From positions 1-44,821 of the IMG/VR virus record IMGVR_UViG_3300032053_000152: DNA of 44,821 nucleotides, one strand, 5' to 3'. Numbering within the stretch: the first letter of the stretch is position 1; each line of letters begins with the position of its first letter. Shown piece by piece: positions 1-44,821 of this stretch. Below the pieces are notes generated by a model. That model was not told where the DNA came from. It saw nothing but the letters and a program-made list of their open reading frames with translations, and made no database searches. Source of the DNA: a virus. Both the position numbers and the translations under genes were made by a program.

Positions 1-137
1 AGAGCCACAAGCAGATTGCGAGCCGCGTTACGCAGCACTTCATGGCCCTTGTTCTCGCAGGAGATGGAGCGGATCTCCACCGAGAACAAGGGCCATGAAG
101 TGCTGCGTAACGCGGCTCGCAATCTGCTTGTGGCTCT
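1..137. repeat. 57-bp perfect inverted repeat at the left edge (probable fold-back artefact)
   Basis: Bases 1-57 are the exact reverse complement of bases 81-137. The 23-bp centre (58-80) itself holds a six-base dyad, GGAGAT at 60-65 and ATCTCC at 73-78. The right arm is normal coding sequence of the ATPase gene; the left arm in that frame encodes an antisense peptide. I infer a snap-back template switch seeded on the small natural dyad, during amplification or assembly. A genuine hairpin end is less likely because the arm is coding DNA. Confidence 0.9.
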
Positions 138-807
138 CCGGGGAGCGCAGGACGCACGGCGGACGCTGGCCGACCGCGTGGAGGGGATGGCCGCGCAGAT
201 CGATGATCTTGAGAGACAGCACGCGACCCTATCCCGCGACCTGGAGACGGCTGACGACCAACTCACCAAGAGCGAGGCCGAGGCGGAACTGGCGGCGTAC
301 GAAGCCGAGGCACTCGTCGATACGCCACTCAGCGCGGTCTCCCAGCGGATCTCTGAGGCCGAGGGGACGAATGCCAAGATCCGAGAGCAACAGCGACGCG
401 GAGAACTCTTGAAGCAGAGGGAGGCGAAGGACTCCGAATCAGTGGCGTTGACGAAGGCGCTGGTGGCCCTTGACGTGACTCGGGAGAAGGCACTCCAAGC
501 GGCCGAGTTCGGTGTGGAGGGCTTGGCGTTTCGAGACGGCGACCTCCTGTTCCGCGGGCGTCCGTTCTCCCAGGCGAGTACCGGGGAGAAGGCAGAGATC
601 GCGATCTACTTGGCCTCGGCCCTCAACCCGAAGGCGCCGGCCATCATCTTCGACGAGGGATCGCTGTTCGATCAGACGACGTTGGATCGGATCAGGGTGG
701 CGGCCGAGCGCGTCGGCAAGCTGGTGCTCATGGGGAGGGTCGGTCACGGCTCTGAGGTGACGTTCGCTCTCTCTGGCGGCGAGGTGGAGGGGGCATCCGC
801 GGAATAG
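58..807 (+). CDS. SMC/SbcC-like ATPase, C-terminal part (5' end missing)
   Basis: This is the C-terminal part of a coiled-coil ABC-type ATPase of the SMC/SbcC/RecF class. A long charged helical stretch (RTLADRVEGMAAQIDDLERQ onwards) is followed by the head half: an ABC signature-like STGEK at about nt 577-591 and a Walker B segment AIIFDEGSLFD at about nt 640-672. The N-terminal Walker A half is outside the window. An ATG at 16 is in frame, but the residues before base 58 come from the inverted-repeat arm, so I start at the first codon after it and treat the gene as 5' partial. Its place upstream of the replication genes suggests DNA repair, recombination or end processing. The exact family cannot be fixed from this half. 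Confidence 0.75.
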   Translation, partial: QEMERISTENKGHEVLRNAARNLLVALRGAQDARRTLADRVEGMAAQIDDLERQHATLSRDLETADDQLTKSEAEAELAAYEAEALVDTPLSAVSQRISEAEGTNAKIREQQRRGELLKQREAKDSESVALTKALVALDVTREKALQAAEFGVEGLAFRDGDLLFRGRPFSQASTGEKAEIAIYLASALNPKAPAIIFDEGSLFDQTTLDRIRVAAERVGKLVLMGRVGHGSEVTFALSGGEVEGASAE

Positions 808-817
808 GGGCTGCGGG

Positions 818-831
818 GTTCTGTGCGGTCC
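818..831 (+). promoter_or_regulatory. Isolated copy of the 14-bp array site
   Basis: GTTCTGTGCGGTCC in the gap between the ATPase and the winged-helix gene differs at one position from the array-site form GTTCTGNGCAGTCC. No partner lies 21 or 37 bp away, so it could be a lone operator or chance. Confidence 0.35.
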
Positions 832-875
832 GCTGCTGGCCCCGGCGGCCCGCACGGGCCAGTTGTGCCGGATAG

Positions 876-904
876 TTGTTTCGGCTGGGCGCGGGGCGTA
901 TGGT
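876..904 (+). promoter_or_regulatory. Possible promoter for the winged-helix gene
   Basis: TTGTTT (876-881) and TATGGT (899-904) are separated by 17 bp, in the intergenic gap just before the ribosome binding site at 918. The -35 is weak, so this is a modest prediction. Confidence 0.4.
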
Positions 905-928
905 GGGGTGAGCAAGCGGAGGTGGGGC

Positions 929-1258
929 ATGAGGGTGGAGTCGGCGAGGGGCACGGGGCATCTTGGCGGGTCGATCACAACGCCGGGCACTGTGGAGGAA
1001 CGGATCTTCAGGCTCCTCTACCGGCATCGCGGGGAGTACGTTTCGGCGGGCGAGGTCGTTGCGCAGTGTGGGCTGACCACCGCGATCTCGACACACATGT
1101 CTTCGATTCGCCGGGAACTTGAGCGCAAGCCGGAACATCGACTGATGCTTGAACCGGCGAAGCGGTTCGACGCCAAGGACTGGCGTTACCGGCTGATGAA
1201 CATGGACGCGGGCGAGCCTCAACTCGATCTGCGAGTTGGGGCGGGAGCGGAAGCGTGA
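929..1258 (+). CDS. Winged-helix DNA-binding protein
   Basis: A 109-residue protein with a winged-helix layout like the C-terminal domain of OmpR-type regulators: EERIFRLLYRHRGEYVSAGEVV, then a recognition-helix segment ISTHMSSIRRELE, then a hairpin wing ending in WRYRLM. No receiver domain is present. I chose ATG 929 because GGAGGTGG lies at 918-925; an upstream in-frame ATG at 863 has no such site. It sits alone in front of the replication operon with its own possible promoter and an array-like site at 818, so it may regulate early genes. That role is inferred from position and fold only. Confidence 0.6.
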   Translation: MRVESARGTGHLGGSITTPGTVEERIFRLLYRHRGEYVSAGEVVAQCGLTTAISTHMSSIRRELERKPEHRLMLEPAKRFDAKDWRYRLMNMDAGEPQLDLRVGAGAEA

Positions 1259-1278
1259 CGCAACATTTCGGGCGGGGG

Positions 1279-1320
1279 GCTCTCCGTAGGCTGGCAACAG
1301 CCTGTCTCTGAGCGGAGGGC
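1279..1320 (+). promoter_or_regulatory. Nested hairpin in the leader of the replication gene
   Basis: An outer eight-base-pair stem (1279-1286 with 1313-1320, one G-U) encloses a six-base-pair stem AGGCTG/CAGCCT (1288-1293 with 1298-1303) closed by a GCAA loop. The run after it is CTTCTTGCCTTCC. It could be an attenuator/terminator or a structured 5' leader; no ligand family is recognised. Confidence 0.45.
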
Positions 1321-1356
1321 CTTCTTGCCTTCCCACTCAGAGGGGAAGGGGCGGGG

Positions 1357-2292
1357 ATGGCGTTCGGTGTGATTCAGGGGCGGCTCTGGCGGAGTCCATC
1401 TGTACGCGGCCTCAGTGACGCTGCGAAGTTGGCGTGGAACTACCTCTTGGGAAATGACCACGGGAACATGCTGGGGTACTACCGGGTGCCACTGCCGTAC
1501 ATGGCTGACGACTTGGAGTGGACGGAAGAGAAGGCGAGGGAGACTCTCAGCGCGCTAGAGAAGCGGGGGCTGATCGCCTACGATCAAGCCACGTGCATCG
1601 TCTTCATCCTGCACTTCCTGAAGTTCAACAAACTCTCGGCCGGCGATCGCGAAAAAGGGGCGATGGATCGACTGCGTGACCTCCCGAGTTCACCGTTGTA
1701 TAAGCGCCTTTATGCAGCGGTGAACGAATGGGCGCCGGGGTGTCACCGATTGTTGTTGGAAATGAGACGCATTGGCGGTTCTGACTCCCTCTTCGGCGGG
1801 GCATTAGGTGACCTCAAGGAGTCCTCGACGACACCCCGAGGTGACACAGATACAGATATAGATGTAGTTGTAGTTCGAGATGTAGTTGGTAGTGGGGGGT
1901 GCGGGGGGGAGGAGGGCGGGCCGGTGAAGGTCTCAGCGGAGCGAATCGAACGTGATGCGGTCAACCTGCTCAACGATCTGTGCGAGAGGACGGGCGCGGC
2001 CCGGTTCCGAGAGGGACACGGAATCAAGGCACGCGTTGCCGAGGGTGCGACCCACGAAGACATCCTGCTAGTTGTCCACTTCAAGTTCGCTGAGTGGTTT
2101 CGGGACCCGAAGATGACGAACTACCTGCGGCCCAAGACGATCTTTGGAACCGAGAACTTCCCCGGATACCTCGGCGCAGCGAGGCAGTGGGAGCGGAGTG
2201 GGAGACCGGCACTCGACCCGAAAGAATCGGCGGCGCGTGGGACCACTGCCTGGCTCAACGGAGACGCTGGCGGCCCACCCCAGGAAGGATAG
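1357..2292 (+). CDS. Phage replisome organiser (replication initiation protein)
   Basis: A 311-residue replication protein with two recognisable parts. The N-terminus (residues 1-115; SVRGLSDAAKLAWNYLLG, EEKARETLSALEKRGLI) is a winged-helix, DnaD/O-protein-like DNA-binding region. Residues about 200-278 match the phage C-terminal replication domain (Phg_2220_C type), with IKARVAEGATHEDILLVV, AEWF, then MTNYLRPKTIFGTENFPGYL. An acidic, low-complexity linker at about 145-195 joins them. The start follows a G-rich ribosome binding site. The next genes encode a helicase loader and a DnaB helicase, so this is most likely the origin-binding protein that recruits them. By analogy to phage lambda O and SPP1 gp38, the origin may lie inside this gene; I see no clear iterons here. 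Confidence 0.85.
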   Translation: MAFGVIQGRLWRSPSVRGLSDAAKLAWNYLLGNDHGNMLGYYRVPLPYMADDLEWTEEKARETLSALEKRGLIAYDQATCIVFILHFLKFNKLSAGDREKGAMDRLRDLPSSPLYKRLYAAVNEWAPGCHRLLLEMRRIGGSDSLFGGALGDLKESSTTPRGDTDTDIDVVVVRDVVGSGGCGGEEGGPVKVSAERIERDAVNLLNDLCERTGAARFREGHGIKARVAEGATHEDILLVVHFKFAEWFRDPKMTNYLRPKTIFGTENFPGYLGAARQWERSGRPALDPKESAARGTTAWLNGDAGGPPQEG

Positions 2293-2301
2293 CGGGCGGG
2301 C

Positions 2302-2331
2302 TTGTGTTACATTGTGGTTTCCGGGTATACT
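2302..2331 (+). promoter_or_regulatory. Promoter upstream of the helicase loader
   Basis: TTGTGT (2302-2307), 18-bp spacer, TATACT (2326-2331), placed 25 bp before the loader start and just after the stop of the replisome organiser. It would give separate control of loader and helicase. Confidence 0.55.
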
Positions 2332-2355
2332 GTCTGCCAGGAGGTGGACAAAGCG

Positions 2356-2895
2356 ATGGCTACGAAGACAGCAATCTTGGACGCGGCGGCATTGCTCCAT
2401 GCCACCGTCGGTTTCGAGTTCCCTGACACCGAGGAAAAGGTGACTGCGATGTGGAGGGTCTGGGAGAAGATGTTCGCGGGTATCCCGGACGACCTGTTGG
2501 AGCGCGCGACGTTGGCCGCTGTGCGAAAGGCGTCGCGGAGGTATCCTCTTGCCCCCGGTGCGATCTACCAGGAGGCCGTGGCCTTGACTCAAGCTGAAAA
2601 GCCATTGGAGGGACAAGCATTCGAGCAGGCGGTGGCCGCGTGTCGTGACGGAATTGCGCGGGCGGAACTCGCCGACGAACATGCTTGGGACGCCTACATG
2701 GCTCTGGACATTGCGATTCGAAGGGCAGCAAAGCAGGTTGGTCTCCGCGAGATGGCGGACGGGGAGAACCGGGCGGCGGTACGCTCGGCTTTCGCTCGGT
2801 ACTACGCGGCCCAAGTGGAGGTCTTCGCCTCCGAGCGGCTTGCGGCTACTCCCTGCCTCGCTGGGGGCAGGATGGAGGCTCTGGGCGTCGGCTAG
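2356..2895 (+). CDS. G39P-like replicative helicase loader
   Basis: A 179-residue protein. Residues 15-70 (FEFPDTEEKVTAMWRVWEKM, then IPDDLLERATLAAVRKASRR and PLAPGAIYQEA) follow the pattern of the SPP1 gp39 helicase loader/inhibitor family: a Trp in a short helix, a second helix of regularly spaced residues, and a Pro-rich end. The family member from SPP1 is shorter; the extra C-terminal helix here has no assignment. ATG 2356 is preceded by GGAGGT at 2340-2345 with good spacing; an in-frame upstream start at 2302 would overlap the promoter. It lies immediately before the DnaB gene, which supports a role in loading that helicase at the phage origin. Confidence 0.65.
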   Translation: MATKTAILDAAALLHATVGFEFPDTEEKVTAMWRVWEKMFAGIPDDLLERATLAAVRKASRRYPLAPGAIYQEAVALTQAEKPLEGQAFEQAVAACRDGIARAELADEHAWDAYMALDIAIRRAAKQVGLREMADGENRAAVRSAFARYYAAQVEVFASERLAATPCLAGGRMEALGVG

Positions 2896-2923
2896 GATCT
2901 GGGATTCAGAGCGGAGGGCGGAG

Positions 2924-4318
2924 ATGGCGAGAGAGGAGATCACGGATGGCGCCGTGCGCGAGTTGCCCAAGAACATCGAGGCAGAGCAACTCGTGCTCGG
3001 TGCCTTTATGCTTGGTTGGGGTGGTGGAGAGGCCCTTTCCATTGGCATCGAGGCGCTGAGAGCCGAGGACTTCTACCTCCAAAAGCATCGGATCCTCTTC
3101 CGCTGCTTCGTCAACCAGTTTGCCGAAGGGATTCCGACAGACATCATCTCGATGGCCAATGCGCTCGATGAGCAAGGGGATACCGAGCGTGCCGGCGGGC
3201 GCCTCTACTTGAACGAACTCCTGGCGCACGCGGCGACGTCGACCTCCGTCGAGTACTACTGCCAGATCATCCGCAAGAAGTCGGCACTCCGCTCGCTGAT
3301 CGAGGCAGGGGCCATCATCACGGAGAGTGGCTATGACGAGGTGGAGGAGGTCGAGAAGCTCCTAGATCAAGCGGAGGGACAGATCTTCGCCATTGCCGAA
3401 CGAGGACAAGAGCGAACCTACGTCAGCGCCGAGTCATTCCTCTCAGAGCATCTCAACGAGCTTGAGGCACGACACAATGATCCGAATCGCTGCGTCGGGG
3501 TCCGCACCCACTTCCCGACACTCGACGGGCTGACGGGCGGCCTCATGCCGTCCGACCTCATCGTGATAGCCGGGCGGCCGGGCACCGGGAAATCGAGCTT
3601 GGTTCTCGCGTTCGTCCGCGAGATTCTCTTGAAGGGATCTGGGACCATCGCCTTCTTCAGCCTGGAGATGTCGAAAGAGCAGGTCCTGGAACGGTTACTG
3701 ACGGGGGCATCGCACACGGACCTCCACAAGCTGCGGACTGGGTTCATGGCGATGGATGGCTTCCGGGAGATCGTCCGGGTGATCCCGGGCCTCCACCTCG
3801 GGAGGCTGTTGATCGACGACTCCCCAGGGTCTACGGTCATGGAGATCAGGAGTCGCGCGCGCAGGATCTCGGCGCAGACCGGGGACCTCGCCCTGGTGGT
3901 CGTGGACTACCTACAACTCATGGACGCGGGGATCAAGACGCAGCTGAGGGAGCAGGAAATCGCGTACATCACACGCTCACTCAAACGCCTAGCGCGCGAG
4001 TTGAATGTGCCGGTGGTGGGCGTCTCCCAGCTAAGCAGGAAGGTGGAGGAGCGTGACAACAAACGACCACGACTCTCAGATCTACGTGAAAGTGGGGCAA
4101 TCGAACAGGATAGCGACGTCGTCCTCTTCATCTACCGTTGCGACTACTACGAGGGGCCGCCGGAGGATGGGGCACGCGTCAGGAAAGGAGTACCCGCCGA
4201 GTTGATTGTGGCGAAGCAGCGTAATGGGCCGCCGGGTATTGTCCGCGCGGTCTTCTTGAAGGAGTCGGCGACGTTCCACGAGGCAGCAAACGAGAGGGGG
4301 AGCACCGATGTCGAATGA
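2924..4318 (+). CDS. dnaB: DnaB-type replicative DNA helicase
   Basis: A 464-residue hexameric replicative helicase, the usual length for DnaB. The N-terminal domain begins REELPKNIEAEQ-like (here RELPKNIEAEQLVLGAFML). The RecA-like C-terminal domain has Walker A GRPGTGKS (217-224), the FFSLEMSKEQVLERLL segment typical of DnaB, Walker B LVVVDYLQLM (from 324, Asp328), VSQLSRKVEERDNKRPRLSDLRESGAIEQDSD and a final basic segment VAKQRNGPPG. All key motifs are intact. I chose ATG 2924, behind GGAGGGCGGAG, because it gives the canonical N-terminus; the open frame extends upstream to 2645 but overlaps the loader gene. It unwinds the phage replication fork and should be loaded by the preceding two proteins. 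Confidence 0.97.
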   Translation: MAREEITDGAVRELPKNIEAEQLVLGAFMLGWGGGEALSIGIEALRAEDFYLQKHRILFRCFVNQFAEGIPTDIISMANALDEQGDTERAGGRLYLNELLAHAATSTSVEYYCQIIRKKSALRSLIEAGAIITESGYDEVEEVEKLLDQAEGQIFAIAERGQERTYVSAESFLSEHLNELEARHNDPNRCVGVRTHFPTLDGLTGGLMPSDLIVIAGRPGTGKSSLVLAFVREILLKGSGTIAFFSLEMSKEQVLERLLTGASHTDLHKLRTGFMAMDGFREIVRVIPGLHLGRLLIDDSPGSTVMEIRSRARRISAQTGDLALVVVDYLQLMDAGIKTQLREQEIAYITRSLKRLARELNVPVVGVSQLSRKVEERDNKRPRLSDLRESGAIEQDSDVVLFIYRCDYYEGPPEDGARVRKGVPAELIVAKQRNGPPGIVRAVFLKESATFHEAANERGSTDVE

Positions 4319-4955
4319 AAGCAAGAAGCAGCTCTTGATGTGCGAGCGAGGGATCCGCGCGATCTGCGAACGCCGGAAGTGGCAGACGCGGAGGATGCCG
4401 GTGTGCCTTGAGGAGATCAACTTCCGGCCCGATGACTGGCTGGTGGACGACCCGGAGGGCGTGGCGTTCCGAGATACGCGGCGTTGGCGACTGACGCACA
4501 AGCAGGCGCAAACCGAGATGTTCGTGGACTCCCCATTCGGCGGCGAGGGCTCGATGCTCTGGATCAGAGAGCCGTGGACTTTCCGCGACGGGCGGATCTT
4601 CTTCACGGGAATTGACCCAGACTGCGGCAACGAGGTCATACCCGAGCCGGAGATGCTGGCGACCCTCCAATCGTTCAAACGCTTGGAAGGAGGGCACCCA
4701 TCGCTGCACCTTCCGCACTGGGCCTCCAGGTATCTCATCACCTTGTCGGGAATCCGGTTGGAACGCGCCAACCAGCTCACGGCGCAGGATGCCTTGGAAG
4801 AAGGCGCCGAGGGCATCGAAGACTACCTGCGGTGGTTCGCCGATCTCCACGGTTCGGTTGAGCGCAACCCGTGGGTGCTGGCGTTGCGATGGGAGATGCT
4901 GCTTGTCGGGCAAGGACGTGACAAGAAGCTCGTGGAGAAGCCGGGGAGGGTTTGA
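4308..4955 (+). CDS. ASCH-like phage protein
   Basis: A 215-residue protein of a family common in phages with an ASCH (PUA-like) core. Visible family landmarks are KKQLLMCERGIRAICERRKWQTRRM near the N-terminus, GEGSMLWIREPWTF at about 80-92, then PSLHLPHWASRYLITLSGIRLERANQLTAQDALEEGAEG at about 130-168, and ERNPWVLALRW near the end. ASCH domains bind RNA or modified nucleotides; some are nucleases. The job in phage is not established. The gene overlaps the helicase gene by 11 nt and its stop overlaps the next start (TGATG), so it is co-translated with the replication genes. Confidence 0.7.
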   Translation: MSNESKKQLLMCERGIRAICERRKWQTRRMPVCLEEINFRPDDWLVDDPEGVAFRDTRRWRLTHKQAQTEMFVDSPFGGEGSMLWIREPWTFRDGRIFFTGIDPDCGNEVIPEPEMLATLQSFKRLEGGHPSLHLPHWASRYLITLSGIRLERANQLTAQDALEEGAEGIEDYLRWFADLHGSVERNPWVLALRWEMLLVGQGRDKKLVEKPGRV

Positions 4956-6040
4956 TGCCAGTCAGTCCAGAGGTGAGAGCACAGGTCACAGAGAGGACAG
5001 AGGGGGCCTGTGCATTCTTCCACAGGCACCCATACACGGATGGCACGCACATGGTTCACTCGGACCATCAGGGAATGGGTGGGATGCCGGAGGACGCCGA
5101 CTGCAACCAGCCAGAGAAACTGAATCTCGGCTGTCCGCTCTGCCATCCCCAGAAGCTCCACGCTGAGGGCTACAAGATCGTCACGATCGACATGGAGCAC
5201 AAGGACGAAGATGGACACCCGGACCCCATTCTGGAGGTGGAGGATCGCGATGGAGTGCGGGTCTCGCACGATCAGCTCTACGTTCACGTCCTTCAGCGTG
5301 TCAAGAGGCTCCGAGCGATTCTCGGGACGATGGAGGAAGTACAGCACGTCGAGGGATCGAGGGCCTGCGCGATGCTCGAACTCTACCGCGGCTACGACCT
5401 CCTGATGCCCGAGGCGTCGACACCCGAGAAGTTCTTCCGAGCGCATGGCTTCGACTCGGAGGTAGCGATCAAGGAAGCGCTGGCCGCCGAATGGCTGGAG
5501 CACAACGAACTCCAGTGGCCGGTTGGCCTGCCGACGAGTTTCGTTGCCATCCTCCAGAACTGCTCGCAGCGCCGTCTTTTCGGAACTCTCGACCGCAAGG
5601 GAGTGCAGGAGTTCCTTGTGGAGATGGTCGGCTTGGGGAAGGCTGAAGCCAAGGAAAAGCTGGCCGAGCTCGGGATCATCAGCCAGGTGGCAAACCTGTT
5701 CCTTGCAGTCACCGACCCGATGTCCAGCGGTGGCCACGAGGGGAGTGGGCTGCGGGAGGAGATCGAGATCGATCCACTGGTCCGTGTCTACCGATCGTTC
5801 GATGTGGAGACGGTTCTAGAGCGGCCGGAGAACAAGGGCGGCGACGTCGTGGTCATGGCGCTGGGCCGGTTGGCGAAGGGATGGGCCTGGAAGCGAGGCA
5901 AGGGGGGCGGTCTGTCTGACGCCGATGGCAACCGGCTGACGATCATCGACCTCACCGAGTTGCCGACGATGGAGGACGCGGACCTCGCTCTGCAAGGCGC
6001 CGAGACCGAGGAGGCCGCAGAAGATGACGGCTCTCAGTGA
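4955..6040 (+). CDS. HNH-like zinc-binding protein
   Basis: A 361-residue protein. The first 70 residues carry a pattern like an HNH (beta-beta-alpha metal) nuclease: Cys19, His35-Ser-Asp-His38, Asn57, then C60-x2-C63-H64 and His69. Residues 90-361 are helical with no recognised family; the C-terminus is acidic. The start ATG overlaps the previous stop in TGATG. HNH proteins in phage replication modules can be homing endonucleases or DNA-processing enzymes, but the second half here does not look like a homing DNA-binding domain. The zinc site could instead be structural, so nuclease activity is uncertain. Confidence 0.5.
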   Translation: MPVSPEVRAQVTERTEGACAFFHRHPYTDGTHMVHSDHQGMGGMPEDADCNQPEKLNLGCPLCHPQKLHAEGYKIVTIDMEHKDEDGHPDPILEVEDRDGVRVSHDQLYVHVLQRVKRLRAILGTMEEVQHVEGSRACAMLELYRGYDLLMPEASTPEKFFRAHGFDSEVAIKEALAAEWLEHNELQWPVGLPTSFVAILQNCSQRRLFGTLDRKGVQEFLVEMVGLGKAEAKEKLAELGIISQVANLFLAVTDPMSSGGHEGSGLREEIEIDPLVRVYRSFDVETVLERPENKGGDVVVMALGRLAKGWAWKRGKGGGLSDADGNRLTIIDLTELPTMEDADLALQGAETEEAAEDDGSQ

Positions 6041-6245
6041 TCGGAATGTCGTCCGCCGTGTCGAGTGCGGATCGTGCGGCGCGGAGTCGCTGCACAATAT
6101 GTCGGCGAAGGAAGCGACGGCTGGGAACTCCGTGCGTATCGTCTGCCCATCGTGTCGGTGGGCGGGGACGGGGATCATCCTTCCGCCGCGGGTGGCGGTA
6201 GGCTACCGAGCGAAGGGCTTTACGAAGGGCGGAACGGGGGCGTGA
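6024..6245 (+). CDS. Small zinc-ribbon protein
   Basis: A 73-residue protein with a CGSCG (residues 15-19) and CPSC (41-44) pair, the spacing of a zinc ribbon. It overlaps the preceding gene by 17 nt, and its stop overlaps the next start (GTGATG). No function can be assigned; such small ribbons are frequent in phage early regions and may contact nucleic acid or host RNA polymerase. Confidence 0.7.
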   Translation: MTALSDRNVVRRVECGSCGAESLHNMSAKEATAGNSVRIVCPSCRWAGTGIILPPRVAVGYRAKGFTKGGTGA

Positions 6246-6622
6246 TGAATAGGAGACGGGCGAAGAAAGCGGCGGTGAAGTGGTACGCCGAACAGGGTTT
6301 GGCGAGGGAGACGGGCGCGCGACTCACTGGGCGGGAGCGCGTCTGGATACAGGAGCATCGGCGCGCGCTATTGCTGTTCGCTCCGTTTGGCGACGTGGAG
6401 CGGGCAATGAGGGAGCTGGCCCGCGTCTTCGAACGGCTCACCTGCACGGTACAAGTGGCTTGCGAGAGACTGGGCGAGCTGTTCAAAGTCCTTCCGGTAG
6501 CCGATCTTGAGGAATTGGCCGAGATCGAGACGCTGGCGGAAGCGGCCTTTGACCAGGGAGTTGAGCACGGGTTCCTCCTGGGCGGGGCGCCTGCGGGAGG
6601 TGAGATCCCATGCGCTTCATAG
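6245..6622 (+). CDS. Hypothetical helical phage protein
   Basis: A 125-residue protein, basic at the N-terminus (MNRRRAKKAAVKW) and largely alpha-helical after that. The segment RAMRELARVFERLTCTVQVACERLGELF resembles amphipathic helices of small phage proteins of unknown role. ATG 6245 follows a G-rich site and overlaps the previous stop; GTG 6242 is a possible alternative. It overlaps the lipoprotein gene by 13 nt. No function is recognised. Confidence 0.6.
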   Translation: MNRRRAKKAAVKWYAEQGLARETGARLTGRERVWIQEHRRALLLFAPFGDVERAMRELARVFERLTCTVQVACERLGELFKVLPVADLEELAEIETLAEAAFDQGVEHGFLLGGAPAGGEIPCAS

Positions 6623-7572
6623 CCTATGGGTGCGGAGCAGTTGCAGGGTTCGCAACCGGGTCGGCCATCCGGATGAAACGGGTGGCATTCTGGTTGCCGG
6701 TTGTTCTCCTCGTCCTGTTGGGACTGATGCTCTCGGGTGGGTGTACGGAGCACTTCTCGGTGATCTTCGAGATTGACGCCGAGCCGACGGATGGCTGCGT
6801 TCCGTTCGATGCTCAGATCAACGTCAACGACCTCGGGCCAGGCTGGGCATACTGCGTGCTCCTCCCTGATGGTTCGACACGCGAGGTGACGCCGGGCGCC
6901 CCGGCGACGATCGCAGTGCTCCGCGACGGTGCCACGTGCGTCGTTGAAGCGGTGAACATGGAACGAGGGCTGATCCGCCACGCTGAACAGCGGTTCTCTG
7001 CGACGAATCCCGCGCCCTACTTCTACCCGCCAAGAATCGACGGGCGGTCCGCAGACGAGTGGGGGACACTCACCTCGATGGTGTCAACGGTGATCGAGTT
7101 TGCGTTCCGCCAGTCCACGGCTGGCTCTTGGAATAGCGGGATCTACTACGACCGGCCATGGAGGATCGTCGCATTCAGGTTCCGCTGTGACCAGAAGGAG
7201 GCGGACGACTCGTACTTCTGCGACCCCTACGAAGCCGGCACCTTCCACTGTACTGTACGCAATCAGTGGATCGTGGAGAACGCGATCAAGGTGTTCCCTG
7301 TCTACACGAGCATCCAGCCGGGGGAGAGAGGGGATCCCTTGCCCTACGCGCCGCTGGCGTTGGTCGGCTACCCGTTTCTTGGGCCGAAGAACACAGACGC
7401 CTACCGGGAGGTCTCATTCTCTGAGCAGTGCGCGCAGATCCAGGTGACGATCGAGGACGACATAGGGCGGCGGTTCACGGGTGAGTGGACGGTGCGGGTT
7501 GGCGGGCGCCCATCGAATGCAGGGACCGACAGCGGCGGGATCAAGGAGGGGGCGAATGACGACCACGAATGA
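6610..7572 (+). CDS. Predicted phage-encoded lipoprotein
   Basis: A 320-residue secreted protein. Residues 24-44 are a hydrophobic signal segment (VAFWLPVVLLVLLGLMLSGGC) ending in a lipobox-like LSGGC with Cys45 as the likely lipid anchor; position -3 is Ser, so the box is not perfect. After it, IDAEPTDGCVPFDAQIN and the following strands look like a PKD/Ig-type beta domain. The remaining extracellular part holds several Cys. GGGAGGTGAG upstream favours ATG 6610 over the in-frame ATG 6673. Phage lipoproteins of other families (for example T5 Llp) block superinfection at the cell surface; I infer that this is possible here but there is no sequence match to them. Confidence 0.6.
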   Translation: MRFIAYGCGAVAGFATGSAIRMKRVAFWLPVVLLVLLGLMLSGGCTEHFSVIFEIDAEPTDGCVPFDAQINVNDLGPGWAYCVLLPDGSTREVTPGAPATIAVLRDGATCVVEAVNMERGLIRHAEQRFSATNPAPYFYPPRIDGRSADEWGTLTSMVSTVIEFAFRQSTAGSWNSGIYYDRPWRIVAFRFRCDQKEADDSYFCDPYEAGTFHCTVRNQWIVENAIKVFPVYTSIQPGERGDPLPYAPLALVGYPFLGPKNTDAYREVSFSEQCAQIQVTIEDDIGRRFTGEWTVRVGGRPSNAGTDSGGIKEGANDDHE

Positions 7573-7957
7573 GCGCATCGCGAGATGGTTGGGAGCAATG
7601 GCACGAGCGGAATACTGGGCCAACCCAAGAGAAGGGATCGTCATCTCGCTAGACCGCATCGAGTTCTATCGCGCTGGGAGCCTCGATGGCAAGAAGAGAA
7701 CAAGCGTTGAGCCGTGGTCTCCCGACACCGACATCTCTCTCTGGCACGGGCCCGAGGGGATCCTCGCGGAGATCGAGAAGAAGTGGATGATGGCAGCCTT
7801 CGTCGAGGCGTTGATCGGGGAACTCGGCATGACGATCGAGCAAGAGCACGACGGATCGCTCTGGGTGCAGTTCGAACGCATCGGCCCGATTCTGCGCTCC
7901 GAACCCGCCCAACTCAGCGCCGCGTTGCGAAAGTGCATCGAGAAGGAGGGCCATTGA
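7556..7957 (+). CDS. Small phage protein, possible ABA-sandwich fold
   Basis: A 133-residue protein starting MTTTNERIARWLG, with a PDTDISLWHG segment, a central helix EIEKKWMMAAFVEALIGELGM, a strand SLWVQFERI, and a final PAQLSAALRKCIEKEG helix. This order resembles phage ABA-sandwich proteins, which start NERIAEWLGW-like and end in an Ala-rich helix. The start is set by AAGGAGGGGG at 7543-7552. It overlaps the lipoprotein gene by 17 nt. Function unknown. Confidence 0.6.
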   Translation: MTTTNERIARWLGAMARAEYWANPREGIVISLDRIEFYRAGSLDGKKRTSVEPWSPDTDISLWHGPEGILAEIEKKWMMAAFVEALIGELGMTIEQEHDGSLWVQFERIGPILRSEPAQLSAALRKCIEKEGH

Positions 7958-8175
7958 AGATCGTCGGCAACCCAACGTGCTCGGATTGTGGGGCGGCTGT
8001 CGGCTACCTGCGTGTCTGGCCCACGGCGAAGGTCGTTGGCGGGGAGACCGTGGCCGGATGCAGGCAGTGCGGAGGGATCACGACGGTGCACGTCGATGCG
8101 CCGGATGATGACGACGTGAAGATGCAGAGCAAGCGGGAGAGCCTAGCGCGGAGACACCGATCGGAGAGCGGATGA
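7954..8175 (+). CDS. Small zinc-ribbon protein with a TTG start
   Basis: A 73-residue protein with CSDC (residues 9-12) and CRQC pairs about 20 residues apart, a zinc ribbon. No ATG fits. TTG 7954 overlaps the previous stop (TTGA) and has AAGGAGGG at 7943-7950, so it is the likely start. The tail is acidic then basic. Function unknown. Confidence 0.6.
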   Translation: MKIVGNPTCSDCGAAVGYLRVWPTAKVVGGETVAGCRQCGGITTVHVDAPDDDDVKMQSKRESLARRHRSESG

Positions 8176-8393
8176 TCCACTTCATCGACCGGGACTGTCG
8201 ATCCTATGAGCACGGGGAGATCGAGGAAGGGGCGGAAGGCATCCGGGATGAGGGGGCGGTCCGCGACGTGAAGGACATGGCGGGCAGCTTTCTCTTCGTC
8301 TACACGTCGAAAGGCAAGTTACGATTCTCGGGCGATGATCGCAAGGCGCTTCTCGACGGCGTGGGGAGGATCTTGGAGGCGGGACAGCCTTGA
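8172..8393 (+). CDS. Hypothetical small acidic protein
   Basis: A 73-residue acidic protein, MIHFIDRDCRSYEHGEIEEG onwards, with a predicted beta hairpin (SFLFVYTSKGKLRF). Its start overlaps the previous stop (ATGA), which supports translation. No family recognised. It is the last gene before a sigma70-like promoter. Confidence 0.6.
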   Translation: MIHFIDRDCRSYEHGEIEEGAEGIRDEGAVRDVKDMAGSFLFVYTSKGKLRFSGDDRKALLDGVGRILEAGQP

Positions 8394-8419
8394 CTGGCGT
8401 TGCGGAGTTCGGCTACAAT
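8390..8419 (+). promoter_or_regulatory. Sigma70-like promoter
   Basis: TTGACT (8390-8395), 18-bp spacer, TACAAT (8414-8419), overlapping the end of the previous gene and placed before the 8522 gene. It is one of the better matches to consensus in the window. Confidence 0.7.
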
Positions 8420-8470
8420 CAGTCGTCGTCAGCATCTCTCGCCAAAGTGGTGAGACGACTCCGCTCGTAA

Positions 8471-8499
8471 GCCGGTCCGGCTCGCCCAGCTGGGCCGGC
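8471..8499 (+). terminator. Strong hairpin in the leader after the promoter
   Basis: A 12-base-pair stem (8471-8482 with 8488-8499, two G-U pairs) with a CGCCC loop, followed by TGCTCCTTTGTT. Its U-run is poor, so it may be an attenuator or weak terminator between the promoter at 8390 and the gene at 8522, or an RNA stability element. Confidence 0.45.
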
Positions 8500-8521
8500 T
8501 GCTCCTTTGTTGGAGAGGTGG

Positions 8522-8968
8522 ATGATGGAAGATCCAGAGGTCTCGCGGCGTCGCGCCGAACTCAAGGAAGCCAAGAAGCACGCAGTGGCCACGCCGGTGC
8601 TCCCCGAAGGAGTGAAGCCGCGGCGGATGTGGAATCAATTCGGGCACTGGACTTGCGAACTGCCTAACGGTACCAGCCAGCGCGTGGATGGGGAGTTCGT
8701 GCTCCTGGCGACGACGCTTGGCCTCTACCCGATGATCGCCGCAGTGGACCGCAGGGAAGGTGGCATTGTCCTTGATCCGGTCAACCTCGTGCGCGATGCG
8801 GACAGCGGACTTCTCGCCTACTCGCCACGCTGGTTTCCTCTTGTCGCTCATCTGGATGGAATCGACAAGATGCTGGCGAACTTCCCACAGTGGGGATTGG
8901 AGGAGGGACGCGGTTTCCTCCCCAAGCTCTGGGTGAGGTCCGAGGTCGTGGAGTGGGGGCGGATCTGA
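8522..8968 (+). CDS. Hypothetical protein
   Basis: A 148-residue protein with no family I recognise. The N-terminal 35 residues are charged and helical; the middle has strands and the motif WTCELPNGTSQRVDGEFV. Two adjacent in-frame ATGs (8522, 8525) follow GGAGAGG at 8512; either may be used. It is the first gene after the promoter and hairpin, and its stop overlaps the next start (TGATG), so it is coupled to the Gp37/Gp68-type gene and may serve it. Confidence 0.6.
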   Translation: MMEDPEVSRRRAELKEAKKHAVATPVLPEGVKPRRMWNQFGHWTCELPNGTSQRVDGEFVLLATTLGLYPMIAAVDRREGGIVLDPVNLVRDADSGLLAYSPRWFPLVAHLDGIDKMLANFPQWGLEEGRGFLPKLWVRSEVVEWGRI

Positions 8969-9885
8969 TGAGCGAGTCTGACGAGCGACGGGCGAGTGGT
9001 TTGTACTGGGACGAGGCCCTTTCCTATGTGGAGGGGTGTACGCACGTTTCTCCGGCCTGCGACCACTGTTGGAGTGCCTCTCAAACCAATATGCGGGCCG
9101 GGCAGAGTAACGCGAAGATCATCAAGCGTTATCGCGGGCTGGTGGACTACGGCGGGAAGTTCAACGGCAAGATCAGGGTGATGCCTGAGTCGCTGAACAA
9201 GCCGACGTCTAGGAGGAAGCCGACAGTCTTCGCCGTGTGGAATGATCTATCCCACGAGGGGGTGACAGACGATCAGGTGCGGGACTTATTGAGAGTCGCA
9301 GCGACATGCCCTCAACACACGTTCCTCATCTGCACGAAACGGCCGGAGCGCATGGCTGCGTTTTTCGCCAAGCGAGGAGAGGGTACGGCGCCTCTTCCGA
9401 ATGTCTGGCTCGGGACGACCCTCGAGCAGCAGCGGTATATCGAACGCTTGGATTGGCTCATGCAATGTCCGGCTGCGGTGCACTGGGTGAGCGTCGAGCC
9501 GCTGCTCGGAGAGGTCAGACTCATGGATGAGGTCGGGCTGTTCGGAGAACGTCCTGGCACGAAGCTCAATCTGATCGTCTGCGGTGCCGAAACGGGCTCG
9601 CAGGCTCGCCCAATGCACTATCTGTGGGCGAAGAGGGTGAAGGATGACTCGGTCGCCTTCGGGATACCGTTCTTCTTCAAGGGCTGGGGCCGTTGGATGC
9701 CCGCCACGACGGGGATGTGGTTCGATCCGCTCGACGGGTGTCCGGAGTTCACTCCACCGGCTCGCGGTGCTAGCACCTATGATTTCGGTGATGAGTACGG
9801 AGCGGTGCGCGTCGGCAAAGAAGTGGCGGGAACTGCTAAGCGTCTACTTGATGGAAGGGAATGGCTAGAGATGCCGGAGAGGTAG
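8968..9885 (+). CDS. Phage Gp37/Gp68 family protein (DUF5131), radical-SAM-like
   Basis: A 305-residue member of the phage Gp37/Gp68 (DUF5131) family. Near the N-terminus EGCTHVSPACDHCW gives Cys24-x6-Cys31-x2-Cys34, the cysteine triad of this radical-SAM-related family. Later family landmarks are FAVWNDLSHEGV, HTFLICTKRPERM, NVWLGTTLEQQRYIERLDWL, VHWVSVEPLLGEV, LIVCGAETGSQARPM and PFFFKGWGRW. These are close to full-length family members. The biochemical role is not established; an iron-sulfur cluster enzyme acting on nucleic acid is the usual speculation. It is stop-start coupled to the preceding unknown gene and transcribed from the promoter at 8390. Confidence 0.88.
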   Translation: MSESDERRASGLYWDEALSYVEGCTHVSPACDHCWSASQTNMRAGQSNAKIIKRYRGLVDYGGKFNGKIRVMPESLNKPTSRRKPTVFAVWNDLSHEGVTDDQVRDLLRVAATCPQHTFLICTKRPERMAAFFAKRGEGTAPLPNVWLGTTLEQQRYIERLDWLMQCPAAVHWVSVEPLLGEVRLMDEVGLFGERPGTKLNLIVCGAETGSQARPMHYLWAKRVKDDSVAFGIPFFFKGWGRWMPATTGMWFDPLDGCPEFTPPARGASTYDFGDEYGAVRVGKEVAGTAKRLLDGREWLEMPER

Positions 9886-9890
9886 CCCGC

Positions 9891-9919
9891 TTGTTAGCGT
9901 TGGGCGATCCGGCTATAAT
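9891..9919 (+). promoter_or_regulatory. Sigma70-like promoter
   Basis: TTGTTA (9891-9896), 17-bp spacer, perfect TATAAT (9914-9919), in the gap before the 9958 gene. The -10 context CGGCTATAAT resembles the GGCTACAAT context of the promoter at 8390. Confidence 0.75.
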
Positions 9920-9957
9920 AGCGGCGCGAGATTGAACGAGCGCGAGGAGGGCGGGCG

Positions 9958-10437
9958 ATGCTATACGAACTCATCAACCCAAGCGATGCGGTGACGTTCT
10001 ACGCTGATTCGGTGGCTGTGGCGAGGATCGTAGCTATTCTCGTCGGGCAAGGGCAGTACCCGATCAAAGATGCGCAGGGCGAAGCCTGCGGAGGACTGCT
10101 GCTATTCATGTCGCAGGCCGAAGTGGATTCGTTGCTCGCTGAATGGTTCGAGGGCACATCTGTTGCGGACTTTATCGAGCAGCACAAGGCGGAGATCATC
10201 ACGGCGCTGGAGAGTTTCGCGACGATGAGCAGGGGCGACCGCCGAATCTACGATGCGGCGTGTGCGGCGATCACCGATTCCGAGAAGCTGGCGGAGTTCA
10301 AGGCATCTCAGGAAGATGTGCAGCGCACGAGCCTCAATCGGATCACTGACTACGCGGTGGCTTTCGCTAAGAGGTTGCGTGGGCAGGAAGTGGAGAGCGT
10401 TCCGGCGCCGAATTCGGTGTTGGTTGGGGAAGCTTGA
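9958..10437 (+). CDS. Hypothetical protein
   Basis: A 159-residue protein beginning MLYELINPSDAVTFYADSVAVARIVAILVGQGQY, a start pattern seen in uncharacterised phage proteins. The rest is mainly helical (VDSLLAEWF, RRIYDAACAAITDSEKLAEFKASQ). The start is well set by GAGGAGGGCGGGCG and lies downstream of the TATAAT promoter. Directly after it comes a structured intergenic region. No function assigned. Confidence 0.65.
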   Translation: MLYELINPSDAVTFYADSVAVARIVAILVGQGQYPIKDAQGEACGGLLLFMSQAEVDSLLAEWFEGTSVADFIEQHKAEIITALESFATMSRGDRRIYDAACAAITDSEKLAEFKASQEDVQRTSLNRITDYAVAFAKRLRGQEVESVPAPNSVLVGEA

Positions 10438-10451
10438 GCCGGGAGATCGCA

Positions 10452-10577
10452 GCGGGCACGGCAGCGAAAGCGAACCGCCGGTGGAAGGTGCCGAGGCAAC
10501 TGGTTGCCCGCATGAGATAAAGGCCGCGCGGGTGGGGGAGGTGGTCCTCCTCGGAAAGGTCGCTGAACCTACCCGCG
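10452..10577 (+). ncRNA. Highly structured intergenic RNA candidate (two domains)
   Basis: The 160-nt gap between two genes folds into two domains by base pairing I checked. Domain 1: stem 10452-10458/10505-10511 (seven pairs) encloses stem 10459-10463/10489-10493; a local hairpin 10495-10499/10504-10508 with a CTGG loop would compete with the outer stem. Domain 2 is a full three-way junction: stem 10527-10533/10571-10577 (seven pairs), hairpin 10535-10541/10546-10552 (seven pairs, loop TGGT), and hairpin 10557-10560/10567-10570. It matches no riboswitch or known RNA that I recognise. It could be a cis-regulatory leader for the 10598 gene or a processed RNA. Confidence 0.45.
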
Positions 10578-10597
10578 AGGACCTGGGGAGGAGCGGA

Positions 10598-11188
10598 ATG
10601 TCACAGAAGACGAGAGCGGCAAGGGCATCAGTCCAGGCATTCATCCGGGAGTTTCCCGAGGTCTCGAAGTCCGCCGGGCTCCAGAGGATGTTTGATGCTC
10701 TGGACGAGGCAGAGAGAGGAGAAATGCGGATGTCCCGACTCATGCAGTTGGCTTCGGCTTGCTGCATTGAATTGCGGTCGCTGGCTGGAAAGCACGTTGG
10801 CTACATAGGCGAGGCGATTGATGCCCGCTACATCGGGCAACAGATTGAGGAGCTTTCCCGCGAAGAGATAGACGACCGCCATGGGCGTCGTGGGGACGAA
10901 GGAAGAACGAGGGAAGAAGGAGCGGATGGCGATCAGGTATCCGTTGCGATCTTCGGCCCTTCACCTTTGCCCGCCCAAAGTACAACGGAGATCGTACGGA
11001 AGGATTCGGGCGAGATCTTGTGGATACGGCATTATCTCGGCACCTACCGGCGGGCGGAAATCGGAGGGAAGTTCGCTCACGGCGTGACCACCTATCAGAT
11101 CTTCGATACTCGGTTCGCACGCGGGAAGCTCGAAGGGGCGCTTGTGGAGTACCGAGTCCGCCCGGTTTCGGCGCAGGCGCCATGGTAA
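10598..11188 (+). CDS. Hypothetical protein
   Basis: A 196-residue protein. Residues 1-85 are helical (ASVQAFIREFPEVSKSAGLQRMFDALDEAERGEMRMSRLM and a following helix); 95-120 are a charged linker; the last 75 residues are mostly strands (ILWIRHYLGTYRRAEIGGKFAHGVTTYQIFDTRF). The start at 10598 has GGGGAGGAGCGGA in front of it and follows the structured RNA region. The two halves could have separate roles. No family recognised. Confidence 0.6.
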   Translation: MSQKTRAARASVQAFIREFPEVSKSAGLQRMFDALDEAERGEMRMSRLMQLASACCIELRSLAGKHVGYIGEAIDARYIGQQIEELSREEIDDRHGRRGDEGRTREEGADGDQVSVAIFGPSPLPAQSTTEIVRKDSGEILWIRHYLGTYRRAEIGGKFAHGVTTYQIFDTRFARGKLEGALVEYRVRPVSAQAPW

Positions 11189-11961
11189 GGCCTGACCATG
11201 GGTGTCTGATGTGTGGAAAGCAAATCCCCCGGCGGGCCGTTCGGGACCACGGCTGGGAGATCCTGAACATCGGGCAGAAGGGCAAGGGCCAGAGGTGGTA
11301 CAGGAACTGCGGGTGTACCGATTCCGCGACGTTCCACCAGAAGGCGACCGAACTCTTCGACAAGGGGTTTGACCACATCCCATTGGTCTTGGACCTCGAT
11401 CAGACGGCCGGGCTTCCCGATGGCGTCCCTTGTTCCCATCCAGGCTGCTTGAGCCACAGAACTCATCCATGCGAGGGCTGTGGGAGGGTCTCAGGCCGCC
11501 GGGTGCCTCCGAATCCAATTGCGTTGCTCTTGGAGGCGATGGGGGATCGCCGGGCGGAGATCCGGCGGACGATCACCAGAGACGTGATCTTCCTACTCCA
11601 AGCGCGGCGCATTCAGCTGACCATCGAGGCTGCTGATGACATCGAGATCTCTGATGGCGAAGACGGTTTCTGGAAGATGGATCCCGACTCCGAAGGGATG
11701 GTGCTCAGGAACATGGACAGCGGGCAGGAGATGACGGGCAAGGAGGCCGAAGACTTCCTGCTGGAACATGGGCGCGCCGTGGAGATCTGGGACGATGTCG
11801 AGATCTATGGCACGCACGACGAGGCGCAAGACGTTGGAGAGGCCACGGACCACCGCTATCCTAGCGGTTGGCGAGTGTACGGAATGCCATTGGGCGGAAA
11901 GCTGGCGGAAGCTCTGAGGCCAGACATGCTGGCCCTACTCAAGCAAAGGGGTGAGCGGTAA
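11182..11961 (+). CDS. Cys-rich hypothetical protein
   Basis: A 259-residue protein with clustered Cys and His: CLMCGKQIPRRAVRDHGW near the start and PCSHPGCLSHRTHPCEGCGR at about residues 78-97, which look like zinc sites. The C-terminal half is acidic and helical with EISDGEDGFW and EIWDDVEIYG segments. The start overlaps the previous stop region by 7 nt and has a weak ribosome binding site; an in-frame ATG at 11209 is possible but would lose part of the first Cys cluster. Function unknown. Confidence 0.6.
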   Translation: MVRPDHGCLMCGKQIPRRAVRDHGWEILNIGQKGKGQRWYRNCGCTDSATFHQKATELFDKGFDHIPLVLDLDQTAGLPDGVPCSHPGCLSHRTHPCEGCGRVSGRRVPPNPIALLLEAMGDRRAEIRRTITRDVIFLLQARRIQLTIEAADDIEISDGEDGFWKMDPDSEGMVLRNMDSGQEMTGKEAEDFLLEHGRAVEIWDDVEIYGTHDEAQDVGEATDHRYPSGWRVYGMPLGGKLAEALRPDMLALLKQRGER

Positions 11962-12452
11962 TGCGTTGGATCATCGCGATCTTGGTTGCGGGGACATTGG
12001 CGTTGGGCGGGGTGTCCGCGTGGAAGCACATGGAGGCCAAGGCATTCGTCTCTGATCTTCAACTGGCTTACGACGCCAGCACGCCGAAGGCGAAAGCCCA
12101 ATACCTACAGCAGTTCATCACGCAGGCGGAGGCCGCCAACCTCCCCGAGTACGGTAGTTGGGTCGTCCAGCGGGCGAACCTCAAGACGGCGAACCAGCTT
12201 GACATCCTGCGGAGCCTCGTGGAGCGGTGCACCGAACTCGCGGCGCTCGACCGGGCCTCAATGGGATTCAGCCAGGGCATGACCCAGTTGACGGGTGACG
12301 AGTTCGAGTACATCAAGTCGAACGCCATCCCGTTCTTTGAGAAGGCACGGCGCATCGAGTCCGGCTGGCTCCTGATCAACGGGTTCTTCATCGGCGTCGG
12401 GCTAACGGGCGGTGCGATCTTCTGCAAGGCTGCTGGATGGTCGAACCGGTAG
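11961..12452 (+). CDS. Membrane protein with two terminal membrane segments
   Basis: A 163-residue protein with an N-terminal hydrophobic segment (residues 3-20, IIAILVAGTLALGGVSAW) and a second near the C-terminus (about 139-156, LLINGFFIGVGLTGGAIF), separated by a soluble helical region. The start overlaps the previous stop (TAATG). It precedes the holin-like gene and may belong to a lysis or membrane-modification set, but no family is recognised. Confidence 0.6.
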   Translation: MRWIIAILVAGTLALGGVSAWKHMEAKAFVSDLQLAYDASTPKAKAQYLQQFITQAEAANLPEYGSWVVQRANLKTANQLDILRSLVERCTELAALDRASMGFSQGMTQLTGDEFEYIKSNAIPFFEKARRIESGWLLINGFFIGVGLTGGAIFCKAAGWSNR

Positions 12453-12456
12453 ACGA

Positions 12457-12486
12457 TTACCTGGCGCCGGTCTGAAGTGATAAGAT
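12457..12486 (+). promoter_or_regulatory. Promoter before the holin-like gene
   Basis: TTACCT (12457-12462), 18-bp spacer, TAAGAT (12481-12486) with a TGA extension directly upstream that fits an extended -10. The holin-like gene starts 39 bp downstream. Confidence 0.5.
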
Positions 12487-12524
12487 GGACGAGCAGAAAC
12501 GGAACTGCGAAAGAGGAGGTTTCA

Positions 12525-13007
12525 ATGCGGAGAAAGAGATGCTCGAAGGGGCTCGCCGCTATGTTGATTCTGGCGAGTGTGTTGCTCGTTGCGCTGTTGT
12601 CGCTGTCGGTTGTCGCGCAGACGGCGGCTGACCCAGCAGTAGGTGCGGGATTGAGCGGATGGGAGCAACTGGTGACGACGATCCTCGCGGGAACGCTCGG
12701 CATGATTGTCGCTCAGTTCATCAAGGAGAGACTGCCAGTGAAGTGGGTTACGACGCGGACGATGACGTGGATCGCCTACGTCGCGGCCTTCATCTCGGCG
12801 GTGCTCGCATTCCTGGTGACGGGCGGGTTCTCGTTGCTGTTCGCGAATCCGGTGGCTGCGATCAAGGGCCTATTGGAGGCTGGCGGCTTCATGACGCTGG
12901 CCTATGCGACGATCAGCGCGAAGTTCGGTCTCGGGGGCACGGCAGTCCAGGCGGCGAAGGAGGCAGCGGCGAAGCTTGCCGCGCTTGAGGCGGGTGGTCA
13001 GAAGTGA
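12525..13007 (+). CDS. Holin-like membrane protein
   Basis: A 160-residue protein with an N-terminal signal or membrane segment (residues 8-31, KGLAAMLILASVLLVALLSLSVV), two further hydrophobic stretches (LVTTILAGTLGMIVAQFI and MTWIAYVAAFISAVLAFLVTG) and an Ala-rich charged tail (AVQAAKEAAAKLAALEAGG). Size and topology are those of phage holins or of phage membrane proteins of similar shape. It has its own promoter and a very strong ribosome binding site (AGAGGAGGT). No endolysin is recognised beside it, so holin function is inferred only from topology. Confidence 0.5.
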   Translation: MRRKRCSKGLAAMLILASVLLVALLSLSVVAQTAADPAVGAGLSGWEQLVTTILAGTLGMIVAQFIKERLPVKWVTTRTMTWIAYVAAFISAVLAFLVTGGFSLLFANPVAAIKGLLEAGGFMTLAYATISAKFGLGGTAVQAAKEAAAKLAALEAGGQK

Positions 13008-13816
13008 CTGGACTAGGTTGGCTTCTGATCATCACCCTCGTTGTCGGAGGGGCCTACCTTCTGACGAGGAAGCCTCGCCCGGCTGTCATTCTACCGAAGC
13101 CGAAACCGGTCACGCCGGGTACTCCAGAGGTTCCGGTCGAGGAAGCGCCGGGCATCTTCTACGGTGGATTCTGGAACTCTCCGTACTTCGACGAGGGCGG
13201 GATCCAGCACTTCGGAACGCATCGGCGCGAGATCGGCTGTGAACCGTTCGTGACGCTCAAAGGCTTCGAGCCTCGTGGGTATTCCAAGGCCCTGAACAAG
13301 GGAGAAGCTCACGAAGTGAACATCCGCGCCGTTCATCGCGAGAACGGGAAGCCCATGGCGATCTATCTGGACGGCATGGGGCTTCGCGTCGACGAGCGTT
13401 GGACGGCCGAGGATTTGTTTGACTTCTATGCGCTCGCCGAGCGGCCCGGACAAGGGAAGCCGACGAGCTGCAATCCGCAGATCCAGGCGATCTACGACGC
13501 GACCTGGGCGGCATTCGAGAAGGCTCAGGCCGAACTCGACACGCAGCTCGATCCGTTGCCGGCGGCGGTCCCGAACAAGGTGCCGCCGACGGCCTTGGCG
13601 ACCGATGCAGCGACCCTGGCAACGGCGAAGGCCGGGTGCGGGACAAGCGGCTGCGTAGTCATCCCGGTATCCGGCGGAGCGATTCCGGCCAACTGTGAGT
13701 GGATCGACTGGGACTTCCGGTTCCGGTTGACCGCTCATCCGGAGATCCAGAAGCATTGGCGGCAGTCGACGCCGGTTCTCCTGAAGGTGTGCAACCCGGC
13801 TCCCGCAGCGACGTAA
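13004..13816 (+). CDS. Membrane-anchored protein with Pro-rich stalk
   Basis: A 270-residue protein with an N-terminal membrane anchor (residues 4-20, LGWLLIITLVVGGAYLL), a Pro/Lys-rich stalk (RKPRPAVILPKPKPVTPGTPEVPVEE) and an extracytoplasmic domain with several Cys. GTG 13004 overlaps the stop of the holin-like gene (GTGA), so the two are coupled. The anchor-stalk-domain plan resembles spanins or cell-wall proteins, but I see no known catalytic motif. A strong terminator follows, making this the end of an operon. Confidence 0.55.
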   Translation: MTGLGWLLIITLVVGGAYLLTRKPRPAVILPKPKPVTPGTPEVPVEEAPGIFYGGFWNSPYFDEGGIQHFGTHRREIGCEPFVTLKGFEPRGYSKALNKGEAHEVNIRAVHRENGKPMAIYLDGMGLRVDERWTAEDLFDFYALAERPGQGKPTSCNPQIQAIYDATWAAFEKAQAELDTQLDPLPAAVPNKVPPTALATDAATLATAKAGCGTSGCVVIPVSGGAIPANCEWIDWDFRFRLTAHPEIQKHWRQSTPVLLKVCNPAPAAT

Positions 13817-13836
13817 GAGCGGGCAGGCTTGTGACG

Positions 13837-13866
13837 GGGCCACCTCTTGTACGAGAGAGGTGGCCC
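13837..13866 (+). terminator. Rho-independent terminator
   Basis: A perfect 11-base-pair stem, GGGCCACCTCT (13837-13847) with AGAGGTGGCCC (13856-13866), loop TGTACGAG, followed by the pyrimidine-rich TCTCCTCT. It closes the holin-like operon. Confidence 0.8.
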
Positions 13867-13897
13867 TCTCCTCTACATCTAGCAGTGCGGGAGGTCG

Positions 13898-14077
13898 ATG
13901 AACCGACGGGAGATTGAGGCTCGGTTGATGTTCCCGGTGCTCGCCTTGCTTGGAGGCGACGTGAGGGAGAGACGGCCTGAGGTAGTCCGAAGCTCTCTCT
14001 ACAAGAAGAAGACGGCGAATCGAGAGAAGCGAGCGCGGCGCCGTAGGGCGAAGGAAAGCCGGCGCACGAATCGTTGA
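13898..14077 (+). CDS. Small very basic protein
   Basis: A 59-residue protein (MNRREIEARLMFPVLALLGG then a strongly basic tail with KKKTANREKRARRRR). Start ATG 13898 is preceded by GGGAGGTCG with good spacing. The basic tail suggests nucleic-acid contact. It lies between the terminator and the next gene. No family recognised. Confidence 0.5.
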   Translation: MNRREIEARLMFPVLALLGGDVRERRPEVVRSSLYKKKTANREKRARRRRAKESRRTNR

Positions 14078-14092
14078 GGGAGGAAGCGGGCA

Positions 14093-14437
14093 ATGGAAAT
14101 CAGGAGATGCAAGGAGTGCCCGGCTATGGAATCGAAGCCGGGCGGGCGCGAAGGCGGATTCCCTGTCTGTATCTGTCACCTACGACCGGCCTGGGCGGTG
14201 GCCCAGGGCGCCGTCAGTTTCCCGGAGGTCAGAGAGGACTGGTGGTGTGTCGAGGGGCAGGCGATCGGGGAGCCTACGGCAGAGGGGAGACGGGCACGGA
14301 TCGAGGCACTCATCACTGAGCGCGAACAGATGCTGGCCGGGAACCAGAAGCGGTCGCGCAATGACGAGGCGCAGATGTACGGCGAGCAACAGTTCGCTGA
14401 CCTCGCAAGGCTGTTCAACGAGCTGGCGACCTCCTAA
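14093..14437 (+). CDS. Cys-rich small protein
   Basis: A 114-residue protein with Cys at CKECP (residues 6-10), CIC (26-28) and one further at WWC, so a metal site is likely in the first half. The second half is a charged helix (RRARIEALITEREQMLAGNQKR). The ribosome binding site is GAGGAAGCGGGCA. It precedes the nuclease-helicase pair. Function unknown. Confidence 0.55.
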   Translation: MEIRRCKECPAMESKPGGREGGFPVCICHLRPAWAVAQGAVSFPEVREDWWCVEGQAIGEPTAEGRRARIEALITEREQMLAGNQKRSRNDEAQMYGEQQFADLARLFNELATS

Positions 14438-14444
14438 GGACCAC

Positions 14445-14840
14445 ATGGAACCATTGCACGGGATCCTGATGCAGACGGCCTCGCCATTGACGGCAGCGGA
14501 TCTGCGCACGATCCTTGCTGGATACCGATTCCGGTTTTCGACGGAGGAACAGCTTCATGCGGGGATGGAAGACGTGATGGCGCGCGAGGGGCTCCGTTGG
14601 GAGCATGAGAGACATCTCTCGACTGGCCGGATCGACTTCCTTGTGGAGTCCGGGATCGGCATCGAAGTGAAGGTCGACGGGAGCCGAGCCGCGCTCCTGC
14701 GACAGATCTCCCGGTACCTTCTTCAATCGGAGGTCCGCGAGTTGCTCGTCATCACGACGAGGGCTTCCCATTCCGAGATCCCGATGGTGATGCACGGGAA
14801 GACGGTTCGCGTTCTCTATCTCTCACCGGGGATGCTATGA
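14445..14840 (+). CDS. PD-(D/E)XK nuclease
   Basis: A 131-residue protein with the core of a PD-(D/E)XK nuclease: a Glu-bearing helix (Glu53/Glu55 in LRWEHERHL), then GRIDFLVE with Asp64, then GIGIEVKV with Glu74-x-Lys76, and a helix LLRQISRYLLQSE followed by a strand ELLVITTRA. That order is typical of small stand-alone resolvase-like or repair nucleases. The stop overlaps the start of a SNF2-type helicase (ATGA), so the two are made together. Nuclease-plus-SNF2 pairs are common in phage early regions and probably act together on DNA. Confidence 0.75.
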   Translation: MEPLHGILMQTASPLTAADLRTILAGYRFRFSTEEQLHAGMEDVMAREGLRWEHERHLSTGRIDFLVESGIGIEVKVDGSRAALLRQISRYLLQSEVRELLVITTRASHSEIPMVMHGKTVRVLYLSPGML

Positions 14841-16654
14841 GGACCTATGGCACGATGAGGTTCGTTCTAGAGACGGGGCTCTGGATGGTTGACACCGAGC
14901 CGCACGTCGCCATGAGGATCAAGCGACTCCTCGATCGCGTCTCGAAGAACGGAACTCCGGGGCATCTTCTCATCAGGGCGACAGACGAAACGGCACGTGA
15001 TCTCCTTTGGATCTCGGAACGCTACCCGATGGAGATCAGCGAAGGTGATCGCCGGCGGATGGAGATGAGCGCCGGAGCATTCGATCAGCATGTCAATCTC
15101 ATCCAGGAGCTACTTCTCGGGAAGATCGAGCCTCGGCCCTTTACGCTGGCGATCCCGCTGCGTGACTACCAACGCATCGCAGCCGAGGCGTTCCTACAGA
15201 CGAAGGGACTCCTTCTTGCTGACGACATCGGTCTCGGGAAGACAGCCTCTGCGATCGCCGCTCTGACGGAGCCGACGACGCGGCCGGCGCTTGTCGTAAC
15301 ACTCACGCACCTCACGACACAATGGGCGCGCGAGATCACTAAGTTCGCTCCTGGGCTGTCCGTTCACATCATCAAGAAAGGGAAGCCCTATCCGGTCGGC
15401 GCGGCCGGCGGCTCCTTCCCTGACGTCCTCATCATGAACTACCACAAGCTCGCCGGCTGGAGTTCGAATCTCGCCGGGCAGATGCGGACGGTCATCTTCG
15501 ACGAGGTCCAGGAACTGCGGACCGGATGGGGTAGCCAGAAGTACGACGGGGCGCGCAAGGTCGCCGATGCGGCGATCTATCGGATCGCATTGTCCGCGAC
15601 GCCTGTGTATAATTATGGTGGAGAGTTCTTCAATGTGATGGAAGCTATTCGCCCAGGAGCTCTCGGAGATCTTGAGGAGTTCAACCGCGAGTGGTGTCTG
15701 CACCGCTATGGGGAACGGCCGTCTCAGGCACGCGTGCGGGATCCGGTCAGCTTCGGAACGTACGTCCGCGAAGTTGGGTTGATGATCCGCCGGACGCGGG
15801 CCGAGGTTCGGCGCGAACTACCTGAGGTCATGGTGATCCCGCAGCACGTCGATGCGGATCCGAAGGCACTTGACCGGGTGTCGGTTGAAGTGGCAGAACT
15901 CGCTCGCCTGATCCTGCGGCCGGAGACGGAGTGGACGGATCGCGGGCAAGCGGCGCGCGATCTCGATTGGAAGTTGCGCCAAGCAACGGGTATCGGGAAA
16001 GCTCCCTATGTGGCCGCCTTCGTGCGTCTGCTCGTGGATTCTGGCGAACAGGTTCTCCTCTACGGATGGCACAGAGAGTGCTATGCAGTGTGGATGGACC
16101 TTCTGAAGGACCTCTCTCCGGTCATGTTCACCGGATCAGAGTCGCCAACGCAGAAGGATGCGGCACGCGATGCGTTCGTCGAAGGGCGTGCAAAGGTTCT
16201 CGTGATGAGCCTGCGCGCCGGGCAAGGGATCGATGGGCTCCAGGCCGCGTGTCGGACGGTTGTCTTCGGAGAGTTGGACTGGTCTCCAGGCGTCCACAAT
16301 CAATGTGCCGGGAGGATCCATCGCGATGGGCAGAAGGATCCTGTGTCAGTCTACTACTTGGTCAGCGATTCCGGCTCTGACCCGGTCGTTTCCGACGTGC
16401 TGGGGATCAAGCGCATGCAGATCGAGGGGTTGTGTGACCCTACGGCTCCGCGTGTCGAGGCTGTGACGACGAAGGATGGAGCGATCAAGAAGCTGGCGGC
16501 GGACTACCTAGGACGCCGTGGCCAAGCCGTGACAAGGCCGCCAAACAGCGAGGAGGTGGCACCTATGGCGGGACCGTCATCCCCGGAAGAAATCCTTTGT
16601 TTCGGGGGAGCGGTTCCCTGCGTGGAAGAGGAAAGAATTGAGCGGGCGACTTGA
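14837..16654 (+). CDS. SNF2-family DEAD-like helicase/translocase
   Basis: A 605-residue SF2 ATPase of the SNF2 type. Motifs in order: PLRDYQRIAAEAF (Q-like entry), Walker A DDIGLGKT (129-136), VVTLTHLTTQW (Ia), DEVQ (222-225, where DEAH/DEAQ is usual), SATP (253-256), ARDAFVEGRAKVLVMSLRAGQGIDGLQAA and GRIHRDGQ (492-499, motif VI). All ATPase residues are present, so an active double-stranded DNA translocase is likely. The last 60 residues are unassigned. It is coupled to the upstream nuclease. Possible roles are fork remodelling, displacement of host proteins or anti-restriction. Confidence 0.9.
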   Translation: MRTYGTMRFVLETGLWMVDTEPHVAMRIKRLLDRVSKNGTPGHLLIRATDETARDLLWISERYPMEISEGDRRRMEMSAGAFDQHVNLIQELLLGKIEPRPFTLAIPLRDYQRIAAEAFLQTKGLLLADDIGLGKTASAIAALTEPTTRPALVVTLTHLTTQWAREITKFAPGLSVHIIKKGKPYPVGAAGGSFPDVLIMNYHKLAGWSSNLAGQMRTVIFDEVQELRTGWGSQKYDGARKVADAAIYRIALSATPVYNYGGEFFNVMEAIRPGALGDLEEFNREWCLHRYGERPSQARVRDPVSFGTYVREVGLMIRRTRAEVRRELPEVMVIPQHVDADPKALDRVSVEVAELARLILRPETEWTDRGQAARDLDWKLRQATGIGKAPYVAAFVRLLVDSGEQVLLYGWHRECYAVWMDLLKDLSPVMFTGSESPTQKDAARDAFVEGRAKVLVMSLRAGQGIDGLQAACRTVVFGELDWSPGVHNQCAGRIHRDGQKDPVSVYYLVSDSGSDPVVSDVLGIKRMQIEGLCDPTAPRVEAVTTKDGAIKKLAADYLGRRGQAVTRPPNSEEVAPMAGPSSPEEILCFGGAVPCVEEERIERAT

Positions 16655-16679
16655 CCTCCTGAGGCGGAAGGTGTATAAT
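16651..16679 (+). promoter_or_regulatory. Consensus sigma70 promoter
   Basis: TTGACC (16651-16656), 17-bp spacer, perfect TATAAT (16674-16679). The stop of the helicase gene (16654) lies inside the -35. It is the best match to the sigma70 consensus in the window and drives the 16716 operon. Confidence 0.85.
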
Positions 16680-16715
16680 GACCCGGAAACCCCAACAACG
16701 GGAGCGGAGGGCGAG

Positions 16716-17063
16716 ATGGAACACACGGGCGAACCTTGGGTGACAGGCGGGCGGCGGGTGCTGGCACAACCGGAGAACGAACTTGGCGAGTTCGAAATCT
16801 GCGAGTGCGGCTATGATTCGACCGAATCGATGCATCGATCTGGCCTCATCGGTCTTGAAGAGGCGGAGGCGAATGCCCAGAGGATCGCAGACTGCGTGAC
16901 GGCGTGCAGGGGGCTCAACCCGACGAAGGCATTGTCGGACAGCATCTCTGCTCTTGCTGCCTCTCTGGAATGGTGGCACTCAATTCCGGGGCATATGCAA
17001 CGGAAAGAGCCAACGTGGGTAGCGCAGGCACGTGATGCACTCTCCAGGGTGAGGGCTGCCTGA
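16716..17063 (+). CDS. Hypothetical phage protein with ANAxRI motif
   Basis: A 115-residue protein. The segment EANAQRIADCVTACRGLN is typical of a widespread group of small phage proteins of unknown function (ANAxRIVxxVNA-like), followed here by a helix LSDSISALAASLEWW. The start has GGAGCGGAGGGCGAG in front and the leader is short, from the consensus promoter. It overlaps the next start (TGATG). Confidence 0.65.
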   Translation: MEHTGEPWVTGGRRVLAQPENELGEFEICECGYDSTESMHRSGLIGLEEAEANAQRIADCVTACRGLNPTKALSDSISALAASLEWWHSIPGHMQRKEPTWVAQARDALSRVRAA

Positions 17064-17848
17064 TGAAACTTCTGTGGCTGCTGCGGAATCGAGTGCGTGG
17101 CGCATCGCCGAGGGCTATCGAACTGTTCGCGGCACGCGAGCGCCTGAATCGGATCGACAAGCTCTGCCCTAGCGAAACTTCCCTACTCCAGACCATCAAC
17201 CTGTTGCTCGCCGACGAGGGGTGGGGACGCATTGGGGGACCATTGAGGCAACCGCTTCCGCAATACCTCGGAGGTCCCGACAAGGAGGGCCAGGAGCCGG
17301 CCCGGGAAGCAAGCGTGACAGAGGCCTTGCTCCGAGGCATGCCGCTCGTCGATGATTGGTTTTCTAGACACCTTCGCCGAATTCGGAAAGGGACAGCGAT
17401 CACATTCGAAGAGGGTGGGCTTCACACGCGCACCATCGACCTCAAGGCGAAGTGCAGTTGGAGGCTTGAGGAGGCATTGGTGCGCGACGCTGTCCTGCTT
17501 TCCCACCTGCAAAGTACGAAGCCAGAGCACATCTTCTACGGGGTGCAGAGTCCATGGTGGACCCACCGCGAGGAAGATCTGTGTCTCTTGGTTCCCGAGC
17601 AGGTAGGCGGACATCAGATCCCTTGTGACCCCGCTGGCGGGATCCTCCTCCAGGCGGATGACTCAGGAGCCTGGCTGAAGGCGGCCATTGCCGATCCGAA
17701 GCACTACGGGCGACATGGCCTGGACACCTTCATGGCGGCACACGCCCAGAACTGCGTATTCCGCGAGCGTCCTGGGGATTCGATCTGCTTCCCAAGCTGG
17801 GACGAGTACAACGAACTCATCAACCGGCGGCTCGGGATGGCGGGATGA
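17063..17848 (+). CDS. Hypothetical protein
   Basis: A 261-residue protein of mixed fold. Nothing recognisable beyond an N-terminal basic helical region and a C-terminal part with GLDTFMAAHAQNCVFRERPGDSICFPSWDEYNELINRRLG. Coupled by overlap to both neighbours (TGATG in front, ATGA behind), so translated in an operon from the promoter at 16651. No function assigned. Confidence 0.6.
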   Translation: MKLLWLLRNRVRGASPRAIELFAARERLNRIDKLCPSETSLLQTINLLLADEGWGRIGGPLRQPLPQYLGGPDKEGQEPAREASVTEALLRGMPLVDDWFSRHLRRIRKGTAITFEEGGLHTRTIDLKAKCSWRLEEALVRDAVLLSHLQSTKPEHIFYGVQSPWWTHREEDLCLLVPEQVGGHQIPCDPAGGILLQADDSGAWLKAAIADPKHYGRHGLDTFMAAHAQNCVFRERPGDSICFPSWDEYNELINRRLGMAG

Positions 17849-18051
17849 CTGTGCGCCGGTCCTACGGCTGCTCAGTCTGCGTGCATGCCGGGCCGTTGAC
17901 GAAGGCCGGCAAGATGTACCGGCATGGGCATCGGAAGGAACCGAAGGTCTCGGCGTGCCCCGGATCAGGAAGGCCGCCGCACTTCTCGGAGTCGTTGCCA
18001 TTAGCTCCCGCGTGCCGGTGTTTCGGAGAACAAGCGGATGGTGTGACATGA
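17845..18051 (+). CDS. Small Cys-rich protein
   Basis: A 68-residue protein with five Cys (GCSVCVH, SACPGSG, PACRCFG), likely one or two metal sites. ATGA overlaps at both ends fit an operon. Function unknown. Confidence 0.5.
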   Translation: MTVRRSYGCSVCVHAGPLTKAGKMYRHGHRKEPKVSACPGSGRPPHFSESLPLAPACRCFGEQADGVT

Positions 18052-18317
18052 GGACCCGGATGAGTCCCAGGGGCCAGGAGATCCTGTGGCGGGAGCTGGG
18101 CGGGACGAAGCCTAGGAATGCCTCGGTCAAGCCAATGGAGACCCCCGAGGCGGCCGTCGAGAGGGTCCAGCGGGATCTGCTCAGCCCGATTTACGATAGG
18201 GGACGGCGCCGATCTCTTGAGCGAGAGCTGGCGCACGCTCAGGCGAGACTCATCGTGAAGAAGTTGCTGGCAAAGGAGGTGCGGGACCATGCCAAAGACG
18301 ACGCTGGAGAAGCTTGA
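18048..18317 (+). CDS. Small helical basic protein
   Basis: An 89-residue protein, helical and basic in the second half (RRSLERELAHAQARLIVKKLLAKEVRDHAKD). The start overlaps the previous stop (ATGA); an in-frame ATG at 18060 is an alternative. It overlaps the next gene by 29 nt. No family recognised. Confidence 0.5.
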   Translation: MRTRMSPRGQEILWRELGGTKPRNASVKPMETPEAAVERVQRDLLSPIYDRGRRRSLERELAHAQARLIVKKLLAKEVRDHAKDDAGEA

Positions 18318-18474
18318 AGAGATCCAACAGGAATATCGCAAGGCGTCAAATGGCCGGTACAGGAAACCGGGCGGCGGCCTCTTGGTTCAGGAGACGATGC
18401 GTGACCTACTCGTGGTCTTGATCGAGAAGGAACGCGTGGCCGAAGCGCAGGCCAAGGAACAAGGTGCGAGTTGA
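18289..18474 (+). CDS. Small helical protein
   Basis: A 61-residue protein, MPKTTLEKLEEIQQEYRKASNG onwards, largely helical. AAAGGAGGTGCGGGACC upstream is one of the strongest ribosome binding sites in the window, so the start is secure. Function unknown. Confidence 0.6.
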   Translation: MPKTTLEKLEEIQQEYRKASNGRYRKPGGGLLVQETMRDLLVVLIEKERVAEAQAKEQGAS

Positions 18475-18523
18475 GGGCGCGCGACCGGGTGGGTTGTAGT
18501 CGCCAGGAGGAGGGAGCAACGAG

Positions 18524-19147
18524 ATGACTGACCGCAACCGGGACTTTAGAGCCGGCGACCCGATTCTGTACGTGCCCAACCACGCACACGGCGATCCGGT
18601 ACACCTTGACTGCGAGGAAGGGTTCATCGTTCAGGTCACGGGAGATGTGGCGTGGTGTCGCTTCTTCCGTAAAGGCACGCGCGACCTCCGTACGGTGGCG
18701 AATGAGGAAAGCACCCCGATCGCGAATCTCGAACTGCGACCAGATCCGCGGCTTGCTGAGCAGGAACGCGACATCAAGTGGCTGCGCCAGGCGCTGGCCA
18801 TCGCCTATTCCGGCGCCTCACTCTACACGGATGACGGCGAGCTCCAAGACGGGCGCGAGGGTCCTTCGATCGACTTCAAGAGAGATCCGGTCGCCGAGAT
18901 CGAGAGGAAGATGGGGGAGCGGACGGCTCGGTGGCTTGCTGGACAGCGTCCGGACTTGCTGGCGAGCATCGAGAAGAAGCTGGATGCAGAGAAAGAGGCG
19001 CGGAGGATCTTCGCAAGGACCCGACAGCTCATAGAGCAATCGGCGGCGGATCGGACGTGTGGTGACATCCGCCGGGTGCTCGTTGAACAGTTCGGCGCCG
19101 AAGCAGTGGCGCGGGCGGATGTGTTCCTTGACGGCGGGACGGCATGA
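18524..19147 (+). CDS. Phage protein with N-terminal beta-barrel-like domain
   Basis: A 207-residue protein. Residues 8-65 (FRAGDPILYVPNHAHGDPVHLDCEEGFIVQVTGDVAWCRFF) match a common small phage domain of GDxVLYIPxHAxGDxxHPDCExGxV type, whose function is unknown. A long helical and charged region follows (ERKMGERTARWLAGQRPDLLASIEKKLDAEKEARRIFARTRQL), so this looks like a fusion of the small domain to a helical tail. The start is set by GGAGGAGGGAGCAACGAG. Confidence 0.65.
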   Translation: MTDRNRDFRAGDPILYVPNHAHGDPVHLDCEEGFIVQVTGDVAWCRFFRKGTRDLRTVANEESTPIANLELRPDPRLAEQERDIKWLRQALAIAYSGASLYTDDGELQDGREGPSIDFKRDPVAEIERKMGERTARWLAGQRPDLLASIEKKLDAEKEARRIFARTRQLIEQSAADRTCGDIRRVLVEQFGAEAVARADVFLDGGTA

Positions 19148-19183
19148 CGAGGAAGACGCCGGAGCGGAGGAGGTGAGGCTCAA

Positions 19184-19324
19184 ATGACGTTCACGATCAT
19201 CCTACTGCTCGTGTTCCTGTGGCTGGTATCACGGCTCCCACGCAACATTGAGAAGATGGTGGCGGCATGGCGCAAAGCGGTGGCCCCAACGGAGAAGGGG
19301 AAAGGAGAGGAGAACAAAACATGA
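19184..19324 (+). CDS. Very small single-span membrane protein
   Basis: A 46-residue protein, MTFTIILLLVFLWLVSRLPR then a charged tail, so one membrane segment with a cytoplasmic basic tail. GGAGGAGGTGAGG lies just upstream and its stop overlaps the next start (ATGA), both of which support translation. Function unknown. Confidence 0.6.
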   Translation: MTFTIILLLVFLWLVSRLPRNIEKMVAAWRKAVAPTEKGKGEENKT

Positions 19325-19875
19325 GGACACCGATTCCCGTGAATACGCCAGTCGTTCACCTTCCGACAGGGAAACAGCTCGTCGTCCTCGCGGATGACGG
19401 GGAGAGTTACGTCCTCTGTGTGGTCGGAGGGGAAGCTCTCACGATCGGACATGGAGAAGATGCGCGGGTGTGGGATCCAGGAGAGCGCATCTTGCTTCCA
19501 CCATTATCCCTCGCCCGGATCTGCGAGGAGGACTGTCCGACCTGTTTTGGAACGGGGAATGTTTGTGAACGGGTGTCGCCGGAGCGTCCAATCGGGCCGC
19601 CGAATGAACTCGTCAGCAAGGGGGGGTACGGTGCGGAAGGATCGACAAGGGATGCGGACTTGACATTCTACGAAGTGTGTTTCTGGAGGTTCACTGGGCC
19701 GGGTTTGGTTCTGAGCAGTCTGCCCGGCGTTCTCCGCAGTCTCAATTCCTGCGGGGCCAGGTTTGGTTTCGGGCAGAACGGGTCCCGTTGTGCGCAATCC
19801 GGCAGCAGACTGCCAAGAACGAAGAGTGACGGCGGTGAGAATCGGACTGCGCGGAATCCCATCAGTTCTGCCTGA
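19321..19875 (+). CDS. Hypothetical protein running into the repeat array
   Basis: A 184-residue open frame. The first 115 residues look like a real protein: strands (TPVVHLPTGKQLVVLADDGESYVLCVV) and a zinc-like CPTCFGTGNVC. From about base 19700 the frame passes into the palindromic site array, so the last 55-60 residues (GPGLVLSSLPGVLRSLN onwards) are encoded by regulatory repeats and have no protein-like character. I infer that the array was inserted into or fused to the end of this gene, which lost its original stop. Start ATG overlaps the preceding stop. Confidence 0.5.
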   Translation: MRTPIPVNTPVVHLPTGKQLVVLADDGESYVLCVVGGEALTIGHGEDARVWDPGERILLPPLSLARICEEDCPTCFGTGNVCERVSPERPIGPPNELVSKGGYGAEGSTRDADLTFYEVCFWRFTGPGLVLSSLPGVLRSLNSCGARFGFGQNGSRCAQSGSRLPRTKSDGGENRTARNPISSA

Positions 19876-20204
19876 AACGAGACGTGACGGACCCAGGTTT
19901 GGTTTTGCGCAGAACACGAGGGAGATTGCTCAAAACGGATCTCTGCCGAGGTGGGAATGGTTCTGAGAAGAACCAGCCCAGTTCTGAGCAAAACGAAACC
20001 TGCCGGCACTGAGATCGGTTTCAAGCAGAACGGGTCCCGTTTTGCGCAGTCTGAAACTTGGGGACCGCAGGTTTGGTTTCGGGGCAATCCGCTGCTAGAC
20101 TGCGCAGACTGAAATCTCGCGCCGCAGCAATGGGATTAGTGGCTTCTGTGAGCAGACTGCCTGAAACGGATCGCTGCGGGATCAGGTTCGGGACTGCCGA
20201 TCTC
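19708..20204. repeat. Palindromic-site array 1 (58-bp lattice)
   Basis: Copies of a 14-bp site close to the palindrome GTTCTGCGCAGAAC begin at 19708, 19729, 19766, 19787, 19807, 19844, 19865, 19902, 19923, 19960, 19981, 20018, 20039, 20076, 20097 and 20154; degenerate copies fall at 20134 and 20191. Intervals are 21, 37, 21, 20, 37, 21, 37, 21, 37, 21, 37, 21, 37, 21, 37, 20, 37. Paired sites 21 bp apart thus repeat every 58 bp. In several units the 7-bp spacer is itself palindromic (GGGTCCC), making a 35-bp double dyad; the 23-bp linkers often end CAGGTTTG. This fills the 398-bp gene-free stretch 19876-20273. Confidence 0.9.
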
Positions 20205-20223
20205 CTGTCGGCACTAGGCGAAA

Positions 20224-20252
20224 GTGACAAGAGGGCGGAAAAGGCTTAGGAT
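20224..20252 (+). promoter_or_regulatory. Promoter of the ParB-like/radical-SAM/PLP operon
   Basis: GTGACA (20224-20229), 17-bp spacer, TAGGAT (20247-20252), immediately after the site array and 22 bp before the ParB-like start. A weak array-like copy around 20211 abuts the -35, so a protein bound to the array would probably affect this promoter. Confidence 0.6.
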
Positions 20253-20273
20253 AGGGCCTGCGGGGGTGTGACG

Positions 20274-20945
20274 ATGGCAGACAAGAGGGGCGGTGGGCGG
20301 AAGCCGACGGGGGCGCAGAAGCCCGAAGATTCCCATGCTGGGTACACGTTGGACCCGAGAAACGCCAGGGTTCACCCCGAACAGAATCTGACCTCTCTCG
20401 GAGGGTCGCTGCGGGAGCTGGGTGCGGGGCGCAGTATCGTCGTTGACAAGAACGGTGTCGTGATCGGGGGCAACGCCGTCCTCCAGAAGGCGATGGAGCT
20501 AGGCATCCCCACGATCGAATTGGAAACGGATGGATCGTCTCTGCTCGTTGTGAAGCGTATCGACCTCGATACCGACGACCCGAAGCGCAAAGCATTGGCC
20601 TTGGCTGACAACCAGATTGCGTTGCTCGCCGAGTGGGACACTCCTCGCCTGGAGGAGTTGAAGGCGGAACTCGGAGAGATCCAGTTGATTGACGTGGGCT
20701 TCGTTCAACCCCTTGAGATCCCAGACCCCCAGATCCCGGGTGGCGGACTAGGCGGAGACGGCGCCCCACAGAATCCTGGGTTCCTCGCGGGGTATCGATA
20801 CTTCCCGGTCATCATCAAAGAGGAGGACGCCGATCTGATCCAGGCCTGGTTTGACAGGGTGTGTGGGTCCGAGGCCACGGATGGAATGCTCCGGGGCGCT
20901 GCTCTCCTCAAGTGGATTAGGGAAGAGGGAGATGACCAGGGATGA
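20274..20945 (+). CDS. ParB/sulfiredoxin-fold protein
   Basis: A 223-residue protein whose residues 22-150 follow the ParB N-terminal (ParB/Srx) fold: LDPRNARVHPEQNLTSLGGSLRELG, VVDKNGVVIGGNAVLQKAMELGI (GGN at 65-67, where GxxR or GHxR is found in partition ParB proteins), VKRIDLDTDDPKRKALALADNQIALLAEWDTPRLEELKAELG (ADNQ at 111-114). This version is found in many phages near terminase and DNA-modification genes. Members of the fold include CTPases, nucleases and free-serine kinases, so the reaction cannot be read from the family. It is ATGA-coupled to a radical-SAM enzyme and sits behind the palindromic array, which could be its DNA target or merely its regulatory region. Confidence 0.8.
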   Translation: MADKRGGGRKPTGAQKPEDSHAGYTLDPRNARVHPEQNLTSLGGSLRELGAGRSIVVDKNGVVIGGNAVLQKAMELGIPTIELETDGSSLLVVKRIDLDTDDPKRKALALADNQIALLAEWDTPRLEELKAELGEIQLIDVGFVQPLEIPDPQIPGGGLGGDGAPQNPGFLAGYRYFPVIIKEEDADLIQAWFDRVCGSEATDGMLRGAALLKWIREEGDDQG

Positions 20946-22126
20946 GGGTGACGGGCCAGTTTCCATTCTGCTCGGGTCCGATGTCGGTGGACTCCTACCG
21001 CGGGTGTCAAGGGACGTGCGTCTACTGCTTCGCTCAGAATCGGCAGGATGCCAAGGGCCTGGTGTCGCGGGGAAAGCCGATGCCTGTCGAGGGACCCGGG
21101 ATCTTCCATCCGAGCGGCCGACTCAACGCGAGTTCTTGGGGGAAGTTGGCGGTGCACCTTGGTGGGATTGCTGACGCCTTACCCAAGGAGGAGAACAAGG
21201 TCGGGCGCACCGCCACTTTCATCGAAAAGGTGCTGCCGGGGCGGGCAGTGATTCTCTCGACCAAGGGCGACGTTCGGGAGTTCCCTGCGGTCCTCAGAGC
21301 CATGCAGATTCGGCCGGGCGCCTTTCTTTACCAGGTGTCGGTCGAGACGGATTCTGAGAAGATTCGCTATCGACTTGAAGGGGATCGGCAGGCAACCATC
21401 GCTCAGCGTCTCGGGGCAATCGAGGCTGTGGCCAAGCTCGGGATTCCTACGGTGATCCGAATGCAACCTTTCGTCCGAGGATGGTGGAAAGGGCTCAGCG
21501 CATTCGTCCAGCGGGTGGCGGATGCTGGGGCCAGAGGAGTGATTGTCGAGCACCTGAAGTTCGGTGCCGGGGTCACGAATTGGGATCGGCTCAAGGCGGC
21601 GTGCGATGAACTAGGTACTCCGCTCGAGTACCTGGGCCGGGGCAAGACTGAAGGCGACAAGAGCCTCCCGATCAAGGAGAAGGTGGCGAACTACCTGGAG
21701 GTCGCAAGCATCGCACACGCGAAGGGCCTTGCTTGCTTCTCGGGGGACAACGCGCTCCGCCCTCTTGGCGACTCGCCCTACTGCTGTGGTCAGGAGCTAA
21801 TGGCTGACTTCGATGAGAGTTGGGTGTTCGCTGGGAACCTCACGGCCCAAGCGTGGAGAGGGCGGCGGATCATGGCGGCGGCCTGCGGTAACGATGACGT
21901 TCCGGGCAATGCTCTGACCTCGTGCGGCTTGAGTCAGGATACTGCGGGCTGTCTTCAGATGAATCACATGATGCTCCCGGAATTGATGGTCGAGTGGGCA
22001 CGCAGTGACTTCCGGATGCAGGGAATTCTACCGTACGCCGTGAAGATCGAGCCGGGGGTCTGGGAGCAGACGGAGGAATGGCTGAAGTTCTGCCAGGGTA
22101 TTCGGCGCCCTCTCCGCAAGCCATGA
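20942..22126 (+). CDS. Radical-SAM enzyme, spore-photoproduct-lyase-like
   Basis: A 394-residue radical-SAM protein. RGCQGTCVYCFAQN gives Cys22-x3-Cys26-x2-Cys29 for the [4Fe-4S] cluster. Then ILSTKGDVREFPAVL, FLYQVSVETDSEKIRYRLEGDRQATIAQRLGAIEAVAKLGIPTVIRMQPFV and GVIVEHLKFGAG are beta-alpha repeats of the barrel, close in style to the SPL/DUF family. The C-terminal region has extra Cys (SPYCCGQEL, AACGNDD, SCGLSQDTAGC) that could bind a second cluster. It overlaps the ParB-like gene in front and the PLP gene behind by ATGA, so the three are one translation unit. The substrate is unknown. Confidence 0.88.
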   Translation: MRVTGQFPFCSGPMSVDSYRGCQGTCVYCFAQNRQDAKGLVSRGKPMPVEGPGIFHPSGRLNASSWGKLAVHLGGIADALPKEENKVGRTATFIEKVLPGRAVILSTKGDVREFPAVLRAMQIRPGAFLYQVSVETDSEKIRYRLEGDRQATIAQRLGAIEAVAKLGIPTVIRMQPFVRGWWKGLSAFVQRVADAGARGVIVEHLKFGAGVTNWDRLKAACDELGTPLEYLGRGKTEGDKSLPIKEKVANYLEVASIAHAKGLACFSGDNALRPLGDSPYCCGQELMADFDESWVFAGNLTAQAWRGRRIMAAACGNDDVPGNALTSCGLSQDTAGCLQMNHMMLPELMVEWARSDFRMQGILPYAVKIEPGVWEQTEEWLKFCQGIRRPLRKP

Positions 22127-22974
22127 TTGAGCTCTTCCAAGAGACACCGGTCGAAGAGTACACCCTGAACGGCACTCCGATCTTCGTGAAACGTGAAGAC
22201 CTGTGCGCCGACTATCCTATGCCCCCGCTTGCCAAGATGAGAGGTGTCCTTCGATTCATTAAAGGCCGCATGGGTCAGGTCAAGACCTTCGGCATTCTCG
22301 ATACTCGGATCTCGAAGAGCGGCCAGGGGGTTGCCGTGATCTGTGGACGCCTCGGTCTGCGCTGTCGCTACTACTTCCCGCTCCTTGTCAGTCAGAAGGA
22401 GTTCAGTCCCCAATGGTGCATCGCCGGCGAACAGCCGGGCACCGAACTCGTCCCAATGCACGGTGGGCGGACCGCTGTTCTCCGCGCTCAAGCCACTCGC
22501 GACTGCCAGATGCGCGGTGTCCTCATGCTGCCTCAAGGACTACCGCTGTTCGAAAGCGTTCTGGCCACGGCCGAGGTCCTTGCCGGGGTCCCCGGCGATC
22601 TGCTCGGAGGAACCATCTGCCTCTCCACGGGCACCGGTACCATCCTCAGCGGCCTCATCCTAGGCCTTGCCCAACGGCGCGCGCACCCGTATCTCTTGGG
22701 GGTTTCCGCCTCGATGTCTACCGACAAACAGCGGGCCTTGATCCAAGGGCACCTCGCCAGGATCAAGGTGGAGCGCCTGGCGGCCCCGGAGGAGGTGGGC
22801 TGTGTCATCAGCCGCCTGACTCTCCTCAAGGGGATGGGCGACTACTACACGCCCGGCCGCTTCGTCCCGCCGTGGCCAGCGCACCCGTTCTACGAGTTCA
22901 AGGCACTCGATACTATCGTCCCCCTACTCTCCACGTTCCCCCAACCCATCCTCTTCTGGAACATCGGTTCCTAG
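22123..22974 (+). CDS. Fold-type-II PLP-dependent enzyme
   Basis: A 283-residue PLP enzyme resembling D-cysteine desulfhydrase/ACC deaminase and related tryptophan-synthase-beta-fold proteins. TPIFVKREDL is followed by LAKMRGVLRFI with Lys38 where GNKxRKLE places the PLP lysine. ISKSGQGVAVICGRLGL is the helix that lines the cofactor, and LSTGTGTILSGLILGL (STGTGT, 168-173) is the phosphate loop. Length is slightly short of the usual 300-350. The gene overlaps the radical-SAM gene by ATGA. PLP-plus-radical-SAM neighbours occur in phage pathways that build hypermodified thymidines; here no other gene of those pathways is seen, so the product is unknown. Confidence 0.8.
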   Translation: MIELFQETPVEEYTLNGTPIFVKREDLCADYPMPPLAKMRGVLRFIKGRMGQVKTFGILDTRISKSGQGVAVICGRLGLRCRYYFPLLVSQKEFSPQWCIAGEQPGTELVPMHGGRTAVLRAQATRDCQMRGVLMLPQGLPLFESVLATAEVLAGVPGDLLGGTICLSTGTGTILSGLILGLAQRRAHPYLLGVSASMSTDKQRALIQGHLARIKVERLAAPEEVGCVISRLTLLKGMGDYYTPGRFVPPWPAHPFYEFKALDTIVPLLSTFPQPILFWNIGS

Positions 22975-23114
22975 ATCGGTCGCTCACGAGGCCATAGTCG
23001 GCTAAGCTCTCGCTGGACACCGAGGCGCACCGGCTTCTGCTTGACCTCGGACTGTGATAGGCTCATCATCAACAGACCCAAGACGCACCGAGGCGGTGCT
23101 CAGGATGGAGGAAC

Positions 23115-23780
23115 GTGGCGAAGAGTCAACGGTACGATGCGCGCGCTCACGAACACGCATTCCGCCTATGGGTCCGCCTTGGAAGCTACCGCAAAGCGGC
23201 CTCACAGAAAGGGATGCCTGCGCACACCACCCTCATGGATTGGGCTGGGAACTTCCAGTGTCCGCACCATTGTCCGTGGCACAACTGGAACGAGCTGAAA
23301 GCTAAGCTAGCTCAGAATGCGCCACAGATCGGGACGGCGATGGAGATTGCGGCGGAAGACAAGAAAGAGCCGGATGCCGGGGCACTAGCAACCGGTGCCG
23401 ACAACTCCGGGATCCCAGCTGACCTCATTGGCCTCGTTCGGTCCCGGAAGTCGAAGCTCCGAGTGATCCGCGCTATCGAGGGCTTGGGCATGCAGCACAT
23501 CCGAGCGCTTCAACAGGCGCAGGCATCGTCCTTAGTCAATGGCGAGTCCATCAGCATGGGCGAAGTTGGAAAGGCAATGTCCGTGATCTTGAGAATGTGG
23601 GACGAGGAACGATTGGAACTGGGGAAGCCGACGCAGATCATCGGCGCCGACCTCCGCGCGGAAGTCGCAGTGCTGGATGTTGCCGAGGTCCTAAAGGAGC
23701 TGGATGGCCAGACGAGGGCAGCGTTCGTCAGTGCTTATCGCCGACACCTCGCAGGACGCCGCGCAGTTACCTCTGCATGA
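23115..23780 (+). CDS. terS: Terminase small subunit
   Basis: A 221-residue protein placed directly before the terminase large subunit. The N-terminus (RYDARAHEHAFRLWVRLGSYRKAASQKGMPAHTTLMDWA) is a helix-turn-helix of the kind that binds packaging sites. The rest is helical, with ADLIGLVRSRKSKLRVIRAIEG, as in small terminase oligomers. GTG 23115 has GGAGGA at 23107-23112. The overlap of 77 nt with the large subunit gene is long. Identity rests on position and the helix-turn-helix. Confidence 0.7.
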   Translation: MAKSQRYDARAHEHAFRLWVRLGSYRKAASQKGMPAHTTLMDWAGNFQCPHHCPWHNWNELKAKLAQNAPQIGTAMEIAAEDKKEPDAGALATGADNSGIPADLIGLVRSRKSKLRVIRAIEGLGMQHIRALQQAQASSLVNGESISMGEVGKAMSVILRMWDEERLELGKPTQIIGADLRAEVAVLDVAEVLKELDGQTRAAFVSAYRRHLAGRRAVTSA

Positions 23781-25359
23781 AGTGGATCTCCTGGCGTGGT
23801 CGATGGAGAATCGCTTCATCAAGAACGACGAGGGCGAATGGGTGCCCTACTCGATCTTCGACCCGAAGCGGTACTATCCGTTCCTGGAGCCGCTGTTTGA
23901 CGACGTGATGGACGCTATGCTCTTCGGACGGGCGCTGCGCCAGATTGTGGTCAAGCCGACCCAGATGGGGTTGACCGAGTACGCGATCAGTTTGCTGTTC
24001 TTCTTCGTGGATCGGTTGCGGCAGAATGCGCTCTACACGCTACCCCTCCAGGCGCAGCTGGGGGACTTCGCGCATGTCCGCATTGACGGGGCCATCCAGC
24101 ACTCGCCGTATCTCCAGGGGATGTTCACTGACATCTCGAACGTCGGCCTGAAGAATGCGAGGAGTGGGGCCATCTATCTGCGCGGGGCGAACTCGGAGGC
24201 GCAGCTGGAAGAGTTGTCCGCCCGGCTCCTGATCCGAGACGAGTTGGATCGACAGAACCAGGACAATGCGGCGCTCGCCGTGAAGCGGCTTGGCGGCCAG
24301 GTGAATCCGTGGCTCGTCGACATGAGCCATCCGACCGCCAGGGGTTACGGAATCGACCGCGAGTACCAGAACTCGTCGCTGGGTCTGTGGCACTTCACAT
24401 GTCCCCACTGCCATGAGGAGCAGCCGTTTGTCTGGGAGGAGGAAGGCGCACTCGTCAACGTGTCCGACGTGGATAAGTGCTACAGGTGCGCAGCTTGCCG
24501 CAAGCCCTTGACTCAAGGGCACCTGCTCGCCGGCCGCTACATCTACGCTGAACCCAGGAACCCGGTCAAAGGCTGGCAGTTCCCCGGCACCCTCTCGCCT
24601 ACGGGGAAGCTCGAACAGTACCTCATCGAGTGGAAGCTGGCACAGGGCAACCCTCATCTCATGCAGATGTTCTACAACTCGATCCTCGGCCTGCCGTACA
24701 CGGTGGGCGGGATCCGAAGGTCGCGCGACATGATCGACCGCAGGATGGCGGGCAACCCTCCGATGGCCCAGGACTCGGCCGGCCCTAGCGTCATGGGGAT
24801 TGACGTTGGGGCGGCACTCCACTACTGGATTCAGCAGGGCGATCTGGTACTGCGGGTTGGGTTCGTCGGCGGCTGGGAGGAGTTGGACGTTTTCATCAAG
24901 ACGTTTGGGGTCCGGTGCTGCGTGATTGACGCCGAGCCCGAGTTCCATAAGGCCCGGGAGATTGCCGAGCACATCCGAGACGTGCTGCGGGTGGATGCCT
25001 GGGTGTGCCAACGTGAGGGCGGGGGCAAGCCGGACAAGTGGGTGGCCTCGCACGATGCGAAGCTCCTCCAGGTGAACATGACCTGGCAATTCGACGAGTT
25101 CTTCTCTGGGCTGACGGTTCTCCGGCTTCCCTGCGACCTGCCGGAAGATGCCATTGCGCATCTGCTGGCGCCTGAGCGTCAAGAAGTGCGGGCAGCAACG
25201 GGTGTTCGCGGGTCCTACGAGAAGGGCATCTGCCACTGGGCCGATGCCGCCTGCTACGCGATGGAGGCCAACAAGCTCGTTCGGGTATCCGGCAGCTTGA
25301 CGGAAGGAGTGCAGATCACTAGCATGACAGAGCCTAGTCGGTGGAAAGCAATAGGATAG
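23704..25359 (+). CDS. terL: Terminase large subunit (GpA family)
   Basis: A 551-residue GpA-type packaging ATPase-nuclease. The Walker A is the deviant VVKPTQMGLTE with Lys84 before the loop, as in lambda gpA (KSARVGYS-like). Walker B is LLIRDELDR (175-183; Asp179-Glu180). A zinc finger, Cys233/Cys236 and Cys262/Cys265, separates ATPase and nuclease as is usual. Nuclease acidic residues are visible in GIDVG (Asp367), VIDAE (Asp409) and HWADAACYA (Asp514). I used ATG 23704 with AAGGAG in front; a GTG at 23734 would shorten the overlap with terS. This family commonly cuts at cos sites, but no cos site could be identified. Confidence 0.95.
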   Translation: MARRGQRSSVLIADTSQDAAQLPLHEVDLLAWSMENRFIKNDEGEWVPYSIFDPKRYYPFLEPLFDDVMDAMLFGRALRQIVVKPTQMGLTEYAISLLFFFVDRLRQNALYTLPLQAQLGDFAHVRIDGAIQHSPYLQGMFTDISNVGLKNARSGAIYLRGANSEAQLEELSARLLIRDELDRQNQDNAALAVKRLGGQVNPWLVDMSHPTARGYGIDREYQNSSLGLWHFTCPHCHEEQPFVWEEEGALVNVSDVDKCYRCAACRKPLTQGHLLAGRYIYAEPRNPVKGWQFPGTLSPTGKLEQYLIEWKLAQGNPHLMQMFYNSILGLPYTVGGIRRSRDMIDRRMAGNPPMAQDSAGPSVMGIDVGAALHYWIQQGDLVLRVGFVGGWEELDVFIKTFGVRCCVIDAEPEFHKAREIAEHIRDVLRVDAWVCQREGGGKPDKWVASHDAKLLQVNMTWQFDEFFSGLTVLRLPCDLPEDAIAHLLAPERQEVRAATGVRGSYEKGICHWADAACYAMEANKLVRVSGSLTEGVQITSMTEPSRWKAIG

Positions 25360-25385
25360 GGCGCGGGCGGAGGTGGGGAAAGACG

Positions 25386-26786
25386 ATGGCTGACAAGCAA
25401 GGGCCAACCGCAGAACAGGCACGTGCCTCGTTTGGCGAACTAGGGTCAACGGGGCTCAGCAGATGGGGCGGCCAGATCTCCGAGGGCTACGTCAAGGAAC
25501 TCCAGGGTGCCAAGGGTCGGAAGATCTACCGCCAGATGGCGGAGACCGATCCGGTCGTCGGTGCCTCGGTTCTCGTTCTCGAACTCATCATGCGTACGGG
25601 CATCTGGAATGTCGAGACGGATGGCGAGGAAGAGGTGGACGAGGCCGCAGCTGAGTTCGTGCGGACGTGGATGGACGACATGTCCCACTCCTGGGCCAGC
25701 TTCATCATGGAGTGCTGCTCCTTCTTCACCTACGGATGGAGTGCATTCGAGCACGTCTGGAAGAAGCGCGACGGGATGCAGGCTGAGGTCCCATCGAAGT
25801 ACGACGACGGGCTGATTGCTCCCCGCAAGCTGGCGATCCGCGGGCAGACGGCGCTCTCGCGGTGGGACTTCGATCCGACTGGAGGGCTCCAAGGGATGTG
25901 GCAGTACAGACCAGACTACAGCGAGGTCCTCATCCCGATTCAGAAACTGCTCCTCTTCCGGACGCGAGAGGATCGCGGAAACCCTGAAGGAGTTAGTCTT
26001 TTACGTAACGTCTATCGGCCATGGTTCTTCAAAAAGAACGTCGAGGAAGTAGAGGGTGTCGGCATCGAGCGCGATCTGACGGGGCTTCCCGTGATGTACG
26101 TGCCGGTCGAGATCATCACCGATCCCTCCAAGTCGTCGCTCCTCAGTACCTGTACGAAGATCGTCACGAACATCCGGCGCGACGAACAAGAGGGCATCGT
26201 CATGCCGCGGGACGTCAATCACCCCGATGCCTATGAACTGAAACTCATGACGAGTGGCGGCTCCCGGCAACTGAACACGACCGAGATCATCAACCGGCAC
26301 ACCGCACACATGATGATCGCGCTGCTCACTGACTTCCTGCTGATCGGCCACGAGGGATCGGGGAGCTACGCTCTGATCGAGTCAAAGCAGGCGACGGCGC
26401 AAACGGCGGTCATGGGCTATCTCGGCGGGATGAAGGGCGTCTTGAACCGCTTCCTCCTCCCGAAGTCGATTGACCTGAACGCGCAGGCATTCCCGGGGCT
26501 GACCGCCTACCCGCATCTCGTGGTGAGCATCCCGCGGGTTCCAACGCCGACCGAGATCATGCTGGCCATCGACACCTTGGCGAAGGCCGGGGCTGACCTG
26601 TTCCCGAACCTTGGGCTAATGAACCGGGTGCTGCAAGAAGTCGGATTGCCGCCGATCACCGAGATGGAGGCGCTCGAAGCGGAGGCCCAGATGACCGAAA
26701 ACGAGGCCGCGGCGCAAGCCGGGGCACAGCTAGTCCAGCGGGCGGCGAGTGGCTTCCGCAAGTACCAGGCGCAGGGAATACTCTAG
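25386..26786 (+). CDS. Portal protein (DUF935, Mu gp29-like)
   Basis: A 466-residue portal of the Mu gp29/DUF935 group. Recognisable parts are KIYRQMAETDPVVGASVLVLELIM, an aromatic stretch FTYGWSAFEHVWKKRDG, RPWFFKKNVEEVEGVGIERDLTGLPVMYVP and GSGSYALIESKQATAQTAVMGYLGGMKGVLNRFLLPKSI. GGCGGAGGTGGGGAAAGACG supports ATG 25386. It forms the ring at the head vertex through which DNA is packed. Confidence 0.92.
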   Translation: MADKQGPTAEQARASFGELGSTGLSRWGGQISEGYVKELQGAKGRKIYRQMAETDPVVGASVLVLELIMRTGIWNVETDGEEEVDEAAAEFVRTWMDDMSHSWASFIMECCSFFTYGWSAFEHVWKKRDGMQAEVPSKYDDGLIAPRKLAIRGQTALSRWDFDPTGGLQGMWQYRPDYSEVLIPIQKLLLFRTREDRGNPEGVSLLRNVYRPWFFKKNVEEVEGVGIERDLTGLPVMYVPVEIITDPSKSSLLSTCTKIVTNIRRDEQEGIVMPRDVNHPDAYELKLMTSGGSRQLNTTEIINRHTAHMMIALLTDFLLIGHEGSGSYALIESKQATAQTAVMGYLGGMKGVLNRFLLPKSIDLNAQAFPGLTAYPHLVVSIPRVPTPTEIMLAIDTLAKAGADLFPNLGLMNRVLQEVGLPPITEMEALEAEAQMTENEAAAQAGAQLVQRAASGFRKYQAQGIL

Positions 26787-26796
26787 GGGGTGTGGT

Positions 26797-27189
26797 GTGG
26801 ATCCGGAGAAGATTGGAACGGCGGTCGAGGCGGCTCGACAGGACGAGGGGGCTTCTCAGCGAGTCGAGGCGGCTGCGCGTGAGGCGTTGGGCGCGATGCA
26901 GAAGCTCGTCGCCGAGGGCATCGCGAGCCTCACGAGAACGAAGATCCTCAGCATCAAGCCGACGGATGTCGTCATCCTCTACGGTCACCTCAACCAAGAA
27001 GCCTGGACCTCGATCGTCATGTCTTGGGGGCAGTTCTGGAAGGAACGTGGGGTGCCGGCGCCGGGCCTCTGGCACATGCCTCCCGAGATGGACATGAAGT
27101 CGCTGGATGAGGAACAGATGCGGGCGCTGGGGTGGATCCGGGCTCCACAGATTCTAAAGCCGAGCGACACCGTGAAGCCAGGCGGTTGA
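26797..27189 (+). CDS. Hypothetical protein between portal and head gene
   Basis: A 130-residue protein with GTG start 26797 behind AGGGGGTGTG. Helical, with QRVEAAAREALGAMQKLVAEGIASLTRTKILSIKPTDVVILYGHLNQEAW and a WGQFWKERG segment. No family recognised; the place between portal and gpF-like head protein suggests a head-assembly role. Confidence 0.6.
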   Translation: MDPEKIGTAVEAARQDEGASQRVEAAAREALGAMQKLVAEGIASLTRTKILSIKPTDVVILYGHLNQEAWTSIVMSWGQFWKERGVPAPGLWHMPPEMDMKSLDEEQMRALGWIRAPQILKPSDTVKPGG

Positions 27190-27193
27190 GGAC

Positions 27194-28489
27194 ATGGGCG
27201 GGCCATACGCGTTGCACTGGCGCTTCGGAGAACCGGAGGAATCGCAGCGGATTGCTGTGCTGGATGACCGTTCGCCAGAGCGGAAGACGGCGACTCTCAC
27301 CCGGCCACATCTGCCTGCGCTCCGGGGTACGCTCCCCATCTCGCTCCTGATGCGGCCCGATGTCCTGGTTCGCGACGGCCAGCCCTACCACAGAGCGCAG
27401 CCGAGCGAACCGGTGAACCCGCCGACTGGGGCTGCCATCTACTTCTGGCGTGACGGGGAGGTCGTCGAGGTACACAAGGCGGGGCCGACGGCCGCTGACG
27501 AGCGAGCGTTGCAATCGAAGATCGCGGACCTCTTCCGGGAACAGGGCAAGGTCCTCTCAAACTCGGAGATCCAAGAGGCGATCAACAGTGGTACGCCTAT
27601 ACTCCTCGCCGATCAGGTCGACTGGGAGCATGGCATCGCGAAGCCGCTGCTCGATGACATCGAAGCGAGCCGCCTAGCTCAATTCCAGAAGGCGGGAGAG
27701 GGTGCGGTCAGAGGGTATCAGGAACTGAGGCACTTCGGACCATCCTTGAGCTTCAAGGTCACGAATCCGCGCTCTGTTCACTTTATGAGGACGTTCGGCG
27801 CTCAGCTTGTCACGGACATCACTCAGGAGACGAAGGCAGGCCTCCGCCAACTGCTTGTCACCGCCTACAAGGAAGGGCTCTCCATCGACCAGACAGCCAA
27901 CATGATCCGCGGCGGGATCGGGGTCAACAAGCGTCAGGCGATCAGCCTCCGGCGCTACACTGAGGCAGCGCACGCCGAACTCCCTGAGGAGATCGCGAAC
28001 CGGCGCATCGAGCGGTTCACTCAGAAGCTCATTGGCGCACGCGCAACAATGATCGCTCGGACCGAACTGCTCCGCGCCTCGAACCAAGGCGAGCTTGAGG
28101 GCTGGCGTCAGCTTCAGGACGAGGGAATCTTCGAGACGGAAACCGTGAAGATCGCGATGATTGCCTACGACGAGCGAACTTGTGACGAGTGCCTGGAACT
28201 GGACGGCGAGGAGGTGCCGCTCAAGGAGGCCTTCTCGAACGGTGTCGACGCCCCGCCGTTCCATCCGGCGTGCCGCTGCACGATCTACGTGGTGCCTAAG
28301 GACATGCCACGACAGGAGAGCATGATCCCGGAGAAGGATCGCGCGGCATTGGAAGAGCGGGGCCTCACTCTTCAGCCGCCAGTGCCAGAGGGAGATCTTC
28401 AGTGGCCTTGGGAGCAGGAAACAATCTCTCTATCGGCTATACTGGGCCAGGGAAGGAAAGGGATCTCTTCGCGAGTTGACGAGTGGTAG
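27194..28489 (+). CDS. Mu gpF-like minor head/morphogenesis protein
   Basis: A 431-residue head protein. The C-terminal 200 residues carry the Mu gpF/SPP1 gp7 domain: RATMIARTELLRASNQGELEGWRQLQD, then YDERTCDECLELDGEEVPL, and PPFHPACRCTIYVVP, with the Cys/His set of the family. The N-terminal region is longer than usual and starts MGGPYALHWRFGEPEESQRIAV, unassigned. The protein is expected to be injected or to link portal and shell. Confidence 0.9.
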   Translation: MGGPYALHWRFGEPEESQRIAVLDDRSPERKTATLTRPHLPALRGTLPISLLMRPDVLVRDGQPYHRAQPSEPVNPPTGAAIYFWRDGEVVEVHKAGPTAADERALQSKIADLFREQGKVLSNSEIQEAINSGTPILLADQVDWEHGIAKPLLDDIEASRLAQFQKAGEGAVRGYQELRHFGPSLSFKVTNPRSVHFMRTFGAQLVTDITQETKAGLRQLLVTAYKEGLSIDQTANMIRGGIGVNKRQAISLRRYTEAAHAELPEEIANRRIERFTQKLIGARATMIARTELLRASNQGELEGWRQLQDEGIFETETVKIAMIAYDERTCDECLELDGEEVPLKEAFSNGVDAPPFHPACRCTIYVVPKDMPRQESMIPEKDRAALEERGLTLQPPVPEGDLQWPWEQETISLSAILGQGRKGISSRVDEW

Positions 28490-28501
28490 TGGGAGGAAGC
28501 A

Positions 28502-28795
28502 ATGGCGGGCATGGAGCGGCGGGAACTGAAGAGGGACGACGTCCTAGCATTCGAGTTGGGACGAACTTCGCGTGATGTGCGGATCAACGGAGTAGTCGGT
28601 GACGCGCCTATCGAGAGCATCAACCTAGAGGCCCCGGCTGATCTCGGGAAGGGCGTCTGGCTCGAACTCAATCAAGTGGAGATAGTGTCGGGACAAATCA
28701 CCCGGTGGCGCACTAGGTGCCGCGTTGAGGGGTCGCTTTCCCTGCGCCTTGTCGAAGTCTTGAAGATGGTGAAAATGTCAGAGGAGCAACTCTGA
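28502..28795 (+). CDS. Hypothetical small beta protein
   Basis: A 97-residue protein rich in strands (RDDVLAFELGRTSRDVRINGVVG, VWLELNQVEIVSGQITRWRTRCRVEGSLSLRLVEVL). GGAGGAAGCA precedes the ATG. Its stop overlaps the methyltransferase start (TGATG), so it may be co-translated. No family recognised. Confidence 0.6.
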   Translation: MAGMERRELKRDDVLAFELGRTSRDVRINGVVGDAPIESINLEAPADLGKGVWLELNQVEIVSGQITRWRTRCRVEGSLSLRLVEVLKMVKMSEEQL

Positions 28796-29559
28796 TGTAC
28801 GGCGGCATGCTCAGGGTTCCTGACGGCGCGCGGTGCACCGAGCAGCGATGGGCACGTGAGGGGGATCTCAAAGTCGAGAGCTTCTGTAGTACGGTCCCGG
28901 CTCTTCGCCAGTACAAGGAACTCATCGCGAGGCAAGGACTGGACGGGGAGACGGCCCAGGCCTTCGACATCGACAGCGAGTTCATGGCGACCCGGCGCTG
29001 GGAGTACGGGTACGCCATGGATAGCCTCTGGAGGTACTACAACCAAGTGCCCGGCGATGGGCTACTGCGCGTCCTAGACGTTGGCTGCGGATACCGGCCA
29101 TTCACCTTGTTCCTGGTCGGACGCGTCCTGGAGTTGACGGGCAGGCCGTACCCGGTTCCGATGGGCTGTAGCCGAGGACTTGAGGTCTGGGCGGTCGACA
29201 ACGAGTCGTGGGCCAAGAAGGAGCCACTGGCCGAGCGCCTAGGTGCTGCGGGCGTCCACTACAAGAAGGGCGAGATGACGGCGCTACCATTCGAGGACCA
29301 GTTCTTCGACGCGGTCTTCGCGATCAGCGTGTTCGAGCATCTGCTCCGTGACGAGATTCAGCCAGCACTCAACGAGTGTGTCCGCGTCCTGCGACCGGCG
29401 ACGACGGTCGATCCGGGTGGCCTCCTCGTGGCGACGGTTGACACGTGCAGCAAGGTCAAGCTCTTGACGCCGGCAGATGATCCTCCGGCCGATGCGATCT
29501 ACACGGCGGGCGGGCGAGCGGTGGCCGGGTCGTTGTTCGTGAGGGGGGCTGCGGCGTGA
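28795..29559 (+). CDS. SAM-dependent methyltransferase (class I)
   Basis: A 254-residue Rossmann methyltransferase. Motif I is LRVLDVGCG with the following YRPFTLF; motif II region is LEVWAVDNESW; then MTALPFEDQFFDAVFAISVFEHLL, the usual post-I/IV part of small-molecule and carbohydrate or lipid methyltransferases. No DPPY or NPPY is present, so it is not a DNA adenine methylase. It lies inside the head operon, in the accessory block with the epimerase. A target of virion glycan or host surface molecule is possible but only inferred. Confidence 0.8.
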   Translation: MYGGMLRVPDGARCTEQRWAREGDLKVESFCSTVPALRQYKELIARQGLDGETAQAFDIDSEFMATRRWEYGYAMDSLWRYYNQVPGDGLLRVLDVGCGYRPFTLFLVGRVLELTGRPYPVPMGCSRGLEVWAVDNESWAKKEPLAERLGAAGVHYKKGEMTALPFEDQFFDAVFAISVFEHLLRDEIQPALNECVRVLRPATTVDPGGLLVATVDTCSKVKLLTPADDPPADAIYTAGGRAVAGSLFVRGAAA

Positions 29560-29936
29560 GCAGAAGACGTGGAACGCACAAACGGGATGCCGAACAGGAC
29601 AAGGCGTGGCAGCGAATCCACCATTCGGAGGATCGGCTGAAGGAAGTCCTGGGTCCCGAAGCCTACTTCCGCGACTGCTGCTTCAAGGTGGCGAAGCTCC
29701 CTAAGCCGGATTGCCACGCGTGCCACGGGCGGGGGTACACTGGCTGGGACGTGGGACGAGGGCGGATCTCGCTCTGCGGATGTACAGGGCGCTGGGAGAT
29801 CAAGGCTCGCGAGAAGCTCGTACCGGGCGACATCGCGATTGGCTTCGCGGGGACCGTTGCGGTGATCGAGGAGCCAGTGAAGCCCACCATCGAACTGGAG
29901 GCAGAGCCATGTGCGTCTTCTACTCCTTCCTCATAG
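29556..29936 (+). CDS. Zinc-binding hypothetical protein
   Basis: A 126-residue protein with CHACHGRGYTGWD, a CxxCxGxG half of a DnaJ-type zinc motif, and a nearby CGCTG. GTG 29556 overlaps the previous stop (GTGA). Function unknown. Confidence 0.55.
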   Translation: MSRRRGTHKRDAEQDKAWQRIHHSEDRLKEVLGPEAYFRDCCFKVAKLPKPDCHACHGRGYTGWDVGRGRISLCGCTGRWEIKAREKLVPGDIAIGFAGTVAVIEEPVKPTIELEAEPCASSTPSS

Positions 29937-30610
29937 ACCTGGCGGGGTTCATGGAGCCAGTGGAGGAGCCGGGCGAGGTGCGGCACACGCTCATCGCCGT
30001 GGCGCGAGGTATCCCTGAGATGCAGCTGGGTGCCCGGTTCCTGCAACCTGAATTGAATCTGGCGACGCGGGAGGTTTCCTTCGAGTCAGGGCCGTCGTTC
30101 AGCAAGGCGTTCAGCAAGGCGCAACCATGTATGACGGCGGGCAGCAGTCTGACTGCGGCTGCGTACCAGGCACTCGTCCGTAGCCAGCGGTGCGAGCCGC
30201 TTTCTGAGACGCTCTATGAGACGAACCGGTTCCTCTTCGATCGATTCGGGACGCCGGAGGGCTTCCTGCGGTTCGTGCAGGGGGAGTGGAACGTGGCCAG
30301 GGCGGAGGCGATCTCCTCCTGCCTCAATGGGCAAGGATGGCAACGGCTGAGTCCAGGATATCCGCTTGCATCAGGTGTGCGTCCACTCACGAAGTACGAG
30401 AGGATCATGCCGGAAAGTCTCCCTCTGTACAGAAGAGAGATGGACGAGGCCTTCACCGCCTGGGCTTCGGGGATTCCCTTCGATGAGTTCGCCGACGTCT
30501 TCTCTGACCCAAGTAACAGACCGCCCGCCTGGCGCGGAGAGCGGAGCAACTTCTTCCGCGACCTTACGGCAGAGGTCGAGATGCTGGACGCCGAGGAGGT
30601 TGTGGCGTGA
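29909..30610 (+). CDS. Hypothetical protein
   Basis: A 233-residue protein, largely helical, with SFSKAFSKAQPCMTAGSS, FDRFGTPEGFLRFVQGEWN and LYRREMDEAFTAWASGIPFDEFADVF. It overlaps both neighbours (28 nt in front, GTGA behind). ATG 29909 has GGAGGCAGAGCC upstream. No family recognised. Confidence 0.55.
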   Translation: MCVFYSFLIDLAGFMEPVEEPGEVRHTLIAVARGIPEMQLGARFLQPELNLATREVSFESGPSFSKAFSKAQPCMTAGSSLTAAAYQALVRSQRCEPLSETLYETNRFLFDRFGTPEGFLRFVQGEWNVARAEAISSCLNGQGWQRLSPGYPLASGVRPLTKYERIMPESLPLYRREMDEAFTAWASGIPFDEFADVFSDPSNRPPAWRGERSNFFRDLTAEVEMLDAEEVVA

Positions 30611-31107
30611 GCGGAAGTGTGCGCGATCTCGGCGGCGGCCGGCGGGAGGTGACGCTCTGCATCAAGGGACAACTGCCGAGGAAGGAGAACGATCGGCAGA
30701 TCGTACGCGGGCGCCAAGGCAAGCCTATCTCTATCAAGTCGGACAAGGCGTTGGCCTACGTCGAGGCCTTCGCCTACCAGGTGCCGCCTGAGGCCCGTCT
30801 TGGCTTGGGGTCGGCCGAGTGCCCGCTGTCGGTCACGGGTACCGTCTTCTACCCTTGGAGGAGACGAGGGGACCTCTCTGTGGAGTTACTGCTCGATGCG
30901 CTTCAGGAGCGGGGTGTCATCTCGAATGACAACCTCGTGGTTGAGCTTTACTTCCTGAAGGGCTATTCCAAGGACGATCCCAGAGTAGAGGTGACGGTCC
31001 GCGAGCTACCCGGATGGGACTGGGAGATCCCGCCGGCGTCGGCGACGGCCTTGCTGCTCCCCAGCGCACTGCTCTGTCACGCGGTGGAAGGAGGCCGGCG
31101 TGGCTGA
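30607..31107 (+). CDS. RusA-like protein with a degenerate active site
   Basis: A 166-residue protein laid out like the RusA Holliday-junction resolvase: GQLPRKENDRQIVRGRQGKPISIKSDKALAYVEAF, a strand with CPLSVTGTVFYPWRRRGDLSVELLLDALQERGVISNDNLVVELYFLKGYSKDDPRVEVTV. The RusA DxDN catalytic signature is replaced by GDLSV and only the later Asp of SNDNLV region remains, so resolvase activity is doubtful. It starts with GTG overlapping the previous stop (GTGA). Confidence 0.6.
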   Translation: MSGSVRDLGGGRREVTLCIKGQLPRKENDRQIVRGRQGKPISIKSDKALAYVEAFAYQVPPEARLGLGSAECPLSVTGTVFYPWRRRGDLSVELLLDALQERGVISNDNLVVELYFLKGYSKDDPRVEVTVRELPGWDWEIPPASATALLLPSALLCHAVEGGRRG

Positions 31108-31330
31108 CGCGGACCGCCTGGAAACGCTGCGCGGAGAGCCAGTGATCGAATTGACGGTGCTCCGAGGGTGCCGGAGGTGTGGGCATACTCACGGGAACGT
31201 GACGGTGGTCCGGTTGGCGAATCCGGGGATGCCCGAGCTGAGTCACTACTACTTGTGCCCGATCACCGGGGCGCCGGCGCTGTTGCGGTTCCGTGTGGTC
31301 AAAGGCAAGGTCGTGGCGGATGGGGTGTGA
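31100..31330 (+). CDS. Small zinc-ribbon-like protein
   Basis: A 76-residue protein with CRRCGHTHGNV and a second Cys in YYLCPITGAPALLRF, giving a partial zinc ribbon. GTG 31100 overlaps the previous gene by 8 nt. Function unknown. Confidence 0.5.
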   Translation: MADADRLETLRGEPVIELTVLRGCRRCGHTHGNVTVVRLANPGMPELSHYYLCPITGAPALLRFRVVKGKVVADGV

Positions 31331-31340
31331 GGTGCCCAAG

Positions 31341-31835
31341 ATGACAAGTCTAAACGTGCGGCGGTTGACAGAGACCACGACAGCAGATAGAGGAGAAGCG
31401 CAACGCATCTTCTTCGGGGAGGGGAAGGTCTACGCCCGCGGCCAGTGCATCGGTCGCACGCTGGCGGGGACGTTCGTCGCCGAGAAACATCCGGCCTTGA
31501 AGAAGAGAAGGCGGAGAATCGTCGAGACGACCAAGCCAGGATGTCAGTGGAGAGCCTTCCGAGTCGCGAAGCGCGGGGAAGTGCTTCCGCTCATCCTCCT
31601 ACGGTACCTCCTCCGACACCTCCTTGTCTCGATTGTCTGGAGGTTCCCGGGTGCCGGGCCGTGTCCAGATCGAGGGACGCCACGAATCGACTGGCCCGGG
31701 ATCCCGGTCTACCTCGACGGCCGGCCACAACTCTGGCATGTCACCGGGGAGACCCCGTATCGGGAGTGGCTGGAACGGGACGGAGTCTGTCACGCGAAGT
31801 GCGAAGTGCAGTGCGTTCATCGGGCGGAAGGGTAG
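31341..31835 (+). CDS. Hypothetical protein with possible membrane-associated segment
   Basis: A 164-residue protein. LPLILLRYLLRHLLVSIVWRF is a hydrophobic stretch that could associate with the membrane. The start is uncertain: ATG 31341 (GAGGTG in front) or ATG 31320. Cys and Trp are frequent in the C-terminal part (WLERDGVCHAKCEVQC). No family recognised. Confidence 0.5.
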   Translation: MTSLNVRRLTETTTADRGEAQRIFFGEGKVYARGQCIGRTLAGTFVAEKHPALKKRRRRIVETTKPGCQWRAFRVAKRGEVLPLILLRYLLRHLLVSIVWRFPGAGPCPDRGTPRIDWPGIPVYLDGRPQLWHVTGETPYREWLERDGVCHAKCEVQCVHRAEG

Positions 31836-31848
31836 GAGGCGAGCGGTG

Positions 31849-32247
31849 ATGCGGAACCTATGGCGGCTGGCGGGGACAGATTTGGTAGGATTCAAGCGAG
31901 ATGGCGCATCAGTGGGGACGGCGACCTTTCGGCCTCTCTGTTCTCCACTCGCGGAGCGTATCGTTGGCGAAGCGGATCTCATTCCGGCGGGATGGCATGC
32001 GGAGGAAGGCGAGATCCAAGCAGCCGAGACGGCGGAAGAACCGAAGGCGGGGAAGTTGGGCATCGTCATCCCTGTCAAGCACTTCATGGGTCTCTCTGAG
32101 GACTGGGAGAAAGGGACGTTCCTCCTCATCTTGGAAGGGACGACGGCTGAGGGGTTCCCGGCATGGGAACCGGGGCAAGAGGTTCGCAAGACCTCTCTTC
32201 GTGGGTTGCTGGACCTGCTCAATGACGTGGCGGCTGGTGGGGGATGA
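31849..32247 (+). CDS. Hypothetical protein
   Basis: A 132-residue protein with no recognised family: strands early (GASVGTATFRPLCSPLAERI), an acidic middle and a final helix SLRGLLDLLNDVA. Start set by GTAGGAGGCGAGCGGTG; the stop overlaps the next start (ATGA). Confidence 0.55.
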   Translation: MRNLWRLAGTDLVGFKRDGASVGTATFRPLCSPLAERIVGEADLIPAGWHAEEGEIQAAETAEEPKAGKLGIVIPVKHFMGLSEDWEKGTFLLILEGTTAEGFPAWEPGQEVRKTSLRGLLDLLNDVAAGGG

Positions 32248-32579
32248 TGGTTCCTGGACAGATCCTCGGCATCGATACCCAATACGTCCTCTACATCGTT
32301 GTGGTCTGGTTCATCGGTTGGCGGATGATGACGGGGTTGATCCGTTTCCTCACAGGGCACGGCCTCAAGAGGAATTGGCGCTGGTACACGGAAGAGTGGC
32401 TACTCTCATTCTGCATCTGGCCTCTGGTTGCCCTGTTCTTTCTTAGCGCGAGCCTTTGCGCTATCGTAGGTCTCATCTTCGGTATACGGGGACAGCGGGA
32501 GAAAGCGGGCCACGGGGACAAGGGAGGGAAGGAACATGGTGAGCACAAGTCAAGTGCGACTCCGAGCAATCGAAGATGA
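32244..32579 (+). CDS. Two-span membrane protein
   Basis: A 111-residue protein with hydrophobic segments at YVLYIVVVWFIGWRMM and FCIWPLVALFFLSASLCAIVGLIFGI, then a hydrophilic charged tail (GQREKAGHGDKGGKEHGEHK). It overlaps the next gene by 44 nt. No function assigned. Confidence 0.6.
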   Translation: MMVPGQILGIDTQYVLYIVVVWFIGWRMMTGLIRFLTGHGLKRNWRWYTEEWLLSFCIWPLVALFFLSASLCAIVGLIFGIRGQREKAGHGDKGGKEHGEHKSSATPSNRR

Positions 32580-33483
32580 GGGAGAAGGTCCAGCCCCATT
32601 CAGCAAGGGCAGTCGGCGGTTCACCCTCATCTTGGCGGACACCAGCACGCGTATCATCAAGCAGGATCTCGGACGAGACGTCACGGCGGCTGAGGTCACG
32701 GATCTCTGCAAGAAGCTGAAGGTCACACAGCTTGAGGGGACCGGGTTTGAGGACGACATCCGCAAGGCGATGGCAGAGGCCAAGATCGAGTGCGTGGAGA
32801 TCGGCCTTCCGCCGAACACGGAAGAAGAGAAGCTCACTATCTTCAAGTCGGGCGAAGAGGTTCTCGCAATCCGGGAAGTCGTGGGCGACGCTCCGAAGGA
32901 CAGGACCATCGCCATCCTCAAAGGGTTAGCCGGCACCTATCTTCAGGTCGACTGGGTCTACCCTAACCGGCTAACGGTCCAGGGGGATCTATCCGATCAC
33001 GCGAATCACGATCTGCGGGAGGCCCTGCGCCAACTGCCGTGCGCTGAGTGCGTGATGGAGTGCATGGCGGTCCTCAAGGGGGAAGACGCGGAACTCACGG
33101 CGTTCGACCTCGTCTCACAGGACGGCGAGGATTTCAGCGGCGAGACCTATGCCCAGCGCCTCGGACGGCTCTCTGAGTTGTTCAAGGGCTGGAAGATCGC
33201 AGGCAAGACTCCGGGAGATGGCGCTGTAGTCATGCTGAAGATGGCGGACACGTCCTTCATGACGTTGGAAGGACCGCAGGACATCCCCGATGCTGCTGAC
33301 CACCTGGCGGAGATCTCGAAGGGGAACAGTGCTCTGCTATTGCTGGCGGACGCGCCGCGGCCGGCGGAGGACGAGGAACGGACGGCCGTCCTCTATACAG
33401 GCAAGGGCGTGAAGAAGAATGCTCTCAAGGACTTGATCGGCCAAACGTTCCAGGTCCTGAAGCGGCTCAGGGGTGGAACGTGA
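32536..33483 (+). CDS. Protein resembling a DNA-ligase nucleotidyltransferase domain but lacking KxDG
   Basis: A 315-residue protein. The segment from about residue 130, YLQVDWVYPNRLTVQGDLSDHANHDLREALRQLPCAECVMECMAVL, and AELTAFDLVSQDGEDFSGETYAQRLGRLSELF, has the rhythm of ATP-dependent ligase motifs I and III-IV (KxDG; ...DGE...; FDLLYLDGEDLTGLPYxxR). Here the KxDG is QVDW, so an adenylating Lys is absent. The resemblance is weak and may be a fold relic. Next to it is a sugar epimerase. The start has AAGGGAGGGAAGGAAC. Confidence 0.4.
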   Translation: MVSTSQVRLRAIEDEGEGPAPFSKGSRRFTLILADTSTRIIKQDLGRDVTAAEVTDLCKKLKVTQLEGTGFEDDIRKAMAEAKIECVEIGLPPNTEEEKLTIFKSGEEVLAIREVVGDAPKDRTIAILKGLAGTYLQVDWVYPNRLTVQGDLSDHANHDLREALRQLPCAECVMECMAVLKGEDAELTAFDLVSQDGEDFSGETYAQRLGRLSELFKGWKIAGKTPGDGAVVMLKMADTSFMTLEGPQDIPDAADHLAEISKGNSALLLLADAPRPAEDEERTAVLYTGKGVKKNALKDLIGQTFQVLKRLRGGT

Positions 33484-34628
33484 ACAAGTTCATCATCTCG
33501 TATGGGACCCGGCCGGAACTGCACAAGCTCTGGCCGCTGATCGTTCAGCTGCGGAGGAATGGCGCTCAAGTCTATGTCGTCTGTACGGGGCAACACAGCA
33601 CCCTCCTCAGGCTCTCGGAGGACGCTCTCGGGATACACCCGGACGTGAACTTCTGGAGCATGTCTCCGGATCAGACGCTCATCGAATCGGCGGGCAGGCT
33701 CCTGATGAAAGCAGCGGAGTGGGCGACGCCGGCGTATGGCGAACCCGGAGGGCCACTACCGGAGAGGTTTGACGCTTGGATCGTTCAGGGTGACACGACA
33801 TCGGCGCTGACCATGGCGATTGCAGGGCGATACGCTGGGCTCCCTGTCGTCCACGTGGAAGCGGGCCTCCGATCATTCGACGACCTCAATCCATTCCCTG
33901 AGGAGATCAATCGCCGGGCGATCTCGGCACTCGCCACCATGCACTTCGCGCCGACGCCAGGGGCTGCGGCTAACCTCCGCAATGAGGGTGTGCCAGAGGA
34001 TCGCATCTGGGTTGTGGGGAATACCGAACTCGATGCGACGAGCATGGCCCTCGACCTACAACCGGGATCCAGATTTCCACAGACCGAAGGCCAGAAGTAC
34101 GTCGTGGTCACGGCGCATCGCCGCGAGTCGATTGGTATGGGTCTCCGGGAGATCACCAAGGCGATCATCCAACTGGCGGAGATGCACGCCGACACCCCGT
34201 TCTACTTCCTCCTCCACCCGAACCCAGAGGTCGCGGCTTCGATGACTGGCGAGCTACAAGGGGCGCCAGAGAACCTGCTGAAGATTGCGCCCCTCGACTT
34301 CGTGAGCATGACGCACCTCTTGGCCGGGGCGCATTTGGTCGCCACGGACTCGGGCGGGCTCCAGGAGAGCTGTCCGTTCCTCGGCGTTCCGGTCATCGTC
34401 CTGCGTGACGTGACAGAGCGGCCAGAAGGGGTAGAAGTTGGTCTCGCCATACTCGGCGGCCGGAGCCGGAAGACGATCCTCCCGGCATTCGAGGCGCTGT
34501 TCGGAGACACCCCGCTGAGGACCAAAGCAGAGTGCGCCATCAACCCTTATGGCGAAGGGGATTCTGCTGAGCGGATCGCCAGGGAGCTGTTGGGGATCAG
34601 TCGTGCGAGCACTGGAGGCGGAAGATGA
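33480..34628 (+). CDS. wecB: UDP-N-acetylglucosamine 2-epimerase (non-hydrolysing)
   Basis: A 382-residue enzyme, the normal WecB length. Motifs seen: SYGTRPELHKLWPLI, VQGDTTSALTMAIAGRYAGLPVVHVEAGLRS, PFPEEINRRAIS, VVGNTELDA, VVTAHRRES, FLLHPNPEV, TDSGGLQESCPFLGVPVIVLRDVTERPEG. Catalytic-region Asp, Glu and His residues are therefore in place, so it should turn UDP-GlcNAc into UDP-ManNAc. GTG start overlaps the previous stop (GTGA). In a phage head operon the product is likely a sugar donor for glycosylation, and a GT4 glycosyltransferase is present at 42703. Confidence 0.93.
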   Translation: MNKFIISYGTRPELHKLWPLIVQLRRNGAQVYVVCTGQHSTLLRLSEDALGIHPDVNFWSMSPDQTLIESAGRLLMKAAEWATPAYGEPGGPLPERFDAWIVQGDTTSALTMAIAGRYAGLPVVHVEAGLRSFDDLNPFPEEINRRAISALATMHFAPTPGAAANLRNEGVPEDRIWVVGNTELDATSMALDLQPGSRFPQTEGQKYVVVTAHRRESIGMGLREITKAIIQLAEMHADTPFYFLLHPNPEVAASMTGELQGAPENLLKIAPLDFVSMTHLLAGAHLVATDSGGLQESCPFLGVPVIVLRDVTERPEGVEVGLAILGGRSRKTILPAFEALFGDTPLRTKAECAINPYGEGDSAERIARELLGISRASTGGGR

Positions 34629-35485
34629 CCGAATACCTGTGCAAAGGGGAGCGTGGCGAATTCAAGCTCTCGACGGAGCTTGAATTGGAGATCGGCCCTG
34701 TCCTGTTGTTGACGGAGGACCAGGTGACGAAGGCCCTGACTTCTGAGGTGGCCGAGTCCATCGCCAAGGATTACATCCTCAAGCCGTACCCTAACGAGCA
34801 TGCCTGTAGGCATCAATCTCCGGGGCGCTATGACGACTTCCGGAGGACTCAGCGCCAGCACGAAGGGAAGCCCTATTCGATCCTCTGGGGGCACGACAAG
34901 GCCACAGGGAAGTGGGAGGAGCAGGCGTACCGCTACCCGGTAGACCGCTGGTCAGCCGAGCAGGCGAAGGCCCATTGCGAGGCGCATGGAGGCATGAGCT
35001 TTGAGCCATCGGCGCCAAGCGAGAAGGCGGCACCTGTTCTCGTCTCCTCGATCCTCAAGGCGCGCGTTGGTATCGTGAAGGGGACGAACGAAGAGAAACG
35101 TCTGGTGTACGGAGTGGCGTTGGAGCCGATGTCGATCGATACCTGGCTCGACTTCGAAACCCCTGAGACGATCGAGGAGACGGCGCACAAGTACCTCCTG
35201 GAATACCGAGGGGTTGGCTCTGAACATGAGAAGGAGATCAAGGCAGCGCCGGTCGAGAGTTTCATCGCGCCGATGGACTTCTGGTTTGAGGGCACGCCCC
35301 AGAATGACGAGTACCTCGTTCGCAAGGGGTCGTGGGTGGTGGTCGTCAAGGTGCTGGATGCCGGGGAGTGGGAGAAGGTCAAGGATGGAACCTACACTGG
35401 ATTCAGCATCCAAGGGAGTGGCGTCCGCCGGCCGATTGAGTTGCTGCCGGAGATCGAGGGAGAAGGGGTCGGGGTAGCGACCTGA
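34625..35485 (+). CDS. XkdF-like prohead protease
   Basis: A 286-residue protein. Residues about 150-280 match the phage serine protease family XkdF: LVYGVALEPMSIDTWLDFETPETIEETAHKYLLEYRGVGSEHEKEIKAAPVESFIAPMDFWFEGTPQNDEYLVRKGSWVVVVKVLD, then VKDGTYTGFSIQGSGVRRP. The N-terminal part (HACRHQSPGRYDDFRRT, YRYPVDRW) is a domain found in other phage head proteins and may be an assembly adaptor. It probably matures the capsid. It overlaps the epimerase stop (ATGA). Confidence 0.8.
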   Translation: MTEYLCKGERGEFKLSTELELEIGPVLLLTEDQVTKALTSEVAESIAKDYILKPYPNEHACRHQSPGRYDDFRRTQRQHEGKPYSILWGHDKATGKWEEQAYRYPVDRWSAEQAKAHCEAHGGMSFEPSAPSEKAAPVLVSSILKARVGIVKGTNEEKRLVYGVALEPMSIDTWLDFETPETIEETAHKYLLEYRGVGSEHEKEIKAAPVESFIAPMDFWFEGTPQNDEYLVRKGSWVVVVKVLDAGEWEKVKDGTYTGFSIQGSGVRRPIELLPEIEGEGVGVAT

Positions 35486-35491
35486 GTTGAC

Positions 35492-35701
35492 ATGGCGAAT
35501 GGCATCAGGCTGACCTGCGACGACAAGTTCATCACCCCGAAGACCATTGCACGTCAACTCGGGCTGTCCCTGGCAACCGTCTACCGGATGCTCGAGAGCG
35601 GAGAGATCCCGTGTATCCGGCTTGGCCACTCCTATCGCATCGCGCAGAATGCGTACGAAGAGTGGCTCTCCTCACAGCAACAGGACGGCGGGGGCTTGTA
35701 G
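35492..35701 (+). CDS. Helix-turn-helix (excisionase/MerR-like) DNA-binding protein
   Basis: A 69-residue HTH_17-type protein: FITPKTIARQLGLSLATVYRMLESGEIPCIRLGHSYRI is a winged helix-turn-helix as in phage excisionases. It lies just upstream of the second palindromic-site array, so it is the best local candidate for a factor that binds those sites, but its preferred operator is not known. No strong ribosome binding site is seen; a TTGACA at 35487 overlaps the start without a matching -10. Confidence 0.8.
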   Translation: MANGIRLTCDDKFITPKTIARQLGLSLATVYRMLESGEIPCIRLGHSYRIAQNAYEEWLSSQQQDGGGL

Positions 35702-35724
35702 TCCCGCCGCGTGGTCTGTATGAT
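35696..35724 (+). promoter_or_regulatory. Sigma70-like promoter
   Basis: TTGTAG (35696-35701), 17-bp spacer, TATGAT (35719-35724), just after the helix-turn-helix gene. It would start a transcript through a gene-poor region of about 600 bp. Confidence 0.6.
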
Positions 35725-35766
35725 TCTGGGTGTCAGGTGAACAGCGAGCCGATGGAGGGCGGAAGG

Positions 35767-35913
35767 ATGAGATCAAGCCCACCGAGAGTAGAGCCGGAAC
35801 GACGAAGTGCGGTACCCCATCCTAACCGGATGAGTAGCCGATGTCACCTTCGCCTGATGACCGGTATCCTTCCGCTCTCCCGCTCCTCGCGGGATCTTTC
35901 GCCTCTACACTAG
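35767..35913 (+). CDS. Possible small open reading frame in the gene-poor gap
   Basis: A 48-codon frame starting at ATG 35767 behind GGAGGGCGGAAGG, after the promoter at 35696. The peptide is Arg/Ser/Pro-rich (MRSSPPRVEPERRSAV) and runs through a hairpin at 35878-35894, so it may be an untranslated leader. Low confidence. Confidence 0.25.
   Translation: MRSSPPRVEPERRSAVPHPNRMSSRCHLRLMTGILPLSRSSRDLSPLH
35878..35894 (+). terminator. Possible terminator hairpin
   Basis: TCCCGC (35878-35883) pairs with GCGGGA (35889-35894), loop TCCTC, followed by TCTTTCGCCTCT. The stem is short but GC-rich and the run after it is T-rich in part. Confidence 0.4.
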
Positions 35914-36008
35914 TTCTGACCTAAGCCCTCTCGCCTTATGACTCCGGGAGGGCGAGGGTCAGCGCTGAACAAGGCTACGGAGACGCCCTCCTGGCCTAGT
36001 GGAGAGAC

Positions 36009-36034
36009 GGCGGCACTCCTCCGGGGGTGCCGTC
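36009..36034 (+). terminator. Strong hairpin, possible terminator
   Basis: An 11-base-pair stem (36009-36019 with 36024-36034, two G-U) with a TCCG loop, followed by GCACTTCTTGGG. It could end a short transcript from the promoter at 35696. The U-run is weak. Confidence 0.45.
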
Positions 36035-36081
36035 GCACTTCTTGGGTTCTCTGAGCATAGGCAATGCAGCGGATCTTGTGG

Positions 36082-36211
36082 GTTCTGCGCAGAATGATTA
36101 TTGAGGAGGCAGCTCTTGATTCTGGGCAGTCTGCTCACAGAACCCACCAGTCCCATTCATGGCTCGGTCACGGGTTGGATTGCGCGAAACGTGACCCGTT
36201 CTACCGGAAAC
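36082..36211. repeat. Palindromic-site array 2 (same lattice as array 1)
   Basis: Sites of the same 14-bp family start at 36082 (GTTCTGCGCAGAAT), 36119 (ATTCTGGGCAGTCT), 36177 (GGATTGCGCGAAAC), 36198 (GTTCTACCGGAAAC), with a degenerate copy at 36140. Intervals 37, 21, 37, 21 match array 1 exactly. A short shared block TTCTGTGAGCAGACTGCC also occurs in array 1 near 20144 and here in the opposite orientation (36126-36142 region). A degenerate flanking copy may lie near 36048. Confidence 0.8.
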
Positions 36212-36296
36212 CATTCCCTGACCCGCCGAGTGTGGGTGCGCGCGGGATCTTGGTCTTTCTCACGAGCCTCTTTCCTTCGCTCTAGACAACTCCGGT

Positions 36297-36317
36297 AATA
36301 CAGACGGCTACTGTATT
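36297..36317. promoter_or_regulatory. Operator-like dyad before the scaffold gene
   Basis: AATACAG (36297-36303) and CTGTATT (36311-36317) form a perfect seven-base dyad around a 7-bp centre, 16 bp before the ATG at 36334. A TATTCT (36314-36319) that could serve as a -10 overlaps the right half, so binding here would block transcription. Confidence 0.45.
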
Positions 36318-36333
36318 CTGCTACCATGCCCCC

Positions 36334-37443
36334 ATGCTTACCGAAGATGGAGGCGTGCAGCTGACGGAGCTGTTCGGCTTGGACACGGAGTCCATCCATC
36401 TAGTTCGGCGTCCGGCGATCGGGCGCCGGTTCCTTTTGACCAAGAAGTCGCCGGGAAACGACAGGGAGGGAACGATGCTCACGGTGGAGAAAGACATCGA
36501 GGCGATCGTCGCCAAGATGGCGGGGACGAAGGACGAGGCGGAGATGGTGGCGCTGCGGAAGAATGCAGGCGTGCTCTTCGGGGAACTCTCTGAGGCGGTC
36601 AAGGGCGGGAAGATCCCGGAGGCCATCGCCAAGGCGCTCGTCGAGAAGGGCGAGGCGCTCTTCAAGGACAAGGAATCGGTGACCAAGGCCGATACGGTTA
36701 CCTGGATCGGTCAGATCCAGGAGGCGCTGAAGGCGGCCCCGCCGAAGCCGGATGCCGAGACACTGAAACCCGACGCCGAGGCCGACGCGCAGACCGCAGT
36801 CATCAAGGCGGCGCTCGACAGCCTGGAGAAGCTTGGCACGCAGATCTCTCCCGAGATCGTTGCGGCCCTGCGCGGCGAGGTCCAGAAGCACACGAAGACC
36901 CCGGAGATCCCGGAGGACATTCGCAAGTCGCTCGGTGCTCTGCCGGAAGGGCTGCGCGCTTCGATCGTTGGGCTCATGCAGGAACGCGCCACGGCGATCG
37001 CGAAGGCGGCGGCTCAACGCGAGGCCGATCTCCTCACCCGGATCGAGAAGTCGGAACAGAGCCAGAAGGCGCTGGCCACCGCTCTCGAAACGATCCAGGT
37101 CGAGAAGCGGCGCGCGGCCCTCGTCACCGAACTCAATCTGAAGCACATCGGCGGAGACGCCGGGCAGATCGCGGACGTCGTTCTCGGGGTCGAGAAGTCG
37201 AGCCCAGAACAGGCGCAGAAGCTCATCGCCATCCTGAAGTCGGCGGAAGAGGCGGCGGGCAAGGGCGGCCTGTTCAACGAGAACGGGACCTCTCGCGGTG
37301 CGGCCGGGGGCTCGGCTGAGGGGAAGATCGAGCAGATCGCGAAGTCGATGATGGGGACGACCGCGGGTCTCACCATCGAAGCGGCTCGGGCGCAGGCGTG
37401 GAAGGATCACCCTGAGCTGATGCGCGAGGCGCGACAGGGATAG
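36334..37443 (+). CDS. Scaffold-like head assembly protein, possible internal start
   Basis: A 369-residue Ala/Glu/Lys-rich, helical protein of scaffold character between the protease and the capsid genes. Its N-terminus (SIHLVRRPAIGRRFLLTKKSPGN) resembles the LVxRPAxxxxFLLxK start of phage head-maturation/scaffold proteins. ATG 36334 has no ribosome binding site and lies about 15 bp after a TATTCT, so a leaderless start is possible. A second in-frame ATG at 36475 has a strong GGGAGGG at 36464-36470 and would give a 322-residue form without the RRP segment. Both products may be made. Confidence 0.7.
   Translation: MLTEDGGVQLTELFGLDTESIHLVRRPAIGRRFLLTKKSPGNDREGTMLTVEKDIEAIVAKMAGTKDEAEMVALRKNAGVLFGELSEAVKGGKIPEAIAKALVEKGEALFKDKESVTKADTVTWIGQIQEALKAAPPKPDAETLKPDAEADAQTAVIKAALDSLEKLGTQISPEIVAALRGEVQKHTKTPEIPEDIRKSLGALPEGLRASIVGLMQERATAIAKAAAQREADLLTRIEKSEQSQKALATALETIQVEKRRAALVTELNLKHIGGDAGQIADVVLGVEKSSPEQAQKLIAILKSAEEAAGKGGLFNENGTSRGAAGGSAEGKIEQIAKSMMGTTAGLTIEAARAQAWKDHPELMREARQG
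36475..37443 (+). CDS. Alternative internal start of the scaffold-like gene
   Basis: ATG 36475, in frame with 36334, has GGGAGGG four bases upstream, much stronger than the outer start. It would produce MLTVEKDIEAIVAK onwards (322 residues). This could be a nested scaffold, as in phages that encode a scaffold inside a longer assembly protein, or the only real start. It is listed so that both starts are visible. Confidence 0.45.
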   Translation: MLTVEKDIEAIVAKMAGTKDEAEMVALRKNAGVLFGELSEAVKGGKIPEAIAKALVEKGEALFKDKESVTKADTVTWIGQIQEALKAAPPKPDAETLKPDAEADAQTAVIKAALDSLEKLGTQISPEIVAALRGEVQKHTKTPEIPEDIRKSLGALPEGLRASIVGLMQERATAIAKAAAQREADLLTRIEKSEQSQKALATALETIQVEKRRAALVTELNLKHIGGDAGQIADVVLGVEKSSPEQAQKLIAILKSAEEAAGKGGLFNENGTSRGAAGGSAEGKIEQIAKSMMGTTAGLTIEAARAQAWKDHPELMREARQG

Positions 37444-37460
37444 CGGCCGGAAACGGCCGC
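37443..37460 (+). terminator. GAAA-loop hairpin after the scaffold gene
   Basis: GCGGCCG (37443-37449) and CGGCCGC (37454-37460) enclose a GAAA tetraloop, right at the stop of the scaffold gene. There is no U-run, so it is more likely an mRNA-stabilising or attenuating element than a full terminator. Confidence 0.5.
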
Positions 37461-37512
37461 ATGGAGATAGCAGTCAGGACCTAAAGCAGACAGTAGGGGA
37501 GGGATCAGCACA

Positions 37513-37905
37513 ATGGCCATGCAGGAACTGGGTCAAATCCAGACCTTCCTGAACACGGCGAACCTCTCGGCCCATCAGTACCACATCATGCGGGTCTCGG
37601 CGGCGTTGACCGTCGACGCGTGTGGGGCGGCGGGCATCGGCATCGGAATCCTTCAAAACGATCCGACGGCAAACCAAGGGGCGAGCGTTCTCACGGCACG
37701 TGGTGTGAAGACGCAGGTCCGCCTTGGCGGTACGGTCACCGTCGGTGCGACGTTGGAGTCCGATACCAACGCAGAGGCAGTCGCGTTCACGATCAATGGT
37801 GATGGGGCCACGGAAACGTGGTGTGTCGGAATCGCGCTCGAAGCTGGGGATGCGACGAACATCGTCACCATCCTCACGGTCTTCGCGCCTGCGAGCAAGA
37901 CGTAG
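37513..37905 (+). CDS. Capsid decoration/cement-like protein (DUF2190-like)
   Basis: A 130-residue strand-rich protein directly before the major capsid gene. VDACGAAGIGIGILQNDPTANQGASVLTARGVKTQVRLGGTVTVGATLESDTNAEAV is the small beta-barrel pattern of DUF2190/cement proteins. It should trimerise on the outside of the capsid. Start ATG 37513 with GGGGAGGG upstream. Confidence 0.75.
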   Translation: MAMQELGQIQTFLNTANLSAHQYHIMRVSAALTVDACGAAGIGIGILQNDPTANQGASVLTARGVKTQVRLGGTVTVGATLESDTNAEAVAFTINGDGATETWCVGIALEAGDATNIVTILTVFAPASKT

Positions 37906-37924
37906 CGAGGGAGGTGTCTAGCAG

Positions 37925-38914
37925 ATGAATCCGACTCTCGGTCAGGCGCATGTCGATACTGCGCTCACCCAGATCTCGATCGCCTTCAAGCTCGCGGCGA
38001 CGATGTTCAAGGCGGGGATCGCATTCCCACGGGTCCCAGTCAAGAAACAATCGGACAAGATCCTGGAGATGAATCGTTCGGACTGGCTGCGCAACGAAGC
38101 CGGCATCCGAGCAGCGGCCACGGAATCGCGTGGCGGCGGCTTCCGGATCAGCGCGACGAAGACGTACTTCGCTGATGTCCATGCCTACCACGTGGACGTT
38201 CCGGCGACGATGATCGCCAACTCGGACATCGAGAACATCGAGGTCCAGATGGCGGAGTTCGTCATGCAGAAGCTCCTGCTGGAGCGGGAGCTGGACTGGG
38301 TGACGAAGTTCTTCGCCATCAACAAGTGGGCGGATCAGGGCACGCCGAATGATGCGACGGGTAGCGGCGCGTCGAACACGTGGCCCTACTTCCGGTACTG
38401 GGACGACCACGCGAACGGCAATCCGATGAAGGCCGTTCGCAATGGCCGCCAGGCCGTGAAGAAGACGACGGGCTTCAACCCGAACCTCATGTTCGTGGGA
38501 GAAGAGGTCCACGACGAGCTGGCGATGCACCCGGACGTCATGGAAGTCATCAAGTACACGCAGATCGGCATCGCTGATGTCGCCCTGCTCGCCCGGCTGT
38601 TCAGGGTTGATCGGTACTTGATCGGCGAGGCGGTGTACGACGCCGGGCTCGAAGGAGCCACAACCGCGACGTACTCGTTCGCTTTCGGGAAGCACGTCCT
38701 GCTCTGCTACGTGCCTGCGGTGGCCGGGCTCCTCACGCCGTCTGCCGGGTACATCTTCGAGTGGACCGGCTTCAACAACATGGGCTACGACGTCAAGATG
38801 AAGACGATCGATGCTCCGCTGCTCGAAGCCGAGCGCATCGAGGGCGAGATGGCGTACGACGCACGCCAGATCTGCTCGGAGCTGGGCGTCTTCTACAACG
38901 GCGCAATCTCGTAG
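37925..38914 (+). CDS. Major capsid protein (HK97 fold)
   Basis: A 329-residue capsid protein placed right after a cement protein. Recognisable parts: a helical N-terminus with KAGIAFPRVPVKKQSDKILEMNRSDWLRNEA, a glycine-rich turn RGGGF, ATKTYFADVHAYHVDVPATMIANSDIENIEVQMAEFVMQKLLLERELDW (spine helix), NPMKAVRNGRQAVKKTTGFNPNLMFVGEEVHDELAMHPDVMEVIKYTQIG, and a C-terminal domain GYIFEWTGFNNMGYDVKM. Start ATG follows GGGAGGTGTC. It is the most likely shell subunit. Confidence 0.9.
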   Translation: MNPTLGQAHVDTALTQISIAFKLAATMFKAGIAFPRVPVKKQSDKILEMNRSDWLRNEAGIRAAATESRGGGFRISATKTYFADVHAYHVDVPATMIANSDIENIEVQMAEFVMQKLLLERELDWVTKFFAINKWADQGTPNDATGSGASNTWPYFRYWDDHANGNPMKAVRNGRQAVKKTTGFNPNLMFVGEEVHDELAMHPDVMEVIKYTQIGIADVALLARLFRVDRYLIGEAVYDAGLEGATTATYSFAFGKHVLLCYVPAVAGLLTPSAGYIFEWTGFNNMGYDVKMKTIDAPLLEAERIEGEMAYDARQICSELGVFYNGAIS

Positions 38915-38954
38915 CGGGCGAAAGGGGATCTCGTAGGACAAGGGGTGAGCTAGG

Positions 38955-39587
38955 ATGAATGCGCCAACAGAAGTGCGTTACACGGTCATGCGGCCGTTCC
39001 GCAACAAGAAGCGGCTGCTGAAGCGTGGGGATGTAGTGAGTTCGGCGATCCAGAAGGTTCCGAACTTCCCATCTCTGCTACGATCCGGGTTCCTTCGGGG
39101 ACTGCTGAACAAGGAGGGCGAGGAACTTGTTTCTCGCTGCTACATCATTCAGCGCCGGTTCATGGTGGGCGGGGAAGAGTTGGAGCCGGGGAAACTCGTC
39201 GACCTCCGGGACACAGAAGGCTGGCGCAACGAGGGCTCACTCCTCGAAACGGGATTCATTCGCCTGGCGACGACGGATGAAGTAGCCAAACTGTCTGCTG
39301 ATGGGGAGGGTGGAGCTGCGGAGGGCAGCCTAACGGCGACCTCCGCAGTCTCCTCTCCTCCTGAACCCGCTCAGGCGGGTATGGAGGGGTCCGGGAAAGA
39401 GGGGCCAGCTGGTCCCCGGTTGTTTGACGACCCGGTGTGGCTGCGCGAGCAGTACCACGAACTGGGTCTGACGACGACGGAGATGGGGAAGCTGGCCGGG
39501 TGCCCTTCCGGGACCATCAGCAAGAAGATGGAGAAGTACCACATCCCTCGGCGCGCGAGAGGACGGCGTAGCACCAAAGACTCCTAG
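38955..39587 (+). CDS. Head-region protein with C-terminal helix-turn-helix
   Basis: A 210-residue protein in two parts. The N-terminal about 120 residues (RYTVMRPFRNKKRLLKRGDVVSS and later EGEELVSRCYIIQRRFMVGGEELEPGKLVDL) have SH3-like strands. After a Pro/Gly-rich linker the last 55 residues (LFDDPVWLREQYHELGLTTTEMGKLAGCPSGTISKKMEKYHIPRRARGRRS) form a homeodomain-like helix-turn-helix of the kind found at the ends of phage endonucleases and DNA-binding proteins. A DNA-binding domain in a structural operon is unusual. Confidence 0.65.
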   Translation: MNAPTEVRYTVMRPFRNKKRLLKRGDVVSSAIQKVPNFPSLLRSGFLRGLLNKEGEELVSRCYIIQRRFMVGGEELEPGKLVDLRDTEGWRNEGSLLETGFIRLATTDEVAKLSADGEGGAAEGSLTATSAVSSPPEPAQAGMEGSGKEGPAGPRLFDDPVWLREQYHELGLTTTEMGKLAGCPSGTISKKMEKYHIPRRARGRRSTKDS

Positions 39588-39605
39588 AGGGGAGGGTTGA
39601 GAACG

Positions 39606-39914
39606 ATGACAAAGAGGGCAACGAGGCTCTTTCGCGGCCACACGATCATCGAAGACCTGGAGTTGGCGAATGGCCTGGAAACCGCGTCGATTGCCGACAG
39701 CGCGGTTACCGCAGTGAAGATGTCCCGAACCCGGAAGACGGGGACGGTAGCCACTGCGGGCACTCCGGTCAACGTCGCGCACAGCCTTGGCGTGGCTCCG
39801 GTTTTCGCAGTCGTGAGCCTCGGCGATGCATACATCACCGGATGGGACGCAACGAACGTGTCGGTGAACTCGCTCCAGAATGCCGTGGACTTCTACCTCG
39901 ACATCTTCCAGTAG
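39606..39914 (+). CDS. Hypothetical structural protein
   Basis: A 102-residue protein of mostly strands (SADSAVTAVKMSRTRKTGTVAT-like region, NVAHSLGVAPVFAVVSLGDAYITGWDATNVSVNSL). The segment VAHSLGVAPVFAVVS is common in phage tail- or head-decoration proteins with a small beta domain. GGAGGG lies at 39590-39596. Exact role unknown. Confidence 0.6.
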   Translation: MTKRATRLFRGHTIIEDLELANGLETASIADSAVTAVKMSRTRKTGTVATAGTPVNVAHSLGVAPVFAVVSLGDAYITGWDATNVSVNSLQNAVDFYLDIFQ

Positions 39915-39941
39915 CCAACAACGGCGTGAGGAGGACGAGGC

Positions 39942-40373
39942 ATGTCCTACGGAGGGAATCCGGCTACAGACCTGACGGATCGCGTCCGCTTCAAGGTCGG
40001 CGACACGAATGCGGCCGAGGAGCTGGCGACGAATGCGGAGATCGCGTACGCCTTGGGCGAAGCAGGAACGAACGTCGCCAAGGCGTGCGAGATCGTTTGT
40101 CGCGCGATCGCCGCGCGGTTCGCGCGGTTTGTGAACACGGCAGCGGCCGACGTCCGCGTCTCCCTTGAACAGAGGGTGACGCACTACCTGACGCTGGCGG
40201 ATGGGTTCAAGACGGAGGCTGTGGGCTTCGCGGCGCCGGCCTGCCCGTCGATCAGTATCAGCCTGAAGACGGCGGCGGAACAGGATACCGACCGTGTACA
40301 GCCGAGCTTCGAGATCAAGCGAGGCGTCGGGAATCGGGATGAGTTGTCGGAGGATTGGAGGGATCTGGAGTAG
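39942..40373 (+). CDS. Head-tail connector (neck) protein
   Basis: A 143-residue helical protein beginning MSYGGNPATDLTDRVRFKVGDTNAAEELATNAEIAYALGEA, the DxVRxxVGDTxxxxxxLxDxEI pattern of head-tail connector adaptor proteins. It lies after the capsid genes and before a closure protein, in the usual order. Start GAGGAGGACGAGGC. Confidence 0.75.
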   Translation: MSYGGNPATDLTDRVRFKVGDTNAAEELATNAEIAYALGEAGTNVAKACEIVCRAIAARFARFVNTAAADVRVSLEQRVTHYLTLADGFKTEAVGFAAPACPSISISLKTAAEQDTDRVQPSFEIKRGVGNRDELSEDWRDLE

Positions 40374-40798
40374 TGCCTGTCGGTGACGTGGGGCTGATCG
40401 TCAAGGAAGCGCTGCGCACGGTGATCTCGGAGCCGGGCCTCGGCAAGAGCTTCGTCTACAAGCGGTTCAAGCAACAGGCCGCCTATGACAAGACGACCGG
40501 CACCTACGTCCCTAGCTACTGGGAGCAGCCGACGCTCAGCGGTCTGGTGATCTTCGCGACGGTCCGGGACGTAGCGGCATCGAAAGGCCTCTTGCAAGAG
40601 GACGACCGCGGCTTCGTCTTTGCGACCTCGGCATTCACCTCGCAGGGGATAACGGACACGAACCTGGTACCGGCGGCCACCGACGAGATTGTGTACGGCG
40701 GCCAGACGTTCAAGGTGGACTTGGGAGATGGGGCGACCCTCATCACGACAGATGCGACGGAACGAATCTGGACGGTCTGGGGACGGAGACGGAGGTAG
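40373..40798 (+). CDS. Head closure/neck protein
   Basis: A 141-residue protein of mixed strands. GTG 40373 overlaps the previous stop (TAGTG). Position between the adaptor and a gp10-like protein, plus segments TDEIVYGGQTFKVDLGDGATLITTDATERIWTVWGRRR, fit the head-completion (neck) proteins of siphoviruses, as in SPP1 gp16 or HK97 gp7-like; family not proven. Confidence 0.6.
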   Translation: MPVGDVGLIVKEALRTVISEPGLGKSFVYKRFKQQAAYDKTTGTYVPSYWEQPTLSGLVIFATVRDVAASKGLLQEDDRGFVFATSAFTSQGITDTNLVPAATDEIVYGGQTFKVDLGDGATLITTDATERIWTVWGRRRR

Positions 40799-40801
40799 AG
40801 C

Positions 40802-41137
40802 GTGGCAGTCATCGTGACCTGGGATCCGAAGCCCTTGAAGACGATGCAGTATGCACAAGCAGTGCGCTTTCTGCATCGCGCGGGTGCCCGGCTCACCGCT
40901 GTCGCGAAGAAGAACTGCCCGGTTGACACCGGGCGCCTTCGTGCTTCGATCACGTGGCAGGTGAACGTCACGGCGACGTCGATGCGCTACGGGTCGAACG
41001 TCCATTACGCAGTACACCAGGAACTGGGTACGGAGAAGATGGCGGGGAAGCACTATCTGGAGAACGCCCTGCGTTCGGAGAAGCCGAGCCTGATGAAAGA
41101 ATGGGTGAAGAAGGGGGAGGCACCGAGTCCGGCATAG
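40802..41137 (+). CDS. HK97 gp10-like tail/neck protein
   Basis: A 111-residue protein of the HK97 gp10 family: LTAVAKKNCPVDTGRLRASITWQV, then YGSNVHYAVHQELGT and a final MAGKHYLENALR. It helps join tail to head. GTG start 40802 after GGTAGAGC. Confidence 0.88.
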   Translation: MAVIVTWDPKPLKTMQYAQAVRFLHRAGARLTAVAKKNCPVDTGRLRASITWQVNVTATSMRYGSNVHYAVHQELGTEKMAGKHYLENALRSEKPSLMKEWVKKGEAPSPA

Positions 41138-41157
41138 CCGGGGCCGGCGTAACTGCT

Positions 41158-41418
41158 ATGGGGAAGCGGATCTTGCTGACGGAACTGGTGACGATGCAGC
41201 CGACGACCTTCCAGCCGCGGGTCATGGGGGCGCCAGCGCAACCGACGGAGCCGGTAGTCGTCGAGCGGTCGGTATCGGTCCGCGTCGATCTGATCGATCT
41301 GATTCGGCAGTTGGATGAGGGGACAGAGATCGAGCTTTCAAGAGGGACTTCGTTGCTGGTATCCGAGACGCTCGCCGAGATTGAGGAACGGGTGTCCGGG
41401 GCTGACGGAAGAGCCTAG
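41158..41418 (+). CDS. Small hypothetical tail-region protein
   Basis: An 86-residue protein, MGKRILLTELVTMQPTTFQPRVM onwards. No recognised family. The ATG 41158 has a poor ribosome binding site. It lies between the gp10-like gene and a tail protein. Confidence 0.45.
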   Translation: MGKRILLTELVTMQPTTFQPRVMGAPAQPTEPVVVERSVSVRVDLIDLIRQLDEGTEIELSRGTSLLVSETLAEIEERVSGADGRA

Positions 41419-41427
41419 GGAGGGACG

Positions 41428-41784
41428 ATGGCAAGGGCCGAACCAGGGCTGGTGACGATTCTGAGCTGGACGCATACCGGGACAGCCGCGGGGGTGCCGG
41501 ATGATGCGGCAACCTCTCTCGGCTTGCCGGCTGGGGCCTCGGCAATCCTCTGCCAGGTGCACAGCACGCGAGCCGGGAACACGGCTTCGGATTTCGACGT
41601 GCTGGCATTCGGATCCTTGGATGGCGTGAACTTCGATAACTACGCCTTCCAGAAGGAAGAGAGTTTTGGCGACGGCTACATCAAGACCTTCCAATTGACG
41701 CCGGGCGCTGTCGCTGTCCAGTTCCAACTCGACGTGAACGTGGGCGATGCCTACGTGGATCTCTACGTCATGGCGGTGCGCTGA
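41428..41784 (+). CDS. Hypothetical tail-region protein
   Basis: A 118-residue strand-rich protein (LVTILSWTHTGTAAG, FQLTPGAVAVQFQLDVNVGDAYVDLYVMAV), consistent with a small beta-sandwich virion protein. GGGAGGGACG precedes the start. Role unknown. Confidence 0.6.
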   Translation: MARAEPGLVTILSWTHTGTAAGVPDDAATSLGLPAGASAILCQVHSTRAGNTASDFDVLAFGSLDGVNFDNYAFQKEESFGDGYIKTFQLTPGAVAVQFQLDVNVGDAYVDLYVMAVR

Positions 41785-41787
41785 GTC

Positions 41788-42207
41788 ATGGCGAGCTTGG
41801 AAGTCGGCCTCATGCAAGCGGTTGTCACAAAGGCGTCGGCGAACACGACACTCTGGACGACTCTGCTCGACGGCCGATTCGGGTACATGGTGCCGCCGCC
41901 GGATGGGGTGAAGCCCTACGTCATGTTCGACTTCGGGGAACTGGTGCACGCGTCCGCATTCAAGAGTGCGGTCCCAGTGGCGACGGAAGTAGCGATCTAT
42001 ATGAGGGTAGTAAGTTCATCGGCCGGGCCGATTGAGGCAGGGGACATCGCCGCGCAGATCGCGACCGTATTCGACGGGGCTGCGCTTTCGGTGTCAGGCT
42101 ACAGGGCGATCACATTGCGGAGAGGTTCGGATCTCCCGCAACGCGACGATGCGACCAAGACGTGGCAACCCGTGATTCGCTATTACGGGGCTGCCAGCCC
42201 GAACTGA
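41788..42207 (+). CDS. Tail completion protein (DUF3168-like)
   Basis: A 139-residue protein with the layout of tail-terminator/completion proteins: a helix LMQAVVTKASANTTLWTTLLDGRFGYMVPPPDGVKPYVMFDFGEL, a strand-rich middle, and SAGPIEAGDIAAQIATVFDGAALSVSGYRAITLRRGS. Position right before the tail tube gene supports the call. Confidence 0.7.
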   Translation: MASLEVGLMQAVVTKASANTTLWTTLLDGRFGYMVPPPDGVKPYVMFDFGELVHASAFKSAVPVATEVAIYMRVVSSSAGPIEAGDIAAQIATVFDGAALSVSGYRAITLRRGSDLPQRDDATKTWQPVIRYYGAASPN

Positions 42208-42222
42208 GGAGGGGAGGGAACC

Positions 42223-42627
42223 ATGACAACGTACTGCGGCGTGGACGGGTACTTCCGGGCCGGTGCTGTGGGATCGGCCGCAATACTCGGAGAACTGAAC
42301 CACTGGAGCCTCTCGATCAGCATGGCGCTGAACGACGTTTCGGTGTTCAACAACGACGGATGGGGGGCGTACAAGTGCGGAGTCCGCACCTGGACGGGTG
42401 TCGCCGAGGGTTTCTGGGACCTTGACGATGCTGGACAGGCGGCGCTCAGCACGGCGCTCTTGGGGGGAAGCGGCACGCAGGTCGAGTGCTACTTCCACGT
42501 CTACAGCGACAAGTACTACCACGGTCTCGCCTACGTCTCGGCAGAGAACGTCGATGTGGCGGTGGCTGCCGTGGCAACGGTCGGGTTCGACATTCAGGGC
42601 AGCGGTGCCTTGGCACTCGTCGTCTAG
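42223..42627 (+). CDS. Major tail tube-like protein
   Basis: A 134-residue protein, rich in strands (ILGELNHWSLSISMALNDVSVFNNDGWGAYKCGVRTWTGVAEGFWDLDDAGQAALSTALLG, YYHGLAYVSAENVDVAVAAVATVGFDIQGSGALAL), as expected for siphovirus tail tube proteins of the TP901-1/phage-tail type. It follows the completion protein and carries GAGGAGGGGAGGG upstream. No sheath gene is seen next to it. Confidence 0.7.
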   Translation: MTTYCGVDGYFRAGAVGSAAILGELNHWSLSISMALNDVSVFNNDGWGAYKCGVRTWTGVAEGFWDLDDAGQAALSTALLGGSGTQVECYFHVYSDKYYHGLAYVSAENVDVAVAAVATVGFDIQGSGALALVV

Positions 42628-42636
42628 GTCGGAGAG

Positions 42637-42668
42637 GGGCCTGCGCCTGCGGGTGGCGGCGTAGGCCC
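42637..42668 (+). terminator. Hairpin terminator after the tail tube gene
   Basis: An 11-base-pair stem (42637-42647 with 42658-42668, one G-U) and 10-nt loop, followed by TTCATCGCGTTC. It may limit readthrough from the highly expressed tube gene into the glycosyltransferase. Confidence 0.55.
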
Positions 42669-42702
42669 TTCATCGCGTTCGGAACGGGGAAAGGGGTGTG
42701 CA

Positions 42703-43824
42703 GTGCTCAGGATCGTGATTGCGCTGTCGACGACGGCAGACCTGGAGCATCCGACCATGGGTTCGGAGCGTCAGGCCGTCGGGATGGCACACGCACTAGC
42801 GAAGCGCGGGCATCAGGTCAAGGTTGTCAACCTGCTTCGCACGGTGCCGGACTGGGATGATGTGGACGTCCTTCATCTGGTGAACGCCGGCGGCCCGAAG
42901 GGGCCATACATGCTGGCCTGCCAGTTGGCGGAACGGCAGCGGATTCCGGTCTTCTGTTCGCCGGTCTTCTGGCCGGTGGACGAACTGGAGAAGGAACTCG
43001 CGGAGGTCTACGACTTCGATCAGGCGACGAAGGACCGCAACGCGCGGTCGTTCGACGAGTTCGTGATTGGCGCCGGCGTCATCTTCGGGATGGCAGACTT
43101 CCTCCTTCCGAACAGTGAGGGGGAGATGCAACAGGTCCTCAAGCTCGTCGAGAGCCTCGGGATCGAGATACGGAAGAAGAAGCCGTTGGCGGAACGGTAC
43201 TCTGTGGTACCGAATGCCGTGGACCTCGATGGAGAGATCCTCCCGGCGCTGGCGGATCGTAGTGACTTGCCGAACCGATTGGAGGATGTGATTGCGGAGC
43301 GCTTTGTCTTGTGCGCGGCGCGCATCGAAGTGCGAAAGAATCAGCACCGGCTCATTCAGGCAATGGAGATCATCTGGAAGGACGATCCGGAACTCCAACT
43401 CGTGCTGATCGGCGAGATGTCTGCGCCCTACATGAAGAAGTACCAGACACTCATCCAGGGCAAGAACATCGTGATCGGGACACCGGGGAATGCCCCCAGC
43501 CTGTTCAAGGTGATGCGGCGGGCGTCGGCGCACTGCCTCCCGAGCCTCTTGGAGACGCCGGGGCTGGTGAACTTGGAGGCGGCTGCGCTCAACGTGCCGA
43601 TCGTCGTCTCGGATCGCGGATCGGTGAAGGAGTACCTGCCGGAGGGGATGCAAGGGGTCTTCTACTGCGACCCGTTGGCCCCCGAGAGCATCGCGCAGGC
43701 GATTCAGCGGGCAGTGAAGTGTGAATCGGTGGAGGAGGTCGCACGACACGTGCGATCCAGTTTCAACTACGCGGCGGTCGGGGAACTCCTCGAACGCGCA
43801 TACGAAGAAGGGGTGAGGCAATGA
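42703..43824 (+). CDS. GT4-family glycosyltransferase
   Basis: A 373-residue GT-B glycosyltransferase. MGSERQAVGMAHALAKRGHQVKVVN is the N-terminal Rossmann start; VLCAARIEVRKNQHRLIQAMEII marks the second domain; LPSLLETPGLVNLEAAALNVPIVVSDRGSVKEYL holds the GT4 EX7E pattern. It transfers a sugar from a nucleotide donor. GTG start 42703 behind GGGGAAAGGGGTGTGCA. It lies in the tail module, overlapping the next gene (ATGA). Target may be a virion protein or host surface. Confidence 0.92.
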   Translation: MLRIVIALSTTADLEHPTMGSERQAVGMAHALAKRGHQVKVVNLLRTVPDWDDVDVLHLVNAGGPKGPYMLACQLAERQRIPVFCSPVFWPVDELEKELAEVYDFDQATKDRNARSFDEFVIGAGVIFGMADFLLPNSEGEMQQVLKLVESLGIEIRKKKPLAERYSVVPNAVDLDGEILPALADRSDLPNRLEDVIAERFVLCAARIEVRKNQHRLIQAMEIIWKDDPELQLVLIGEMSAPYMKKYQTLIQGKNIVIGTPGNAPSLFKVMRRASAHCLPSLLETPGLVNLEAAALNVPIVVSDRGSVKEYLPEGMQGVFYCDPLAPESIAQAIQRAVKCESVEEVARHVRSSFNYAAVGELLERAYEEGVRQ

Positions 43825-44279
43825 CACCAGCGGGCACGATCGTAGGACTCGTGCGGGCAGAGGGCAAGCTGTTTGGGAAGACGGTGGTCGTTCACGTCGC
43901 GGAGACACACAACGTGACGCAGGTGCTGATTGACGGGCAGCCGGCGGACGTCGACGTAGTCGAGGCGCAGTTCACATTCGCCGGACTCCACGCCTTGGCG
44001 CTACACCCGAAGGGGGAGACGGCGAAGCTGGCCGAGGTCAAGGGCGAGCACGAGATGATCCCGTGCCACGTCCAGGAAGTGGACCTCAACCTCTCCGGGT
44101 TCCTCGTGAAGATCCAGCCAGGGGAAGAGGGTCCTGATCAGCAAGTCACCTACCGGGGCACGCCGGTACGCGGCCTGGAGCTCCTGGACCTGACGTGCAA
44201 GGTCTCGGACGAAGACGAAGGTGGAGAGGGCAAGCCCCTCACGCGGGTCAATGCACAGTTCTTGGTGAGGAGGCTCTAG
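43821..44279 (+). CDS. Hypothetical tail-module protein
   Basis: A 152-residue strand-rich protein (AGTIVGLVRAEGKLFGKTVVVHVAETHNVTQVLIDGQPADVDVVEAQFTFAG). Start overlaps the glycosyltransferase stop (ATGA). No family recognised; may be a tail protein or an acceptor for the glycosyltransferase. Confidence 0.55.
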   Translation: MTPAGTIVGLVRAEGKLFGKTVVVHVAETHNVTQVLIDGQPADVDVVEAQFTFAGLHALALHPKGETAKLAEVKGEHEMIPCHVQEVDLNLSGFLVKIQPGEEGPDQQVTYRGTPVRGLELLDLTCKVSDEDEGGEGKPLTRVNAQFLVRRL

Positions 44280-44283
44280 GACC

Positions 44284-44821
44284 ATGGGATTCGACCTCAA
44301 ACAGATGGCGAAGGATGTCAGTGTCCCGACGACGCCGGTAACGATTCGGCGGAAGGACAAGGATCCGCTGAAGATCGACCTCCCGATGCTCACGGTCGGC
44401 GACCTGGAGGCACTCGACAAGCGCCTGCACTTCGATGTCTGGGCGCTGATGCTCGAGATCTACCGCATGATGCAGGACGCCGAGAAGGAGACGCTGGAGG
44501 CGGACAAGGAGAGCAAGAAGGCGGATGTCGGGTTGACGGTGTACGGCCGTCTGAACTCCGGCATCCAGATCGAGATGTTCCACGCGGCATTCCTGCACCT
44601 CGACCCCACGGTGACGCGCGAAGAAGTCGACCTGTTGATCTCCTACGGGATTCAGTCGCAGGACGAGTACATCCACGCCCTGATGTTCATGCTCCAGGGA
44701 GTGGGTCAGGAGGAGGCTGAGGCGCAGGCCAAGAAGAAGGCGGCGGCGATCGACCCTTTAGGACCGAAGGTTGGACCGACGTCGAGCGTTCCTTCGCCGG
44801 CCGTAGACGCAACGCCGCCCG
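44284..44821 (+). CDS. Tail assembly chaperone, partial (right edge)
   Basis: A gene open to the window end (179 residues seen). FDLKQMAKDVSVPTTPVTIRRKDKDPLKIDLPMLTVGDLEALDKRLHFDVWALMLEIYRMM, then QSQDEYIHALMFMLQGVGQEEAEAQAKKK, is the pattern of tail assembly chaperones (lambda gpG type). A CCCTTTA heptamer at 44754-44760 is in the zero frame as C CCT TTA, the form for -1 frameshifting that makes the longer gpG-T product; the -1 frame after it is open to the window edge. The 5' ATG follows TAGGACC. Confidence 0.75.
   Translation, partial: MGFDLKQMAKDVSVPTTPVTIRRKDKDPLKIDLPMLTVGDLEALDKRLHFDVWALMLEIYRMMQDAEKETLEADKESKKADVGLTVYGRLNSGIQIEMFHAAFLHLDPTVTREEVDLLISYGIQSQDEYIHALMFMLQGVGQEEAEAQAKKKAAAIDPLGPKVGPTSSVPSPAVDATPP

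Follow-up and report, generated by a model that had tools for sequence, protein, structure and literature searches.

Why does the same short quasi-palindromic site recur, at the same two intervals, in two separate places of one viral genome, each lying ahead of an operon, and what kind of molecule would such an arrangement serve? We considered this question in a single window, that is, the whole stretch of 44,821 bases in one IMG/VR viral record, and in one relative species. In what follows, the two places are referred to as array 1 and array 2.

Anatomy of array 1

The larger of the two lattices comprises the following features:

19698..20205, no strand assigned: array 1, 18 lattice positions, with intervals of only 21 or 37 bp
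Positions 1–9 of array 1: 19708, 19729, 19766, 19787, 19808, 19845, 19866, 19903, 19924
Positions 10–18 of array 1: 19961, 19982, 20019, 20040, 20077, 20098, 20135, 20156, 20193

All 17 of the intervals are 21 or 37 bp, with a single extra 21-bp step (19787–19808); some sites lie one base off their ideal position, and the weak positions are the final three of the 18. The array consists of ~8.5 diverged units of 58 bp, each with two quasi-palindromic 14-bp sites placed 21 bp apart, and shows a lag-58 identity of 46% and an autocorrelation z of 9.9 (background 95th percentile 4.4). As inversion centers occur once per ~29 bp, this lag-58 signal implies that the unit is a 58-bp quasi-palindrome of two 29-bp halves, with a half-unit that reads, outward from the center, approximately CCC GTTCTGC GCAAAAC CAAACC. 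At several columns of this half-unit, exactly two bases are permitted across all 18 half-units, and the identity between units is ~46% in both orientations, independent of adjacency.

The sequence of the units is thus divergent while their spacing is exact, which points to selection on protein placement rather than to a decaying repeat. Neither array is a near-identical tandem repeat or a CRISPR, with Tandem Repeats Finder reporting nothing at either place, and repeat-finding programs can readily overlook arrays of this kind, with their fixed spacing and drifting sequence. The consensus RKWYYGMNCRRWMY occurs nine times in the 44,821-base window, in each case inside one of the two arrays and never outside them; other loci, totaling 681 kb, contain it 14 times. 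At 10.5 bp per turn, 21 bp corresponds to 2.0 helical turns and 37 bp to 3.5 turns, such that the sites of a pair would face the same side of the helix and adjacent pairs opposite sides. Several copies of one quasi-palindromic site are therefore found at helically regular spacing, as in a multi-operator array; array 1 is equally an array of repeated binding sites, as in a partition centromere.

Palindromic sites could also act as RNA or single-stranded DNA hairpins, and array 1 does fold better in bulk than its shuffles (z of −5.9 and −7.4). Bulk folding is, however, expected from the palindromic sites themselves, and despite its strength no covariation of paired positions was found at either kind of inversion center, nor were the compensatory base changes in paired arms present that mark a structured RNA repeat array. 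In addition, matches between the outer halves of 21-bp pairs are rarer than column shuffles predict, although, with several sub-ranges tested, this mismatching is suggestive only. As the paired halves do not covary, we read the arrays as protein-binding DNA, and consider a hairpin function very improbable.

Array 2 and its relation to array 1

The second lattice lies close to the capsid operon:

36045..36215, no strand assigned: array 2, ~2.5 units of the 58-bp lattice
36082..36095, no strand assigned: site GTTCTGCGCAGAAT, score 18.0, rank 1 outside array 1
36119..36132, no strand assigned: site ATTCTGGGCAGTCT, 37 bp past the first site, score 12.2, rank 6
36177..36190, no strand assigned: site GGATTGCGCGAAAC, 58 bp past 36119, score 13.3, rank 2
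36198..36211, no strand assigned: site GTTCTACCGGAAAC, weaker, 21 bp past 36177, score 8.9

The scores given here come from a weight matrix trained on array 1 alone, with ranks taken among all 14-mers outside array 1; apart from this held-out test of array 2, our site models derive from the arrays themselves. A preliminary description of this DNA had placed five sites in array 2, at intervals of 37, 21, 37, and 21 bp, and four of these five are true matches, whereas 36140 (GAACCCACCAGTCC) does not reach a site-level score with the array 1 matrix and is a lattice position only. A further weak match is seen near 36046, at the edge of the array. When scores are summed over the 37-21-37-21 lattice, the window peaks at 57.9 at 36082, compared to peaks of 16–24 in 12 Markov-simulated windows, and 36082 is the sole strong place for this lattice outside array 1. 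The earlier statement that the geometry common to both arrays is not due to chance is thus borne out (57.9 against a simulated maximum of 24). Array 2 is moreover of the same family as array 1, partly inverted: its stretch 36125–36157 aligns to 20129–20161 of array 1, on the minus strand, with 91% identity and an E value of 1.6e-7. With the same site, the same lattice, and the outcome of the held-out test, the shared regulator proposed in that description is well supported in the form of a shared binder, and one binder for both arrays would be the simplest account.

Neighboring genes and comparison with a relative species

The genes and signals that surround the two arrays are as follows:

20224..20252, plus strand: promoter-like GTGACA-N17-TAGGAT, 19 bp past array 1 (1 found, 0.1 expected)
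20268..20945, plus strand: ParB/Srx-domain protein, 225 aa, first gene downstream of array 1
20942..22126, plus strand: radical SAM protein, below the Pfam cutoff
22078..22974, plus strand: PLP-dependent enzyme, threonine dehydratase-like, with relatives in YuA-like phages
35492..35701, plus strand: excisionase-like HTH_17 protein of 69 aa, retained by the relative despite its lack of array 2
35725..36037, plus strand: RNA-like leader that separates the HTH gene from array 2, with a long stem, another hairpin, and a hairpin resembling a terminator
36334..37443, plus strand: phrog_17741 gene (369 aa), the first after array 2, with the capsid operon following it
37925..38914, plus strand: major capsid protein

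The ParB-like protein was considered as a centromere binder and rejected, as it has no recognized DNA-binding domain (HTH), and its homologues, most of which are joined to or annotated with methyltransferases, resemble methyltransferase-associated ParB/Srx proteins. The cassette formed by the ParB-like, radical SAM, and PLP genes may have some role in DNA base modification, which we put forward as a suggestion. No clear promoter was found after array 2. In our search for DNA-binding genes near the arrays, only the HTH_17 gene was found, and neither a CI-like repressor nor an omega-like protein was found in the window. We note that the window is a fragment, as the relative's contigs run well past both ends of its gene set, and that a gene for the binder may lie beyond its ends.

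The relative is represented by contigs of one species, with ~70% identity in aligned DNA, that span both array places. At its capsid locus, this species retains the HTH gene, the RNA-like leader, the downstream gene, and the capsid operon but not array 2, and its start codon lies ~103 bp past the terminator-like hairpin, compared to ~300 bp in the window (~197 bp shorter). Array 1 is absent from the other locus, as is the ParB-radical SAM-PLP cassette, and the lattice was not found in any piece of the relative's contigs. The comparison of the arrays in related phages, which the preliminary description had called for, could thus be carried out on one relative species, in which both arrays are absent. 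Such co-absence in a single relative species is what would be expected if both arrays depend on the same binder, and suggests that these arrays may be optional modules gained and lost within the phage lineage.

This comparison bears on two further points of that description. It gives no support to an established role of the arrays in linking the late operon to the early accessory operon, since the relative keeps its capsid operon without either array; as its late genes are kept in the absence of array 2, this array is not a fixed component of late control. The HTH gene at 35492 had been noted directly upstream of array 2, and we examined it as a dedicated partner of this array; its retention in the relative without the array indicates that the two are not coupled, and a terminated RNA-like element lies between them. 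This ~300-nt element (35696–36037 in the window, 7970–8316 of contig L003 in the relative) carries the hexamers TTGTAG and TATGAT with a 17-bp spacer, identical in both phages, and its long stem surrounds the conserved GGCGGAAGGATGA, with flanks that differ between the phages and pairing that is kept. With fold z values of −3.6 (window) and −7.1 (L003), and no match to known RNA families in Rfam, the leader is probably a conserved, terminated phage non-coding RNA.

We also observed several features in the regions around these loci. A distant homologue of the gene before array 1 (19322–19875) is present in the relative, at 30% over 101 aa. The frame of the window's gene enters array 1 for ~60 codons, over which the codon-position signal is not clear, as though array 1 had taken the place of the 3′ end of this gene. 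A UDP-N-acetylglucosamine 2-epimerase gene (33480–34628) lies within the structural region, beside the head maturation protease. Finally, at 14247–16654, a phrog_5928 protein with a nuclease-like look adjoins an SNF2/DEAD helicase, in a region that differs from the relative, and the two form a possible defense or anti-defense pair.

In other sequence collections, no meaningfully similar DNA was found among phage and plasmid records, and scans of viral and genome collections with degenerate patterns gave no matches, which is weak evidence of absence given their low sensitivity (the first pattern would hardly match array 1 itself). At this sensitivity, arrays of the kind were not seen in any further phage. 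One genome scan, made with terminase, gave no prophage relative, and no comparable array was seen in YuA or in part of phage FP1. Lattice-like signals in other loci were examined by autocorrelation; the one in locus L036, at lag 57, a multiple of three, falls within probable coding sequence.

Candidate explanations and known systems

Our preferred reading, to which we assign somewhat less than an even chance, is that both arrays are cooperative docking or operator strips for one oligomeric DNA-binding protein, which controls two operons. This protein would recognize a 14-bp quasi-palindrome of approximately GTTYTGC|GCARAAC, with half-sites of either a GTT or an RGA type; two dimers would share one helix face, 21 bp (2.0 turns) apart, and the next pair would be placed 37 bp (3.5 turns) further on, on the opposite face. 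Cooperative assembly would then proceed along each strip (~500 bp for array 1, ~170 bp for array 2), controlling the downstream promoters of the ParB-radical SAM-PLP operon and of the capsid operon, and the two strips might be brought together by looping. This reading draws on the immediate recovery of array 2 by a model trained on array 1, on spacing kept while the unit sequence drifts to ~46% identity, on the two-base columns in all 18 half-units and halves that do not covary, on the confinement of the site to the arrays within the window, on the end of array 1 just 19 bp before promoter-like sequence, and on the one relative species without both arrays. A role in transcription is preferred because both arrays precede operons and are strictly spaced. 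Against it stand the ParB-like protein without a recognized DNA-binding domain, the HTH gene kept without the arrays, the unclear downstream promoter of array 2, a lattice seen in a single phage, and a co-absence drawn from one relative species.

It is also possible, though unlikely, that the arrays serve a plasmid-persisting phage for partition, as a centromere-like site, or for handcuffing, with a centromere-binding protein that coats both arrays and pairs or moves the DNA. Many palindromic sites in two places resemble the IR sites of sopC and N15, as well as the three parS arrays of plasmid pSM19035, all three overlapping a promoter (PMC7205306; PMC5016525), and in that plasmid the sites also act as operators; a ParB-like gene, furthermore, follows array 1. 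However, the ParB-like protein has a ParB/Srx domain only, with mostly methyltransferase-joined or -annotated relatives, no ParA or other partition NTPase, nor a linked centromere-binding protein, was found among the scanned proteins of what is a fragment, beyond which a par operon may lie, and the relative does without the arrays. We consider distinctly unlikely a phage nucleoprotein scaffold of an undescribed class, in which one protein with a two-state half-site code would coat and physically pair 58-bp dihedral lattices at two distant loci, with sequence kept diverse (a tendency of the paired halves to mismatch), which would protect the palindromic array from loss through hairpins or recombination.

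That the arrays are sponges, titrating a host regulator or host defense protein that recognizes the site, would fit the dense clustering of the sites, with none isolated elsewhere in the window, and their presence in one phage and absence from its relative, as for an optional accessory trait. Titration does not, however, need a strict 21/37 lattice over 500 bp, and no host regulon was identified, making this explanation improbable. REP/BIME elements are intergenic palindromic units that alternate in orientation, the copies of which are usually near-identical, and old copies of a mobile repeat of this kind would account for alternating inversion centers every 29 bp, for array 2 as a ~197-bp insertion relative to L003 that is inverted relative to array 1, and for the apparent replacement of the 3′ end of a gene by array 1. 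Here, however, the units are ~46% identical in both orientations regardless of adjacency, and their spacing has stayed exact, with no indels, as would not be expected of a mobile repeat in decay. Scans of viral and genome collections, which were insensitive, turned up no copies, nor were any seen in the relative's pieces, and we consider this origin to be of similarly low probability.

Returning to the preferred reading of strips for a single binder, if one protein binds both arrays, they would provide a compact natural system for the study of cooperative assembly and long-range DNA pairing. Among known systems, the 28-bp conserved repeats of Pseudomonas phage YuA, which shares the PLP enzyme family, are likewise repeated intergenic elements before operons, but they are single, near-identical, and promoter-like, rather than lattices. 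Single features are shared with sopC/N15 (PMC7205306) and with phage 186 CI (PMC8053113). In the case of phage 186, the CI repressor and its distal sites involve few operators, compared to up to 18 positions here, and no such repressor was found in the window. The sopC site of the F plasmid is built from tandem 43 bp units with one palindromic site each, and the N15 sites are dispersed in the phage genome (PMC7205306; PMC5016525); the likeness lies in tandem fixed-length units with palindromic sites, whereas here each 58-bp unit has two sites, the units are strongly diverged, and no SopA/SopB-type genes were seen. The closest published parallel is pSM19035 (PMC5016525). Its sites are heptads, unlike the 14-bp quasi-palindromes in a 21/37 lattice found here with no omega-like protein, but as with its omega/parS system, several arrays of short repeated sites are present, and in pSM19035 one small oligomeric protein binds several such arrays, which overlap promoters and are both operators and centromeres (PMC5016525).
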